In this document: piece by piece, positions 1 through 64,000 of the stretch
Layout of the letters: each line of letters starts with the position of its first letter
Numbering within the stretch: position 1 is the first letter of the stretch
Assembly (NCBI GenBank): GCA_902631785.1
Contig: CACOZT010000001.1
Span: 320,741-384,740, forward strand
Source: an uncultured SAR86 cluster bacterium
GTDB taxonomy: Bacteria; Pseudomonadota; Gammaproteobacteria; Magnimaribacterales; D2472
Direction: 5' to 3'
Length of the DNA: 64,000 nt
Notes under the pieces: model-generated
The model's database searches: none
Told to the model about the DNA's origin: nothing
What the model saw: the letters and a program-made list of their open reading frames with translations, nothing else
Position numbers and translations under genes: made by a program

Positions 1-611
1 ATAGGATTTATAGAATATGCTGCTTGAATAATTTTAAGTGCTAGCAATCCAAGTCCTCCTGCACTAATGATGACAACTGAGTTTCGACCTTCAATTAAAT
101 CTGCTTTCTTAAGTGCGCTGTATGCAGTTAAACCTCTGCATGCATAGCTTCCAGCTACTTCGTCTGGAGTATCTCCGGCATCAAATAAATATTTTGATTC
201 TGGCACAAGAACATATTCGGCATAACCACCATCTACATTTATCCCTAAATTTTTTGTTGTTAGGGGTGAGCAATAATGCTCTCTATCATTAGCACACTCG
301 TCGCAATTTCCACATCCTATCCAAGGATAAGCAACATATTTTTTTCCAACCTCAACATCTGAGACATCTTCACCTAACTCAACCACTTCACCATATATTT
401 CATGACCCATTGCAAGAGCATCGGTCATAAGTGGTACCGGGAGTTTTTGTTCTTCGCCTAAACTGAAAAATCCTTCATGTATATGCACATCTGAATGGCA
501 GACGCCACATGCAAGTGTTTTTATAAGAATTTCTTTTCCAGTTGGAGTAGGTTTTTCTATCTCTCTTTTTTCAAGAGGTTTGCCGTTTTCTACAACTTGA
601 TATGCTTTCAT
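1..611 (-). CDS. Zinc-dependent alcohol dehydrogenase, MDR family (partial, C-terminus outside window)
   Basis: This is the N-terminal 203 residues of a medium-chain zinc alcohol dehydrogenase, which oxidises alcohols or reduces aldehydes with NAD(P). The catalytic-zinc motif GVCHSD places Cys38, and GHE places His70/Glu71. Four structural-zinc cysteines sit at 100, 103, 106 and 114. A Rossmann glycine stretch (SAGGLG) begins near residue 180, just before the window edge. The start is the ATG whose complement lies at 609-611. The gene is divergent from the amidohydrolase pair with only 43 bases between the starts. The substrate cannot be read from the sequence. Confidence 0.92.
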   Translation of the reverse strand, partial: MKAYQVVENGKPLEKREIEKPTPTGKEILIKTLACGVCHSDVHIHEGFFSLGEEQKLPVPLMTDALAMGHEIYGEVVELGEDVSDVEVGKKYVAYPWIGCGNCDECANDREHYCSPLTTKNLGINVDGGYAEYVLVPESKYLFDAGDTPDEVAGSYACRGLTAYSALKKADLIEGRNSVVIISAGGLGLLALKIIQAAYSINP

Positions 612-617
612 ATATTT

Positions 618-647
618 TTGTATTTTATTTATTATAGATTATATTAT
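618..647 (+). promoter_or_regulatory. Candidate sigma70 promoter for the amidohydrolase pair
   Basis: TTGTAT at 618-623 and TATTAT at 642-647 are separated by 18 bases. A transcript starting about seven bases past the -10 would begin at or beside the A of the ATG at 655. The amidohydrolase mRNA may therefore be leaderless, and no Shine-Dalgarno sequence is visible before this start. The region is very AT-rich, so a chance match is possible. Confidence 0.4.
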
Positions 648-654
648 TCATTGT

Positions 655-2025
655 ATGACCAAGCTAATAAAATACTGCTTTTTAATCTTCGTATGTCTTA
701 TCGAAGCGAAGCCATTTGAATCAACTTATGAGCCCTTACCGTCAGAAAACATTTTAATTAAAAATGCAAATATTTATGATGGAGAGGGAAATGAATTTCA
801 AGCAACAGATCTCTTAATTCAAAATAGAAAGATTGTTGCCATTGGCAAGGATTTACCAGCTGGTAGTGAATTTTTAATTATTGATGCGTCAGGTAAATGG
901 GTAACTCCTGGAATAATAGATATTCACTCTCATATGGGCGTTTATCCTGCACCCGGAGTAAGTACAAGTTCCGATGGAAATGAAGCAACTAGTCCTGTTA
1001 CAGCTGATGTATGGGCTGAGCATTCAATTTGGGTTCAAGATCCTCAATATGCTCTTGCATTAAAAGGAGGAGTAACTGCTTTTCATATTTTGCCGGGATC
1101 AGCTAATTTGATTGGCGGCAGAGGAGTAACTGTCAAAAATTTACAAAGAAACACCATAAATTCTATGAAATTTCCTGATGCACCTCATTCATTAAAAATG
1201 GCATGTGGAGAAAATCCAAAAAGAGTTTATGGCAACAGACAACAAGCTCCATCAACAAGAATGGGTAATGCAGCAGGCTATAGAAAATCTTGGATTAAAG
1301 CTGAAGCTTATTTAAGTCGGTTAAATGAATATGAAGCCAAGTCAGATGAAGCCAAAGAAATGGGATATAAACCTCAAAGAGATCTTGAAATGGAAACTCT
1401 CGCAGGTGTACTTCGAGGAGAAATATTAGTTCACAATCACTGCTACAGAGCTGAAGAAATGGCAACAATGATAAATATTGCTAATGAATTTAATTATAAA
1501 ATTACAGCCTTCCATCATGGTGTTGAAGCATACAAAATTGCAGATTTATTAGCAGAAAATAATATATGTGGAGCATTATGGGCAGATTGGTGGGGCTTTA
1601 AACATGAGGCATACGATATGGTTCAAGCTAATATAGCAATTGTTGATCAGGCTCTTGGTGGAAAAGGATGTGCAATTGTTCACTCTGATGATGCAATAGG
1701 AATTCAACATCTTAACCAAGAGGCATCAAAAGCATTAGCTGCTGGTTTAAGAGCTGGTTTTGATATATCAAAAGCAAGAGCAATGAATTGGATCACTTCT
1801 AATCCTGCAAAGGCAGCAGGTATTTATGATAAAACAGGATCTTTAAAAGTTGGCAAAAATGCTGATGTGGTTATTTGGTCAAAAAATCCTTTTAGTGTGT
1901 ATGCTCTTGTTGAGCAAGTTTTTATTGATGGAGCTACAGCCTATGACAGAGAAAGTAATTTTCAACCTGCAAGCGATTTCGATGTTGGAATAATTAGTCC
2001 AGAAAAAAACAGGATAGAAGAATGA
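655..2025 (+). CDS. Secreted metal-dependent amidohydrolase
   Basis: A 456-residue amidohydrolase-superfamily enzyme with a hydrophobic N-terminal leader (about residues 1-19), suggesting export. The metal-site residues of the TIM-barrel fold are present: H91-S-H93 after PGIIDI, H260/H262 in VHNH, H287/H288 in FHHG, and an aspartate at 345 in VHSDD. The composite beta-sandwich ends in the usual GKNADVVIW. Such enzymes hydrolyse C-N bonds in cyclic amides, dipeptides or related substrates; the substrate here is unknown. The only start that preserves the leader is ATG 655. The stop overlaps the next gene's start (ATGA), so the two are translationally coupled. Confidence 0.85.
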   Translation: MTKLIKYCFLIFVCLIEAKPFESTYEPLPSENILIKNANIYDGEGNEFQATDLLIQNRKIVAIGKDLPAGSEFLIIDASGKWVTPGIIDIHSHMGVYPAPGVSTSSDGNEATSPVTADVWAEHSIWVQDPQYALALKGGVTAFHILPGSANLIGGRGVTVKNLQRNTINSMKFPDAPHSLKMACGENPKRVYGNRQQAPSTRMGNAAGYRKSWIKAEAYLSRLNEYEAKSDEAKEMGYKPQRDLEMETLAGVLRGEILVHNHCYRAEEMATMINIANEFNYKITAFHHGVEAYKIADLLAENNICGALWADWWGFKHEAYDMVQANIAIVDQALGGKGCAIVHSDDAIGIQHLNQEASKALAAGLRAGFDISKARAMNWITSNPAKAAGIYDKTGSLKVGKNADVVIWSKNPFSVYALVEQVFIDGATAYDRESNFQPASDFDVGIISPEKNRIEE

Positions 2026-3293
2026 TTAGCCAATCAAAAAAAGTTCTTGTCATATTCATTATTTTATTTAATGCAACTATAAATTCTGAAAGTATCCTTA
2101 TTAAAAACGTAACAATTTATGACGGAAAAAATAATAATCCTTTTGTGGGAAATGTTTTGCTTGATGGAAACAAAATATCTCGAGTCTCAACATCCAATCT
2201 CCGAGGAGACAAGGTAATAGATGCAACAGGAAAAATATTAACTCCAGGAATAATATCTACTGACTCTGAAATTGGAATTGTTGAAATAGGTGCATTAAGT
2301 GTTACCAGAGATGATTCATCAGATATATATGAGATTGGGTTTAGCATCTATGATGCTTTTAATCCAAATTCAGTTTTAATTCCGTGGAATAGGTCAAACG
2401 GCATTACGTCAACCATAACCCTCCCTCAAAATACAAATAGTCCGATAGGAGGGCTTGGATCATTTTTTGTTCTTGATAGCAATCTTGAAATTACAGGCAT
2501 TAAAGATAATGTAATGATTGGTCGAGTTGGAGGATCGGGAGGAGAATCAAGAGCTGAAACTTTTTCAATTATGGAAGACTTATTAGAATTTGCATCATCC
2601 ATTGATTCTAAAGATATGGAGTCATATAGAAATTTATCTGACTTAATTGTTGATTCTCCTATTGCAGAAACAATGGAACTCCACCCAAGAGATTTGAAAG
2701 CACTTCATAGATTGATTAATGATGATCTACCCCTAATAATGAAAGCAAATAGGGCTTCAGACATATTAAAACTTATCGAGATAAAAGAAAAATATGATCT
2801 AAACTTAATTATTATGGGAGCACAAGAAGCAGGCTTGGTTGCAAACAAGATTGCAGAAAGTGATGTACCTTTAATTATAAATCCCATTAATAATATCCCT
2901 GGATCTTTTGACGAGCTAGCTGCTAATATTGAGTTAGCTAGTAATTTAGAGACCTTTGGAATTACTCTGATGTTTAATGCTCCAAGAAGTCATAACTATC
3001 ATCTTATTAGACAGGGAGCTGGTGTCGCTGTTGCAAATGGCATGTCATACGAAGGTGCTTTAAAAGCAATTACTCTCTCTCCAGTAGAAATTTTTAAGTT
3101 AGGTAAAAGAGGACAAATTGCTCAAGGAAATATAGCCGATTTAATTATTTGGGATGCTGATCCTTTAGAACCATCTTCTATGCCTGAAAAAGTATTTATT
3201 AACGGCAAGGATATTGATTTAACTACTAGAATGTCGAGATTAACTGATAGATATACAAAAGAGAAAGACAAGCCTAACGGGTATAGAAACTAA
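2022..3293 (+). CDS. Amidohydrolase-like protein lacking metal ligands
   Basis: A 423-residue paralogue of the preceding gene with its own signal-like leader (about residues 1-22). It keeps the amidohydrolase frame: ILIKNVTIYDG, LTPGII, and a C-terminal GNIADLIIWDADPL. However, the metal-binding H-x-H is replaced by D81-S-E83 (PGIISTDSEIG), and no equivalents of the VHNH, HHG or HSDD motifs are seen. It is probably catalytically inactive, or uses different chemistry. The ATGA overlap with the intact upstream enzyme suggests a partner or accessory subunit. Its function is unknown; membership of the superfamily is clear. Confidence 0.78.
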   Translation: MISQSKKVLVIFIILFNATINSESILIKNVTIYDGKNNNPFVGNVLLDGNKISRVSTSNLRGDKVIDATGKILTPGIISTDSEIGIVEIGALSVTRDDSSDIYEIGFSIYDAFNPNSVLIPWNRSNGITSTITLPQNTNSPIGGLGSFFVLDSNLEITGIKDNVMIGRVGGSGGESRAETFSIMEDLLEFASSIDSKDMESYRNLSDLIVDSPIAETMELHPRDLKALHRLINDDLPLIMKANRASDILKLIEIKEKYDLNLIIMGAQEAGLVANKIAESDVPLIINPINNIPGSFDELAANIELASNLETFGITLMFNAPRSHNYHLIRQGAGVAVANGMSYEGALKAITLSPVEIFKLGKRGQIAQGNIADLIIWDADPLEPSSMPEKVFINGKDIDLTTRMSRLTDRYTKEKDKPNGYRN

Positions 3294-3370
3294 TTATCCT
3301 TGTTCATAACAACCCAATACAAGGCACCAATTAAAATTACATTACCAATTATATAGGTAGTCAAATCCAT
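3290..3370 (-). CDS. Putative 26-residue membrane microprotein
   Basis: A short ORF (ATG complement at 3368-3370, TAG at 3290-3292) encodes 26 residues with one hydrophobic helix (IIGNVILIGALYWVV) and a polar end. It lies four bases after a 43-residue ORF on the same strand, and its stop touches the last bases of the convergent amidohydrolase-like gene. I do not recognise a family. AT-rich DNA produces hydrophobic short ORFs by chance, so this is tentative. Confidence 0.35.
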   Translation of the reverse strand: MDLTTYIIGNVILIGALYWVVMNKDN

Positions 3371-3374
3371 AAAT

Positions 3375-3506
3375 TTAACTATAAAAAACTATCAAACATA
3401 TTACTAAAATAAGGTATATGCCTGCATAAATATACTGACCAGTTCTAAAATCTTTTTTTAGACTTTCACCTTTTTGATCGGTATTTTGATTATTTGAATT
3501 TTCCAT
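3375..3506 (-). CDS. Putative 43-residue single-pass membrane protein
   Basis: An ORF from ATG (complement 3504-3506) to TAA encodes 43 residues. It has an Asn/Gln/Lys-rich polar N-terminal half (MENSNNQNTDQKG) followed by one strongly hydrophobic segment (YIYAGIYLILVICLIVFY). The clean polar-then-transmembrane layout, and the position just downstream of tRNA-Thr on the same strand, make it more credible than a random ORF. No family recognised. It may be co-transcribed with the 26-residue ORF that follows. Confidence 0.5.
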   Translation of the reverse strand: MENSNNQNTDQKGESLKKDFRTGQYIYAGIYLILVICLIVFYS

Positions 3507-3527
3507 ATGAGTAATAATATCATCATA

Positions 3528-3604
<77 letters not shown>

Positions 3605-3614
3605 AACGAGTTGT

Positions 3615-3620
3615 ATTATA
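3615..3620 (-). promoter_or_regulatory. -10 element of the tRNA-Thr(TGT) promoter
   Basis: Read on the minus strand, a perfect TATAAT lies 10 bases before the tRNA 5' end, preceded by TGTA. I find no good -35 hexamer, since the upstream sequence is the 3' end of msrA. Initiation about four bases before the tRNA would give a very short 5' leader. Confidence 0.5.
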
Positions 3621-3626
3621 TACAAA

Positions 3627-4199
3627 TTATTCTTTTGGGAAAGAGCATCCAGTCCCACCAATGCCACAATACCCGTTGGGATTTTTAGCTAGATATTGTT
3701 GATGATACTCTTCTGCTAAATAATAATTTTTAACAGATTCTATTTCAGTGGTAATGCTTTTAGGATTATCAGTTTTAAAATTATTTTTAACTAGTTCTTT
3801 TTGATATGTATCTTTTGATTCCAATGCAACTTTAAGATCATCGTCATTGTTTGTATAGATTACTGATCTATATTGAGTTCCAACATCATTGCCTTGTCTC
3901 ATGCCTTGAGTAGGGTCATGACATTCCCAAAAAATTTTTAATAATTCCATTAACTCTATAACATTTGAGTCATAAGTAATTTTTACTACCTCAGCATGAT
4001 TTGTATTTCTATAACACACGTCTTCATATGATGGATTTTCTGTATCACCACCTGAATATCCAACAGAGGTTAAAAAAACACCTGGCAAATCCCAAAATTT
4101 TCTTTCAACTCCCCAAAAACATCCAGCACCAAATACTATCTCTTTATAATTTTCAGGAACATTCTCATCAATGGGAATATTTTTAACAAAATGAATCAT
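3627..4199 (-). CDS. msrA: Peptide methionine sulfoxide reductase MsrA
   Basis: This 190-residue protein reduces methionine-S-sulfoxide in oxidised proteins, using thioredoxin as electron donor. The signature GAGCFWG puts the nucleophilic cysteine at 27. The C-terminal NGYCGIGGTGC supplies likely resolving cysteines at 178 and 185, as in three-cysteine MsrA enzymes. There is no leader, so it acts in the cytoplasm. It starts two bases after the birA stop on the same strand and is probably co-transcribed with it. Confidence 0.95.
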   Translation of the reverse strand: MIHFVKNIPIDENVPENYKEIVFGAGCFWGVERKFWDLPGVFLTSVGYSGGDTENPSYEDVCYRNTNHAEVVKITYDSNVIELMELLKIFWECHDPTQGMRQGNDVGTQYRSVIYTNNDDDLKVALESKDTYQKELVKNNFKTDNPKSITTEIESVKNYYLAEEYHQQYLAKNPNGYCGIGGTGCSFPKE

Positions 4200-4201
4200 A
4201 T

Positions 4202-4948
4202 TTAATAAACTCCTTTTATGCTTATTTGACCAGTTGCAATAATTTCTTCACCTTCTTTGGATTCAATTACTGCATTTCCTTGAGTATTTATATCTTTAAA
4301 GATGGCTTTTTTTTGAAGATGTTCTCCATTATATATTTCTATTTCTTTGTTCATATGGATGCAACTTTTTTTCCAATCATAAAGCCAATTATCATAAGAA
4401 TTATCAAAAATATTTAAAAATTCTTTCAAAATTAAATTGATAAGCTCATTTCTTCTTGTTTCAAGAGAAAATTTAGATAAATCACCCCACCATGATTCTT
4501 CTTTGTTTATGTTCAGGTTAATGCCAATTCCTATGATAGTTTTAACATTTTCCTTATTTATCTCAGTCTCAACCAAAATTCCTCCAATTTTTTTTTCATT
4601 AAACAGAATATCATTTGGCCATTTGAGCATTATTAAAGGTTTTTTTATTAATTTATCAATAGCTATTTTGCAGACAAGACCCAAAATTAAGCTGATTGGG
4701 CTTATTTGTGAGGTATTTTGAATAGTGCATATTGTCATGTATATGTTGCCAGAATTGGGGCTAGACCACTTTTTACCATGCCTTCCTCTTCCTTTTGTTT
4801 GTTTTTCTGCAACGAAAATTTGAAAGTCTTCTATGCCTTCAATTCTTTTGGCTTCGTCGTTAGTAGAGTCAATTTCATCATAAATATGAAGATTAAACCT
4901 ATTTAATGGCAAATCCATTAAAATTATATCTTTATTTAACTTGCTCAA
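4202..4948 (-). CDS. birA: Biotin--[acetyl-CoA carboxylase] ligase, catalytic domain only
   Basis: A 248-residue biotin protein ligase that makes biotinyl-AMP and transfers biotin to the carboxyl carrier protein. The biotin/ATP loop GRGRHG is at 53-58. LKWPND (Lys109) and KIGGILVET mark the active site, and the C-terminal SH3-like domain follows. E. coli BirA (321 residues) has an N-terminal winged-helix repressor domain; this protein starts almost directly at the catalytic core, so it should be a class I enzyme unable to repress the biotin operon. In E. coli too, birA lies near the thrU-tufB tRNA cluster. Confidence 0.93.
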   Translation of the reverse strand: MSKLNKDIILMDLPLNRFNLHIYDEIDSTNDEAKRIEGIEDFQIFVAEKQTKGRGRHGKKWSSPNSGNIYMTICTIQNTSQISPISLILGLVCKIAIDKLIKKPLIMLKWPNDILFNEKKIGGILVETEINKENVKTIIGIGINLNINKEESWWGDLSKFSLETRRNELINLILKEFLNIFDNSYDNWLYDWKKSCIHMNKEIEIYNGEHLQKKAIFKDINTQGNAVIESKEGEEIIATGQISIKGVY

Positions 4949-4961
4949 TGTAAGAAATTAG

Positions 4962-4990
4962 TTGACTTAAAGTCATTCTAGAACAAAAAT
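4962..4990 (+). promoter_or_regulatory. Candidate promoter for tRNA-Tyr
   Basis: TTGACT (4962-4967) is followed after 17 bases by AAAAAT (4985-4990), with the tRNA starting 14 bases later. The -35 is good and the -10 matches TATAAT at only four of six positions. The element overlaps a short inverted repeat, TGACTT-A-AAGTCA, which may be accidental. Confidence 0.4.
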
Positions 4991-5004
4991 AGCTACCTTT
5001 AAAT

Positions 5005-5088
5005 GGAGAGGTGGGTGAGTGGTTAATACCAGCAGACTGTAAATCTGCCGCTTCGGCTACGTAGGTTCGAATCCTACCCTCTCCACCA
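5005..5088 (+). tRNA. tRNA-Tyr (anticodon GTA)
   Basis: A class II tRNA with acceptor GGAGAGG/CCTCTCC, anticodon arm GCAGA-CTGTAAA-TCTGC giving GTA, a long variable arm (CGCTTCGGCTACG region) and T-loop TTCGAAT. The CCA is encoded at 5086-5088. It is the second member of the ancestral tRNA array before tuf; no tRNA-Gly follows it here. Confidence 0.96.
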
Positions 5089-5135
5089 TTGATTTTTATA
5101 AGAAAAATTGTGCTTAAAATATCTTTTAAAAAAGG

Positions 5136-5164
5136 TTGAGTTTATAGCCTTTTAGGGGGATAAT
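5136..5164 (+). promoter_or_regulatory. Strong sigma70 promoter for tRNA-Thr(GGT)-tuf
   Basis: TTGAGT (5136-5141), a 17-base spacer and GATAAT (5159-5164) form a near-consensus promoter. The -10 is directly followed by ACGCCACC, a GC-rich discriminator nearly identical to that of the rpsJ promoter. GC-rich discriminators are typical of promoters under stringent (ppGpp/DksA) control, so growth-rate regulation is inferred. Confidence 0.75.
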
Positions 5165-5195
5165 ACGCCACCAAAAATAGGATGCTTATGAACGG

Positions 5196-5270
5196 GCTCA
5201 TATAGCTCAGCGGTAGAGCACTTGCTTGGTAAGTAAGAGGTCACCGGTTCAAGTCCGGTTATGAGCTCCA
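5196..5270 (+). tRNA. tRNA-Thr (anticodon GGT)
   Basis: Acceptor GCTCATA/TATGAGC, D-arm GCTC/GAGC, anticodon loop TTGGTAA giving GGT, T-arm ACCGG-TTCAAGT-CCGGT and encoded CCA at 5268-5270. It reads ACC/ACU threonine codons. It ends 29 bases before tuf with no terminator, so it is processed from the tuf transcript, as thrT-tufB is in E. coli. Confidence 0.96.
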
Positions 5271-5299
5271 ATTTATAACAATTTTAGAGAGGCATAAAA

Positions 5300-6490
5300 A
5301 TGGCTAGAGAAAAATTCGAGAGAACCTTACCCCACGTAAATGTGGGTACTGTTGGTCACGTTGACCATGGTAAAACTACTCTTACTGCTGCTTTAACTAA
5401 AGTAGCTGCAGAGGTTTATGGTGGTGATGCAGTTGATTTTGCTAATATCGATAATGCTCCAGAAGAAAGAGAGAGAGGGATAACAATCGCTACTTCTCAC
5501 GTAGAGTATGTATCAACAGCAAGACACTATGCTCACGTTGACTGTCCGGGTCACGCTGATTATGTTAAAAACATGATTACTGGTGCCGCACAGATGGACG
5601 GCGCAATACTTGTTGTAAGTGCTGCTGATGGACCAATGCCTCAAACAAGAGAACACATTCTTCTTGCAAGACAGGTTGGTGTGCCATATATCGTTGTCTA
5701 CATGAACAAAGCTGATCAAAATGACGATGCAGAAATGATTGAATTAGTTGAAATGGAAATTAGAGAGCTGCTTAATGAATATGATTTCCCTGGAGATGAT
5801 ACTCCAATCATTGTTGGTAGTGCTTTAAAAGCACTAGAAGGAGATACCTCAGACATTGGCGTTCCTTCAGTACAAAAATTAATTGAGACTTTAGATACAT
5901 ACGTACCTGAGCCTGAAAGACCAGTTGATGGTAATTTCTTGATGCCTATTGAGGACGTTTTCACTATCTCTGGTAGAGGTACTGTAGTAACAGGAAGAAT
6001 TGAAACTGGAATTGTTAATACTGGAGATCCTCTCGAGATCGTTGGTATTAAAGAAACAACTGATACAACTTGTACTGGTGTTGAAATGTTCAGAAAATCA
6101 CTCGACGAAGGAAGAGCCGGTGAGAATTGCGGTATTCTTTTAAGAGGCGTCGAAAGAGATGCAGTTGAGAGAGGACAAGTTTTAGCTAAACCTAAATCAA
6201 TTTCACCTCATACAAAATTTGAAGCTGAAATATATGTTTTAAGCAAAGATGAGGGCGGAAGACATACACCATTTATGAATAATTACAGACCTCAGTTCTA
6301 TTTCAGAACAACTGATGTAACAGGTGCTTGTGAATTACCTGAAGGTACTGAAATGGTTATGCCTGGAGATAACATCAAAATGGTTGTTTCATTAATTGCT
6401 CCAATTGCAATGGACGAAGGTTTGAAATTTGCGATTAGAGAAGGTGGAAGAACTGTTGGTGCTGGCGTAGTATCAAAAATAGTAGAGTAA
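5300..6490 (+). CDS. tuf: Elongation factor Tu
   Basis: This 396-residue GTPase delivers aminoacyl-tRNA to the ribosomal A site. The P-loop GHVDHGKT is at 19-26, followed by DCPGHADY and the guanine-specificity motif NKAD (NKCD in E. coli). Domains II and III are complete. An AGAGAGGC-type ribosome site precedes the ATG. It is the only tuf in the window: the usual second copy after fusA is absent, as fusA is followed directly by the rpsJ promoter. A hairpin terminator follows. Confidence 0.99.
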
Positions 6491-6503
6491 CATAAGACTT
6501 TTT

Positions 6504-6536
6504 GGCCGAGGCTTTATGCCTCGGCCTGTTTGTCTT
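6504..6536 (+). terminator. Rho-independent terminator after tuf
   Basis: A 9-bp perfect stem, GGCCGAGGC/GCCTCGGCC (6504-6512 and 6518-6526), with loop TTTAT, is followed by the T-rich TGTTTGTCTTT. It separates tuf from tRNA-Trp and secE. The imperfect T-tract suggests partial termination, which may let some polymerase continue into tRNA-Trp-secE-nusG. Confidence 0.85.
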
Positions 6537-6556
6537 TGAGTAAAATGAAAAATTAT

Positions 6557-6632
6557 AGGCCAGTGGCTCAATTGGTAGAGCATCGGTCTCCAAAACCGGG
6601 GGTTGGGGGTTCGAGTCCCTCCTGGCCTGCCA
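6557..6632 (+). tRNA. tRNA-Trp (anticodon CCA)
   Basis: Acceptor AGGCCAG/CTGGCCT, anticodon arm TCGGT-CTCCAAA-ACCGG giving CCA, T-arm with TTCGAGT, discriminator G and encoded CCA at 6630-6632. It lies between the tuf terminator and secE. I see no good promoter between the terminator and the tRNA, so it probably depends on readthrough from tuf. Linkage of tRNA-Trp to secE-nusG is common in bacteria. Confidence 0.96.
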
Positions 6633-6661
6633 TGAGGAACGAGCTGGTAGAGAGTTGAATT

Positions 6662-7024
6662 ATGAATAAAGGGTCTACTTCAAAAACTCTTGATAACCTT
6701 AAATGGTTATTAGCAATGGTTGTATTTGCTGCAGCTGTTGTTGGTAATAGCTATTTTGTAGAGGTTGCATTCTTATACAGAGTTCTTGGTGTATTATTTC
6801 TTTTTATCATCGGACTTGGAATAATTGCTATTACAAGTTTTGGCACCAATGCTATCAAGCTAATGAGAGAATCTAGAACAGAAATAAGAAAGGTTGTTTG
6901 GCCAACAAGAATGGAAACAACACAAACTTTCATGATCGTTTTTGGTGCTATTGTAGTGTTGTGCCTATTCTTTTGGGGACTTGAATCTCTATTAAGTTTT
7001 TTAACAGGTTTAGTTTTAGGATAA
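6662..7024 (+). CDS. secE: Preprotein translocase subunit SecE
   Basis: This 120-residue inner-membrane protein clamps and stabilises SecY. Three hydrophobic segments are visible (about 15-35, 38-60 and 92-115), as in the three-helix gammaproteobacterial form. The conserved amphipathic stretch RTEIRKVVWPTRMET precedes the essential last helix. It starts 29 bases after tRNA-Trp and is followed three bases later by nusG, the standard secE-nusG pair. Confidence 0.96.
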   Translation: MNKGSTSKTLDNLKWLLAMVVFAAAVVGNSYFVEVAFLYRVLGVLFLFIIGLGIIAITSFGTNAIKLMRESRTEIRKVVWPTRMETTQTFMIVFGAIVVLCLFFWGLESLLSFLTGLVLG

Positions 7025-7027
7025 TAA

Positions 7028-7555
7028 ATGGATTGGTATGTGATACAAGCTTATTCAGGCTATGAGCAAAAAGTAAAAGCTGCTCTTGAAGAGAGAATTG
7101 CGTTAAATAATTTATCCGAAAAGTTTGGAGAAATCCTAATACCAACTGAGCAAATTGTTGAGTTAAAGGGTGGTGCAAAAAAAACAACTGAAAGAAAGTT
7201 TTTTCCAGGCTATATATTAGTTCAGATGAATTTAGAAGATGATTCATGGCAGTTAGTTCAATCTACTCCCCGTGTTTCAGGTTTTGTTGGTGGCACCAGA
7301 GACAAACCACTTCCTATATCTGAGGAAGACGTTAATAACATCATTAATAGAATAGAAGTTGGTGAAGATGCTCCTGCGCCAAAAACAATTTATGAGCCCG
7401 GTGAGGTTATAAGAGTTTGTGATGGACCTTTTAATGATTTTAATGGAGTTGTTGAAAACGTCGATTATGAGAGAAACATGGTAAAAGTTTCTGTCCAAAT
7501 ACTTGGAAGAGCAACTCCAGTTGAGTTAGATTTTATGCAAATTGAGAAGACATAA
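7028..7555 (+). CDS. nusG: Transcription termination/antitermination factor NusG
   Basis: This 175-residue factor binds RNA polymerase and couples it to the ribosome or Rho. The N-terminal NGN domain begins [12 protein letters not shown] and includes [10 protein letters not shown]. The C-terminal KOW domain carries [17 protein letters not shown]. Its TAA overlaps the rplK ATG by one base (TAATG), giving tight translational coupling with the L11 operon. Confidence 0.98.
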
Positions 7556-7983
7556 TGGCAAAAAAAGTAGTTAATGTATTAAAGTTACAAATTCCAGCTG
7601 GAGGAGCAAATCCGAGTCCGCCAGTAGGTCCTGCCCTAGGCCAAGTCGGCCTTAATATTATGGACTTTTGTAATGCCTTTAATTCAGCAACACAAGAGTC
7701 TGAAAAAGGTATTCCGCTTCCAGTGGTTATTAATGTATATGAAGATAAATCGTTTGACTTTGTTGTGAAAACTCCACCAGCAGCAGTTTTAATTAGAAAA
7801 GCTTTAAATATTCAAAAAGGAAGTGGAGAACCAAATAGAGAAAAAGTTGGGAAATTAACAAGAGCTCAACTAGAGGATATAGCAAAAGCCAAAGAACCAG
7901 ATTTAAATGCAAATGATATGGATGCAGCAGTAAAAATTATTGCTGGAACAGCAAGAAGTATGGGCGTTGAAACAGATTTATGA
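7555..7983 (+). CDS. rplK: 50S ribosomal protein L11
   Basis: The 142-residue L11 forms the GTPase-associated centre on 23S rRNA and is needed for RelA activation by uncharged tRNA. The proline-rich N-terminal signature ([15 protein letters not shown]) and the C-terminal RNA-binding domain ([11 protein letters not shown]) are intact. Its TGA overlaps the rplA ATG (ATGA), matching the L11-L1 coupling by which L1 represses both genes in E. coli. Confidence 0.98.
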
Positions 7984-8672
7984 CTAGCATAACTAAAAAA
8001 CAAAAAATTATTCAGGAAAAACTTGATCCTGAAAAAACTTATTCTGTAACTGAAGCAATGGAAATTATTCAATCAGTAAAGTCTGAAAAGTTTGATGAAT
8101 CGATTGATATATCTGTCAAACTTGGAGTGGATCCAAATAAATCTGATCAAAATGTCAGAGGAGCCGTAACTTTACCTAATAGCCTTGGAAAAGAAGTAAA
8201 AGTTGCAGTATTTGCAGATGGTGATCATGCCAGTCAAGCTGAAAAAGCTGGAGCCGATTATATTGGTATGGATGATTTAGCAGAGAAGTTCCAAAAAGAA
8301 GAAATTAATGTAGATGTTGTAATTTCATCAAATGCAGCAATGAAAGTTGTAGGCAAATTGGGTCAGGTACTTGGTCCAAAAGGACTTATGCCGAATCCAA
8401 AAACTGGCACTGTTTCTGATGATGTTGAAACTGCTATTAAAAATGTAAAAGCTGGGCAAGTAAGATTTAGAACGGATAAGAATGGAATTATTCATGGAAG
8501 TATAGGAAAAGTATCTTTTGATGGAGATAAAATAAAGGCCAATGCTTCAGCTTTATTAGAAGAATTAAAAAAATTAAAACCAGCATCAGCTAAAGGTGTT
8601 TACATTGGGAATATTGCTTTAAGTAGCACCATGGGACCAGGTATAAAAATAAACCCTGGTGAGTTGGGATAA
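7980..8672 (+). CDS. rplA: 50S ribosomal protein L1
   Basis: The 230-residue L1 builds the mobile L1 stalk at the E site and acts as translational repressor of the rplKA mRNA in related bacteria. The family signature [20 protein letters not shown] is complete, and the length is close to the E. coli protein (234). Its start overlaps the rplK stop. The 161 bases after its stop hold the L10 leader. Confidence 0.98.
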
Positions 8673-8676
8673 GTTT

Positions 8677-8828
8677 TAGTTTTGCAGAAATGCAAAACTA
8701 GATAGTTGCGTTTTACGCAGCCGTCGAAGACCGTAGGTGTCGAAAGACTTAATTGCCTACGTAGGGGGTGTTCAAATTGTAATTTTTGCAATTTGTCGCC
8801 AAATAGCCGAAAGGCTTTAATTGGAGAA
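8677..8828 (+). promoter_or_regulatory. Ribosomal protein L10 leader (rplJL autoregulatory RNA)
   Basis: The spacer between rplA and rplJ is densely structured. It holds a perfect 10-bp stem with a GAAA loop (8677-8700), a 5-bp TGCGT/ACGCA hairpin (8707-8719), and a CGTAGG/CCTACG helix (8732-8737 with 8756-8761) enclosing a GTC-GAAA-GAC hairpin. A CAAATTG/CAATTTG stem (8773-8795) and an AGCC-GAAA-GGCT hairpin (8805-8816) follow, just before the ribosome site TTGGAG. Position and the CCTACGTAG-GGGGTG core match the L10 leader, to which the L10-L7/L12 complex binds to repress translation. Confidence 0.85.
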
Positions 8829-8833
8829 TTGCT

Positions 8834-9364
8834 GTGGCATTATCTAAGAGTGAAAAAGAAAAAATAGTTCAGGATGTCAAAGAAGTTGCATCAAATGCAT
8901 CTTCACTTGTTATTTCTGATGCTAGAGGCTTAAAAGTATCTGAACTTTCTGAGATCAGGACTAAAGCAAATCAGTCAGGTATTCATATCCAAGTGATTAA
9001 GAATTCGCTGGCTAAATTGGCTTTTGAAGGAACTGATTTTGGATGCTCTGACGAAGTTCTTTTTGGACCTTCACTGTTTGCTTTTTCTTTCGAGGAACCA
9101 GGTGCAGCTGCTAAATTGCTCAAGACTTACGCCAAAAACTTTGATGAACTCGAAATTAAGGCTTTAGTAGTTGAGGGGCAATTATTAGATGGAAGTCAAA
9201 TCGATATTTTGGCAAAACTTCCATCTAAAGAAGAGGCATATGGACTTATTGCCAACGTATTACAGGCTCCAGTAGGTAAGTTTGCAACTTTGTTGAATGA
9301 AGTTCCAAGCAAGCTTGCAAGAGTTCTAACAGCAGTTCGAGACAACAAAGAGGCGTCAGCCTAA
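8834..9364 (+). CDS. rplJ: 50S ribosomal protein L10
   Basis: The 176-residue L10 anchors L7/L12 dimers to the ribosome; its complex with L7/L12 represses its own mRNA through the leader upstream. It begins [15 protein letters not shown], as in other gammaproteobacteria. The start is GTG at 8834, seven bases after GGAGAA. The C-terminal helix that carries L7/L12 dimers is present ([20 protein letters not shown]). It is followed by rplL after 17 bases. Confidence 0.97.
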
Positions 9365-9381
9365 ATTATAAGGAGAATAAA

Positions 9382-9765
9382 ATGGCAACTAATAAAGATG
9401 ATATCTTAAAAGCAATAGAGGAAATGTCAGTTATGGATCTAGTAGATCTTATTTCAGCTATTGAAGAAAAGTTTGGTGTTACAGCAGCAGCAGCTGTTGC
9501 AGCAGCACCAGCAGCAGCAGGTGGAGATGGTGACGCTCCAGCAGCTGAGGAAAAAGATGCATTTGATGTTGTTTTAGCAGCAGCAGGTGATCAAAAAGTT
9601 CAAGTTATTAAAGCTGTAAGAGCTATAACTGGACTTGGTTTAAAAGAAGCAAAAGATATGGTTGATGGAGCACCTAGTACTTTAAAAGAGGGTGTTAAAA
9701 AAGAAGAAGCCGAAGAGATGTTAGCTAAGCTTACTGAAGCTGGAGCTACAGGTGAACTTAAGTAA
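9382..9765 (+). CDS. rplL: 50S ribosomal protein L7/L12
   Basis: This 127-residue stalk protein recruits translational GTPases. An N-terminal dimerisation domain is followed by an alanine-rich hinge (about residues 35-55) and a C-terminal domain with [12 protein letters not shown], which contacts EF-Tu and EF-G. An AAGGAGAA ribosome site precedes it, consistent with the high synthesis needed for several copies per ribosome. No attenuator hairpin is visible in the 32 bases before rpoB. Confidence 0.98.
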
Positions 9766-9797
9766 AACAATTATATTAAATTAATAAGGAAGCATTT

Positions 9798-12700
9798 ATG
9801 CCATATAGCTATACAGAAAAGAAAAGAATAAGAAAGAATTTTGGAACCTTCGCTCAAGTGATGGATCTGCCAAACTTGATTGAAACTCAAACTAACTCTT
9901 ATGCTGAATTTTTGCAAGCTGATGTGGCGCCTGAATCAAGAAAAAAACAAGGACTTGAGGATGTTTTTCAATCCCTATTTCCGATTAAAAGTGTTTCAGG
10001 TAATGCTGCCTTAGAATATGTTTCTTATGAACTTGGTAAAAATACTTATGATGTTCAAGAATGTTTAATACAAGGATTGACATACTCAGCACCGCTCAGA
10101 ATAAAAGTTAAATTAGTTTTATTTGATAGAGATTCAAATTTTGAAGAAGTAAAAGACATTAAAGAAGGCGAAGTATTTATGGGAGAAGTCCCATTAATGA
10201 CTGACGATGCTTCCTTTATTATCAATGGAACTGAAAGGGTTGTGGTATCTCAATTACATAGATCTCCTGGTGTATTTTATGATCATGACAAGGGTAAAAC
10301 GCATTCTTCAGGAAAAGTTTTATATTCTGCAAGAATTATTCCTTACAGAGGTTCATGGTTAGATTTTGAATTTGATCCAAAAGATATTTTATTTAGCAGA
10401 ATAGATAGAAGAAGAAAAATTCCAGCCACAATTATGCTCAGAGCTCTTGATATGGGTACCGAAGAAATATTATCTGAGTTTTACGAAGAAGATCTTTTTA
10501 CTCTTGATAAAGACAATGTGAAGGTGGCACTAGTGCCTGAGAGACTTCGTGGTGAAACTTTATCTGTAGATATTAAAGTTAAAAGCAAGGTTTATGTAGA
10601 GGCCGGCAAGAGAATAACAGCGCGACACATTAAAGAGCTTACAGGCTCGAAAGCATCTGAAATATCATTAGCTCAAGAATTTCTTTACGGAAAAGTTCTT
10701 TCAAAAGATATCTTTAATAAAGAAACTGGCGAAGTTTTATTTGCTGCAAATACCGAAATTGATGAAACTGTTTTAGAAGAGATCAAGAAAAATGATATTA
10801 ACCAAATAAAGTGCTTATATATCAATGAATTAGATAAAGGTCCTTATATTTCAAATACATTAAGAGCTGACCCTACAACTAACAAATTAGAAGCTTTGGT
10901 AGAAATATACAGAATGATGAGACCTGGAGAACCACCAACAAAGGACTCTGCGGAAACACTATTCAATAATTTGTTCTTTAATGAAGAAAGATATGATTTG
11001 TCTGAAGTCGGTAGGATGAAATTTGATAGAAGACTTAAGCTTGACGTAAAAAAAGATAATCCTCATGTTTTAGATAAGCAGGACATAATCGAGGTTATGA
11101 AAGGTATCGTGAACATCCGTGATGGTCATGATATTGTTGATGATATCGATCATCTTGGAAATAGAAGAGTTAGATCTGTTGGTGAAATGACTGCTAATCA
11201 GTTTAGAGTTGGTCTAATCAGGGTTGAAAGAGCAGTAAGAGAAAGATTGAGTATGGCTGAGGCTGACGAGCTGGGACCACAAGACTTAATAAATGCAAAA
11301 CCTGTTACGGCTGCAATTAAAGAATTCTTTGGTTCAAGTCAATTATCACAATTTATGGATCAAAATAATCCATTATCAGAAATTACTCATAAAAGAAGGG
11401 TTTCTGCACTTGGGCCTGGTGGGCTCACTAGAGAAAGAGCTGGATTTGAAGTTAGGGACGTACATCCAACCCACTACGGAAGAGTTTGTCCAATTGAAAC
11501 TCCTGAAGGACCAAATATTGGGCTAATAAATTCTTTTGCATCATACTCGAGAACTAATCAATATGGGTTTATTGAAACCCCATATAGAAAAGTATCAAAG
11601 GGTAAAGTAACAGATGAAATTATTTATCTGTCAGCTATTGATGAAGCTGAACATGTTATTGCACAGGCAAATGTAATGTTAGACAAAAATAATAAATTTG
11701 TAGACGATTTAGTTGCGGTAAGACATGCAAATGAGTTTGAGTTAATGTCTCCTGACAGAATTGATTTAATGGATGTATCGCCACAGCAGGTTGTTTCAAT
11801 TGCTGCATCATTAATACCTTTTCTTGAGCACGACGATGCCAACAGAGCTTTAATGGGCTCCAATATGCAAAGACAAGCGGTACCTGTTTTGAGGGCAGAA
11901 AAGCCTCTAGTTGGAACTGGTTTAGAAACGGTTGTGGCAAGAGACTCAGGTGTATGCATAGTTGCTAAAAACTCAGGAGTTGTTGAAAGTGTTGATGCTT
12001 CAAGAATAGTTGTTCGTGTAACTGATAAGAAGTCTAAAACAGCTTCAGATGTTTATAACTTAATTAAATATACGAGGTCTAACCAAAATACTTGTATAAA
12101 TCAACGTCCTATTGTTAAAGCAGGTGATGTTGTTAAAAAAGACGACATTCTTGCTGATGGTCCATCTGTTGATAATGGCGAGTTAGCGCTTGGACAGAAC
12201 ATTAGAATTGCTTTCATGCCATGGAATGGATACAACTTTGAGGATTCTATTTTAATTTCTGAAAAAGTTGCCAGAGAAGATAGGTTTACTTCAATTCATA
12301 TTCAAGAAATAGTTTGTATTGCAAGAGATACAAAGCTTGGTTCAGAGGAAATTACGGCGGACATTCCTAATGTTGGAGAGGGTTCATTAAACAAGTTAGA
12401 CGAATGCGGAATAGTATACGTTGGTGCTGAAGTGGAGCCTGGAGATATACTTGTTGGAAAAATAACTCCAAAAGGTGAGACCCAATTATCACCAGAAGAA
12501 AAGTTATTGAGAGCAATATTTGGAGAAAAAGCATCAGATGTAAAAGACACTTCACAAAGATCAAGTTCAAAAGGAACTGTTATTGGTGTGGAGGTTTTTA
12601 CAAGAGACGGAGTTGAGAAAGATGAAAGAACTCAAGCTATTGAGCAGGACCATCTTGATCAATCAAAAAAAGATGCTGATGATGAGGCTGGGGTTGTTGA

Positions 12701-13859
12701 ACAAGCTACTAAAACTAGATTATGCGAGTTATTAAAATCTAAAAAAGTCGTAAAAGGAAATGGTGTTAAAAAAGGTGAAGTTCTAACTTCTGAAAAATTA
12801 GAGTCCTTTAAATTAAATGATATTTTCTCAATTAGAACCAAAGAAGATTCTATTAATAATGTTATTGAAGAGACTGAAGTTTCATACAAACAATATATCA
12901 AGGATATCAAGTCTAGATATGAAGAAAAAGTTGCAAAAATATCTAGAGGTCATGATTTAGCTCCTGGAGTGATAAAAATTGTTAAAGTCTTTTTAGCAAT
13001 TAAAAGAAGAATCCAGCCTGGAGATAAGATGGCAGGAAGACATGGTAATAAAGGGGTCATATCTGAAATCATGCCTGTTGAAGATATGCCATATGATGAA
13101 AATGGAAATCCAGTAGATATTGTTTTAAACCCATTGGGAGTTCCATCTAGAATGAATGTAGGTCAGATACTTGAAACACATATGGGTTCTGCAGCAAAGG
13201 GTATAGGAAGTAAGATTGATGAAATGGTTAGAGAAAATGCAAAACCCGCAGAACTTAAGACCTATTTAGATAAACTATATAACCAAAATGCTGCAAATAA
13301 GGAAGACATCCAATCACTAAATAATTCTGAAATTAATGAGCTCGCTGAAAACTTAAGAAATGGGTTGCCTATTGCTACTCCTGTTTTTGATGGTGCAAAA
13401 GAAAGTGAAATCAAAGATCTTCTGAAACTTGCTGATCTTCCAGAGTCTGGTCAGATTGATTTATATGATGGAAGGACAGGTTCAAAATTTGATAGGCCCG
13501 TTACTGTTGGATACATGTATATGATTAAATTGAATCATTTAGTCGATGATAAAATGCATGCCAGATCAACTGGATCATATAGTTTGGTAACTCAGCAACC
13601 ATTGGGTGGTAAAGCTCAATTTGGAGGTCAAAGATTTGGTGAAATGGAAGTTTGGGCACTTGAAGCTTATGGTGCTTCTTATACTCTTCAAGAAATGCTC
13701 ACTGTTAAATCTGATGATGTTTCTGGAAGAACAAAAATGTACAAAAATATCGTAGACGGAAGTTACGAAATGGATGCTAATGTCCCTGAATCATTTAATG
13801 TCTTAAGCAAAGAAATCAAATCTTTAGGAATTAACATCGAGTTAGATCTAGAAAATTAG
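9798..13859 (+). CDS. rpoB: RNA polymerase subunit beta
   Basis: The 1353-residue beta subunit (1342 in E. coli) forms, with beta', the RNA polymerase active-site cleft. The rifampicin pocket near residues 510-545 ([17 protein letters not shown], then [14 protein letters not shown]) keeps the wild-type S/Q/D/H/S residues, so a drug-sensitive sequence is expected. Further conserved blocks include [13 protein letters not shown] and the C-terminal [21 protein letters not shown]. Its TAG overlaps the ribosome site of rpoC. Confidence 0.99.
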
Positions 13860-13868
13860 GAGAATAAA

Positions 13869-16800
13869 TTGAAAGACTTATTAAATTCTTTAAAAACTGG
13901 CCAAGAGGACTTTACTACAATTTCAGCAGGCCTAGCCTCTCCTCAAGTAATTAAATCTTGGTCCTTTGGTGAGGTCAAGAAGCCTGAAACTATTAATTAC
14001 AGAACATTTAAACCAGAGAGAGATGGTCTTTTTTGCTCTAAAATTTTTGGACCTGTTAAAGACTACGAATGCATCTGTGGCAAATACAAGAGAATGAAAC
14101 ATAGAGGTGTTGTATGCGAAAAATGTGGTGTTGAAGTAACTTTAGCAAAAGTTAGAAGAGAAAGAATGGGACACATAGATCTCGCTGCGCCTGTTGCGCA
14201 CATATGGTTCCTTAAATCGTTACCATCAAGAATTGGATTGCTTTTAAATGTAACTCTAAGGGAAATAGAAAGAGTTTTGTATTTCGAAAGCTATATAGTA
14301 ACTGATCCTGGACTAACTGAATTAGAAAAAGGACAAATCCTTACCGAAGAGGAATGGGTTGAAAAATATGAAGAATTTGGAGATGAGTTCTCAGCTGGAA
14401 TGGGTGCTGAAGCAGTTCAAATTTTATTAGAAGAGCTTGATATAGATGATGAAATAAGAATTATTAGAGAAGAAATTCCTCAGACAAATTCAGAAACTAA
14501 ACTTAAGAAGTTCTCAAAAAGATTAAAGTTATTAGAAGCATTCAATAATTCTGGTAATAAGCCTGAATGGATGATAATGAATGTTCTTCCTGTTTTACCT
14601 CCAGATCTAAGACCCTTAGTACCTCTTGAAGGTGGAAGATTTGCTACTTCTGATTTAAATGATTTGTACAGAAGAGTTATAAATAGAAACAATAGATTAA
14701 AAAGACTGCTTGAGTTGAATGCACCTGAAATTATAGTAAGGAATGAAAAAAGAATGTTGCAAGAATCTGTTGACGCACTTCTTGACAATGGAAGGCGTGG
14801 CAGAGTTATAACAGGTACAAATAAAAGACCTTTAAAATCTCTTGCTGATATGATCAAAGGTAAGGGCGGAAGATTTAGACAAAACTTGCTTGGAAAGAGA
14901 GTTGATTATTCAGGAAGGTCTGTGATTGTTGCTGGCCCTAATTTGAAATTACATCAGTGCGGACTTCCAAAAAAGATGGCACTAGAATTATTTAAACCCT
15001 TTGTTTATGGAAAATTAGAAAATAGAGAACTTGCAACCACAATTAAAGCTGCTAAGAAGCTTGTTGAGAGAGAAACTCCAGAAGTTTGGGAGGTGCTTGA
15101 AGAGGTAATTAGAGAGCATCCAGTCTTACTTAATAGAGCACCAACTCTTCATAGACTTGGTCTACAAGCTTTTGAACCAAAATTAATTGAAGGTAAGGCA
15201 ATTCAGCTACATCCTTTAGTATGTGTTGCTTTTAATGCTGACTTTGATGGTGATCAGATGGCTGTCCATGTTCCATTAACATTAGAAGCACAACTTGAAG
15301 CCAGAGCATTGATGATGTCAACAAACAATATTCTTTCTCCTGCTGATGGGTCTCCAATTATTAACCCCACTCAAGATGTAGTTCTTGGGCTTTATTACAT
15401 GACTAGAGACAATGCCAACGCAACTGGTGGCGGAAGAACATTTAGTAATCCTGATGAAGTTCTAAGGGCATATGAAACAGAGAGTTTAGAGATTCACTCA
15501 CCAGTTAAAGTAAGAATTACTCACGAAAGTGGCGAAACGACTATTGAAGAAACTACTGTTGGACGTGTTCTTATTTGGAGAATAACACCTGCTGAAGTCG
15601 GCTTCAAAAATATAAATACTGTCTTAAATAAGAAGACGGTTTCAAAATTAGTTGACACTTCCTATAGAAAAGCTGGCCTCAAGAAAACAGTTATTTTTGC
15701 TGATCAGTTAATGTACCTTGGCTTCGATTTTTCAACAAGATCAGGGTCATCAATTGGTGTAAACGATTTTGTTATACCGGAAGAGAAGGCAAGTATTATT
15801 GATTCATCTGAAAAAGAAGTTAAAGCAATTGAAAAACAATTTGATTCAGGATTGGTAACAAGAGGTGAGAGATATAACAAGGTTATCGATATTTGGTCTA
15901 GAGCAAATGAGCAGGTAGCAAAGGCAATGATGGAAAAAATAAGTTCAGAAACTGTCAAAAATCCAGATGGTGACAATGTAGATCAATCTTCATTTAATTC
16001 TGTATACATCTATGCAGATTCTGGAGCCAGAGGTTCACCAGCACAAATTAGACAACTTTCAGGTATGAGGGGACTTATGTCAAAACCTGATGGCTCGATT
16101 ATCGAAACTCCTATAACTGCAAACTTTAGAGAAGGTTTGTCTGTTCTTCAATATTTCATATCAACACATGGAGCTAGAAAAGGATTAGCAGATACTGCTT
16201 TGAAAACAGCTAACTCCGGATACTTAACTAGAAGGTTGTGTGATGTTTCAATGGATTCTGTAATTAATATCGATGATTGTGGAACAGCTGATTCAATAAC
16301 AGTAACATCAATTATTGATGGCGGGGAAATTATTCAGCCCCTAACTGACAGGATATTAGGACGAGTTATTGCAGAACCTATAGTCGATTCTGATGGTAAA
16401 GAGATTTTTGCAATAGATACAATGTTAGATGAGGATGCTCTTGATGTTATAGATGAGCTAAATCTGTCAAGTTTGAAAATTAGATCTCCAATGACATGCG
16501 ATGCTTCTATAGGTGTATGTGCAAAGTGCTATGGAAGAGATTTAGCAAGAGGACACTTAGTTCACCGAGGGGAGGCTGTAGGTGTTGTTGCAGCTCAGTC
16601 TATTGGAGAACCGGGAACTCAATTAACTATGAGAACTTTCCATATAGGAGGTGCCGCCTCAAGCTCATCTGAAGAAAACGCTATTTTTAATAAAAACTCT
16701 GGAGTTGTAACTTTTTCAGATGACATTAAAACAGTAACTAACAAAGATAAACTTGAAGTTGTTGTCTCAAGGAATGCTATGTGTTCAATATCCGATGCAA

Positions 16801-18053
16801 ACGGAAAGATTATTGAACAATATAAAGTTCCTTACGGTGCTGTCTTAGAGGTTGCTAACTCAAATGATCTTGAAGAAGGAGTCAGAATTGCTTCATGGGA
16901 TCCATATACCAGGCCAATAATTTCTGAAACATCTGGAAAGGTAAAATTTACAGACATACAAGATGGCATTACTGTTAGAGAGCAACTTGACGAATTAACT
17001 GGTTTATCAAGTGTTGAAATTATTGAAGTCGCTGATAGAACCTCGGCGGGTAGAGATATGAGTCCAACAATTGAAATTGTTGACTCAAAAGGGAAACCAG
17101 TTTTAATTGGTGAATTTAAACAACCTGCTGTGTATCCATTACCTGCAGGCGGACTTGTTAATCTTGTTAATGGTCAAAAAATTACTGCCGGTGAGGTCAT
17201 TGCTAGAATGCCTTTGGTTGCTTCAAAGACTAAAGACATTACAGGTGGACTGCCTAGAGTTGCTGATTTATTTGAAGCTAGAACTCCAAAAGATGCTGCA
17301 GTTCTTGCTGAAGAATCTGGAGTTGTATCTTTTGGTAAAGAAACAAAAGGTAAAGTTAGACTTGTGATTACACCTGAAGGAGCGACAAAAAAGAGTCAAA
17401 ACAAAGAAATGCTTATTCCAAAACATAGAACTTTGAATGTTTTTGAGGGTGAAAGAGTTAACAAAGGTGACGTAATTTCGGAAGGACCTCTAAGTCCACA
17501 TGATATTTTAAGGCTTAAAGGAATACCTGAATTAACAAACTTTATTGTTAACGAAATTCAAGATGTGTATAGGCTTCAAGGTGTATCAATCAATGATAAG
17601 CATATTGAAACTATATTAAGACAAATGTTAAGAAAGGCCTTAGTGATTGACGGGGGTGACACTAAGTTTATCCAAGGAGATCAGGTAAGTTATGCAGAGC
17701 TGAAAGAAGAAAATTCTAAAGTTGAAGCGGATGGTAAGAATCCAGCTGAGTATGAAAGAGTTTTACTTGGTATAACAAAGGCATCCTTGGCAACAGATTC
17801 ATTTATATCTGCTGCCTCTTTCCAAGAAACTACTAGAGTTTTAACTGAAGCTGCTGTAACAGGGAAAAAGGATCATTTAAGAGGGCTTAAAGAAAATGTT
17901 GTTGTTGGGAGACTTATACCTGCTGGAACTGGTATGGAATTCCATGACAAGCTGAGAGATAAAAAACAAGGTGATTTTGATGACAGCACATTATCAGATG
18001 AAGATATTGAAGCGGCATTAAGACAAGAGCTTCAAGAAAATGATGAAGAATAA
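13869..18053 (+). CDS. rpoC: RNA polymerase subunit beta'
   Basis: The 1394-residue beta' subunit carries the catalytic Mg motif NADFDGDQ near residues 455-463. One zinc site lies near residues 70-90 (CICGKYK, CEKCG), and a second lies in [13 protein letters not shown] near 878-893. The start is TTG at 13869: the protein opens MKDLLNSL, as expected, and AGGAG sits six bases upstream, partly formed by the rpoB stop. The tail is acidic ([14 protein letters not shown]). Confidence 0.99.
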
Positions 18054-18055
18054 TG

Positions 18056-18084
18056 TTGACCATTAACCTCATGCTCTATAAAAT
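18056..18084 (+). promoter_or_regulatory. Sigma70 promoter for rpsL-rpsG-fusA
   Basis: TTGACC (18056-18061), a 17-base spacer and TAAAAT (18079-18084) are followed by a GC-rich CGCGGCG. It begins only two bases after the rpoC stop. With no terminator visible, the str genes are probably served by both this promoter and readthrough from rpoC. The GC-rich start region again suggests stringent control. Confidence 0.75.
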
Positions 18085-18107
18085 CGCGGCGTATAAAGGA
18101 AATTAAT

Positions 18108-18949
<842 letters not shown>

Positions 18950-18961
18950 TTAAAGATAATT

Positions 18962-21064
18962 ATGGCTAGAGATACTGTTTTAAACAAATATAGAAATGTT
19001 GGAATTTGCGCTCACGTAGACGCAGGTAAAACAACTACTACTGAAAGAGTATTATTTTACACAGGACTTTCTCATAAAATTGGTGAAGTACATGATGGTG
19101 CTGCTGTTATGGACTGGATGGAACAGGAGCAGGAGAGAGGAATAACAATTACTTCTGCAGCCACCACTTGTTTTTGGAGTGGAATGGAGCAGCAATATCC
19201 TCAACATAGAATCAACATCATTGATACTCCTGGTCACGTAGATTTCACTATTGAGGTAGAAAGGTCCTTAAGAGTCCTTGATGGCGCTGTTGTAGTTTTT
19301 TGTGGAACTTCCGGAGTCGAACCTCAATCAGAAACAGTATGGAGACAAGCTAATAGATATGAGGTTCCAAGAATTGTTTTTGTTAACAAGATGGATAGAG
19401 CAGGTGCTGACTTTGAGAGAGTAGTTGATCAAATTAAAGATAGATTGCAAGCAAATATAATTCCAATTCAATATAACATTGGAGCTGAGGATGATTTTAA
19501 AGGTGTTGTTGACCTTATAAACATGAGAGCTATTTATTGGAACGAAGATGATCAAGGACTTACATTCGATTCACAGGAAATCCCTGATGATTTAATGGAT
19601 AAATGCTCTAAATTAAGAGAAGAAATGCTAGAAGCTGCAGCAGAAGCTAGTGAAGATCTTATGGATGCATATTTAGAGTCTGGAGATTTAACTGCTGATC
19701 AAATAAAAGAAGGATTAAGAATAAGATCTCTTGCTAACGAAGTAATATTAGCGCTATGTGGCTCTGCATTTAAAAACAAAGGCGTTCAAGCTGTTCTAGA
19801 TGCAGTAATTGACTTTCTACCAGCGCCTGATGAGGTTAAAGCTATTGAGGGCGTTATTCCAAACAATTCAGACGAAGATGATGAAGTTGACTCAAGATCT
19901 TCTTCAGACGATGAGCCTTTTTCTGCATTAGCATTTAAGATCGCAACTGATCCATTTGTGGGAACTCTTACTTTTATTAGAGTATATTCTGGTGTTCTGA
20001 ATGTTGGTGATGGCGTTATGAATACAACTAAGTCTAAAAAAGAACGTGTTGGAAGAATGGTACAGATGCATTCGAATAATAGAGAAGAGATCAAAGAGGT
20101 AAGGGCTGGAGACATTGCTGCATGTATTGGACTAAAAGATATCACAACTGGAGATACTTTATCTGATGCAAATAAACCTATTATTCTTGAAAAAATGGAT
20201 TTTCCAGAGCCAGTTATCTCAGTTGCTGTAGAACCAAAATCAAAACAAGACCAAGAAAAAATGTCGTTGGCTCTTGGTAAGCTTGCTCAAGAGGATCCTT
20301 CATTCCGGGTTGCTAGTGACGAGGAGTCTGGGCAAACAATTATTTCAGGAATGGGTGAGCTTCACTTAGATGTTCTTGTTGATAGAATGAAAAGAGAATT
20401 TTCAGTAGAAGCAAATATAGGAAAACCTCAAGTAGCTTATAGAGAAACTATAAAAGAAACTGTGGAAATCGAAGGTAAATTTGTCAGACAAAGTGGTGGT
20501 AAAGGTCAGTATGGTCATGTATGGCTGAAGTTGGAGCCGTTAGGATTAGATGACGAGTACGAATTTGTTGATAAAATCGTTGGTGGAGTTATTCCAAAAG
20601 AATATATACCTGCAGTCAATAAAGGAATTCAAGAACAAATGCAAAATGGTGTAATTGCTGGATATCCTTTATTAGCCTTGAGGGCAACCTTATATGATGG
20701 TTCCTTTCATGATGTCGACTCAAACGAAATGGCATTTAAAATTGCTGGTTCTATGGCTCTAAAAGATGGAGCTTCAAAAGCTAAACCATCTTTACTTGAA
20801 CCAATAATGAAAGTTGTAGTTGTTACACCTGAAGAACACATGGGTGATGTTGTAGGTGATTTAAATAGAAGAAGAGGAATAATTCTTGGTATGGATGATA
20901 TTACTTCTGGTAAAGAAGTTTCCTCTGAGGTGCCTCTTGCTGAAATGTTTGGATATGCGACTGATTTGAGATCACAGACTCAAGGCAGAGCAACTTTTAC
21001 CATGGAATTTACAAAATATGGCGAAGTTCCAAATAATATTGCTGAGCAGCTAAAAACATCCTAA
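18962..21064 (+). CDS. fusA: Elongation factor G
   Basis: This 700-residue GTPase drives ribosomal translocation and, with RRF, ribosome recycling. The P-loop [13 protein letters not shown] is near 17-29, followed by DTPGHVDFT and NKMDR. Domain IV has GGKGQYGHV and the domain V block ends near [16 protein letters not shown]. No tuf follows, unlike the E. coli str operon; the next element is the rpsJ promoter. Confidence 0.99.
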
Positions 21065-21094
21065 AAACATTATAAATAAAACTGTTCAATAAAG

Positions 21095-21124
21095 TTGACA
21101 GTACTGCTCTTAGGAGCTTAGAAT
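21095..21124 (+). promoter_or_regulatory. Sigma70 promoter for the S10-spc-alpha genes
   Basis: A consensus TTGACA (21095-21100) and TAGAAT (21119-21124), 18 bases apart, are followed by ACGCCACA, matching the tuf promoter discriminator almost exactly. I recognise no further strong promoter between here and rplQ, so this may drive about 13 kb. The 5' leader of roughly 55 bases can form a weak hairpin (ACATTTT/AAGATGT). Confidence 0.8.
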
Positions 21125-21188
21125 ACGCCACATTTTGCGATTTGTAAGATGTTTAGGTTTTTAAAAAAAAGGTATAAAAATAGGGTAA

Positions 21189-21503
21189 ATGGAGAATCAA
21201 TCAATAAGAATTAGGCTAAAAGCCTTTGATTACAGATTAATTGATGCTTCAGCAAAACTAATTGTTGAAACTGTAAAAAAAACAGGTGCAGTAATTAACG
21301 GACCTATCCCATTACCAGTTAAAAAAGAGAGAACAACAGTATTGATATCTCCTCATAAAGATAAAGATGCGAGAGATCAATATGAAATTGTTACATATAA
21401 AAGATTGATGGACATTGTCAAACCAACTGATAAAACAGTTGATGCTTTAATGAAACTTGATCTATCTTCCGGGGTAGATGTTCAAATAAGCTTAGGACAA
21501 TAA
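21189..21503 (+). CDS. rpsJ: 30S ribosomal protein S10
   Basis: The 104-residue S10 (NusE) assembles into the 30S head and also joins NusB in antitermination and contacts NusG. The sequence opens [18 protein letters not shown] and contains the loop [15 protein letters not shown]. It is the first gene of the S10 cluster, followed after a 55-base structured gap by rplC. Confidence 0.98.
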
Positions 21504-21519
21504 ATTTTAACGCGAATGC

Positions 21520-21540
21520 GGCCATAGAGGGTTTATAGCC
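21520..21540 (+). promoter_or_regulatory. Hairpin between rpsJ and rplC
   Basis: GGCCATA (21520-21526) can pair with TATAGCC (21534-21540) around a GAGGGTT loop, with one C-A mismatch; a GGG/CCC pairing within it is an alternative. The hairpin lies 10 bases before the AAGGAG of rplC and could affect rplC translation. No poly-T follows, so it is not a terminator. Function is speculative. Confidence 0.35.
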
Positions 21541-21558
21541 CCGTAAAAGGAGAAGAAA

Positions 21559-22188
21559 TTGAGCATAGGCTTAATAGGAAAAAAATCTGGTATGTCACGT
21601 CTTTTTCTTGAAGACGGCGAATCAGTTCCTGTAACTGCAGTTTCTGTGTGTGGAAATTTTGTAGCAGGCAAAAAGACTGCTGACAAAAATGGTTACAACG
21701 CACTTCTAGTATCTAAAACAACACAATCAAATAATTTATCAAAATCACAATCTGAGTTTTTTAAAAAAATTAACATCAATCCAGGTAATCTTACTGAATT
21801 CAAGTCAGATGATATTGAAAATTATGAAATAGGAACTCATCTTACAGCTGATATGTTTGAAGTTGGCCAGTATGTTGATGTTACTGGAACTTCCAAGGGT
21901 AAAGGTTATGCAGGTGTTATCAAACGACATAATTTTTCTATGCAAGACGCCACCCATGGAAATTCATTAGCGCATAGAGCTCATGGTTCTATTGGACAAT
22001 GTCAAACTCCAGGGCGAGTTTGGAAAGGAAAGAAAATGTCAGGTCATATGGGTAATGTGCAAAAAACTGTGCAAAGTTTAAAGATAGTTGATATGGATGT
22101 TGAGAATAATGTTATCTATATTAAAGGAGCTGTCCCCGGATTTAACGGTTCTGAATTAAAAATTAAACCATCCAATAAGAAATCATGA
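21559..22188 (+). CDS. rplC: 50S ribosomal protein L3
   Basis: The 209-residue L3 is an early assembly protein whose long loop reaches the peptidyl transferase centre. It opens MSIGLIGKKSGMSRLF and contains SLAHRAHGSIGQCQTPGRV, with the glutamine methylated by PrmB in E. coli. The start is TTG at 21559, five bases after AGGAGAAG and in the AAATTGA context also seen at rpoC and rpsB. It overlaps rplD (ATGA). Confidence 0.97.
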   Translation: MSIGLIGKKSGMSRLFLEDGESVPVTAVSVCGNFVAGKKTADKNGYNALLVSKTTQSNNLSKSQSEFFKKININPGNLTEFKSDDIENYEIGTHLTADMFEVGQYVDVTGTSKGKGYAGVIKRHNFSMQDATHGNSLAHRAHGSIGQCQTPGRVWKGKKMSGHMGNVQKTVQSLKIVDMDVENNVIYIKGAVPGFNGSELKIKPSNKKS

Positions 22189-22799
22189 AAATAGAACTCC
22201 TTTCAAATACAAAAAATAAAGATATTTCAATATCTAATGATGTTTTTAGTAAAGAGTTTAATGAATCTTTAATTCATCAAGCTGTCGTGAGTTTTATGGC
22301 ATCTTCTAGACAAGGTAGCGCTAAGCAAAAAAATAGATCTGAAGTAAGAGGTGGTGGAAAAAAACCATATAGGCAAAAGGGTACTGGAAGAGCAAGAGCC
22401 GGTACTATTAGAAGTCCATTATGGAGAGGCGGGGGCGTAACATTTGCTTCGAGACCAAGGGATTTTAGTAAAAAAATCAACAAGAAAATGTATCGTGCTG
22501 CAATTAAATCTATATTTTCTGAATTGGTTAGACAAAATAGATTGGTTGCTATTGAAAAACCAACACTTAAGAAACCTAAAACTAAGGAAGTAGCTAATTT
22601 TTTAAATGAATTTTCTCTAAGCAAAGTTCTAATTATCACCGATGAACTTGATATGAATTTATATCTTTCAGCAAGAAATATACCTAATGTAGATGTAATT
22701 ACTGTAAGAGAAATAAATCCAATCAATCTTTTAAAACCGCAGAAAGTTGCAGTGACCGGAGAGGCTTTAAAGCAAATAGAGGAGTGGATTAATGGCTAA
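22185..22799 (+). CDS. rplD: 50S ribosomal protein L4
   Basis: The 204-residue L4 lines the exit tunnel. The tunnel loop with KQKNRSEVRGGGKKPYRQKG and GTGRARAGTIRSP is intact. In E. coli, L4 represses the S10 operon via a leader hairpin upstream of rpsJ; no obvious copy of that leader is visible here. The start overlaps the rplC stop by four bases, and the end overlaps rplW by eight. Confidence 0.97.
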   Translation: MKIELLSNTKNKDISISNDVFSKEFNESLIHQAVVSFMASSRQGSAKQKNRSEVRGGGKKPYRQKGTGRARAGTIRSPLWRGGGVTFASRPRDFSKKINKKMYRAAIKSIFSELVRQNRLVAIEKPTLKKPKTKEVANFLNEFSLSKVLIITDELDMNLYLSARNIPNVDVITVREINPINLLKPQKVAVTGEALKQIEEWING

Positions 22800-23088
22800 A
22801 GAAAAATTATATACATTAATTAAATCCCCAATAATTACAGAACAAACAGCTCAGCTTGGAGAAAAAATGAAGCAGGTTGTTTTCAGGGTCGATCTTTCAG
22901 CAAATAAAAGAGAGATAAAACAAGCTGTTGAAGAATTATTCAAAGTAGAAGTCTTAAATGTGACGACATCTATTATGAAAGGAAAAACAAAAAGAAATAG
23001 ATTTGGTATGTATAAAAAATCAGATTATAAGAAAGCTTTCGTATCTATAAGTGAAGATTCTGATATTCAATTTGAGGGTATTAACTAA
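22792..23088 (+). CDS. rplW: 50S ribosomal protein L23
   Basis: The 98-residue L23 sits at the tunnel exit and docks trigger factor and SRP. It opens with the family block [14 protein letters not shown] and includes [19 protein letters not shown]. The start lies inside the rplD 3' end with a GAGG ribosome site, and the stop shares a base with the rplB start. Confidence 0.97.
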
Positions 23089-23912
23089 TGGCAATTGTTA
23101 AGTCAAAACCAACTAGCCCAGGCAGAAGAGGTCTTATCTATGTAAAGTCTGATCTATATAAAGGTAAACCTCACAAATCGTTGATTCAACCTAAGTCTAA
23201 AAATGGTGGAAGAAACAATAATGGAAGAATTACAGTGCGGCATCAAGGTGGAGGCCATAAGCAACACTACAGAGTGATTGACTTTAAACGAAATAAATTT
23301 GATATACCTGCAATTGTTGAGAGGATTGAATACGACCCCAACAGATCAGCTCATATAGCTCTATTAAAATATCTAGATGGAGAAAGAAGATACATAATCG
23401 CTCCCTCAAAGTTAAAAATTGGTGATGAAATAATATCTGCAGATAATTGTGAGATAAAAGTTGGTAATTCAATGAAGTTAAAAGATATCCCATTAGGCAC
23501 AAATGTTCACTGTGTCGAATTAAAGCCAATGAAGGGAGCTCAAATTGCAAGAAGCGCAGGAACATCTGCAAGATTAGTTGCTAAAGAGGGTATATACGCA
23601 ACCTTAAGATTACAATCCGGGGAAACAAGAAAAGTTTTATGGGAATGCAGAGCAACTCTTGGAACAGTTTCTAATCAAGAAAATAATCTGAAGTCTCTTG
23701 GGAAAGCAGGCGCTAAAAGATGGAGAGGTGTCAGACCTACTGTAAGAGGCGTTGCTATGAATCCTGTTGATCATCCACACGGTGGAGGTGAAGGAAGAAC
23801 TTCTGGAGGAAGACATCCATCAACACCATGGGGAGTGCCAACAAAAGGTTATAAGACAAGGAAAAATCAACGAACAAATGACTTAATTATTAGAAGAAGA
23901 GGTAAGAAATAA
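23088..23912 (+). CDS. rplB: 50S ribosomal protein L2
   Basis: The 274-residue L2 is needed for subunit joining and peptidyl transferase activity. The C-terminal signature [19 protein letters not shown] includes the histidine near the catalytic centre. OB-fold and SH3-like RNA-binding domains are complete ([18 protein letters not shown] near 41-58). It overlaps the rplW stop (TAATG). Confidence 0.99.
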
Positions 23913-23913
23913 G

Positions 23914-24183
23914 ATGCCAAGATCGCTAAAAAAAGGACCTTTTGTCGATTTATCTCTTTCAAAGAAAGTTGATGAAGCTAATGCAAATAATGATAAAAAG
24001 CCAATTAAAACATGGTCAAGACGATCAATGATCATTCCATCCATGGTTGGACTAACAATATCTGTTCATAACGGTAGACAGCATGTACCTGTTTTTATTA
24101 ATGAAGATATGGTTGGGCATAAGTTAGGCGAATTTGCAATGACAAGAACTTTTAAAATGCATTCAGGAGATAGGAAGGCTTAA
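23914..24183 (+). CDS. rpsS: 30S ribosomal protein S19
   Basis: The 89-residue S19 forms the 30S head near the A site with S13. It opens [12 protein letters not shown] and contains the block [17 protein letters not shown] plus [13 protein letters not shown]. It begins one base after the rplB stop, in the usual rplB-rpsS-rplV order. Confidence 0.98.
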
Positions 24184-24185
24184 TT

Positions 24186-24524
24186 ATGGAAACTAGAGCT
24201 TATTTAAAAGGAACAAGACTTTCTCCACAAAAGGCAGCACTAGTCGCAGACCAAATAAGAGGTAAGAGTGTTGATGAGGCTATGGACTTTCTAGTTTTTA
24301 ACAAACAAAAAGGTTCAGCAGTAATGAAAAAACTGCTGGAGTCAGCAATTGCTAATGCTGAGAATAACAACAATTCTGATATTGATAAGTTATCAGTTAA
24401 ATCGGTAATAGTTAATCAGGGTATGAGACTAAAGAGAATGAAAGCAAGAGCAAGAGGAAGAGCTGACAGAATTATTAAACCAACATGTCATATTGAGATT
24501 ATATTGGTGGAGGAAAGCAACTAA
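24186..24524 (+). CDS. rplV: 50S ribosomal protein L22
   Basis: The 112-residue L22 has a long beta-hairpin lining the exit tunnel beside L4. The hairpin region [21 protein letters not shown] is intact with no insertion or deletion of the kind linked to macrolide resistance. Its TAA shares a base with the rpsC start. Confidence 0.98.
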
Positions 24525-25183
24525 TGGGACAGAAAGTCAACCCTAATGGATTTAGATTAGGCATTTCAAAGAAACAAAACGCTAATTGGTATGCCAAAGG
24601 CAAAGATTTTTCTAATAATTTAATCCAAGATCTTAAAGTAAGAGATCATTTAAGCAGAAAGCTTAAAAATTCTTCTATTAGTAAGATTGAGCTAGAAAGA
24701 ACTGCCGACACTTTTATAGTGAATATTCATACTGCTAGACCAGGAATAATTATAGGAAAACGTGGAGAGGAAATAGAAAATCTCAAAAAAGCAGTCGAAA
24801 AAATAGTCAAAGGCCCCTCCCAAATAAATATCAAAGAAGTAAAAAAACCAGATTTAGATGCTCAGATTCTAGCTGAGGGGGTAGCTCAGCAACTTGAAAA
24901 AAGAGTTATGTTTAGAAGAGCAATGAAAAGAACTGTTCAAAGTGCATTAAGGCAAAGTGCGAAAGGTGTTCGAATTGAGGTATCTGGCAGACTTAATGGT
25001 GCTGAAATTGCCAGAACTGAATGGTATAGAGAAGGAAGAGTTCCTCTTCATACACTCAGAGCTGATATAGATTATGGAACAGCTGAAGCTTTAACAACTT
25101 ATGGAATTATAGGCGTCAAGGTTTGGGTTTACAGAGGCGAAATTACTGAAGATCCATATAAAAATAATCAAGGAGCTAGTTAG
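24524..25183 (+). CDS. rpsC: 30S ribosomal protein S3
   Basis: The 219-residue S3 guards mRNA entry and has helicase activity with S4 and S5. It opens [14 protein letters not shown]. The KH-domain core ([15 protein letters not shown]) and the C-terminal block [22 protein letters not shown] are complete. It is slightly shorter than the E. coli protein (233) at the C-terminus. Confidence 0.98.
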
Positions 25184-25188
25184 GTAAA

Positions 25189-25599
25189 ATGCTACAGCCA
25201 AAGCAAACAAAATTTCGAAAGATGCACAAAGGTCGTAATCGTGGACTTGCGCAAAATGGAAATTCTATTGCGTTTGGTAGATTTGGTTTGGTTGCCTCTG
25301 GTAGAGGAAGAATAACTGCAAGACAAATTGAAGCTGCAAGAAGAGCTATGACTAGATATATCAAAAGAGGTGGAAATATATGGATTAGAATTTTCCCAGA
25401 CAAACCAATTACAAAAAAACCTCTTGAAGTAAGAATGGGAAAAGGCAAAGGAAACGTTGAATATTGGGTAGCACTAGTCCAGCCTGGAAAAATAATGTTT
25501 GAAATGGCTGGTGTTGAGGAAGAATTAGCTAGAGAAGCTTTCAGACTTGCATCAGCGAAATTACCTGTAAAAACTCATTTCATAAAAAAGGACCTATAA
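25189..25599 (+). CDS. rplP: 50S ribosomal protein L16
   Basis: The 136-residue L16 positions the A-site tRNA elbow. It opens [19 protein letters not shown] and contains [23 protein letters not shown]; the arginine in this block is the one hydroxylated in E. coli. It is followed immediately by rpmC with no gap. Confidence 0.98.
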
Positions 25600-25806
25600 A
25601 TGAATAAAGAATTAGCAGACTTAAGAAAGAAAAATATTGAACAGCTTAACGCTGAGCTTATTTCTGCAAGAGAAACTCAATTTGGACTGAGAATAAAACA
25701 CAAAACTGGCCAACTTAATGAAGTTAGTGATTTAGTTAAAGTAAGAAAAAAAATTGCTGTTATTAAAACACTTATCAATGAAATGAAATCAAAGGATAAA
25801 GAATAA
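25600..25806 (+). CDS. rpmC: 50S ribosomal protein L29
   Basis: The 68-residue L29 is a two-helix protein at the tunnel exit beside L23. The characteristic [21 protein letters not shown] and a second helix, [14 protein letters not shown], are visible. The stop overlaps the rpsQ start by one base. Confidence 0.95.
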
Positions 25807-26072
25807 TGAAAACAACTAATCCAAGAATTTTGACAGGAGTGGTTACCAGCGATAAAGCTGATAAAACTATTACTGTAAAAATTGAAAGAAAAGTAAAACA
25901 TCCTTTGTACGGAAAAGTCGTTAAAAGAGCTAGCAAGGTTCATGCTCACGATGAAAACAATACCGCATCAATTGGTGACATTGTCTCAGTGAAAGAGTGT
26001 AGACCAATTTCAAAAACAAAAACATGGGTACTTGTATCTGACGACTCTACAACTGCCGAGGAGGATCAATAA
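25806..26072 (+). CDS. rpsQ: 30S ribosomal protein S17
   Basis: The 88-residue S17 binds helices 7 and 11 of 16S rRNA early in assembly. The OB-fold block [20 protein letters not shown] and the signature [17 protein letters not shown] are present. The C-terminus is slightly acidic. It overlaps both neighbours by one base (TAATG). Confidence 0.97.
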
Positions 26073-26440
26073 TGATTCAAATGCAATCACTTTTAAAAAT
26101 TGCAGATAACAGTGGTGCAAGAAGTGTTATGTGTATTAAAGTACTTGGCGGTTCAAAGAGAAGATATGCAAATATCGGAGACATCATAAAAGTAGCTGTT
26201 CGAGAAGCAATTCCTACCGGAAAAGTTAAGAAAGGACAGGTCGTAGATGCTCTTATTGTTAGATCAAAAAAAGGTGTAAGAAGGCGTGACGGCTCTCTTA
26301 TAAAATTTGATGAAAACGCTGCTGTTCTCATTAATGCTCAGAAGGCTCCTATTGGAACCAGGGTATTTGGACCTGTGACTAGAGAGTTAAGAGATGGTAA
26401 GCATATGAAGATATTATCGCTTGCACCTGAGGTTTTGTAA
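26072..26440 (+). CDS. rplN: 50S ribosomal protein L14
   Basis: The 122-residue L14 lies at the subunit interface and binds the silencing factor RsfS. It opens [19 protein letters not shown] and ends EVL, as usual for the family. The length equals the typical 122-123. It begins the spc segment, continuous here with the S10 segment. Confidence 0.98.
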
Positions 26441-26441
26441 C

Positions 26442-26777
26442 ATGAGTAAGAATTTAATTCCAACAAAATTAAGATCAGGAGATGAAGTGATTGTAATTGC
26501 TGGTAAAGATATAGGTAAAAAAGGGACGCTCAGAGAAATTGTCAGAACCAAAAATAAAGCAATAGTAACTGGTATAAACATGGTTAAGAAGCATACAAAA
26601 CCAAATCCTGAAATGGGCGTTACTGGCGGTGTAGTTGAACAAGAAGCTGCAATATCTTTATCAAATTTAGCAATATGGAATCCAAAGACTAAAGCAAAGG
26701 ACAAAATTTCATACTCTACCAATAAAGATGGCAAGAAAATAAGACTTTTTAAGTCAGACGGAGCTGAGATTAAATAA
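26442..26777 (+). CDS. rplX: 50S ribosomal protein L24
   Basis: The 111-residue L24 initiates 50S assembly. The KOW motif [20 protein letters not shown] lies near the N-terminus, followed by [16 protein letters not shown]. An in-frame ATG exists at 26421, inside rplN, but the start at 26442 is preferred: it lies one base after the rplN stop and gives the standard short N-terminus [10 protein letters not shown]. Confidence 0.95.
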
Positions 26778-27316
26778 TGGCTAACTTAAAAGAAAGATAT
26801 AACAAAGATTTGAGACCAGCTCTAAAAGATGAGCTTGGACTTGATAACATCATGGCCGTACCAAAGCTCACGAAAGTTGTAATCAACATGGGAGTTGGAG
26901 AAGCAGCGAATGATAAAAAACATCTTGAATCTGCCTTAGAAAACCTCACTGTAATTGCAGGACAAAAACCAGTTGTAACTAAAGCAAGACAATCTGTAGC
27001 AAGTTTTAAAATCAGGGAAGGTTGGCCTCTTGGATGCAAAGTAACTTTAAGAGGTAATAAAATGTATGACTTTGTTGAAAGGTTGATTAACATAGCGATA
27101 CCAAGGGAAAGAGATTTTAGAGGCTTGAATCCAAAATCTTTTGACCAGCAAGGAAATTATAGTTTCGGTATAAAAGAGCAAATTATTTTCCCAGAAATAA
27201 ATTATGACAATATAGATAACATAAGAGGTATGGATGTTTGTATCAATACTTCTGCAAAATCAACTGAGCATGCTAAGGCACTATTAAAAGCTCTTGATTT
27301 TCCTTTTAAACAATAG
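26777..27316 (+). CDS. rplE: 50S ribosomal protein L5
   Basis: The 179-residue L5 binds 5S rRNA and contacts P-site tRNA and S13. The N-terminal block [25 protein letters not shown] and GRDFRG-like RERDFRGLN are present at full family length. It overlaps the rplX stop by one base. Confidence 0.98.
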
Positions 27317-27325
27317 GTAATAAAT

Positions 27326-27631
27326 ATGGCAAAAAAATCAATGATAGCAAGAGAAGTCAAAAGAATTAAAACGGTTGAAAGATTTGCTGAAAAGAGAGCT
27401 TTTTTGAAGAAAACTATGAATGATCAATCCTTAACAAGCGAGGAGAGATATGAAGCAAGAATTAAATTTCAAAAGCTTCCAAGGAATGCAAGTCCTTCAA
27501 GAGTAGTAAGAAGATGCCAAGTTACAGGGAGGCCTCATGCTGTGTATAGAAAGTTTGGCCTAAGTCGAATTAAATTAAGAGAAGCTGCTATGAGAGGTGA
27601 TATACCTGGATTAGTAAAATCAAGTTGGTAA
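27326..27631 (+). CDS. rpsN: 30S ribosomal protein S14 (zinc-free type)
   Basis: The 101-residue S14 belongs to the long, C-minus class: the region [19 protein letters not shown] carries only one cysteine rather than the CxxC pairs of the short zinc form. The length matches the E. coli protein. It assembles late into the 30S head. Confidence 0.97.
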
Positions 27632-27635
27632 TATT

Positions 27636-28031
27636 ATGAGTTTTCAAGATCCAATATCAGATTGTTTAACGAGAATTAGAAATGGTCTTATGCGCGGCAA
27701 AGATCAAGTATTCATTCCCTATTCAAAACTAAAATTTGATTTAGTAAATGTCTTAGTTAATGAGGGGTACTTAAAATCTTGCAGTAAATCTGAAGAAAAT
27801 AGCAAACCTGTCATAGAGGTAGGACTTAAATACTTTAATGAATCGCCTGTGATTAAAGAACTCAAAAGGGTGAGCAAGCCAAGTCTAAGAAAATATTCAA
27901 GTGCCTCAGACCTTGACTCAGTAAAAGGCGGATTAGGTTCATTTATATTGTCAACAAACCAAGGCTTGATGACCGATAGGGACGCTAAGGCTAAAAATGT
28001 TGGCGGTGAAATTTTGTGTGAGGTTTTTTAA
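27636..28031 (+). CDS. rpsH: 30S ribosomal protein S8
   Basis: The 131-residue S8 nucleates the central domain of 16S rRNA and is the translational repressor of the spc operon in E. coli, acting near rplE. It opens MSFQDPISDCLTRIRNG and ends with the family block GLMTDRDAKAKNVGGEILCEVF. Its stop shares a base with the rplF start. Confidence 0.98.
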   Translation: MSFQDPISDCLTRIRNGLMRGKDQVFIPYSKLKFDLVNVLVNEGYLKSCSKSEENSKPVIEVGLKYFNESPVIKELKRVSKPSLRKYSSASDLDSVKGGLGSFILSTNQGLMTDRDAKAKNVGGEILCEVF

Positions 28032-28582
28032 TGTCTAGAGTAGCAAAAAGTCCAATTAATATACCTGAAAATGTTGAATTCAGCATGAATGAAAATATTG
28101 TTAAGGTAAAAGGAAATAAAGGCGAGCTCGAGTTTAGTTTACCTGCAACTGTGTCATTAGAGGTACAGGAGAATGAAGTAAATGTTAAATATGATGAAGC
28201 CAATCAACAATCAGTAGCATTAGCTGGAACAACTAGATCTCTTGTAAATAATATGATCATTGGTGTCTCAGAGGGATTTGAAAAGAAGCTAGAACTAAAA
28301 GGTGTTGGATATAGAGCAAAGGCCTCAGGAAAATTATTAGAATTAACACTAGGTTTTTCTCATCCAATAAAGTATCAACTTCCTGAAGAAGTAGATGTTG
28401 ATACTCCTTCTCAAACAGAGGTAGTTTTAAAAAGCCATAATAAACAAATTTTAGGTCAAGCTGCTGCTGAAATAAGGGCATTTAGACCCCCAGAGCCATA
28501 CAAAGGAAAGGGTGTTAGATATGCTGATGAGCAGGTTAAGAGAAAAGAAGCTAAGAAAGCTGCAGGTGCAGGAGCTGCGTAA
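28031..28582 (+). CDS. rplF: 50S ribosomal protein L6
   Basis: The 183-residue L6 lies near the sarcin-ricin loop and factor-binding site. It opens [16 protein letters not shown], shows [22 protein letters not shown] in the second repeat, and ends with the PYKGKGVRY block followed by a Lys/Ala-rich tail. It overlaps rpsH and rplR by one base each. Confidence 0.98.
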
Positions 28583-28929
28583 TGAGTATTAAAAATACAT
28601 CAAGATTAAGAAGAGCAAAGAAAACTAGAGCTAATATCAAGAATCAAGAGTCTCCTAGGTTAACTGTCTATAGATCTTCAAAACATTTTTATGCTCAAGT
28701 GTTTGATAATCTTGGATCTAAAGTTATTGCATCGGCTTCAACTATTGAGAAAGATGTAGATGCAAAATCTAATAATCTTGATGCAGCAGTTGCTGTTGGT
28801 AAAAAAGTAGCAGAAAGAGCTATTGAGAATGGAATTAAAAAGGTTGTTTTTGATAGATCGGGATATAAATATCATGGTCGTATCAAAGCATTAGCAGACT
28901 CTGCAAGAGAAGCAGGATTGGAGTTTTAG
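28582..28929 (+). CDS. rplR: 50S ribosomal protein L18
   Basis: The 115-residue L18 binds 5S rRNA with L5. The basic N-terminus ([13 protein letters not shown]) precedes the core [17 protein letters not shown], and [21 protein letters not shown] completes the family signature near the C-terminus. Confidence 0.98.
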
Positions 28930-28932
28930 TAA

Positions 28933-29442
28933 ATGAATCAAGAAAATGCAATGAATACTCAGCAAGTGGATACTCTTGAAGAAAAGTTAGTTCAAGTAAA
29001 TAGAGTTGCTAAGGTGGTAAAAGGTGGAAGAATTTTTGGATTTACTGCTTTAACTGTAGTCGGTGACGGTAACGGACGAGTTGGATTTGGCAGAGGTAAG
29101 GCCAAAGAGGTTCCAATTGCAATTCAAAAAGCAATGGAAAATGCTAGAAGAAGCATGGTTGAGGTTGAACTAAATAACACAACATTATGGTATCCAGTAA
29201 AAGCAAAACATGGCTCTGCTAATGTTTATATGCAGCCTGCGTCTGAAGGTACTGGTATTATTGCAGGCGGAGCTATGAGAGCTGTTCTTGAATTAGCTGG
29301 TGTTCAAAATGTATTAGCTAAATGTTATGGATCTACGAATCCAGTAAATGTTGTTAGAGCAACTATTAATGCATTGAGTGCCATGGAATCTCCAGAGACT
29401 GTAGCAGCTCGAAGAGGAAAAAAAGTTGAAGAAATATCATGA
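28933..29442 (+). CDS. rpsE: 30S ribosomal protein S5
   Basis: The 169-residue S5 shapes the mRNA entry site and affects decoding accuracy. The double-stranded-RNA-binding fold holds [21 protein letters not shown] and [16 protein letters not shown]. The N-terminus is a short Asn/Gln-rich stretch. Two ATGs (28933 and 28948) are possible; the first is taken. It overlaps rpmD by four bases. Confidence 0.97.
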
Positions 29443-29627
29443 GTAAAGATAAGACTATAAACATCAAATTAGTGAAAAGTGGTATTGGAAGGATGAAGAA
29501 CCACAAATTATGTATTAAAGGCTTAGGATTTAAGAAGCTAAACCAAACTGTAACAGTTATAGATACACCTAGTAACAGAGGTATGATCAATAAAATTTCA
29601 GATATGTTAGAGATAACGGAAAATTAA
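29439..29627 (+). CDS. rpmD: 50S ribosomal protein L30
   Basis: The 62-residue L30 is the short bacterial form. The family pattern is visible in [22 protein letters not shown] and [22 protein letters not shown]. The start overlaps the rpsE stop (ATGA), and rplO follows one base later. Confidence 0.96.
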
Positions 29628-29628
29628 G

Positions 29629-30135
29629 ATGACCAAAGAAACAAAAATTTCAATGACATTAAATTCGCTTTCAAGTGACGGCACATCTAAAAACAGAAAG
29701 AGGGTTGGAAGAGGTATTGGCTCAGGCACTGGTAAAACTTCTGGTAGAGGTCATAAGGGTCAAAAATCAAGATCCGGAGGCAATATAAGACAAGGTTTTG
29801 AAGGTGGGCAAATGCCACTTCAAATGAGACTTCCAAAGTTTGGCTTTTCTTCAAGAGTTAACAACAATTTTCAAGAAGTTAATATTAAAAATTTAAATGG
29901 CATGAAAATTGTTAATTTAGAGACTCTGAAAGAAAAAAAACTTATCACTAAGTCTATTAAGAAAGTAAAAATATTTGGCAATACAGAAGTTAATTCAAAA
30001 ATTACTGTTGAAGGAATTCCTCTTACTAAAGGAGCTAAACAAGCGATTGAAAATGCAGGCGGCAAAGTAGTTGATAAAGAAAAAGAAAGTAACTTAGATA
30101 CTAAAGATACATCAAAAAATGAGGAAAAAGATTAA
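29629..30135 (+). CDS. rplO: 50S ribosomal protein L15 with extended polar C-terminus
   Basis: The 168-residue L15 bridges 23S rRNA domains. The glycine-rich N-terminal block VGRGIGSGTGKTSGRGHKGQ and GGNIRQGFEGGQMPLQMRLPK are typical. E. coli L15 has 144 residues; the extra length is a charged tail of Lys, Asp, Glu and Ser after GGKVVDKEKE. The tail may be disordered; its role is unknown. secY follows after two bases. Confidence 0.96.
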   Translation: MTKETKISMTLNSLSSDGTSKNRKRVGRGIGSGTGKTSGRGHKGQKSRSGGNIRQGFEGGQMPLQMRLPKFGFSSRVNNNFQEVNIKNLNGMKIVNLETLKEKKLITKSIKKVKIFGNTEVNSKITVEGIPLTKGAKQAIENAGGKVVDKEKESNLDTKDTSKNEEKD

Positions 30136-30137
30136 TA

Positions 30138-31436
30138 ATGGCTGATCAAGGTAACATGAGCGATCTTTGGAAAAGATTACGATTTGTTTTCTTTGCAATT
30201 CTTGTTTATAGAATTGGATCTCATATCCCTATACCTGGTATTGATCCAGATAGATTGGCATCACTTTTTCAACAAAATCAAGGAACAATAATTGAAATGT
30301 TTAATTTGTTCTCAGGTGGTGCTTTAGAGAGAATGAGTATATTTGCCCTAAATGTTGTTCCCTATATTTCTTCAGCGATTATCATGCAACTTTTTTCGAA
30401 CTCTATCCCATATTTAATAGAGCTTAAAAAAGATGGACAGGCAGGTAGAAACAAAATTACCCAATATACTAGATATGGAACAGCTGTGTTAGCTCTTATA
30501 CAGGCATCTGCGCTTGCAGTTACTCTATCAGCAAGTGGTCTTGCATATGTTCCAGGAACAGCATTTTTTGTTTCTGCTGTTTTCTCAGTTGTAGCAGGAA
30601 CTATGTTTTTAATGTGGTTAGGAGAACAGGTTTCTGAGAGAGGTATAGGAAATGGGATTTCTATAATAATTGCTACAAGCATTTTGACTGGGATACCTGG
30701 AGCTATCGGACAAGCCTTAGAGCAATCAAGACAAGGAGATCTAAGTATTCTTCTCTTAATTGGTATTGGTTTACTATCAATGGCAGTTATTGCTGTAGTC
30801 GTTTTTATCGAGAGAGGACAAAGAAGAATAACTGTTAACTATGCTCAAAGACAACAAGGCAGAAGACTTATGCAAGCTCAAGCAAGTCATTTGCCATTTA
30901 AGGTAAATATGGCCGGTGTTATACCCGCAATTTTTGCGAGCACCTTTTTACTTTTCCCTGCTTCTTTATCAACATGGTTTGGTGAATATGAATCATTAGG
31001 TTTTCTTCAAAGTTTTTCGTTAGCCCTCAATCCGGGTCAACCCTTATATATTTTAGTCTTCGCAGGTTTAATAATCAGCTTTTGTTTTATATGGCTTGCT
31101 CTAACATTTAATACTAAAGATGTTTCAGACAATTTAAAGCGTTCTGGCGCTTATATAGCTGGAATTAGGCCCGGTGAACAAACAGCAAGTTATATTGATT
31201 CTGTTTTAGCAAGATTGACGGTTTTTGGAGCCATTTATCTAACGTTAATATGTCTATTACCATTAGCTTTAATTAATTTTGCAGGTATATCACCAACAAT
31301 TTCGATAGGCGGCACTTCAGTATTAATTATTGTTGTTGTATTAATGGATTTTATGTCACAAGTTCAGTCACACATGATGTCGTCTCAATATGCTTCATTA
31401 ATGAAAAAAGCTAATTTAAAAAATTATAGAAGGTAG
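30138..31436 (+). CDS. secY: Preprotein translocase subunit SecY
   Basis: The 432-residue SecY is the protein-conducting channel of the inner membrane. Ten hydrophobic helices can be traced. The plug and first helices include [16 protein letters not shown], and the cytoplasmic loop [18 protein letters not shown] and the block [11 protein letters not shown] are conserved. It ends two bases before rpmJ, in the usual rplO-secY-rpmJ order. Confidence 0.98.
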
Positions 31437-31437
31437 T

Positions 31438-31554
31438 ATGAAAGTTAAAGCATCAGTTAAAAAAATATGTCGAAATTGCAAAATAGTAAGAAGAAATGGT
31501 GTCTTATATGTAATTTGTAAGACAGATCAAAAACATAAACAGAGGCAAGGATAA
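31438..31554 (+). CDS. rpmJ: 50S ribosomal protein L36
   Basis: A 38-residue protein beginning [19 protein letters not shown]. The zinc-ribbon ligands are present: CRNC, then a cysteine in VICK and a histidine in QKHKQRQG. This is the zinc-binding L36 at its standard position between secY and rpsM. The gene runs from ATG 31438 to TAA 31552-31554. Confidence 0.96.
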
Positions 31555-31556
31555 TT

Positions 31557-31913
31557 ATGGCTAGGATTGCAGGAGTCAACGTACCAGAAAATAAACATGT
31601 TGAGATTTCTCTGACTCATATTTTTGGTATTGGAAGAAAAACAGCTCAAAATATTTGTGTTGATCTAAAGATTGATTACACAAGAAAGATTTCAGATCTA
31701 ACTGAGGAAGAAATTGAAAATATAAGGAACGCAATTGGAAATTATGTTGTTGAGGGAGACCTCCGAAGAAACATAAGCACAAACATTAAGAGATTACAGG
31801 ATTTAGCAAGTTACAGAGGTATTAGGCACAGAAGAAAGCTTCCTACCAGAGGACAGAATACAAAAAATAATGCAAGAACAAGAAAAGGGCCTAAGAAGCC
31901 AATGAGAGGATAA
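31557..31913 (+). CDS. rpsM: 30S ribosomal protein S13
   Basis: The 118-residue S13 forms inter-subunit bridges and contacts P-site tRNA through its basic tail ([12 protein letters not shown]). It opens [17 protein letters not shown] and carries the [11 protein letters not shown] helix-turn block and [19 protein letters not shown]. It starts the alpha segment two bases after rpmJ. Confidence 0.98.
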
Positions 31914-31915
31914 CT

Positions 31916-32293
31916 ATGGCAGCAAAAGGAAAAAAGAATAAGAAAGTTGTTACTGACGGAGTGGCTCATATTCACTCCTCATTCAACAACACAATTGTAA
32001 CTATTACTGATAAACAAGGTAATACAATTTGTTGGGCAACATCAGGAGGATCAGGTTTTAAGGGTTCAAGAAAGAGTACTCCTTTTGCTGCACAGATTGC
32101 TGCAGATAAAGCTGGCAACGCTGCTAAAGAGTTTGGAATGATAAATTTGGATGTAAAAGTAAAAGGTCCAGGCGGTGGAAGAGAATCCGCCATAAGATCA
32201 CTTAATGCATGCGGTTTGAAAATTAAAAGCATAACTGATGTAACACCTCTTCCTCATAATGGATGCAGACCATCTAAAAAAAGAAGAGTTTAA
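31916..32293 (+). CDS. rpsK: 30S ribosomal protein S11
   Basis: The 125-residue S11 lies on the 30S platform near the Shine-Dalgarno helix. The signature block ending [20 protein letters not shown] and the final RPSKKRRV match the family. It begins two bases after rpsM. Confidence 0.98.
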
Positions 32294-32304
32294 CGGAGAT
32301 ATAA

Positions 32305-32925
32305 ATGGCAAGATATAGAGGACCATCATTAAGACTTTCTCGAAGAGAAGGCACTGACCTACTACTAAAAAGTGGGGTCAGAGCAATTGAGTCAAAGTGC
32401 AATATGGATACACTTCCTGGAGTTCATGGTGCTAGGAGAGGAAGGTTATCTGATTACGGACTTCAACTAAGAGAAAAACAGAAGGTTAGAAGAATGTATG
32501 GAATTTTAGAAAAACAATTCAGAAATTACTATAAAAAAGCTGCTTCATCAAAAGGAAATACTGGAGAAAATCTCTTATCACTATTAGAGAAAAGATTAGA
32601 TAACGTTGTCTATAGAATGGGATTTGGCTCAACAAGAGCTGAAGCACGTCAAATGGTATCTCATAAAGCATTCATGGTTAATGGTAAGGTTGTGAACATA
32701 CCCTCCTATCAGGTTCAAGCTGGAGATGAAATTGAAGTAAGAGAATCAAAAAGAGGGCATTTGAGAATTGCAGCAGCACTAAAGATTGCCGCTACAAGAG
32801 AAGAATGTGATTGGATAGAGGTAGATGAAAAGAATTTTAAGGGTGTTTTTAAATCTGTTCCTGATAGAACAGATTTAAGTACAGAAATTAACGAAAATCT
32901 TATTGTTGAGCTTTACTCAAAATAA
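32305..32925 (+). CDS. rpsD: 30S ribosomal protein S4
   Basis: The 206-residue S4 nucleates the 16S 5' domain and represses the alpha operon in E. coli. It opens [19 protein letters not shown] and has the S4 RNA-binding domain ([21 protein letters not shown]). Only one cysteine lies in the N-terminal region, so it is the zinc-free form. It is preceded by a GGAG ribosome site. Confidence 0.98.
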
Positions 32926-32947
32926 AAGTATAAAGGCGGAGAAAATT

Positions 32948-33913
32948 ATGCAAACATCAGTAATAGATCTATTAGTACCAACCGAAATTCAGGTTGATGA
33001 TGTCTCACCTACGTTATCCAAGGTAACACTTGAGCCGTTGGAAAGAGGTTTTGGACATACATTAGGAAATGCTTTGAGAAGAATATTACTTTCTTCAATG
33101 CCGGGTGCTGCTGTGACAGACGTCGCTATTGATGGAATATCTCATGAATATAGCACTATAGAAGGAGTAAGAGAGGACGTAATAGATATTCTTTTAAACA
33201 TTAAAGATATGCCTATAAATCTTATTGAAGGAGATTCGGCTGAAGTAACATTGGATGTTAAAGGACCATGTGATGTTTTAGCTTCATCTTTCGATGTTCC
33301 TGGAAATGTTGAGCTAGTTAATCAAGACTTTCACATTGCTACTATAGTAGACAAAGTAAATCTTAAAATGACTTTAACTGTAAGAAATGGAAGAGGATAT
33401 GAACCTGCTGATTTAAGGGAAGACGAAGATAGGGTTGTTGGAGCTCTTAAAGTAGATGCATCATATAGTCCTGTAAGAAGAGTTTCTTATACCGTTGATA
33501 ATGCGAGATCTGGTAAAAGAACTGACTTGGATAAATTGGTCATAGAACTTGAAACAGATGGCACATTAGATCCAAAAATGGCAATTGAGCATTCTGCAAC
33601 AATACTGCAACAACAACTTGGTGCATTTGTTGATCTAGATGCTATAGCCGAACAAGAGGCTAAGAAAGATCAAAATGACTTTGATCCAATTCTATTAAGA
33701 TCAATAGAAGAATTGGAGCTTACTGTAAGATCAACAAACTGTCTCAAAGCAGAAAGTATTTTTCTTATAGGTGATCTAATTCATAGATCTGAATTTGATT
33801 TATTAAAAACTCCAAATTTAGGGAAAAAATCTTTAAATGAAATAAAAGATGTTTTAGCTTCTAAAGATTTGTCACTTGGTATGAATGTTGAAAACTGGCC
33901 TCCAGTAGGATAA
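32948..33913 (+). CDS. rpoA: RNA polymerase subunit alpha
   Basis: The 321-residue alpha subunit dimerises to scaffold polymerase assembly. The N-terminal domain contains [18 protein letters not shown]. The C-terminal domain, which binds UP elements and activators, carries [15 protein letters not shown] and [15 protein letters not shown]. The frame is open upstream to 32903, inside rpsD, but the start at 32948 is chosen because GGCGGAG precedes it and [15 protein letters not shown] is the family N-terminus. Confidence 0.98.
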
Positions 33914-33916
33914 AAA

Positions 33917-34330
33917 ATGAGACACAAAAAATCTGGAAGAAAACTTAATAGAAATTCAGCTCACAGAAAAGCTTTATTTAAAAATTTGGCTATTTCTTTA
34001 ATTGAGAGAGATATTATTAAGACTACTCTTCCAAAAGCAAAAGAACTAAGAAGGTTTATCGAGCCTTTAATTACTATTGGCAAGGATGATACTGTTGCAA
34101 ATAGAAGACATGTATTCAGTAAGCTTAGATCTGATTCTGCTGTTGCAAAGCTTTTCACTGAAGTTTCAGTAAATGCTAAAGATCGTAAAGGCGGCTATAC
34201 AAGAATAATTAAAGCTGGATTTAGAGCAGGGGATAAAGCTGATATGGCTTTTATCGAGCTTGTTGATAGAAAACTTGATGATCAAGATTCAACAGAGCCA
34301 GAGTTAAAAGAAGAAGAAACTGCAGCTTAA
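33917..34330 (+). CDS. rplQ: 50S ribosomal protein L17
   Basis: The 137-residue L17 closes the 29-kb translation array. It opens [20 protein letters not shown], and the family block [15 protein letters not shown] is intact. A short acidic tail ([11 protein letters not shown]) extends beyond the usual core. Its TAA interlocks with the stop of convergent uvrA in a shared TTAA, leaving no room for a terminator between them. Confidence 0.98.
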
Positions 34331-37146
34331 CTTAAAATATCTTTAAGAAAATTCCCGGTAAAAGATTTTTTGATTTTAGCAACATCTTCTGGTGTGCCTT
34401 CTGCAACAATTTCACCTCCATCAGAACCTCCTTCTGGACCAAGATCAATTACCCAGTCAGCAGTTTTGATGACGTCAAGATTATGCTCAATAACCACTAC
34501 AGTATTTCCTTGATTTTTAAGTCTTTCTAGTACCCCTAAAAGCAACTCTATGTCAGCAAAATGTAATCCTGTTGTCGGCTCATCGAGAATAAATAAGGTT
34601 TTTCCAGTACTTCTTTTGGATAGTTCTTTTGCTAATTTGATTCTTTGTGCTTCACCTCCAGATAAAGTTAAGGCTGATTGACCAAGTGTTATGTATCCTA
34701 GACCAACGTCATTTAAAGTTATCAATTTTTTCTTTATTGATGGATGTGCTTCAAAAAATTCCAAAGCATCTTCGACAGTCATATTAAGAATGTCACTAAT
34801 ATTTTTATCTTTATATTTTATTTCTAAGGTTTGTTCGTTATATCTGTTACCTTCACACACATCACATTTTACGTAAACATCTGCAAGGAAATGCATCTCT
34901 ACTTTAATCATTCCATCTCCTTGGCAAGCTTCACATCTTCCACCCTTCACATTAAAGCTAAATCTTCCTGGCTTGTAGCCCCGAGACCTTGCCTCAACTG
35001 TTTGTGACAAAAGATCTCTTATATGTGAAAAAAGTCCGGTATACGTTGCTGGATTAGATCTTGGAGTTCTCCCAATTGGAGATTGATCAATATTTATTAC
35101 TTTATCTAAGTGATCTAAACCCTCAATTTTTTCACAATTTATTTCTTTAGTTAATTTAGATTTATTTAAAACGAATGAGCTAATAGGCATTAATGTTTGA
35201 TTAATTAATGATGATTTTCCTGACCCAGACACCCCTGTTACACATGTAAATAGTCCAACTGGAATATCAACTGAAACTTCTTTGAGATTATTTTCGCAGG
35301 CATTCACAATTTTGATTGTTTCTTTTTTAATTTTTGTTCTTTTGCCAGGAATATCAATTTTTTTCTTGCCCGAAAGATATTTTGCAGTAATTGAATCCTT
35401 GTTTTTTAAAATTGAGTTTAAATCGCCTTGCGCACAAATTTCTCCGCCATGTTTTCCTGCGCCAGGGCCAATATCGATTATGTGATCTGCAGACCTAATA
35501 GCCTCTTCGTCATGTTCAACGACGATAACAGTATTTCCAAGACTTTTAAGATTATTCAAGGTTTTGATAAGTTTTGCGTTATCTCTCTGATGAAGACCAA
35601 TCGATGGTTCATCTAAAACATAAGTCACTCCAACTAAACCTGAACCAATTTGACTTGCTAGCCTTATCCTTTGTGCTTCTCCCCCGGATAGTGTTTCCGC
35701 ACTCCTATCCAAAGTTAAATAACTTAAACCAACATCTTCTAGAAACGTTAACCTATCTCTAATTTCTTTAAGAATTTTTTCAGCAATCTTTTTCTTAGAT
35801 CCTTTCAAATTCATGTTTTTAATAAAATCCAGGGAATCATTTATTCTCATGCTCGTAATTTTGTGAATTTGTGTATTATTAACAAAGACATTTCTTGAAT
35901 GAGTATTTAATCGAGATCCTTGACATTCATCACACTCGCTCTCAGACATTAATTTTGCAAGCTCGTTTCGAATATATTCTGAATCAGTCTCTTTGAATCT
36001 TCTCTCAGTTGATGGAATAACTCCTTCAAATCTGTGTTTTCTTATAATTCTGCTTCCGCTTCTGAACCTATGCGAGAAATCAATCTTTTCTTTAGTTCCC
36101 CATAAAATAATATCCTTAATTTTTTGAGGATAATCTTTCCACTTTGAGGTTAATGAAAAGTCAAAATGATTACTTAAACATCTGAGCTGGTAGTAATAAA
36201 ATCTATTTCGTCTTGTCCATCCTTTTATAGCTCCATTAGCAATTGAAACCTCTTCATCTTGTATCAATCTTTTCTCGTTAAAGAACTGAATCACGCCCAG
36301 ACCATCACACCTCGAACACGCTCCATAAGGATTATTAAAAGAAAACATTCTTGGCTCCAACTCCGGAATTGCATAACCACATTGAGAGCATGAAAAATTT
36401 GAAGAAAATAAGTCAATATTTTTTGATTCGATATCTTCAATCTCAACCAAACCATCCGATAGAAGCAATGATGTTTCTACTGATTCAGAAATTCTTGATC
36501 TAATCTCATCATCTTTTTTTATCACCAATCTATCAATAACTGCAGATATGTCATGCTTCTTATTTTTTTCTAAACTTGGAAATTCCTCAATTGGATAAAC
36601 AATTCCATTTACCTTTACTCTTACATATCCACTTTTTCTGAGCTCTTCATAAATACCTAAATGCTCTCCTTTTTTACCTCTAATCACAGGAGCCATAATC
36701 ATGATTTTTGTACTATCTTTAAGTTTTAAAATTTCGTCACAAATTTCTGAAACAGTTTTTGCTTTTAATTCTTCATTATGATCCGGGCAAACTGGAGACC
36801 CAATCCTAGAATATAAAAGCCTTAGGTAGTCATAAACTTCTGTCACCGTTCCAACCGTTGACCTTGGGTTATGTGATGTAGCTTTTTGCTCAATAGAAAT
36901 AGCTGGTGAAAGACCTTCAATTTGATCAACATCAGGTTTTTCCATCATAGACAAAAACCTTCTCGCATAAGTTGAAAGTGATTCAACATAACGTCTTTGG
37001 CCCTCAGCATACAAGGTATCAAAAGCAAGAGAAGACTTACCTGAACCAGAAAGTCCTGTAATAACTATGATTTTATTTCTAGGTATTTCGAGATTAATAT
37101 TCTTTAGATTATGTGTTCTCGCACCTTTTATAAAAATACTATCCAT
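34327..37146 (-). CDS. uvrA: Excinuclease ABC subunit A
   Basis: The 939-residue UvrA recognises DNA lesions and loads UvrB in nucleotide excision repair. The first Walker [10 protein letters not shown], is at 31-39; the second is [10 protein letters not shown] in the C-terminal half. Two zinc modules are visible (CSQCGYA with [16 protein letters not shown] with CDVCEGN). LSGGEAQR signatures precede each Walker B ([16 protein letters not shown]). It is divergent from ssb across 67 bases, as in E. coli, but I see no LexA-type box there. Confidence 0.99.
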
Positions 37147-37213
37147 TGAATTAAAAATTCCGTGATGAAAAAATTAAATTAGGTTAAACTTTTACATATT
37201 ATAAGAGGTAATT

Positions 37214-37651
37214 ATGAGCAGAGGAGTAAATAAAGTAATTTTAGTTGGAAATTTAGGACAAAAGCCTGAAATGAGATATACGGCAACTCAAACAGCTGTA
37301 GCAAATCTATCTATAGCAACAACAGAATCATGGAAGGATAAAGAAACTGGTGAAAATAGAGATAAGACTGAATGGCACAGAGTTGTCTTTTTTGGCAACT
37401 TGGCTGAGATTGCTGAAAAGTATTTAGATAAAGGATCAAGCGTTTATGTTGAAGGTAAAATTCAAACAAGAAAATGGCAGGATAAGGACGGAAATGACAG
37501 ATATACAACTGAAGTTTTAGGAAATCAACTTACGATGCTCGGTTCAAGAGGCTCATCTGACAACTCAAGTCAAATGGAAAATTCTACCGACACTCCTTTT
37601 CCAGAAGATGATAGCGGTGAAGGTCTTACAGATGACGATATCCCATTTTAG
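37214..37651 (+). CDS. ssb: Single-stranded DNA-binding protein
   Basis: The 145-residue SSB has an N-terminal OB-fold ([20 protein letters not shown], then [18 protein letters not shown]) for tetrameric ssDNA binding. A short Ser/Gly-rich linker leads to the conserved acidic tip DDDIPF, which recruits repair and replication proteins. The linker is shorter than in E. coli (178 residues). A TAAGAGG ribosome site precedes the ATG. Confidence 0.98.
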
Positions 37652-37660
37652 AAATAAATT

Positions 37661-38533
37661 TTGTTAAAAGAATATAAAACTATCCTTCTAGAAGAAGTTG
37701 ATTCAGTTGCAATCCTAAAGCTAAACAGACCAAATAAATTAAATGCATTTAACATGCAAATGTTTGATGACATGATTGATGCAATTGATTTGGTCAATAA
37801 TAACGATAATATTAAATCTCTAGTAATTACAGGTTCTGGTAGAGCTTTTTGTGCTGGAGCAGACTTATCTTTTGGAGAAAAGACATTTGATAAAGAATTT
37901 GATACTAAAGGAAAATTTGAATCTGATTATAGAAGAGATGCTGGAGGCATATTAAATTTAAAAATTTATAATTCTCTTAAGCCTGTAATAGCAGCTTGCA
38001 ATGGAGATGCCGTAGGTGTAGGAGCAACAATGCAGTTGCCTGCAGATATAAGAATTGCAACAAATAACTCAAGATATGGTTTTGTTTTTGCCAAAAGAGG
38101 GATTGTTCCTGACGGATGTGCGAGTTGGTTTTTACCTAAAATTGTAGGTATACAACATGCACTTGAACTTTGTTATTCAGGCGAGATTATAGACGCTCAA
38201 AAAGCTCTTAAAATTGGATTAGTAAATTATTTAGTTGATGAGGATAAGTTGTTAGAAAAGGCAATCGAAATATCAGATTCATTTTTTGATTCAAGCGCCC
38301 CGGTATCGGTTGCGATGACAAGGCATATGCTTTGGTCATTATCTGCAGATGATAGTCCTGAAAATGCACATATTATTGAGAGTAAGTTAATTGATTCGCG
38401 TGGGGCTTCAGATGATGCAAAAGAGGGCGTAATGTCTTTTTTAGAGAAAAGACAACCTAATTTTAAGAATAAGATTTCTTCTGATTTACCAAATGATTTT
38501 CCTTGGAGAAAATCACAATTTGATAAAGAATAA
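37661..38533 (+). CDS. Enoyl-CoA hydratase/isomerase family protein
   Basis: A 290-residue crotonase-fold protein, likely acting on acyl-CoA thioesters. The CoA and oxyanion motif GRAFCAGADLS is at 60-70 and the second oxyanion block NGDAVGVGATM is near 114-124. At the catalytic position of FAKRGIVPDGCASWFLP there is Asp151 where hydratases usually have Glu. The start is TTG at 37661 with a weak ribosome site. It is nine bases after ssb and two before the OYE-family gene, suggesting a shared catabolic role. The exact reaction is unknown. Confidence 0.85.
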   Translation: MLKEYKTILLEEVDSVAILKLNRPNKLNAFNMQMFDDMIDAIDLVNNNDNIKSLVITGSGRAFCAGADLSFGEKTFDKEFDTKGKFESDYRRDAGGILNLKIYNSLKPVIAACNGDAVGVGATMQLPADIRIATNNSRYGFVFAKRGIVPDGCASWFLPKIVGIQHALELCYSGEIIDAQKALKIGLVNYLVDEDKLLEKAIEISDSFFDSSAPVSVAMTRHMLWSLSADDSPENAHIIESKLIDSRGASDDAKEGVMSFLEKRQPNFKNKISSDLPNDFPWRKSQFDKE

Positions 38534-38535
38534 AA

Positions 38536-39615
38536 ATGTTGTTTGATAATTACAAACTTAAAAACATAACCCTTAGAAATAGAATTGTTATGGCACCAAT
38601 GACAAGAAATCAGTCTCCAGGTGGAGTTCCAACAGATGAGGTGGTTGCGTACTATTCAAGAAGAGCAAAAGCAGAAGTCGGATTGATAATTACCGAAGGA
38701 ATTGAAGTAAGTCATAAAGCCTCAAGCGCATATCCTAATGTTCCAAGATTAGACAGTAATAATGCTAAAGAGGGTTGGAGAAAGGTTGTAGAGGGTATTA
38801 AAAAAAACAATGGTTCAGTAATTGCACAATTATGGCATTGTGGTGGCTTTAGAAAGCTAGGCATGCAACCAAATCCAGATGTTCCCGGTTATACAGCATC
38901 TGGACTTGTAAAACCTGGCAAAAAAGTTGCTCATGAAATGACTTTAAATGATATTAAAGAAACAATTGATGCATACGCATCTGATGCAAAAATATGTGAG
39001 GAACTGGGATTTGATGGAGTAGAGATTCATGGGGCTCATGGTTACCTTATAGACAATTTTTTTTGGAGTGGAACAAACATTCGTGAGGATGGATATGGAG
39101 GCTCATTAGAAAATCGTTCGCAATTTGTTTCAGAAATTATAAAGGCTGTAAGAGATAACGTTAGTAAAGACTTTATTGTTGGCTTAAGGTTTTCACAATG
39201 GAAGCAGCATGATTTTGAAGCAAGGCTTGCATCAAATCCAGACGAACTAAAGACAATACTTACATCACCAGTGAAGTCTGGTTTAGATTATTTACATTCA
39301 AGCATGAGAAGATTTTGGGAAAGCGAATTTGAAGGTTCAAATGAAAACTTAGCATATTGGACTAAGAAAATTGCAAAAATACCTACTATTGGTGTCGGGA
39401 GTGTTGGACTAGATTCAGACTTTATTGATATGACAGCACCAGCAACTCCAACTAGCATCGATAAAGCAATTGATGACATTTCTGAAAATAAATATGATCT
39501 TATAGCAGTCGGTAGAGCATTATTATCTGATCATGAATGGGTTTTAAAGATGAAGGAGGGTAGAGTTAATGATGTTATACCTTATTCAAAAGACGCTTTG
39601 CTAAATCTATATTAA
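38536..39615 (+). CDS. NADH:flavin oxidoreductase, Old Yellow Enzyme family
   Basis: A 359-residue FMN-dependent TIM-barrel enzyme of the OYE / 2,4-dienoyl-CoA reductase-like group, which reduces activated C=C bonds. It opens LFDNYKLKNITLRNRIVMAPMTR. The substrate-binding pair is HGAH (His165, His168) followed by Tyr170, and GGSLENRSQF is the family signature. No C-terminal iron-sulfur domain is present, so it is a short OYE rather than a FadH type. It shares a TTAA with the convergent fabB stop. Confidence 0.9.
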   Translation: MLFDNYKLKNITLRNRIVMAPMTRNQSPGGVPTDEVVAYYSRRAKAEVGLIITEGIEVSHKASSAYPNVPRLDSNNAKEGWRKVVEGIKKNNGSVIAQLWHCGGFRKLGMQPNPDVPGYTASGLVKPGKKVAHEMTLNDIKETIDAYASDAKICEELGFDGVEIHGAHGYLIDNFFWSGTNIREDGYGGSLENRSQFVSEIIKAVRDNVSKDFIVGLRFSQWKQHDFEARLASNPDELKTILTSPVKSGLDYLHSSMRRFWESEFEGSNENLAYWTKKIAKIPTIGVGSVGLDSDFIDMTAPATPTSIDKAIDDISENKYDLIAVGRALLSDHEWVLKMKEGRVNDVIPYSKDALLNLY

Positions 39616-40820
39616 TACTTACTAATCACAAGACTTGCGTTGGTTCCGCCAAAACCAAATGAATTACTTAGAACATTATTAATTGATATATTTCTTGTTT
39701 CAGTAACTATATCAAGGCCCTCAGCCTCTTCACATAATGATTCAATATTTATCGATGGAGCAACAAAGCCTTCGTTTATCATCATTATCGAATATATGGC
39801 TTCATGAGCACCAGTGGCTCCAAGTGAATGTCCAGTCATTGATTTAGTTGAACTTATCATCGGTGATTCAGACGCAAAAAGTGTTTTAATGGCATTTATT
39901 TCTGCTACATCCCCGACTGGAGTACTTGTACCGTGAGTATTAATGTAGTCAATTTTCATTTTAGAATTTTCAATTGCTCCCTGCATACATCTCATTGCAC
40001 CTTCTCCTGAAGGAGCAACCATGTCATATCCATCAGAATTTGCAAAATATCCTGAGAGTTTAGCTAAAATATTAGCACCTCTTTTTTTTGCATGCTCTTC
40101 ATCTTCTAAAATTATCATTCCAGCACCACCAGAAATAACAAATCCGTCTCTGTTTGAATCATATGGTCGTGATGCAATAGTTGGTGTTGAATTAAAGTTT
40201 GATGATAGTGCTCCCATAGCATCAAACAAACAAGATGAGCTCCAATGCTCATCATCACTCCCACCAGCAATGACTATATCTTGTTGACCACTTTTGATCA
40301 GATCTGCAGCATGGCCAATACAATGAGCGCTTGTGGCACATGCCGATGATATTGAATAATTGATGCCCTTCAATTTAAGTGCAGTCGCTATTATTGCTGA
40401 TATAGAACTAGACATACTTTTTGTCACTCCATAAGGACCAATTCTTTTAGGGCCTTTTTCTCTTGCAATATCACCACTCTCCAACATTACTCTAGTTGAT
40501 GCCCCGCCAGATCCAGCAACAATCCCTATTTGTGGTGAATCTAGATCGCTTTCCTCGATTCCGGCCATTTTAAGAGCGTCTTTTGTGGCTAAATAAGCAT
40601 ATCCAGCAGACTCACCCATAAATCTTCGTAATTTTCTATCTATTAGTTCTGAAAGATCAATATCAACCGAACCAGAAACACAACTTCTAAATCCCATCTC
40701 TGAGTACTTCTCATTAAATATGACTCCCGATTGACCATTCTGAAGATTGGTAAGGACTTCTTTATAGTCGTTTCCTATGCAGGACTTAATACCTATTCCT
40801 GTGATTACTACATTTTTCAT
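39612..40820 (-). CDS. fabB: Beta-ketoacyl-ACP synthase I
   Basis: The 402-residue condensing enzyme elongates acyl-ACP and is required for unsaturated fatty acids. The Cys-His-His triad is visible: Cys161 (SSACATSAHCIG), His296 (INTHGTSTPVGD) and His331 (SMTGHSLGATGAHE). The presence of fabA immediately upstream favours FabB over FabF. The ATG overlaps the fabA stop region by one base, giving a fabA-fabB operon. Confidence 0.96.
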   Translation of the reverse strand: MKNVVITGIGIKSCIGNDYKEVLTNLQNGQSGVIFNEKYSEMGFRSCVSGSVDIDLSELIDRKLRRFMGESAGYAYLATKDALKMAGIEESDLDSPQIGIVAGSGGASTRVMLESGDIAREKGPKRIGPYGVTKSMSSSISAIIATALKLKGINYSISSACATSAHCIGHAADLIKSGQQDIVIAGGSDDEHWSSSCLFDAMGALSSNFNSTPTIASRPYDSNRDGFVISGGAGMIILEDEEHAKKRGANILAKLSGYFANSDGYDMVAPSGEGAMRCMQGAIENSKMKIDYINTHGTSTPVGDVAEINAIKTLFASESPMISSTKSMTGHSLGATGAHEAIYSIMMINEGFVAPSINIESLCEEAEGLDIVTETRNISINNVLSNSFGFGGTNASLVISKY

Positions 40821-41341
40821 TAGAAGTTACTTGGATCCTTAAACAAACCAACTTTTAATTTTTCAGCACTGTAGATCTTTTTCTCATCTACATACATTTC
40901 GCCATCCGCCAAACCAACAATAGCTCCTCTGTTAATAACCCTTTTAATATCTAATTTATATACAACTTTTTTTGCCTTTGGAAGCACTTGACCAAAAAAT
41001 TTTACATTTTCAGCACCAAGAGCTCTCCCAATTCCTGGTAAACCTGTCCATAAAAGATAAAATCCGAGAAGTTGCCACATCGCATCTAAACCGAGACACC
41101 CTGGCATAACTGGATCTTCTTTAAAATGATATTTAAAAAACCATAAATCTGGATTTACGTTAAGAACAGCCTCAATTGAACCTTTGTTGTAATTACCAGA
41201 AAAATCATCAATATTTACTATTTCGTCAAACATTAACATGAGATCTGAAGGTAATCGTCCATCACCTTCTTTTGTAAACAATTCTCCATTTGAACATGCG
41301 ATTAGTTCAGTTTTATTGTAGGAATTCTTTGGACTAAACAT
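40820..41341 (-). CDS. fabA: 3-hydroxydecanoyl-ACP dehydratase/isomerase
   Basis: The 173-residue FabA dehydrates 3-hydroxydecanoyl-ACP and isomerises the trans-2 to the cis-3 product, starting anaerobic unsaturated fatty acid synthesis. The active-site His72 lies in [14 protein letters not shown] and Asp86 in [14 protein letters not shown]; both match the E. coli arrangement. It is sandwiched between ispB and fabB with one-base overlaps. I recognise no FabR or FadR site upstream. Confidence 0.97.
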
Positions 41342-42285
41342 TATTTATCTCTCTTAAGCGCCATATTCGCTAATTCTATCATTTCTTTTCTTACAGAGAG
41401 GTTATTTATCTTTTGTGCGCAGTCAATGGTTTTATCATGATATTTTTTAGCAAGTTGTTCAGTTTTTTTAATACCATTTAAATTTTCAATAAGAGTTTTT
41501 GCTTTTGATTGATTTAAATTTTTATTTCCTAAAAGCTTAATAAGTTCTTTCTTGTCTTGCGCATCACTATTTTTGTATGCATAAAAGAATGGATAGGTAA
41601 CTTTTCCCTCCCTAAGATCTTGATAAGATGGCTTACCAATTTTCAAATCAAAAGAATAATCAAGTAAATCGTCTTTAATTTGAAATAATATCCCTAAATT
41701 TTTAGCACACTCACTTATGTTGTCGATGTAATTTTTGTTTGTGCTGGTGAGCATTGCGCCCGTCCTCGCTGAAGCTTCAAATAGCCTACCAGTTTTGTAA
41801 TAACTAATTTTTTTAAGTTTTTTGATTGATATTTTTACGTTATTGATAGCATCTAATTGAATTAATTCACCTTGAGAAATATCATTTGTTGCATTAGCGA
41901 GCTCATTAAGAATATTTTTTTTTCCTATTTCAACCATCAATATAAAAGCTTTTGAATATATATAGTCTCCAATCAAAACTCCATGCGAATTTGTCCACAC
42001 ATTGTGTACAGATTTAACACCGCGTCTTACAGAAGAGTTATCTACAACATCGTCATGAACGAGTGTTGCGGTATGAAGAAGCTCAATGATAGATGCAAGT
42101 TTAAATCTGTCTTTATGATTCTTAACAGATGAAGAGATAAGACTAAGTCTTGCTCGCATTTTTTTGCCGCTTGATCTAAAAATATATTTATACAATCCTG
42201 ATATAGTTTTTTCTTTATTAAGATCTTTTTTTATATATTTTTCAACGATCTTTAATTCCTTTGAGATATCGATATTTTTCATCAT
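41341..42285 (-). CDS. ispB: Polyprenyl (octaprenyl-type) diphosphate synthase
   Basis: A 314-residue trans-prenyltransferase that builds the quinone side chain from IPP. The first aspartate-rich motif DDVVD is at 78-82, with the arginines of VRRGV just after; the second is DDLLD at 205-209. Position opposite rplU matches E. coli ispB. Chain length cannot be read with certainty. Unusually, its stop overlaps fabA, linking quinone and fatty acid synthesis in one operon. Confidence 0.94.
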
Positions 42286-42321
42286 ATTGTCTTATTTATC
42301 ATGCAAAATTATGCTTAAGTA

Positions 42322-42350
42322 TTGATAATTTCTTCATTAAAGCGTATATT
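42322..42350 (+). promoter_or_regulatory. Sigma70 promoter for rplU-rpmA-obgE
   Basis: TTGATA (42322-42327), a 17-base spacer and TATATT (42345-42350) lie 24 bases before the rplU ATG, followed by TTGCGAGC. The short leader contains AAGGAT as ribosome site. The divergent ispB start is 36 bases away, so the two promoters lie back to back. Confidence 0.7.
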
Positions 42351-42374
42351 TTGCGAGCTTTTAAGGATTATATT

Positions 42375-42695
42375 ATGTATGCAGTTATAGAAACAGGCGG
42401 TAAACAGCATAAAGTTGAAAAGGGTATGGTTTTATCAATTGATTTATTGAAAGATGACGTTGGTAAGAAAATTACATTTGACAATGTTTTATTGTATGTT
42501 GATGGAGACAATGTTGAGGTTGGGCAACCATATCTTGATAATGTGAAGGTAACTGCAGAAGTAAAAGATATTGTAAAAAGTGATAAAATTTCAATTTTAC
42601 GTTTTAGAAGAAGAAAGCACAGCATGAGAAAAGTAGGCCATAGAGCTAAACATTCTCAGGTTGAGATAAAAAGTATTAAACTAGAGACTAAATAA
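42375..42695 (+). CDS. rplU: 50S ribosomal protein L21
   Basis: The 106-residue L21 binds 23S rRNA near L20. It opens [17 protein letters not shown] and ends with the block [24 protein letters not shown] split by typical loops. The open frame extends upstream to 42261 but would run through the promoter and into ispB; the start at 42375 follows AAGGAT and gives the canonical N-terminus. Confidence 0.97.
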
Positions 42696-42952
42696 TGGCA
42701 CATAAGAAAGCAGGTGGATCAAGTAAGAATGGAAGAGATTCGAATTCCAAGAGACTTGGTGTTAAAAGATTCGGTGGCCAGCTAGTTAAAGCTGGAGAAA
42801 TTCTCATTCGTCAAAGAGGCACAAATACTCATCCAGGCTTAAACGTTGGCATAGGTAAAGATGATACATTATTTGCAAAGTCAGCTGGTGTTGTTCAATT
42901 CACGTATAAAGGCCCTAAGAAAAGAAAGACAGCAAACGTTATTCCTCAATAA
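42695..42952 (+). CDS. rpmA: 50S ribosomal protein L27
   Basis: The 85-residue L27 reaches into the peptidyl transferase centre with its N-terminus. It opens [20 protein letters not shown] with no cleavable Firmicutes-type extension. [23 protein letters not shown] is the family core. It shares a base with the rplU stop. Confidence 0.98.
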
Positions 42953-42961
42953 CATATAAAA

Positions 42962-43984
42962 ATGAATTTTATTGACGAGGCCTATCTCGAAATTAAGGCA
43001 GGAGATGGTGGTTCTGGAGCATCAAGTTTCAGAAGGGAAAAGTATATTCCATTCGGAGGACCAGATGGGGGTGATGGCGGAAAAGGAGGAGATATTTTTT
43101 TCAAAGTTAATACAAATGTTAATACTCTAGTAGACTTTCAAAATAAAAAAATCTTTAATGCAAAAAATGGTAAAAAAGGTTCGGGTAAAAATAAGTTTGG
43201 TGCTGCGGGAGACGATCTTTATATCGAAGTCCCATTAGGAACAGTCGTATACGATAACATTACAGGTGAAGAGCTCATTGATTGTAATAAAAAGAATGGT
43301 GAGTATATTATTGCTAAAGGTGGTGATGGAGGTTTAGGCAATGCAAAATTCAAATCAAGCACAAATCAAGCTCCAAGAAAATTTACTCCTGGATTTGAGG
43401 GTGAAAAAAGGTCCATTAGACTAGAATTAAAATCTTTAGCAGATGTGGGTCTAGTTGGGTTTCCAAATGCAGGAAAATCAACATTTTTAAATCATGTTTC
43501 ATCAGCAAAACCAAAAATAGGAGATTATCCATTTACAACTTTAAGACCTAATTTGGGTACGATTAAAGGAAATCAATCAAATTATGTCATTGCCGATATA
43601 CCTGGTTTAATAGAAGGAGCTTCTGAGGGTGCAGGCTTGGGCATTAAATTTCTTAAACATATTTCCAGGACAGGACTTTTACTAATTTTTGTTGATTTAA
43701 ATAATTCAGATAATCTATCACCAGTGAAACAAATTACTTTACTTAAAAGCGAATTAGATTCATTTAAGGATGACCTTACTCAAAAAGTTTCATGGATTAT
43801 TTGTAACAAAATTGATCTGATTCAGATAGAGGAGATAGAGTCTATCAAATCAGAAATCAAACAAGACCTTAAAATAAAATCAAATGAGATATTTTTTATT
43901 TCAGCAGCTACTGGAAAGGGCACTAATGAATTACTGAAATCTTTAGAGACTGAAGTGTTAAATAATAAGAGTGAATTAACTTAA
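42962..43984 (+). CDS. obgE: GTPase ObgE/CgtA
   Basis: A 340-residue GTPase in late 50S assembly and stress response. The glycine-rich Obg fold occupies the first ~155 residues (GGDGGKGGDIFF). The G domain has GFPNAGKSTFL (G1), DIPGLIEGA (G3) and NKIDL (G4). E. coli ObgE has 390 residues with an acidic tail that is missing here. Its 3' end overlaps convergent rpsT by nine bases. Confidence 0.97.
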   Translation: MNFIDEAYLEIKAGDGGSGASSFRREKYIPFGGPDGGDGGKGGDIFFKVNTNVNTLVDFQNKKIFNAKNGKKGSGKNKFGAAGDDLYIEVPLGTVVYDNITGEELIDCNKKNGEYIIAKGGDGGLGNAKFKSSTNQAPRKFTPGFEGEKRSIRLELKSLADVGLVGFPNAGKSTFLNHVSSAKPKIGDYPFTTLRPNLGTIKGNQSNYVIADIPGLIEGASEGAGLGIKFLKHISRTGLLLIFVDLNNSDNLSPVKQITLLKSELDSFKDDLTQKVSWIICNKIDLIQIEEIESIKSEIKQDLKIKSNEIFFISAATGKGTNELLKSLETEVLNNKSELT

Positions 43985-44239
43985 TTCTTTAATTGCTTTT
44001 GATAATTTACTTTTTGTTCGTGCAGCCGCATTTTTATGAATCACTCTTTTTGAAGCAGCCGTATCAATTACTTTTTGAGCTTTTTTGAATGATTCAGCAG
44101 CTTTCGTTTTATCTTTTGAATCAATATCAGCTCTTACAGCTTTAACTGCGGTTCTAACAACTGATCGTTGAGCGTGTCTGAGCTTATATCTGTCAGAATT
44201 TTGTCTCGCTCTTTTTATTGCCTGTTTTGAATTAGCCAT
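43976..44239 (-). CDS. rpsT: 30S ribosomal protein S20
   Basis: The 87-residue S20 is a helical bundle binding 16S helix 44. It opens MANSKQAIKRARQNSDRYKLRHAQ and ends in AAARTKSKLSKAIKELS. It is monocistronic, with its own promoter upstream; its 3' end runs into obgE so no separate terminator is visible. Confidence 0.97.
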   Translation of the reverse strand: MANSKQAIKRARQNSDRYKLRHAQRSVVRTAVKAVRADIDSKDKTKAAESFKKAQKVIDTAASKRVIHKNAAARTKSKLSKAIKELS

Positions 44240-44258
44240 AATATTTAAATAGGTGCGT

Positions 44259-44287
44259 AGTTTAATAATGAAATCGCATTATGTCTA
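44259..44287 (-). promoter_or_regulatory. Candidate rpsT promoter
   Basis: Read on the minus strand, TAGACA (complement 44282-44287) and TAAACT (complement 44259-44264) are 17 bases apart and followed by ACGCACC. That last block resembles the ACGCCAC discriminator of the tuf and rpsJ promoters, which supports the call despite a mediocre -10. Confidence 0.5.
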
Positions 44288-44310
44288 CATTTAAGATAAT
44301 TATATGAAAT

Positions 44311-44340
44311 AAAAAAGGCAGCTTAAAAGCTGCCTTTTTT
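44311..44340 (-). terminator. Rho-independent terminator of the TonB receptor gene
   Basis: A 30-base perfect palindrome centred at 44325/44326: A-tract, GGCAGCTT, AAGCTGCC, T-tract. On either strand it forms a GC stem with flanking A and T tracts. It lies 13 bases past the receptor stop codon on the minus strand and upstream of rpsT, so it isolates rpsT from receptor transcription. Confidence 0.88.
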
Positions 44341-44353
44341 AAGGATATTCTAA

Positions 44354-46996
44354 TTATCTAGAATATTTAAGACCGACATAGACCATTCTACCCCTAGGAT
44401 CGTGATGCTTAGGATCATATGTCCAGTTAGAGGCATCATAGACAAGAGGAACTTCTTCATCAAATGCATTAGTAAGACCCAATGTTAGACGAAGATTGCT
44501 ATCATCCATATCAAATTTATAAGAGTATTTGAGATCAACAGTAAAGAAACTGTCAACGTCATTTGAAAACCCTCTTGCAGTTGCAACCGCATCTAATGGT
44601 CTTGTAGTTTTATATTCTGAAACCCATCTTCCAAAAGCTACAGCAGAATGATTACCATTTTCTATAGCTGCATGAAGAACCATTTTGGTATCAGGCAATG
44701 ATCTGGCAAAGTTATCATGATTAAATAATCCAACAACATCTTTTACCTCACCTGTCTGAAGTGGGATTTTATATTGAAGCATATGTGTTGCTTTCAAACC
44801 AACTTGAGCTGAGCCCAAGCCTGTATCAAAGTCATATGTCATTTCTAAATCAAAACCTTTTGTATCAACAGATGATGCATTAAAGTAACTTGTTGTAACT
44901 CCTACAAGAGTTCCGTCAACAGTTCTTTTAACATCTGGATCCAATGGATTAGCGATAACTTTACCTTGTGCACTTTCTATGGTGATTAAGTCAGTATAGT
45001 CAATAGCCCAGTAATCTAACTTAACGTTAAGGCTATCACTAGGTGTCCAAATCACACCAATATTGGTGTTGTCTGACTCTTCCGGATCTAAATCAGGATT
45101 GTTTGCTTGAGCAACCCTAATAAAAGTAACACCACCTACTGGAGCACCAGCAGTAGTAAAGTCTTGAATTCCTTGAAGACCGATAGTTGTGGATGATAGT
45201 TGTGCAAGGGAAGCTTCTCTAAATGATGTACTTTTCGAAGCACGAAGTACCACATTATCTGATAATTGATATCGAGCTGAAATTTTTGGATTGGCTGAGC
45301 TATCGTTTTCAAGCCACTCATATCTCATAGCACCTCTTAATTCCAATTTATCAGATACTTGATTTGACGCTTCAACAAATAGTGCTTTTGCATCTCTTTT
45401 ATCGTCACTATTAAGACCACCACCTAAGAATAATAAGTCAGCTGGTACAGTAATACTTCCATCAGGTCCAAATTGTGCAATTGATTCTGGACCACGCTCA
45501 ACTTGGAAAGACTCATTTCGATATTGAAATCCTGCCGCAATATCAGTGCTTCCAACATTTCCAGTGACAACGTAGTCAAGAACTGATAACTCAGTATCAG
45601 TCCATGTTTCTTGAGCTGTTGATATGTAGTTAATTAACTCTTGTGAGTTAGCTGAGGGATCAAATAAATTCCAACTCTGATTGCCAGATGCTCCTCCATT
45701 TCCTGCTATCGCAGCAGCAAATCTTGATGTGCTCGTATCTGGTTGTTTACCATAACCTGAGTCAGTACTATTAGTGATAGAAAAATCCCAAGTAAAACCA
45801 TTATCAAATTCACCTGTCACACTCATAGATAATCTTTCCACTTCAATTTCTCTAGGTGCGTTAGGAGATGGAAAAGAAGAACCAAGAGGCCTTCCTAACC
45901 ATAATAAAGGCACTCCAAACGGATTTCCTGCTTGTCCAGGCAAGATAGCTCGTGACGGACTTAAATAAGATAATGCAGGATAAGATGGAGATTGAGGATT
46001 ATCATTCACATCAATATTTGTTTGTGTAAGGTTAATATTGAATGTTGTTCCATCATCTAACTCATGTGTAGCTGAAGCAAAGAAGCTCATATGATCTTCG
46101 TCATTTACAACATTAAATCTTGGCCCAAAAACAAAACCACAACGTGAACCACTTGCCTGAGGTATAAGGATACCTTTATTCGCAATACAATTCGCATCTG
46201 GAACGTTTTGGAATGGTGTGTATGTCCCTGCATATGGACCACTTGCCACAGTACTAGGACCAAATAGCAAGAAACTGTTACCTAGTCCACTAATACCTAA
46301 TTGAGCTAAACTTGGATCAAATTCAGTTCCTGCCATAGGTGAGCGATCAAGTTGACTAAGTGCAATGACATAATTGCTGTTACCTTTTTCAACTCCCCAA
46401 ATGACACCAACTCTGTCATCAGTTTGACCACCAATATCTGCTTCTTGTGAGGAAACCTCAACTTCTAAGCCTGTAAAATCTTTTCTTAAAATATAGTTAA
46501 CAACACCTGCTACTGCATCAGAACCATATACAGATGCGGCACCTTCTTTAAGAACTTCGACTCTATCTAATGCAATAACTGGAATAGATGATGTATTTAC
46601 GAAGACGCTACCATCATTAGCTGTTGCTGTTGCTAAAGTATGCCTCTTGCCATCAACCAACACTAGGGTAGATGATAAACCCAAACCTCTCAAATTAACA
46701 TTTGATGTTCCTTGAGTTGCTCCCTGTGTAAATGAGTCAGAATTATTTTCTGATCCAGAGTTAACAGCTAAGTTTGCAGTAATATCTGCTATTGTAGTTG
46801 CGTTTAAGTTATCAATTTCATCTCTACCTATGATTTCAACGGGTGATGCTCCATCAGTAGGACTAGCTTTAATGTATGAACCAGTAACGACCACTTCCTC
46901 AACAGATTCATTATTGTCTTGTGCGACAATGTTTAATGAATAAAAAATAAAAAGAAATGAAAGACACCGGACAAATAATTTTTTTGAATTTTGCAT
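44354..46996 (-). CDS. TonB-dependent outer-membrane receptor
   Basis: An 880-residue receptor importing a scarce nutrient using TonB energy. A signal peptide (about 1-25, ending NIVAQ) is followed by a TonB box-like EEVVVTGSYI. The plug domain has NLRGLGLSSTLVLVDGKR and ASVYGSDAVAGVVNYILRKDF, and the rest is a 22-strand barrel rich in Asp/Asn/Ser. The protein ends KYSR rather than the usual terminal aromatic residue. A strong AAAGGGGGA ribosome site precedes the ATG. No Fur box was seen, so the substrate need not be iron. Confidence 0.93.
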   Translation of the reverse strand: MQNSKKLFVRCLSFLFIFYSLNIVAQDNNESVEEVVVTGSYIKASPTDGASPVEIIGRDEIDNLNATTIADITANLAVNSGSENNSDSFTQGATQGTSNVNLRGLGLSSTLVLVDGKRHTLATATANDGSVFVNTSSIPVIALDRVEVLKEGAASVYGSDAVAGVVNYILRKDFTGLEVEVSSQEADIGGQTDDRVGVIWGVEKGNSNYVIALSQLDRSPMAGTEFDPSLAQLGISGLGNSFLLFGPSTVASGPYAGTYTPFQNVPDANCIANKGILIPQASGSRCGFVFGPRFNVVNDEDHMSFFASATHELDDGTTFNINLTQTNIDVNDNPQSPSYPALSYLSPSRAILPGQAGNPFGVPLLWLGRPLGSSFPSPNAPREIEVERLSMSVTGEFDNGFTWDFSITNSTDSGYGKQPDTSTSRFAAAIAGNGGASGNQSWNLFDPSANSQELINYISTAQETWTDTELSVLDYVVTGNVGSTDIAAGFQYRNESFQVERGPESIAQFGPDGSITVPADLLFLGGGLNSDDKRDAKALFVEASNQVSDKLELRGAMRYEWLENDSSANPKISARYQLSDNVVLRASKSTSFREASLAQLSSTTIGLQGIQDFTTAGAPVGGVTFIRVAQANNPDLDPEESDNTNIGVIWTPSDSLNVKLDYWAIDYTDLITIESAQGKVIANPLDPDVKRTVDGTLVGVTTSYFNASSVDTKGFDLEMTYDFDTGLGSAQVGLKATHMLQYKIPLQTGEVKDVVGLFNHDNFARSLPDTKMVLHAAIENGNHSAVAFGRWVSEYKTTRPLDAVATARGFSNDVDSFFTVDLKYSYKFDMDDSNLRLTLGLTNAFDEEVPLVYDASNWTYDPKHHDPRGRMVYVGLKYSR

Positions 46997-47103
46997 AAGT
47001 TCCCCCTTTACAGTTTAAATTCGAAAATAATTTGTAAACCTTATTAATCACATATTACTACTTTTAATATATTTTGAACAGAATTGTGAAATGATATATT
47101 GAA

Positions 47104-47450
47104 TGGTGGAGGCGGCGGGAATTGAACCCGCGTCCGTCAATCCTTCAGCCTAACTTCTACATGCATAGCTCATTCTATTATTTTTAACTTTTATCACCCG
47201 AAGAGCAGGGTATAAAAGCTAGCTTGATTAAGTTTTACCAAACTATATCCAAGCAATATAGCTTGGCTAGACTGTGTATTTAGCCGATGCTTCAAACCAC
47301 AGTCAATTCTTGCATCGGTTAGCATTAAGCTGCTAAAGCGTAGTTGTCGTTATTTGCAACTATTTTTTTTGTAGTATGTTTTACAAGAATTACTACAATC
47401 TTGGCATGCGCTTCGGAGTCCAGTAGAAACGTCGAACCCTATTCGCCCCC
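47104..47450 (-). ncRNA. ssrA: tmRNA
   Basis: The 5' GGGGGCG (complement ending 47450) pairs with 3' CGCCTCC before the encoded ACCA, forming the tRNA-like acceptor; the T-arm GCGGG-TTCAATT-CCCGC is clear. The tag reading frame lies at 47325-47357 (minus strand): resume codon GCA, encoding ANNDNYALAA, then TAA. E. coli encodes ANDENYALAA, so the protease-recognised LAA end is kept. The gene follows smpB on the same strand after 41 bases. It rescues stalled ribosomes and tags the products. Confidence 0.97.
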
Positions 47451-47491
47451 TTAGGAGGATGAATTATACATCAATATATTTTTTGATTCGA

Positions 47492-47962
47492 TTATGAAAA
47501 TCTTCTTGAATTTTTAAGAATTCTGCCTTGATCTCTTTCCCAGTCTCTTTTTTTGATATCTTCTCTCTGATCTTTAAATTTTTTACCTTTACCCATTGCA
47601 ATATCACATTTAATTAAATTATCTTTCCAATAAATTTTAGTCAGAACACAAGTAAGACCTTTTTCACCTTTCAATCTTTCAATTTTTTCAATTTCTTTTT
47701 TGTTCAGCAAAAGTTTTCTTGATTTAGTTGTATCTTTTCCTTCTTGTTTCAATGAAGGAGGGCTATCAATTTTGACTCCAATCAACCATGCCTCACCTTT
47801 TTTTATGTTTACGTATGAGTTTTTGACATCTACTTTAGATTGCCTCAGTGACTTAACTTCCCAGCCCTCTAAAACAATTCCTGCCTGAAAACTTTCATTC
47901 AATTTATAGTTTCTTGAAGCATTTTTATTCTTTACAATTAAAGAAGGTTTTTCTTTAGACAT
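47492..47962 (-). CDS. smpB: SsrA-binding protein SmpB
   Basis: The 156-residue SmpB binds the tRNA-like domain of tmRNA and mimics the missing anticodon arm. The family blocks ASRNYKLNESFQAGIVLEGWEVKSLR and VNIKKGEAWLIGVKI are present, and the basic tail (KKRDWERDQGRILKN) reaches into the mRNA channel. It is directly upstream of ssrA, the common gammaproteobacterial order. Confidence 0.97.
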   Translation of the reverse strand: MSKEKPSLIVKNKNASRNYKLNESFQAGIVLEGWEVKSLRQSKVDVKNSYVNIKKGEAWLIGVKIDSPPSLKQEGKDTTKSRKLLLNKKEIEKIERLKGEKGLTCVLTKIYWKDNLIKCDIAMGKGKKFKDQREDIKKRDWERDQGRILKNSRRFS

Positions 47963-48013
47963 ACTTTATTATGTATTCTAAGGAACTAAGTGCAATAACT
48001 TTAAAGAAATAAA

Positions 48014-48475
48014 TTGAATATAACCAATATCAAATCTACCTATGGATATGTAGGCTTTCTTCCATTTGCTGTATTTTCTCTTATACCTTGGATTATAGGA
48101 GGAGATATAAGCAAGACTCTTATATATTTTCAACTAGGCTATGGCGCAATAATATTAACTTTTTTAGGAGGTTTTGCCTGGGGATGGAGAGACGATCAAA
48201 AAGATCAAAAATTTAATTTATCTATTGGAATTGGTTTTAGTTTGCTTGGTTGTTTGATTTTATTATTAACATATTTAAAACTAATTTTAACTTCTTTGAT
48301 GTTATCAATAATCAGTTTTTATTTATTTTACATATTTGAGAAATCTACAGAAGATTTTAAAAAAAAGGATATTGACTATAAAAAGTTTAGAAAAATTTTA
48401 ACTTTACTAGTATGCATATCTTTTTTAATATCATCTGGCTATTGGATTAATCCCTACAGCAACCCTTATTTATAA
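48014..48475 (+). CDS. DUF3429-type integral membrane protein
   Basis: A 153-residue membrane protein with about five hydrophobic segments. The motif GYGAIILTFLGGFAWGW in the second transmembrane region is typical of the DUF3429 family, whose function is unknown. The start is TTG at 48014 with no clear ribosome site; the nearest in-frame ATG would delete the first helices. The symporter gene follows after two bases, so they may be co-expressed. Confidence 0.7.
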   Translation: MNITNIKSTYGYVGFLPFAVFSLIPWIIGGDISKTLIYFQLGYGAIILTFLGGFAWGWRDDQKDQKFNLSIGIGFSLLGCLILLLTYLKLILTSLMLSIISFYLFYIFEKSTEDFKKKDIDYKKFRKILTLLVCISFLISSGYWINPYSNPYL

Positions 48476-48477
48476 TT

Positions 48478-49821
48478 ATGGAAAAAAAATTAAAATCTCA
48501 TGGCGCTTGGATAGGAAAATGGACTTTTATTCTTGCTGCAACCGGATCTGCTGTTGGACTTGGAAATATCTGGGGGTTCCCTTATAAAGCAGGAACAAAT
48601 GGCGGAGGCGCTTTTGTTTTAATTTATTTATTATGCATTGTCATGATTGGTGTTCCAATTATGATCAGCGAAATTATTATTGGAAGAAGAGCTGGAAACA
48701 GTCCAATAAATGCAATGAAGAGGACTGCATTGGATTCAAACTCTTCCTCTCTTTGGAGGCTTGTTGGATGGAGTGGAATTACAGCAGGAGTTCTTATTCT
48801 TTCCTTTTATAGTGTTATAGCTGGCATTTGTTTAAATTATATATTTATTGCTGCTTTTCCATCTGAAGTTCTTACTTCATCTGATCAATTTGGAGCAGTA
48901 ATCGCATCACCTTTGAATCTTTTATTTTGGCATACAGTTTTTATGCTTTTAACTTTTTTGATTGTTTCTGCCGGTGTAAAAAATGGTATTGGAAGAATGG
49001 TAAAAATCTTAATGCCAATGCTAGGATTTTTACTAATATTTATGGTTATTTATGCAATGTTTAACGGGGCATTCGTTCGAACGTTGGAATTTTTATTTGC
49101 TCCAGACTTCTCGAGTGTTACGGCTGAAACATTCTTAAGTGCAATGGGTCAAGCATTTTTTAGTTTAAGTCTGGGAATGGGCTCAATTATGGCATATGGG
49201 GCATATATGCCGAAAGATCAAAAAGTGGTTCCAACTTCATTCACAGTTGCTTCTCTTGATACTTTAGTAGCCATGTTGGCAGGCCTAGCCATATTTCCAA
49301 TAATTTTTGTTTTCAATTTAGAACCAAATAGTGGACCAGGACTCGTTTTTGTTTCCATGTTATCTGCCTTTAATCAAATGCAGTTTGGTCAAATTATAGG
49401 CACCTTTTTCTTTATCTTGCTTTCTATCGCAGCTCTAAGCTCTTCTATTTCTCTTCTTGAACCTGGCGTAGCTTATTTATCTGAAGAAGGATTTTTATCC
49501 AGAAAATACGCAGCTTTAGCTATTTCTTTGTTTGCATGGAGTTTAGGAATTGGAACGGCATTGAGTTTTAATCTTTTATCTGAATTTAATCTTACTCCTG
49601 GAAGAAACTTTTTAGATTCCATGGATTTTATTGCTAACCAAATATTGCTTCCCCTTGGAGGGATGATGATTGCAATATTTGTAGGTTGGTTTATGAATAA
49701 AGAACTAATTACTAATGAAGTAGGTTATATAAATCCAATAATATATAAGCTGTGGAGGTTTTTTATAAAATATATAGCTCCGATAAGTGTTGCATCAATA
49801 TTTATTTCACAGATTCTCTAG
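48478..49821 (+). CDS. Sodium-dependent transporter, neurotransmitter:sodium symporter family
   Basis: A 447-residue inner-membrane symporter with about eleven helices. The unwound first helix and sodium site are clear: ILAATGSAVGLGNIWGFPYKAG near residues 17-38, then NGGGAFVLIYL. Prokaryotic members (LeuT, MhsT, TnaT) take up amino acids with sodium; the substrate here is unknown. Its 3' end overlaps the region before ratA. Confidence 0.93.
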   Translation: MEKKLKSHGAWIGKWTFILAATGSAVGLGNIWGFPYKAGTNGGGAFVLIYLLCIVMIGVPIMISEIIIGRRAGNSPINAMKRTALDSNSSSLWRLVGWSGITAGVLILSFYSVIAGICLNYIFIAAFPSEVLTSSDQFGAVIASPLNLLFWHTVFMLLTFLIVSAGVKNGIGRMVKILMPMLGFLLIFMVIYAMFNGAFVRTLEFLFAPDFSSVTAETFLSAMGQAFFSLSLGMGSIMAYGAYMPKDQKVVPTSFTVASLDTLVAMLAGLAIFPIIFVFNLEPNSGPGLVFVSMLSAFNQMQFGQIIGTFFFILLSIAALSSSISLLEPGVAYLSEEGFLSRKYAALAISLFAWSLGIGTALSFNLLSEFNLTPGRNFLDSMDFIANQILLPLGGMMIAIFVGWFMNKELITNEVGYINPIIYKLWRFFIKYIAPISVASIFISQIL

Positions 49822-49822
49822 A

Positions 49823-50248
49823 GTGACACGTAAAATTTATTTTTCTAAGTCAGTAAATGAAGACTCTGCAAAGGTCTTCAATCAAATTGCTAACTTTGAA
49901 AATTATGCCTCATATATTCCAGGATGCAAAAAATCAGTTCTTATTGAGAAACAGAAAGAATTTGAAATTGGCCAATTAGAATTTAATTTATTGTTTCGAG
50001 ATTACTTAATTAAATCAAAAAATGTTTTATCAGAAAATACCATTAAGATTGAACAGGTTGAGGGACCATTTAATTTCTTTAAGGGGGAATGGAGCATATC
50101 TAATATAAATGATTTAGAGACTCTAATTGAATTCCATGCAGAATTTGAACTTCCATTAATATTGAATAATTTGCTGCCTGATAATGTAATTGATAGCTTT
50201 TGTGAAGTCTTAATTGATGCTTTTATTGATAAACTTTCAAGTGTTTAA
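49823..50248 (+). CDS. ratA: RatA/coenzyme Q-binding protein COQ10-like (SRPBCC fold)
   Basis: A 141-residue START-like protein with the family opening KIYFSKSVNEDSAKVFNQIANFENYASYIPGC and VEGPFNFFKGEW near the middle. Homologues bind quinones (Coq10) or have been reported to affect ribosome association (RatA); which applies is unknown. The frame is open from ATG 49787 inside the symporter gene, but GTG 49823, one base after the symporter stop, gives the standard N-terminus. It abuts convergent bamE with no gap. In many gammaproteobacteria ratA lies near smpB and bamE, as here. Confidence 0.82.
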   Translation: MTRKIYFSKSVNEDSAKVFNQIANFENYASYIPGCKKSVLIEKQKEFEIGQLEFNLLFRDYLIKSKNVLSENTIKIEQVEGPFNFFKGEWSISNINDLETLIEFHAEFELPLILNNLLPDNVIDSFCEVLIDAFIDKLSSV

Positions 50249-50593
50249 TTATTCAGATAAGTTTTCGATGGTCCAGCTATCTACAAGACCATCGTCATTA
50301 AAATTTATGGAAAGCTTCATCTCATCTAAAACCTCATCACCAACTTGAATAGAATAGTAATAATCCCAACGATTTGAATGAAAAGGATCTTTTATCAGAG
50401 CTGTTCCAAAAATAAACTGAACTTGATCTTTAGTTAAACCTGCATTTAATTTTGACATGTCATCTTCATCAAAAATGTTCCCTTGAAGAATCGGAACCTT
50501 ATAGGGAGTTAATGATGAACAAGATGTAACAACAATTATGCAAAAAATTGCAAAAAATTTTCTCAAAAAATTTTTAATTGAGGCTTTTTTCAT
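50249..50593 (-). CDS. bamE: Outer membrane assembly lipoprotein BamE
   Basis: A 114-residue lipoprotein of the BAM complex. The signal peptide ends in a lipobox-like VTSC with the lipidated Cys at about 25. The mature domain has the BamE block GLTKDQVQFIFGTALIKDPFHSNRWDYYY. It is divergent from fur, as omlA-fur in pseudomonads. With bamA at the window end, two BAM components are encoded here. Confidence 0.93.
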   Translation of the reverse strand: MKKASIKNFLRKFFAIFCIIVVTSCSSLTPYKVPILQGNIFDEDDMSKLNAGLTKDQVQFIFGTALIKDPFHSNRWDYYYSIQVGDEVLDEMKLSINFNDDGLVDSWTIENLSE

Positions 50594-50681
50594 AATAAAA
50601 TTTTATTATATTTTCCAAATGTTATGTTCAATAAAGCTTGAGCATAATATAATTTTGATATCTGTACTATACTAAAATTAA

Positions 50682-51089
50682 ATGAATCAAACTAAAGAAT
50701 TAAAAAAAGCTGGTTTAAAGGCTACTTTACCTAGAGTAAAAATCATGGAAGTGCTTGAGTCTACAGTTATCCAGGAAGAAGCACACTTTAGCGCTGAGGA
50801 TATATACAAAGAACTTTTAAACAGGGGAGAAAACATTGGTCTTGCTTCTGTATATAGAGTTCTAACTCAGTTTGAAGCTGCGGGCATGGTTAAAAAACAT
50901 CATTTTGAAGGAAGTACTGCTGTCTATGAGGTACTGGGTGATCACGAACACATGGTTGATATTGAATCTGGAAAAGTTTTAGAGTTTCAAGATTCCGAAC
51001 TTATCGAAAAGCTTAATAAAATTGCTGAAGATGCTGGTTATGAATTAGTAGACCATAATCTTGTACTTCATGTTAAAAAATTAGATTAG
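50682..51089 (+). CDS. fur: Ferric uptake regulator Fur
   Basis: A 135-residue metal-responsive repressor. The winged helix includes GLKATLPRVKIMEVL and GLASVYRVLTQFEAAGMV. Metal ligands of the regulatory site are kept (His35, His88, His90 in GDHEH), but the CxxC that follows in E. coli Fur (Cys93, Cys96) is Asp and Ser here, and the C-terminal His/Cys-rich tail is absent. This Cys-less form is known from other Fur proteins. It should control iron uptake genes; no site is recognisable nearby. Confidence 0.93.
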   Translation: MNQTKELKKAGLKATLPRVKIMEVLESTVIQEEAHFSAEDIYKELLNRGENIGLASVYRVLTQFEAAGMVKKHHFEGSTAVYEVLGDHEHMVDIESGKVLEFQDSELIEKLNKIAEDAGYELVDHNLVLHVKKLD

Positions 51090-51098
51090 CAAAAACCT

Positions 51099-51126
51099 CT
51101 TGAACTGATAATTAATATCCTTATAT
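51099..51126 (+). promoter_or_regulatory. Sigma32-like heat-shock promoter for grpE-dnaK-dnaJ
   Basis: CTTGAA (51099-51104) and CCTTATAT (51119-51126), 14 bases apart, closely fit the sigma32 consensus CTTGAA-N13-15-CCCCATNT. A sigma70 reading (TTGAAC-18-TATAAA) overlaps it, so both holoenzymes could act. It lies 10 bases after the fur stop and 23 before grpE. Confidence 0.7.
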
Positions 51127-51148
51127 AAAGGGCTATAGGGATATTTTT

Positions 51149-51736
51149 ATGAGTGAAAACGATAAATCAGTTGAAGACAAGCCTCTCGATGATGAGGTTT
51201 CACTAAATGGGTCTGGAGACGATTCTCAAATAAGTGAAGATACCGAGACAATAGAAGAATCTCAGGTGGAAAACGAAGATGTTGGAACTCCAACATATGA
51301 AGAGCTCGTTGATAAAAAAGAGGAGCTTGAAAGCTTGTTACTTCGCGCTAATGCTGATCTTGATAATGCATTAAAAAGAACATTAACTGAGGTCGAAAAA
51401 GCTCACAAATATGGGACAGAAAGACTCCTTATGGAGCTGCTGCCTATAATTGATAATTTAGAGAATGCATTAAACAATCTCTCAGATAATTCTTCAAAAG
51501 AGGATAAAGAAGGTATTGAATTAACTTTAAAATCTTTTGAATCTACTCTTGATAAATTCGGAATGGTACCTATCTATCCGGATAATGAGGAATTTAATCC
51601 AGAAAAACATGAAGCTGTTTCAATGGAGAAAGATAAAAGCAAGAAAGATGGCTTTGTTGGGAATATCTTTCAGAGAGGATGGGAATTACATTCAAGAGTA
51701 TTGAGACCTGCAAGAGTAACAGTGATTAAAAATTAG
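51149..51736 (+). CDS. grpE: Nucleotide exchange factor GrpE
   Basis: The 195-residue GrpE releases ADP from DnaK. A long acidic N-terminus (about 1-50) is followed by a coiled-coil dimer helix ([21 protein letters not shown]) and the beta-wing with NPEKHEAVS and the final [19 protein letters not shown] split by usual residues. It opens the operon grpE-dnaK-dnaJ-dapB. Confidence 0.96.
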
Positions 51737-51746
51737 AGGAACGAAT

Positions 51747-53663
51747 ATGTCAAAGATTATAGGAATTGATTTGGGAACAACTAACAGTTGTGTTGCTGTA
51801 GTTGAAGGCCAACAACAAAAAGTTATTGAAAATGCTGAGGGCGCAAGAACAACGCCTTCTGTAATCGCATATACCGATAATGATGAAGTTTTAGTTGGAC
51901 TTCCTGCTAAAAGGCAAGCCGTAACTAATCCAGAAAATACTTTGTACGCAATCAAAAGACTCATAGGTAGGACATTTGATGACGAAGTTGTAAGTAAAGA
52001 TGCTGACATGGTTCCTTACAAGATTGTTAAAGCAGATAACGGAGATGCTTGGGTTGAGGCATCAAAAAAACAACTTGCCCCACCTCAGGTTGCAGCAGAA
52101 GTTCTCAAAAAGATGAAAAAAACTGCAGAAGATTATCTTGGGCATGAAGTAAAAGAAGCTGTAATAACTGTTCCTGCTTACTTTAATGATTCACAAAGAC
52201 AAGCAACAAAAGATGCAGGCAAAATTGCTGGCTTAGATGTAAAAAGAATTATTAACGAACCAACAGCTGCAGCACTTGCATACGGTCTTGATAAAGGAAA
52301 AGGAGATTCAACTGTTGCAGTATATGATCTAGGTGGAGGTACTTTTGATATTTCTATCATTGAAATTTCTGATGTAGATGGCGAACATCAGTTTGAGGTT
52401 TTATCGACTAATGGTGATACATTCTTAGGTGGCGAGGATTTTGATTTAAGATTAATTGATTATTTTGTCGATAAGTTTAAAGAGGAATCTGGTTTTGACT
52501 TAAAAAGTGATCCTCTCGCTCTTCAAAGATTAAAAGAGGCAGCTGAAAAAGCTAAAATAGAATTATCATCATCCGAACAAACAGAAGTTAATTTACCATA
52601 CATAACTGCTGATAGTTCTGGTCCAAAACATTTTGTTCATAAAATTACTAGAGCTAAATTAGAATCGCTTGTAGAAGATCTAGTTGATAAAAGTTTGGAA
52701 CCTCTCAAGCTAGCACTTAAGGACGCAAAAATTGCGAAGGGAGATATCAACGAGATTTTACTTGTTGGTGGTCAAACAAGAATGCCACTTGTTCAGAAGA
52801 AGGTCGCAGATTTTTTTGGAAAAGATCCTAGAAAAGATCTAAATCCTGATGAAGCTGTTGCTGTGGGTGCTGCAATTCAAGGATCTGTTTTATCAGGTGA
52901 CACCACTGATGTGTTACTTTTAGATGTTACTCCACTAACACTTGGTATAGAAACTTTGGGCGGTGTAGCTACACCATTAATTGAAAAGAATACAACAATT
53001 CCGACTCAAAAATCTCAGGTATTTTCAACAGCTGAAGATAATCAAACAGCTGTAACAGTACATGTTATTCAAGGAGAAAGAACACAAGCTGCTCAAAATA
53101 AATCTTTAGGTCAGTTTAATTTAACTGATATACCTGCTGCAGCAAGAGGTGTCCCGCAAATAGAAGTATCGTTTGACCTTGATGCTAATGGAATATTAAA
53201 TGTATCAGCAAAAGATAAGAATACTGGTAAAGAACAATCAATTGTTATCAAAGCATCCAGTGGTCTATCTGATGAAGATATAGAGAAAATGGTAAAAGAT
53301 GCTGAAGCAAACGCTGAAGATGATAAGAAGTTTGAAGAACTTGTAAAAACAAAAAACAATGCTGACATGCTAGTTCATGCAACAAGAAAAACAATCGAAG
53401 AATCTGAAGATAAGCTTGAAGATGATGAAAAGAATCAAGTTGAAGAAGCACTCAAAGGATTAGAAGAAGCTATTGCATCTGAGGAGATAGAAGCTATTGA
53501 ATCAGCAACAAAAAATTTAAACGATGTTTTAACGCCGCTTACTCAAAAACTATACAAACAGGAAAGCCCAGAAGAGCAGACTCAGACTGATGCTGGCGAA
53601 GATGAATCATCTGAAAATACTGTTGATGCTGAATTTGAGGAAGTCAAAGAAGAAGAAAAGTAA
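51747..53663 (+). CDS. dnaK: Chaperone DnaK (Hsp70)
   Basis: The 638-residue Hsp70. The ATPase domain carries [13 protein letters not shown], the phosphate motif [12 protein letters not shown] and [11 protein letters not shown]. The linker [19 protein letters not shown] leads to the substrate domain, and the disordered tail ends EEVKEEEK. Length equals E. coli DnaK. An AGAGGAACG ribosome site precedes the ATG. Confidence 0.99.
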
Positions 53664-53672
53664 AGATTTATT

Positions 53673-54779
53673 ATGTCTAAGAGAGACTATTATGAAACTC
53701 TTGAAGTCTCTCGTGATGCTTCATCAAATGAGCTGAAAAAAGCCTTCAAAAAGAAGGCAATGAAATACCATCCAGATAGAAATCCAGATAATCCTGAGGC
53801 AGCAGAAAAGTTTAAAGAAGCTGCTGAAGCCTATGATGTCCTTTCAGACCCACAAAAAAAATCTGCATATGATCAATTCGGTCATTCTGGTGTTGAAGGT
53901 ATGGGAGGCGGAGGGCCTAATTTCAATGATATAAATATTAATGATATTTTTGGTGATATTTTTGGTGACGTTTTTGGAACCAGATCTCAGTCTAGAAGAC
54001 AAAGAAGAGGTTCAGACCTTCAATACAATCTTGATTTGAATCTAAAAGAAGCTGTATTGGGAATTCAAAAGAAAATAAAAATTCCATCACATACAGAGTG
54101 CTCAGATTGCTCTGGCTCTGGATCTGAAAAAGGATCTAGCCCAATCACTTGTTCAAATTGTGGAGGATCTGGACAGATCAGAATGCAACAAGGATTTTTT
54201 TCAGTTCAACAAACCTGCAACGTTTGTTCTGGCAATGGACAAGTTATTAAGAATCTTTGCAGGACATGCAGAGGTGCCGGAGCAACCAAAGATAATAAAA
54301 CTCTTTCAGTAAATATTCCTGCTGGAGTTGATAATGGAGATAAAGTGAGACTGTCTGGCGAAGGTGAATGGATGAAGGGAGGTCAGTCAGGAGATCTATA
54401 CGTCGCTATTAGAGTAAACAATGATCCAATTTTTGAGAGAGATGGAAGGCATTTATATATCGAGGCTCCTATACCTTTTGAAATTTCAGTAACCGGAGGC
54501 TCTATTAAGATACCAACATTAGAGAAATCGATATCATTAAAAATTCCTGCAAATACTCAAACTGGAAAAGTATTTAGAATAAAAGGAAAGGGAGCCTCTG
54601 TAGTAAGAGATAGAAGAAGAGGTGACATATTATGCAGAGTTGTTGTTGAGACACCATCAAATTTAAATAAAGAGCAAATCAAACTTTTGAACCAGTTAAG
54701 TGCTTCTTTAGATAAATCTAAAAACTATCCAGGTACGGATACCTTCCTAAAAGCAATTTCTAAAATTAAAAATGATTGA
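53673..54779 (+). CDS. dnaJ: Chaperone DnaJ (Hsp40, class A)
   Basis: The 368-residue co-chaperone stimulates DnaK ATPase. The J domain (1-70) has the HPD motif in KYHPDRNPDN. A Gly/Phe-rich linker includes three near-repeats of INDIFGDIFGD type. Four zinc-finger CxxCxGxG motifs follow (CSDCSGSG, CSNCGGSG, CNVCSGNG, CRTCRGAG). Its stop overlaps the dapB start by eight bases. Confidence 0.98.
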   Translation: MSKRDYYETLEVSRDASSNELKKAFKKKAMKYHPDRNPDNPEAAEKFKEAAEAYDVLSDPQKKSAYDQFGHSGVEGMGGGGPNFNDININDIFGDIFGDVFGTRSQSRRQRRGSDLQYNLDLNLKEAVLGIQKKIKIPSHTECSDCSGSGSEKGSSPITCSNCGGSGQIRMQQGFFSVQQTCNVCSGNGQVIKNLCRTCRGAGATKDNKTLSVNIPAGVDNGDKVRLSGEGEWMKGGQSGDLYVAIRVNNDPIFERDGRHLYIEAPIPFEISVTGGSIKIPTLEKSISLKIPANTQTGKVFRIKGKGASVVRDRRRGDILCRVVVETPSNLNKEQIKLLNQLSASLDKSKNYPGTDTFLKAISKIKND

Positions 54780-55422
54780 ATTGTATATAAATGGAATATC
54801 CGGAAGGATGGGCACAACTTTAATCAATTTAATTCAAAATAAACCGGAATTTCAAGTCACAGATAACCTAAGCTCAGCTGATGTTGTAATTGATTTTTCT
54901 CATCCTTCATCCACTCAAAAAATTCTTAATAATTGTTTGAAACATAATATTCCTATGGTCATTGGAACTACCGGTATTGAAAAAGAGATGTTAGATGAAA
55001 TTAGTAAAGCGTCAAAAATTCTACCTATTGTTCTTGCTGCAAATATGAGTATCGGCATTCATCAGTTAAAACAGTCTTTAAAAAAATTCATAAAAGGAAA
55101 TAATAAAAATTTGAATTGTTTAATTGAAGAGACACATCATTCAAAGAAGCTGGATAGACCATCTGGAACTGCTATTGAAATTGAAAATCTTATTAAAAAT
55201 GAGGATAAAAATAATTATATTAATTTAGCCAAAACAGTTTCTTACAGAGAGGATGATATTAGCGGAATTCATAAAATCACTTTCACAGAGGATGATGTTT
55301 CTTATATTTTTAAACACAGTGCGATTTCTAGAGATGTATTTGGAAATGGAGCAATTTATTGCGCAAGAAGAATTATTAAGCTTCAACCAGAATTGTATAG
55401 CTTTAAAAAAATTATTAATTGA
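54772..55422 (+). CDS. dapB: 4-hydroxy-tetrahydrodipicolinate reductase, compact form
   Basis: DapB reduces the DapA product with NAD(P)H on the lysine and diaminopimelate pathway. The Rossmann start GISGRMG (8-14), VIDFSHPSST, GTTG and the catalytic block ETHHSKKLDRPSGTA (His122/His123, Lys126) are intact. At 216 residues it is about 50 shorter than E. coli DapB (273): the loop after the first helix that carries the E-R cofactor-ribose contacts is missing (KPEFQVTDNLSSADVVID). It overlaps dnaJ, so it is part of the chaperone operon. Confidence 0.92.
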   Translation: MIELYINGISGRMGTTLINLIQNKPEFQVTDNLSSADVVIDFSHPSSTQKILNNCLKHNIPMVIGTTGIEKEMLDEISKASKILPIVLAANMSIGIHQLKQSLKKFIKGNNKNLNCLIEETHHSKKLDRPSGTAIEIENLIKNEDKNNYINLAKTVSYREDDISGIHKITFTEDDVSYIFKHSAISRDVFGNGAIYCARRIIKLQPELYSFKKIIN

Positions 55423-55430
55423 ATCAAAAC

Positions 55431-55459
55431 TTTAAAAACAAAGAATTTTTCTATAGAAT
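55431..55459 (+). promoter_or_regulatory. Candidate sigma70 promoter for rpsB-tsf
   Basis: TTTAAA (55431-55436) and TAGAAT (55454-55459) are 17 bases apart. The -35 is weak, but the -10 equals that of the rpsJ promoter. Initiation near 55466 would give a leader of about 93 bases before the rpsB start, long enough to hold the pseudoknot described at 55492-55551. Confidence 0.5.
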
Positions 55460-55469
55460 ACACAAACTT

Positions 55470-55558
55470 TAACCACGAAGATTCTTGTTTTGTAAAGTGG
55501 GGTGCTTATAAAGTTTGCTTTACTAAGAGTCGGAGAATAACCCCAAAGGAGATATAAA
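55470..55558 (+). promoter_or_regulatory. rpsB leader with candidate pseudoknot at the ribosome site
   Basis: GTAAAG (55492-55497) pairs perfectly with CTTTAC (55518-55523). The adjoining TGGGGT (55498-55503), inside that loop, pairs perfectly with ACCCCA (55540-55545), outside it. This is an H-type pseudoknot of two 6-bp stems that can stack. The second stem ends on the first base of the AAAGGAG ribosome site (55545-55551). Gammaproteobacterial rpsB mRNAs are known to be autoregulated by S2 through a conserved leader, so this is probably its counterpart. The pairing is seen in the sequence; the control is inferred. Confidence 0.65.
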
Positions 55559-56461
55559 TTGAGTATAGTATCAATTAAAGACCTGCTTCAGGCAGGAGTT
55601 CATTTCGGTCATCAACAAAGATTCTGGAATCCTAAAATGGATGAGTTTATCTTTGATACCAGAAAACAAATTAGCATTATTAACCTTGAGATTACTCAAG
55701 AACATTTAAGTGCTGCTGCATCAAAAGTAGAGGATATATGTTCTAAGGGAAACAAAATTCTATTTGTTGGTACAAAAAGATCTGCAAGCAAGACGATTAA
55801 GGAAGAGGCATCTCAAATCGGATTGCCATATGTTGATAAAAGATGGCTAGGTGGAACTCTTACTAATTGGAAAACAATAAGAGGTTCCATAAGAAGACTA
55901 ATAGACATTGAAGAAATGATTTCTTCTGGAAGGATTGAAAAATTAATCAAAAAAGAAGCAGTTGAAATTCAAAAAGAATATACAAAATTAAAAGCAAGCG
56001 TTGGCGGAATTAAAGACATGAAAGGTTTGCCTGATGCTATTTTTGTTGTTGATGTAAAGTATGAAAAAATTGCAGTGCTTGAGGCTAAGAAAATGGGTAT
56101 TCCAGTTATTGGAATAGTTGATACAAATTCTGATCCGGATGGTATTGATACAATTATTCCAGCAAACGATGATGCAATAAGGTCAATCAGGCTAATTACA
56201 AAAGTTATCGCTGATGCCTGCGCTAGGGGAATAGAGTCTTCAAAAGGATTTGCACCAAAATCTGATGCACCTGTTATACAAAAAGTTAAAAAAGATGATT
56301 CAAAAGGGTCAGATGAGGATAATCCTGAATTAGTTGAGGATGCTCCAAAGGCTGATGATTCATCTGAAAAAGAAGCAGAAGTTGATAAGGAATCAACAGA
56401 GGCTGATCAGGAAGTTTCTGACGATACTTCACCTGAAGATTCCAATGAAGAGGATAAATAA
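55559..56461 (+). CDS. rpsB: 30S ribosomal protein S2 with acidic C-terminal tail
   Basis: The 300-residue S2 joins last to the 30S subunit and helps bind S1. The core matches the family: LLQAGVHFGHQQRFWNPKM, WLGGTLTNWKT and PDAIFVVDVKYE. The core ends near residue 235. A tail of about 65 residues follows, with about 25 Asp/Glu; E. coli S2 (241 residues) lacks it. The start is TTG at 55559 after AAAGGAG, the only start fitting MSIVSIKDLL. Confidence 0.97.
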   Translation: MSIVSIKDLLQAGVHFGHQQRFWNPKMDEFIFDTRKQISIINLEITQEHLSAAASKVEDICSKGNKILFVGTKRSASKTIKEEASQIGLPYVDKRWLGGTLTNWKTIRGSIRRLIDIEEMISSGRIEKLIKKEAVEIQKEYTKLKASVGGIKDMKGLPDAIFVVDVKYEKIAVLEAKKMGIPVIGIVDTNSDPDGIDTIIPANDDAIRSIRLITKVIADACARGIESSKGFAPKSDAPVIQKVKKDDSKGSDEDNPELVEDAPKADDSSEKEAEVDKESTEADQEVSDDTSPEDSNEEDK

Positions 56462-56463
56462 AA

Positions 56464-57321
56464 GTGGAAATAAAAGCATCACAAGTAAAAGAGTTAAGAG
56501 ATATGACTGGTGTAGCGATGATGGACTGCAAAAAAGCACTTGTTGAATGTGAGGGTGACATAGAGAAAGCTCTAGATCTTTTAAGGTCAAATAGCGCGCT
56601 CAAAGCTGAAAAAAAATCCTCAAGAGTTGCGGCAGATGGAATTCTTGTTGCATCTGTGAATGAGGACTATGCAACTTTGGTAGAGTTAAATTCTGAAACA
56701 GATTTCGCAGCAAAAGATGCAAACTTTTTGTCATTTGGTGAAAAAGTAAAAGAATATGTTTCAAAAAATAAAATTTTTGATACATCAACTCTTGTAGAAT
56801 CTTCGTTAGAAGAGGACAGAAAAACATTAGTTCAAACCATTGGTGAAAATATTCAAATTAGAAGGGTTGTGACACTTGAATATGATTCCAGTATGGATAT
56901 TGGAGTTTATATACACTCAGACACAAAGCTTGGTTCGTTGGTAGTTGTTAAAGACGGTAGCAATGACATAGCAAAAGATATTGCAATGCATGTATCAGCC
57001 TTTAACCCTTTATGTTTATCTCAAGATGACATAGATCAAGATGTTCTCGAAAGAGAAAAAGCAATATATCAAAATCAAGCTCAGGATTCTGGTAAGCCAC
57101 AGGAAATCATGGACAAGATGGTTGAAGGAAAGATAAAACGATTCTTATCAGAAGTCTCATTAATTTCTCAAAATTTTGTTAAGGATCCTGACATTACAGT
57201 TCAAGAGTATCTAGAAAAAGATGGTGCAACCATTGTTTCTTTCGCTAGACTTAAAGTTGGTGAGGGAATTGAGGTTGAGACAAAAGATTTCGCTGAAGAG
57301 GTTGCAGAACAGTTAAAATAA
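56464..57321 (+). CDS. tsf: Elongation factor Ts
   Basis: The 285-residue EF-Ts exchanges GDP for GTP on EF-Tu. The UBA-like N-terminus VKELRDMTGVAMMDCKKAL and the contact block ETDFAAKDANF are present. The start is GTG at 56464, two bases after rpsB; no strong ribosome site precedes it, suggesting coupling to rpsB translation. Length resembles the E. coli protein (283). Confidence 0.98.
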   Translation: MEIKASQVKELRDMTGVAMMDCKKALVECEGDIEKALDLLRSNSALKAEKKSSRVAADGILVASVNEDYATLVELNSETDFAAKDANFLSFGEKVKEYVSKNKIFDTSTLVESSLEEDRKTLVQTIGENIQIRRVVTLEYDSSMDIGVYIHSDTKLGSLVVVKDGSNDIAKDIAMHVSAFNPLCLSQDDIDQDVLEREKAIYQNQAQDSGKPQEIMDKMVEGKIKRFLSEVSLISQNFVKDPDITVQEYLEKDGATIVSFARLKVGEGIEVETKDFAEEVAEQLK

Positions 57322-57324
57322 AAT

Positions 57325-58038
57325 ATGTCAAAGTTAGAGCATAAAAGAATTCTTCTTAAATTTAGTGGAGAGTCCGTTGCTGGAAATGATAAACAAGGCA
57401 TTGATCCAAAGATATTAGACAATATGGCAAGTTCAGTTAAGTCTTGCAAAGAAATGGATGCAGAAATTGGTATTGTTATAGGTGGTGGAAATCTTTTCAG
57501 AGGAGAAAAATTAAATAAAGCTGGAATGGATAGGGTTGCTGGTGATCACATGGGAATGTTAGCAACTGTTATGAATGGTATCGCACTAAGAGATTCACTG
57601 GAAAGGGCTGGAATTAAAACAAGAGTTATGTCTGCGATATCTATGTCTGGTATTGTTGAACATTACGATAGAAGATTAGCCATTCAATTATTAAGTGACG
57701 GATACGTTGTAATTTTTACTGCCGGAACAGGAAATCCATTTTTTACAACAGATACAGCTGGATGCTTAAGAGCAATAGAAACTCAGGCTGACCTTATGTT
57801 GAAGGCAACAAGAGTTGATGGAGTTTATGATTCTGACCCCGAAATAAATAAAGATGCAAAATTTTTTGATTCTCTATCATTTGATGACGCTATATCAAAA
57901 AATTTAAAAGTTATGGATGCTACCGCACTTACTTTAGCAAGAGACCATGGACTGCCTATAAATGTTTTTAACGTGAATAATCACAGTGCATTAAAAGACA
58001 TAATTTGTGGTAAAAAAATAGGTACACTTATATCTTAA
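57325..58038 (+). CDS. pyrH: UMP kinase
   Basis: The 237-residue hexameric kinase makes UDP from UMP for RNA and cell-envelope precursors. It is of the amino-acid-kinase fold: LKFSGESVAGNDKQGID, VIGGGNLFRG and TAGTGNPFFTTDTA are all present. It starts three bases after tsf in the usual tsf-pyrH-frr order. Confidence 0.98.
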   Translation: MSKLEHKRILLKFSGESVAGNDKQGIDPKILDNMASSVKSCKEMDAEIGIVIGGGNLFRGEKLNKAGMDRVAGDHMGMLATVMNGIALRDSLERAGIKTRVMSAISMSGIVEHYDRRLAIQLLSDGYVVIFTAGTGNPFFTTDTAGCLRAIETQADLMLKATRVDGVYDSDPEINKDAKFFDSLSFDDAISKNLKVMDATALTLARDHGLPINVFNVNNHSALKDIICGKKIGTLIS

Positions 58039-58039
58039 T

Positions 58040-58594
58040 ATGGAAAATTTATTAAATGATGTATCGCAAAGAATGGATAAATCATTATCCGCTCTTAGAA
58101 GTGCATTTAACAAAATAAGAACTGGAAGAGCGAATCCAGCAATACTTGATGACGTTAACGTTGATTACTATGGGAGCATGACTCCGATTAATCAAACATC
58201 CAATATAAGCATTGAAGAAGGCAGATCTATTGTTATATCACCATGGGATAAAAATTTAATACCTGAAATAGAGAAAGCAATTTTAAACTCTGACCTTGGT
58301 CTTAACCCAAGTACAAGTGGTGATCTAATAAGAGTGACTATGCCTGCATTAACAGAAGAAACAAGACAGGATTACATCAAACAAGCAAGAGCAGAGGCTG
58401 AAAATTCAAGAGTTTCGATTAGAAATATTAGAAGAGATGCTAATCAGGCAGCAAAAGAAAAACAACAATCATCTGAAATTTCAGAAGACGAGTTGAGAAG
58501 AATAGAAGATTTAATTCAAAAAGAAACTGACAAATTCATTTCAATTGTTGATTCAGATTTAAAAAATAAAGAATCAGATCTACTCGAAATTTAG
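58040..58594 (+). CDS. frr: Ribosome recycling factor
   Basis: The 184-residue RRF splits post-termination ribosomes with EF-G. The tRNA-shaped fold is indicated by MDKSLSALRSAFNKIRTGRANP and, in the helical domain, the block ending VSIRNIRRDANQ. It lies one base after pyrH. Length is close to the usual 185. Confidence 0.98.
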   Translation: MENLLNDVSQRMDKSLSALRSAFNKIRTGRANPAILDDVNVDYYGSMTPINQTSNISIEEGRSIVISPWDKNLIPEIEKAILNSDLGLNPSTSGDLIRVTMPALTEETRQDYIKQARAEAENSRVSIRNIRRDANQAAKEKQQSSEISEDELRRIEDLIQKETDKFISIVDSDLKNKESDLLEI

Positions 58595-58603
58595 CGGCCT
58601 AAT

Positions 58604-59323
58604 ATGGCTAATTCTAGCAAAACAAAAACGCCAAAACATGTCGGTATAATTATGGACGGCAATGGAAGATGGGCTATCAAAAACTCATTAAAAATCAGTG
58701 AAGGCCATAAGAAAGGAGTGAGCGTTGTAAAAGACATAGTTGAGGAATCAGTCAAGCAAGACCTATCATCTTTAACAATATATGCTTTTAGCACTGAAAA
58801 CTGGAAAAGACCTAAAACTGAGGTTACCGCTATTAAAAAATTAGTTATTGATGCAATCAACGATCAAGTTCCTGAATTAAAAGAACAGAGAGTTAGGCTA
58901 AAGTTTTTTGGACATACTGATGACTTTGGTAAAAAAGTTATTGATAAAATAGCTTATGCAGAAGAAGAAACACGCATAAAAAAAAGCAAGCTAGACTTGA
59001 ATGTTGCCCTTGGATATGGAGGTAAGCAAGATATCGTTGATATAACTAGAAAAATAACATCAAGTGTTATGGCTAAACAAATTAAATTAGAAGATATTAA
59101 TGAAAAAGTGTTACATGATGCATCATCCGTTCCTGTTGAAGACATAGACCTATTAATAAGAACTGGTGGTGATAAGAGAGTAAGCAACTTTCTTCTTTAC
59201 CAAATTGCATATGCTGAAATAATGTTCATTGAGAAATATTGGCCTGATTTTAATAGAAAAGACTTTTTAAAATGCATTGATAATTTTAAAAATATTAAAA
59301 GAAGATTTGGTAAAAGAAAATGA
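58604..59323 (+). CDS. uppS: Undecaprenyl diphosphate synthase
   Basis: The 239-residue cis-prenyltransferase makes the C55 carrier lipid for peptidoglycan and O-antigen. The catalytic Asp18 is in GIIMDGNGRWA; YAFSTENWKRP and DLLIRTGGDKRVSNFLLYQIAY complete the signature. Its stop overlaps cdsA by four bases. Confidence 0.98.
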   Translation: MANSSKTKTPKHVGIIMDGNGRWAIKNSLKISEGHKKGVSVVKDIVEESVKQDLSSLTIYAFSTENWKRPKTEVTAIKKLVIDAINDQVPELKEQRVRLKFFGHTDDFGKKVIDKIAYAEEETRIKKSKLDLNVALGYGGKQDIVDITRKITSSVMAKQIKLEDINEKVLHDASSVPVEDIDLLIRTGGDKRVSNFLLYQIAYAEIMFIEKYWPDFNRKDFLKCIDNFKNIKRRFGKRK

Positions 59324-59925
59324 ATACTATGCTTACAAGACTTGCTACATCCTTCTTATTAGTACTTATTATATTTTTAATCATTTATTTAGAAAATATC
59401 TGGATTTTTTCATTAGCAATTTCCTTTGTTTGTCTTTTAGGAATATTTGAATGGGTAACAAATAAATTTGAAAATCTTTTATTGGGATTGTTTATTATTT
59501 TTGGTTTCGGTTCGTCTTCAATCCTTTATGTTTTGTTAAATGAAAATCTTTATCTTTTATATGGATTAATTATCATGAATACAGCAATTTTTGATACATT
59601 TGCTTATGTCATTGGATCTAAGTTTGGAGCTAATTTTATAGTAAAAAAGATTAGTCCTAATAAGACTCTTGAAGGTTTGGTTGGAGGTATGATTGGATCA
59701 ATAATTTTTGGATTAATGGCAGGCCATATATTTGAAATTAATTTTCTAGCACTTATTTTTATGTTGGGAGGATTTTTGGCATTCATTGGAGATTTATTAA
59801 TAAGCTTTTTCAAAAGACAGTCAGGAGTAAAAGACACAGGTTCAATTCTTCCTGGCCATGGAGGAATTTTAGATAGAGTAGATTCTCATCTTATTACAAC
59901 TCCAATATTAATTTTATTATTATGA
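59320..59925 (+). CDS. cdsA: Phosphatidate cytidylyltransferase, compact form
   Basis: The CDP-diacylglycerol synthase of phospholipid synthesis. The signature block GDLLISFFKRQSGVKDTGS followed by PGHGGILDRVDS is intact near the C-terminus, and SPNKTLEGLVGG precedes it. With 201 residues and about six hydrophobic segments it is much shorter than E. coli CdsA (285), mainly through a reduced N-terminal membrane region. It overlaps uppS and dxr (ATGA type). Confidence 0.94.
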   Translation: MNTMLTRLATSFLLVLIIFLIIYLENIWIFSLAISFVCLLGIFEWVTNKFENLLLGLFIIFGFGSSSILYVLLNENLYLLYGLIIMNTAIFDTFAYVIGSKFGANFIVKKISPNKTLEGLVGGMIGSIIFGLMAGHIFEINFLALIFMLGGFLAFIGDLLISFFKRQSGVKDTGSILPGHGGILDRVDSHLITTPILILLL

Positions 59926-61070
59926 TGAATATTCTCTTATTAGGAGCTACAGGAAGCATTGGAGAAAGTGTTCTCAATGTCATTTCTCAAAATAAAGAAT
60001 CATTAAATTTACTTGGCATATCATTCAACAAAAATGTTTTACGATATCAAGAAATATTGAAAGAATATTCACCTGACTACGTTTATGTTGATGATCATGA
60101 TTCATTTAAAAGTCTTTGTAATAAAGATAAAGGAAGATATTTAAATGGTGATGAGGAACTTGAGAGACTTATTAATAAAGATGATTTCGATATTATTGTA
60201 TGTGCTACATCTGGATTTGCAGGCTTAAAATCTGCTTATATTGCATCCAAGACAGGAAAAAAGATTTTATTAGCAAATAAAGAAAGTATTGTTGCAGGCG
60301 GAGATTTAATTTTACCTCTAGCAAAAGAGAATAATACTGAAATTATCCCAATCGATAGTGAGCACAATGCAATTTTCCAATGTTTATCTGGTGAGAAGGG
60401 CACAGAAGATGTAAAAAACATTACGATCACAGCATCAGGCGGACCATTTATTAATACTCCTATTAAAGAATTAAAACATGTCACTATCGAAGAAGCTCTT
60501 AATCATCCAAATTGGAAAATGGGAAGCAAAGTTACAATCGATTCTGCTACTTTAGTTAATAAGTGTCTAGAATTAATTGAGGCAAAATATTTATTTAATT
60601 TAGATGAAAAATACTTTGATTTAGTAGTTCATCCACAAAGTGTGATTCATTCAATAGTTACATTTGTAGACGGATCAAGTATATGCCAGATGAGTGCTCC
60701 TGATATGAGGGTCCCTATAGCTCATGCGCTTTCGAATGAGAATAGATTATCAATAGATTTTAATAATTTAGACTTTAATAATTTAAATTTATTTTTTCAG
60801 AAGTTTCCTTCTGACAGAATGGAGATTCAAAATATAGCAAGAGAGGTATGTAATAAAGGTGGATTACTCGGCACTGTATTTAATGCTGCTAATGAAGTTG
60901 CTGTAGAAAGCTTTTTAAAAAAAGAAATAAGCTTTGATAAGATTTATGAAGTTATCTATCGAACTTTTGACAAAAATATATTGTCTAATAATGTATCGAT
61001 AGAAACCATAAATGAGGTTGATGCGCAAACACGCATTCATGCAAAGAAGGTGGTAAAATCGATTGCTTAG
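59922..61070 (+). CDS. dxr: 1-deoxy-D-xylulose 5-phosphate reductoisomerase
   Basis: The 382-residue DXR makes MEP from DXP, the committed step of isoprenoid synthesis, and feeds uppS and ispB in this window. The NADPH motif GATGSIGESVLNVI opens the protein; ANKESIVAGG, PIDSEHNAIFQCL and TASGGPF hold substrate and metal contacts, with NHPNWKMGSKVTIDSATLVNK after them. The first possible start (ATG 59922) overlaps cdsA; a second ATG follows immediately. Confidence 0.98.
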   Translation: MMNILLLGATGSIGESVLNVISQNKESLNLLGISFNKNVLRYQEILKEYSPDYVYVDDHDSFKSLCNKDKGRYLNGDEELERLINKDDFDIIVCATSGFAGLKSAYIASKTGKKILLANKESIVAGGDLILPLAKENNTEIIPIDSEHNAIFQCLSGEKGTEDVKNITITASGGPFINTPIKELKHVTIEEALNHPNWKMGSKVTIDSATLVNKCLELIEAKYLFNLDEKYFDLVVHPQSVIHSIVTFVDGSSICQMSAPDMRVPIAHALSNENRLSIDFNNLDFNNLNLFFQKFPSDRMEIQNIAREVCNKGGLLGTVFNAANEVAVESFLKKEISFDKIYEVIYRTFDKNILSNNVSIETINEVDAQTRIHAKKVVKSIA

Positions 61071-61082
61071 AATAAATCACAT

Positions 61083-62435
61083 ATGACGTATTTAATATAC
61101 ATATTAGCTTTTGCTGTTCTGCTCGGAGTTTTAGTAACTATTCACGAGTTTGGACATTTTATTGTTGCCAGAATGTGTAAGGTTCACGTTCAAAGATTTT
61201 CTATAGGTATGGGACCAGTTTTTTATAAAAAATATGATAAACATGGAACTGAATTCGCATTATCAGCAATACCACTTGGCGGTTATGTCTCAATGATAAC
61301 AAATAAATTAATCGAACTTGAACCAGACATATCGAATGAATTAACCAAAGAACAATTAAAAAATACTTTTGACTCTAAACCAAAGTGGCAAAGAGCATCG
61401 ATAATGTTCGCTGGCCCATTAGCAAATTTTTTATTATCAATATTTATTTTTACGGCTATTTTTTTTAACACCATCGATCCACAAATTGTTCCTGTGGTAA
61501 ATTCTGCTGATCAACAAGTGGTTTACTCTTCCGATGAATCCTTTGAGGTTAACGATAAAATATTATCAATTAACAATACGTCTGTTAAAGAGGCGAAAGA
61601 CATTAATCTAGAATTGCTAAGTTATGCTGGATATACAGGTGATCTGAATTTTGAAGTAGTTCGAGATGGCTATGAAAATTCTACTAATGTTGCTGTACAA
61701 GTACAAAATTTTTTACCAACTTCTGAGTCTCAAAGCAATCCCTTGGAATATCTCGGGGTCAGTATTTCATATTTAATGCAACCAATTATTGGCAAAGTAA
61801 TTTCTGGTGGGTCTGCTGATAATGCAGGATTAATGTCAAACGACAGGATATTAAAAATAGGCGATGCAAATGTTAACTTTGCTTCAGATATTCGAAAACA
61901 GGTTTCTGAAAATCCAAATAATTATGTTGAATTCAAAATAGATAGAGATGGAGAAATTATTTACCTTCCAGTAAACATTGGTTCTCAGATTCAAGAAAAT
62001 AAGACTGTTGGGGTTTTAGGAGTTTCTTTTGGAACAACAAGAAGCCTTGCACAGTCAGTTTCAAAAGGCATTTACGAAACATATAACTTAAGTTTGAAAA
62101 CTCTTCAATTCATAGGAAAAATGATTACAGGAAATATGGGTACCGAAAATCTAAGTGGCCCAATTGGCATAGCTCAGATGGCAGGAAATACTGCACAAGC
62201 AGGATTTTTACCCTTCATGTATTTGATGGCTCTATTGAGTATAAGTTTAGCAGTGCTAAATCTGCTTCCAATACCAGTTTTAGATGGAGGACAGCTCACT
62301 CTTTTGGGAATTGAAGCAATAAGAGGAAAGCCATTACCAGAAAAAGCAGAAAATATAATTTACACTGGCGGAGCAGCCATTGTTGTAATGTTAATGGTTT
62401 TTGCCATTTTTAATGATATATCAAGATTCCTTTAG
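61083..62435 (+). CDS. rseP: Intramembrane zinc protease RseP
   Basis: A 450-residue site-2 protease that cleaves RseA-type anti-sigma factors and remnant signal peptides. The zinc motif HEFGH is at 21-25 in the first helix, the third ligand is Asp401 in PVLDGGQL, and two PDZ domains lie between (about 120-300). Placement between dxr and bamA is the standard envelope-stress neighbourhood. Confidence 0.97.
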   Translation: MTYLIYILAFAVLLGVLVTIHEFGHFIVARMCKVHVQRFSIGMGPVFYKKYDKHGTEFALSAIPLGGYVSMITNKLIELEPDISNELTKEQLKNTFDSKPKWQRASIMFAGPLANFLLSIFIFTAIFFNTIDPQIVPVVNSADQQVVYSSDESFEVNDKILSINNTSVKEAKDINLELLSYAGYTGDLNFEVVRDGYENSTNVAVQVQNFLPTSESQSNPLEYLGVSISYLMQPIIGKVISGGSADNAGLMSNDRILKIGDANVNFASDIRKQVSENPNNYVEFKIDRDGEIIYLPVNIGSQIQENKTVGVLGVSFGTTRSLAQSVSKGIYETYNLSLKTLQFIGKMITGNMGTENLSGPIGIAQMAGNTAQAGFLPFMYLMALLSISLAVLNLLPIPVLDGGQLTLLGIEAIRGKPLPEKAENIIYTGGAAIVVMLMVFAIFNDISRFL

Positions 62436-62444
62436 GCAATGCAA

Positions 62445-64000
62445 ATGAAAAATCTAAAGCTTATTTTTTTATCATTTCTGCTCACACTCAATCTTCATGC
62501 ATTTGATGAATTCTTAGTGAGCGATATCAGAATAATTGGACTTCAAAGAGTTTCTACTGGAAGCATCTTTAATGTAATACCTATTAGTGTTGGAGATAGG
62601 ATTGATATTAGGAAATCCAATGACATTGTAAGATCTCTTTTCTCAACTGAACAATTTGACGATATTCAAATAGGTAAAGATGGAAATACTTTAATAATTA
62701 CTGTCCTTGAAAGGCCGTCAATATCATCAATTGAAATCTCTGGCAATAAAGCTCTCAAGACTGAACAGCTTTTAGAAAGCTTGGATGGAGTTGGTATCAA
62801 AGAAGGAGAGGTCTATAAAAGATCAACACTTGAGAAAGTAAAATCAGAACTTGTAAGATCATATGCCTCAAATGGAAGATATGGCGCTGATGTAGAGATT
62901 AATGAAATACTTAAACCAAGAAATAGACTTGAAATTAGTATTGAAGTTGATGAAGGGAACAGTGCAAAAATAAAAAAGATCTCAATAATTGGTAATGAAA
63001 CATTTACTGATGATGAATTGCTTGATAGTTTTGAATTGTCTGAAGGTTCATTCTTTTCTTTTTTATCAAGTAATAATCAATATTCAAGAGAAAAGCTTGT
63101 TGGTGATTTAGATAGCTTAGAATCATATTACAGAGACAGAGGATACCTAAAGTTTTCAATTGAATCTTCGCAAATAAGCCTATCAAGAGATAAAAAATCA
63201 ATCTTCATTACTTATAACGTCAATGAGGGTGATAAGTACATAATTGATGATGTCGATGTCATTGGAGAAATACCATTTGAAGAGGAGGTATACATTGAAA
63301 TTGTTAACAGTCTTAAAGGCCAAACTTATTCTCAGGCACAAATAACAGGAATAGAAGAATTTTTTGTTAATGTTTTAGGTAATAGGGGTTACGCATTTGC
63401 TGAGGTCAATGGAAATACTGAAACCACTGACGACTCAAATGAGGTAAAGCTAACTTTTACTGTTGTCCCTGGAAACAAAACATATACAAGAAAAATTCTT
63501 TTTACTGGTAATAATGTTACTCAAGATCACGTCTTAAGAAGAGAAATGAGGCAATTCGAGGGTGCATGGACCTCAGACAATAGTATTGAAGCCGGAAAGG
63601 TAAGGTTGGAAAGACTTGGATATTTTAAAGAGGTAAACGTTGAGACTATTCCAGTTATTGGAACAGAAGACCAAATAGATATCGTCTATAGCGTTGATGA
63701 AGAGACAACTGGAAGTGTTGGAGGCAATATTGGATATAGTGATTTTGGTTTGATGCTTGGTTTTAATCTTCAGGAGCAAAATTTTCTAGGTACAGGTAAT
63801 ACGGTAGGCATTGGAATTAACAAAAATATATATAGTGAGATGTATAACTTATCATTCATGGATCCATATGCAACAAAAGATGGCGTAAGTCTTGGCTATA
63901 ACCTCTATTTTAGAGAAACAGATTATGGCGAGTTTAACGTGGCAAATTATCTAACAAACTCAAACGGATTCGGAGCTCAATTTGGTTATCCAACATCAGA
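62445..64000 (+). CDS. bamA: Outer membrane protein assembly factor BamA (partial, 3' end outside window)
   Basis: About 518 residues of the Omp85 insertase are present: a signal peptide (to about residue 19, LNLHA), POTRA repeats (FLVSDIRIIGLQRVS; ISSIEISGNKALK; IKKISIIGNETFTDDELL; typical YYRDRGYLKF) and the start of the beta barrel after YSVDEETTGSVGGNIGYS. ATG 62445 is preferred to the in-frame ATG at 62439, because the AGG upstream is better spaced. No ribosomal frameshift or stop is seen up to the window edge. Confidence 0.96.
   Translation, partial: MKNLKLIFLSFLLTLNLHAFDEFLVSDIRIIGLQRVSTGSIFNVIPISVGDRIDIRKSNDIVRSLFSTEQFDDIQIGKDGNTLIITVLERPSISSIEISGNKALKTEQLLESLDGVGIKEGEVYKRSTLEKVKSELVRSYASNGRYGADVEINEILKPRNRLEISIEVDEGNSAKIKKISIIGNETFTDDELLDSFELSEGSFFSFLSSNNQYSREKLVGDLDSLESYYRDRGYLKFSIESSQISLSRDKKSIFITYNVNEGDKYIIDDVDVIGEIPFEEEVYIEIVNSLKGQTYSQAQITGIEEFFVNVLGNRGYAFAEVNGNTETTDDSNEVKLTFTVVPGNKTYTRKILFTGNNVTQDHVLRREMRQFEGAWTSDNSIEAGKVRLERLGYFKEVNVETIPVIGTEDQIDIVYSVDEETTGSVGGNIGYSDFGLMLGFNLQEQNFLGTGNTVGIGINKNIYSEMYNLSFMDPYATKDGVSLGYNLYFRETDYGEFNVANYLTNSNGFGAQFGYPTS

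Follow-up and report, generated by a model that had tools for sequence, protein, structure and literature searches.

The leader of rpsB in the window, by which we mean the whole 64-kb stretch of SAR86 DNA analyzed here, is very probably the form that the known rpsB motif takes in the SAR86 lineage, the motif being the element through which S2, a ribosomal protein, represses the operon that encodes it. Sequence analysis showed that this leader and the one before E. coli rpsB (Rfam t44) are homologous, in sequence and structure as well as in position. Both the motif and its pseudoknot have already been published, so the leader is not new as a kind. In the part of the original description used here (Meyer 2009, PMC2704228), the motif comprises P1, P2, P3 and the same pseudoknot, and is recorded in Alpha- and Gammaproteobacteria, other groups and marine metagenomes. 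An earlier note on this DNA had described a two-stem knot abutting the ribosome-binding site and suggested a comparison with known rpsB leader models. That comparison identified the stems as parts of the published rpsB motif, Rfam t44. The knot is thus the rpsB-leader pseudoknot, and both of its stems are kept in relatives; the full motif, however, is an assembly of P1, P3 and pseudoknot rather than two stems.

Open reading frames and Pfam matches placed the leader (55465-55558, forward strand) directly upstream of rpsB in an rpsB-tsf operon. The rpsB gene (55559-56461, forward strand; Pfam Ribosomal_S2, 1.6e-89) encodes S2 and begins with a TTG codon at 55559-55561. The second gene of the operon, tsf (56464-57321, forward strand; Pfam EF_TS, 2.3e-65), encodes elongation factor Ts and begins with GTG. 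The TTG start of rpsB was found in 32 of the 33 members of the window's family, with ATG in the remaining one. Past the end of the Pfam Ribosomal_S2 domain at residue 224, the encoded protein continues into an acidic C-terminal extension some 75 residues long. The start of the leader was estimated from a probable -10 box of the rpsB promoter, TAGAAT at 55454-55459 on the forward strand. This box lies inside the block TTTTTCTATAGAATAC (55444-55461), whose columns hardly vary across the 32 family leaders. Together with a -35-like TTTAAA at 55431 and a spacer of 17, it matched 9 of 12 consensus positions, a weak signal with 2 such sites found against 0.8 expected in shuffles. The block as a whole was conserved in the family almost as well as the leader itself, and it probably holds the rpsB promoter.

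Both stems described in the earlier note were present in the window, namely GTAAAG (55492-55497) with CTTTAC (55518-55523), and TGGGGT (55498-55503) with ACCCCA (55540-55545). Their 5' arms are indeed contiguous at 55497/55498. The first stem, extended by U498, forms upper P1, in which GUAAAGU (55492-55498) pairs with GCUUUAC (55517-55523). Two further helices on the forward strand had been overlooked. Lower P1, set off from upper P1 by an internal loop, consists of GAUUCUU (55480-55486) paired with AAGAGUC (55525-55531), and P3 of CUU (55505-55507) paired with AAG (55511-55513). At the junction between upper P1 and P3, the 5' arm of the pseudoknot, GGGGU (55499-55503), pairs with ACCCC (55540-55544). 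The 3' side of P1 is joined to the latter arm by a conserved linker, GGAGAAUA (55532-55539), whose GGAG is kept in most leaders. AAAGGAG (55545-55551), read from the sequence, is the Shine-Dalgarno (SD) element of rpsB.

The bare presence of two interlocked stems is only mildly unusual, and it is conservation that decides. Two interlocked and perfect stems of 6 bp, with no more than 3 nt between their 5' arms, were found in 17 of 711 90-nt tiles of the window; when the leader was shuffled by mononucleotides, 260 of 20,000 shuffles held such an arrangement. Nor does folding energy by itself set the leader apart, the z scores relative to shuffles being 0.10 (55465-55558) and -1.24 (55465-55539). 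Two predicted folds were rejected. Folding of 55423-55600 gave a long stem with sequence upstream of the probable promoter, a stretch that is probably untranscribed. Folding of 55465-55558 prolonged upper P1 into the G run through G-U pairs, and this was discarded because the matching U run is missing in most relatives.

Among named records, the nearest matches to rpsB of the window's genus came from uncultured SAR86 cluster bacteria, at 83, 66 and 80% identity. Among 60 relatives searched, rpsB was found in 56, and the upstream DNA was taken from all of these. The 56 leaders comprised 33 from the window's family (f1), 16 from sister families (f2 and f3) and 7 from a third family (f4). The family alignment contained the 32 distinct leaders of the 33, L006 being identical to L005. 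The structure evaluated had 5 pairs in lower P1, 8 in upper P1, 2 in P3 and 5 in the pseudoknot. In the 32 leaders, 96.0% of cells were paired, compared with 92.3% in shuffles and 28-55% in slid controls. Changes on both sides were seen in 29 cells (7.8 in shuffles) and in 8 pairs (3.5 in shuffles, with 2 of 500 reaching 8). The covariation score was 0.193 against 0.128 in shuffles, a value reached by 0 of 500; the shuffles ignore kinship, so these family figures are somewhat overstated.

The earlier note had proposed a search for compensatory changes in both stems. For the first stem they were clear, as 5 of the 8 upper P1 pairs had changed on both sides and 93.5% of cells were paired. Lower P1 behaved similarly (55480-55484 with 55527-55531; 96.9% of cells paired, 2 of 5 pairs with changes on both sides). 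Its two innermost pairs, including 55485:55526, were formed in the window and not kept in relatives. For the second stem the answer was partial: one pseudoknot pair covaried, while the others hardly varied and were uninformative. Within the family, four of the five pseudoknot pairs were invariant and one had changes on both sides; the pair 55499:55544 was GC in 25 leaders, AU in 2, GU in 1 and something else in 4. P3, a 3-bp helix (CUU/AAG) at the position expected for the motif, showed almost no variation in the family.

A broader sample was drawn from the class, comprising 114 genomes, 112 of them with rpsB, from which 69 were used, one per family, together with E. coli K-12. A similar leader could be read in nearly all of them, in the order CACAC...GGGUGC...GGAGG..AACCC. 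We then compiled an outside-family alignment (A5) of 66 leaders, 8 from the sister families, 57 from the class and that of E. coli, with f1 deliberately excluded. Fifteen leaders were dropped by hand: L062, L083, L106, L113, L117, L126, L128, L035, L037, L040, L044, L046 and L055 for low scores or doubtful arms, L120 for too short an upstream region, and L042 for a core identical to that of L039. Among the sister-family rows dropped are those in which the pseudoknot is weak, and the pseudoknot core therefore looks better in A5 than it should. RNAalifold recovered P1 and P3 from A5, with changes on both sides in 18 of 19 pairs. With the pseudoknot added, the covariation score was 0.597, compared with 0.232 in shuffles (0 of 500 as high) and at most 0.153 in slid controls. 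P3 has five pairs in these 66 leaders, and all five had changed on both sides. A long P1 with covariation is therefore found in the 32 family leaders as well as the 66 outside ones.

The pseudoknot core GGGU/ACCC was invariant in the aligned rows of both the family and A5, which speaks neither for nor against its pairing. The fifth pair, 55499:55544, was more informative. In the 66 class leaders with located arms it was Watson-Crick in 34, compared with 16.9 by permutation, and none of 20,000 permutations was as high. The individual combinations were UA 12, GC 11, AU 7, CG 4, GU 8, UG 2 and other 22. This covariation is independent evidence for the pseudoknot as read from sequence. The arms were located by a script in 66 of 70 class leaders (all except L087, L091, L095 and L127) and in 15 of 16 sister-family leaders (all except L043). 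The script is permissive: it also called arms in 4 of the 7 seemingly leaderless f4 leaders, and in a few rows it chose wrongly, among them two family rows read as A-C. Its counts for the core pairs arise partly by construction, and only the fifth and sixth pairs, which it did not score, serve as evidence. Upstream of the 3' arm, a GGAG no further than 11 nt from ACCC was present in 30 of the 33 family leaders; of the 66 leaders from other families, 49 had it, that of E. coli among them. Overall, the pseudoknot between the junction and the 3' extension has about five pairs, and it is weaker in one sister family.

The earlier note had further claimed that the second stem covers the first A of AAAGGAG. 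This was not borne out, as the sixth pair, 55498:55545, is the sole contact with AAAGGAG and does not covary. It was Watson-Crick in 22 of 33 family leaders, where permutation gave a mean of 21.4 and 2195 of 5000 permutations were at least as high. In the class the figures were 16 of 66, a mean of 20.1 and 4635 of 5000. Because of this absence of covariation, we took the pseudoknot as 5 bp and assigned U498 to the first stem, where it more likely pairs with G517 than with 55545. The ACCC core lies 0-4 nt from the SD in all 33 family leaders. The distance was within 3 nt in 14 of 63 class leaders scored, and 17-28 nt in the sister families (15 leaders). The sister families (f2 and f3; L033-L047 and L055) have an extra hairpin-like stretch between the 3' arm of the pseudoknot and the SD.

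Kinship with the leaders of other families was examined with two models, R1, built from the family only, and R2, built from the 66 outside-family leaders and none of f1; the E-values of both are rough. Searched against the 64-kb window, R2 gave a single match, at 55460-55544 (24.5 bits, E 0.00095), so that leaders of other families alone located the one in the window. R1, whose training leaders include this one, placed it at 55470-55547. R2 also found 28 of 31 other family leaders, none of the 7 f4 leaders, and 12 of the 14 named loci tried among 80 retrieved. In the reverse direction, R1 matched the E. coli leader at its correct position (24.9 bits, E 0.0019). It also detected 13 of the 16 leaders from the two sister families, none of the 7 from f4 and only 9 of the 69 from the class. 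Searches of whole genomes were uninformative. Under strict filters R1 detected 1 of 274 class genomes, its own, in spite of leaders being visible by eye and alignment, and R2 detected none in 8 f4 genomes plus the own genome, missing even the known leader of the latter, so this result is no sign that f4 lacks a leader elsewhere in its genomes.

Rfam's own models did not recover the leader at their cut-offs. At gathering scores, the scan of the window returned four tRNAs and a tmRNA, with no match at rpsB. The t44 model (RF00127) scored 15.2 bits (E 1.8) at the right place, below its gathering score of 44 bits. That cut-off was reached in none of 15 leaders of the SAR86 order (8 from f1, 7 from f2 and f3), compared with 83.5 bits for E. 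coli. Four other matches in a permissive scan (a microRNA, two snoRNAs and, on the minus strand, a PreQ1) were set aside as chance matches. A literature search for SAR86 together with rpsB or ribosomal protein leaders, with subscription papers mostly outside its scope, showed no title about this leader among those listed, and its absence in print is unproven.

The window's leader shares with the rpsB motif, in the portions of the description that we compared (PMC2704228), the long P1, the variable P3, the location before rpsB, and a P2 that, as most Gammaproteobacteria have it, is very short or missing. The pairing of the junction with a 3' extension after P1, by five pairs in most groups, is also the same. 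It differs in a P3 of only 3 bp and in a pseudoknot core 0-4 nt before the SD. Compared with the E. coli rpsB leader (L057, RF00127), the order of elements, the positions of the stems, GGGGUGC and GGAG-n(3-5)-AACCCC are the same. The E. coli leader additionally has CACACACG...CGUGG extending P1, GGCAC in the internal loop, a 4-bp C/G P3, a gap of roughly twelve nt or more from ACCCC to the SD, and an ATG start, whereas the window's leader is A+T-rich. The K-12 record and Rfam still label the E. coli leader (L057:313-448) as small RNA T44. Pseudoknots near the start site also serve as ribosomal-protein operators in the S15 rpsO and S4 alpha-operon systems, as outlined in review (PMC10931766); the proteins, genes and folds are different there, and these are analogues in manner of working only.

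Local variation of the motif was modest. GNCAC on the 5' side of the internal loop, which is our own observation and no published criterion, occurred in 43 of 66 leaders of other families, and in none of the 33 family leaders or the 15 sister-family leaders with located arms. GGGUG was kept in 33 of 33 family leaders, as in other families. According to the section of the 2024 review bearing on this point (PMC10931766), removing a conserved bulge by a small deletion may be enough to end regulation in E. coli. In view of this and of the absence of GNCAC, S2 recognition in the SAR86 family may differ from that in E. coli, though we do not equate the bulge with GNCAC. One sister family (f2-type; L035, L037, L040, L043, L046 and L055) had a shortened pseudoknot, with the fourth pair as A-U in only two, and the five rows of the other had an intact one. 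In f4, inspection showed that in 6 of 7 cases (L049-L053 and L056) a DapB-like tail reaches up to or into the start of rpsB, leaving no room for a leader; two of the tails were tested by Pfam, and both were DapB_C. In L054, also of f4, an apparent remnant of the dapB tail alone precedes rpsB. Thus f4 appears to do without the leader, although it belongs to the same order.

These results bear on other explanations of the element. Functionless chance complementarity has almost no probability left: comparable stems do turn up in 17 of 711 tiles, but the compensatory changes in family and class and the match of the held-out R2 model refute it. We also regard it as extremely unlikely that the element is an independent small RNA (t44/tff) instead of an mRNA leader. 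Rfam types t44 as 'Gene; sRNA', and the K-12 record annotates 189712-189847, immediately ahead of rpsB, as 'putative small RNA T44'. However, every leader used here sits directly before rpsB, albeit by construction of the search, T44 of Alcanivorax is reported to have, probably, the same start site as rpsB-tsf (PMC9788540), and E. coli is known to regulate rpsB in cis (PMC10931766).

A free-standing H-type pseudoknot of two stems, the second of which would mask the beginning of the SD by pairing, seems very improbable. Both stems are there, 0-4 nt from the SD in all 33 family leaders, but the pair reaching AAAGGAG lacks covariation in family and class, lower P1 and P3 are conserved too, and AGGAG itself is unpaired in the model. 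It is unlikely, to a lesser degree, that the folded leader sets translation rate or mRNA stability, for example by docking of S1 or the ribosome, and that the response to S2 was lost in this reduced-genome lineage. The loss of GNCAC from the whole order sampled (0/33 and 0/15) would fit, as would the f4 family that appears to manage without a leader, and the review, where it treats S1, names pseudoknots as high-affinity S1 targets (PMC10931766). On the other hand, GGGUG is retained in all 33 family leaders and GGAG upstream of ACCC in 30 of them, as expected with a conserved specific binder.

If the leader is the S2-responsive rpsB motif, its working may be outlined by analogy. Structure and kinship are established by the alignments and models above, and S2 binding and repression would be expected from E. 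coli, where, by the review's account of this operon (PMC10931766), S2 represses rpsB-tsf translation by binding the leader, with S1 helping. S2 in excess of free 30S assembly intermediates would bind the folded leader, possibly with the help of S1 as in E. coli. Binding would hold the pseudoknot and block loading of 30S on the SD just downstream. With initiation on rpsB blocked, S2 would fall, and EF-Ts would presumably fall too via coupling. The earlier suggestion that S2 stabilizes the knot and shuts off rpsB-tsf is therefore retained in part: S2 feedback is the likely purpose by analogy with E. coli, but shut-off by covering the SD is unproven, because the SD and start codon of E. coli rpsB are reported to lie outside the S2 operator (PMC10931766, same account). 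Since at most 4 nt separate the pseudoknot core from the SD in the family, the ribosome would more likely be kept off sterically than by pairing of the SD itself. More tentatively, and with considerable doubt, the SAR86 family might have a compacted S2 operator, with the pseudoknot at the SD, a conserved TTG and no internal-loop motif, in which S2 may exclude 30S directly, unlike in E. coli.

Taken together, the S2 leader very probably persists in A+T-rich, genome-reduced marine bacteria of the SAR86 type, where it is invisible to Rfam's t44 model. Its compact version could help settle the mechanism by which S2 represses translation, and the f4 family, apparently without the leader, would offer a natural contrast inside the same order.
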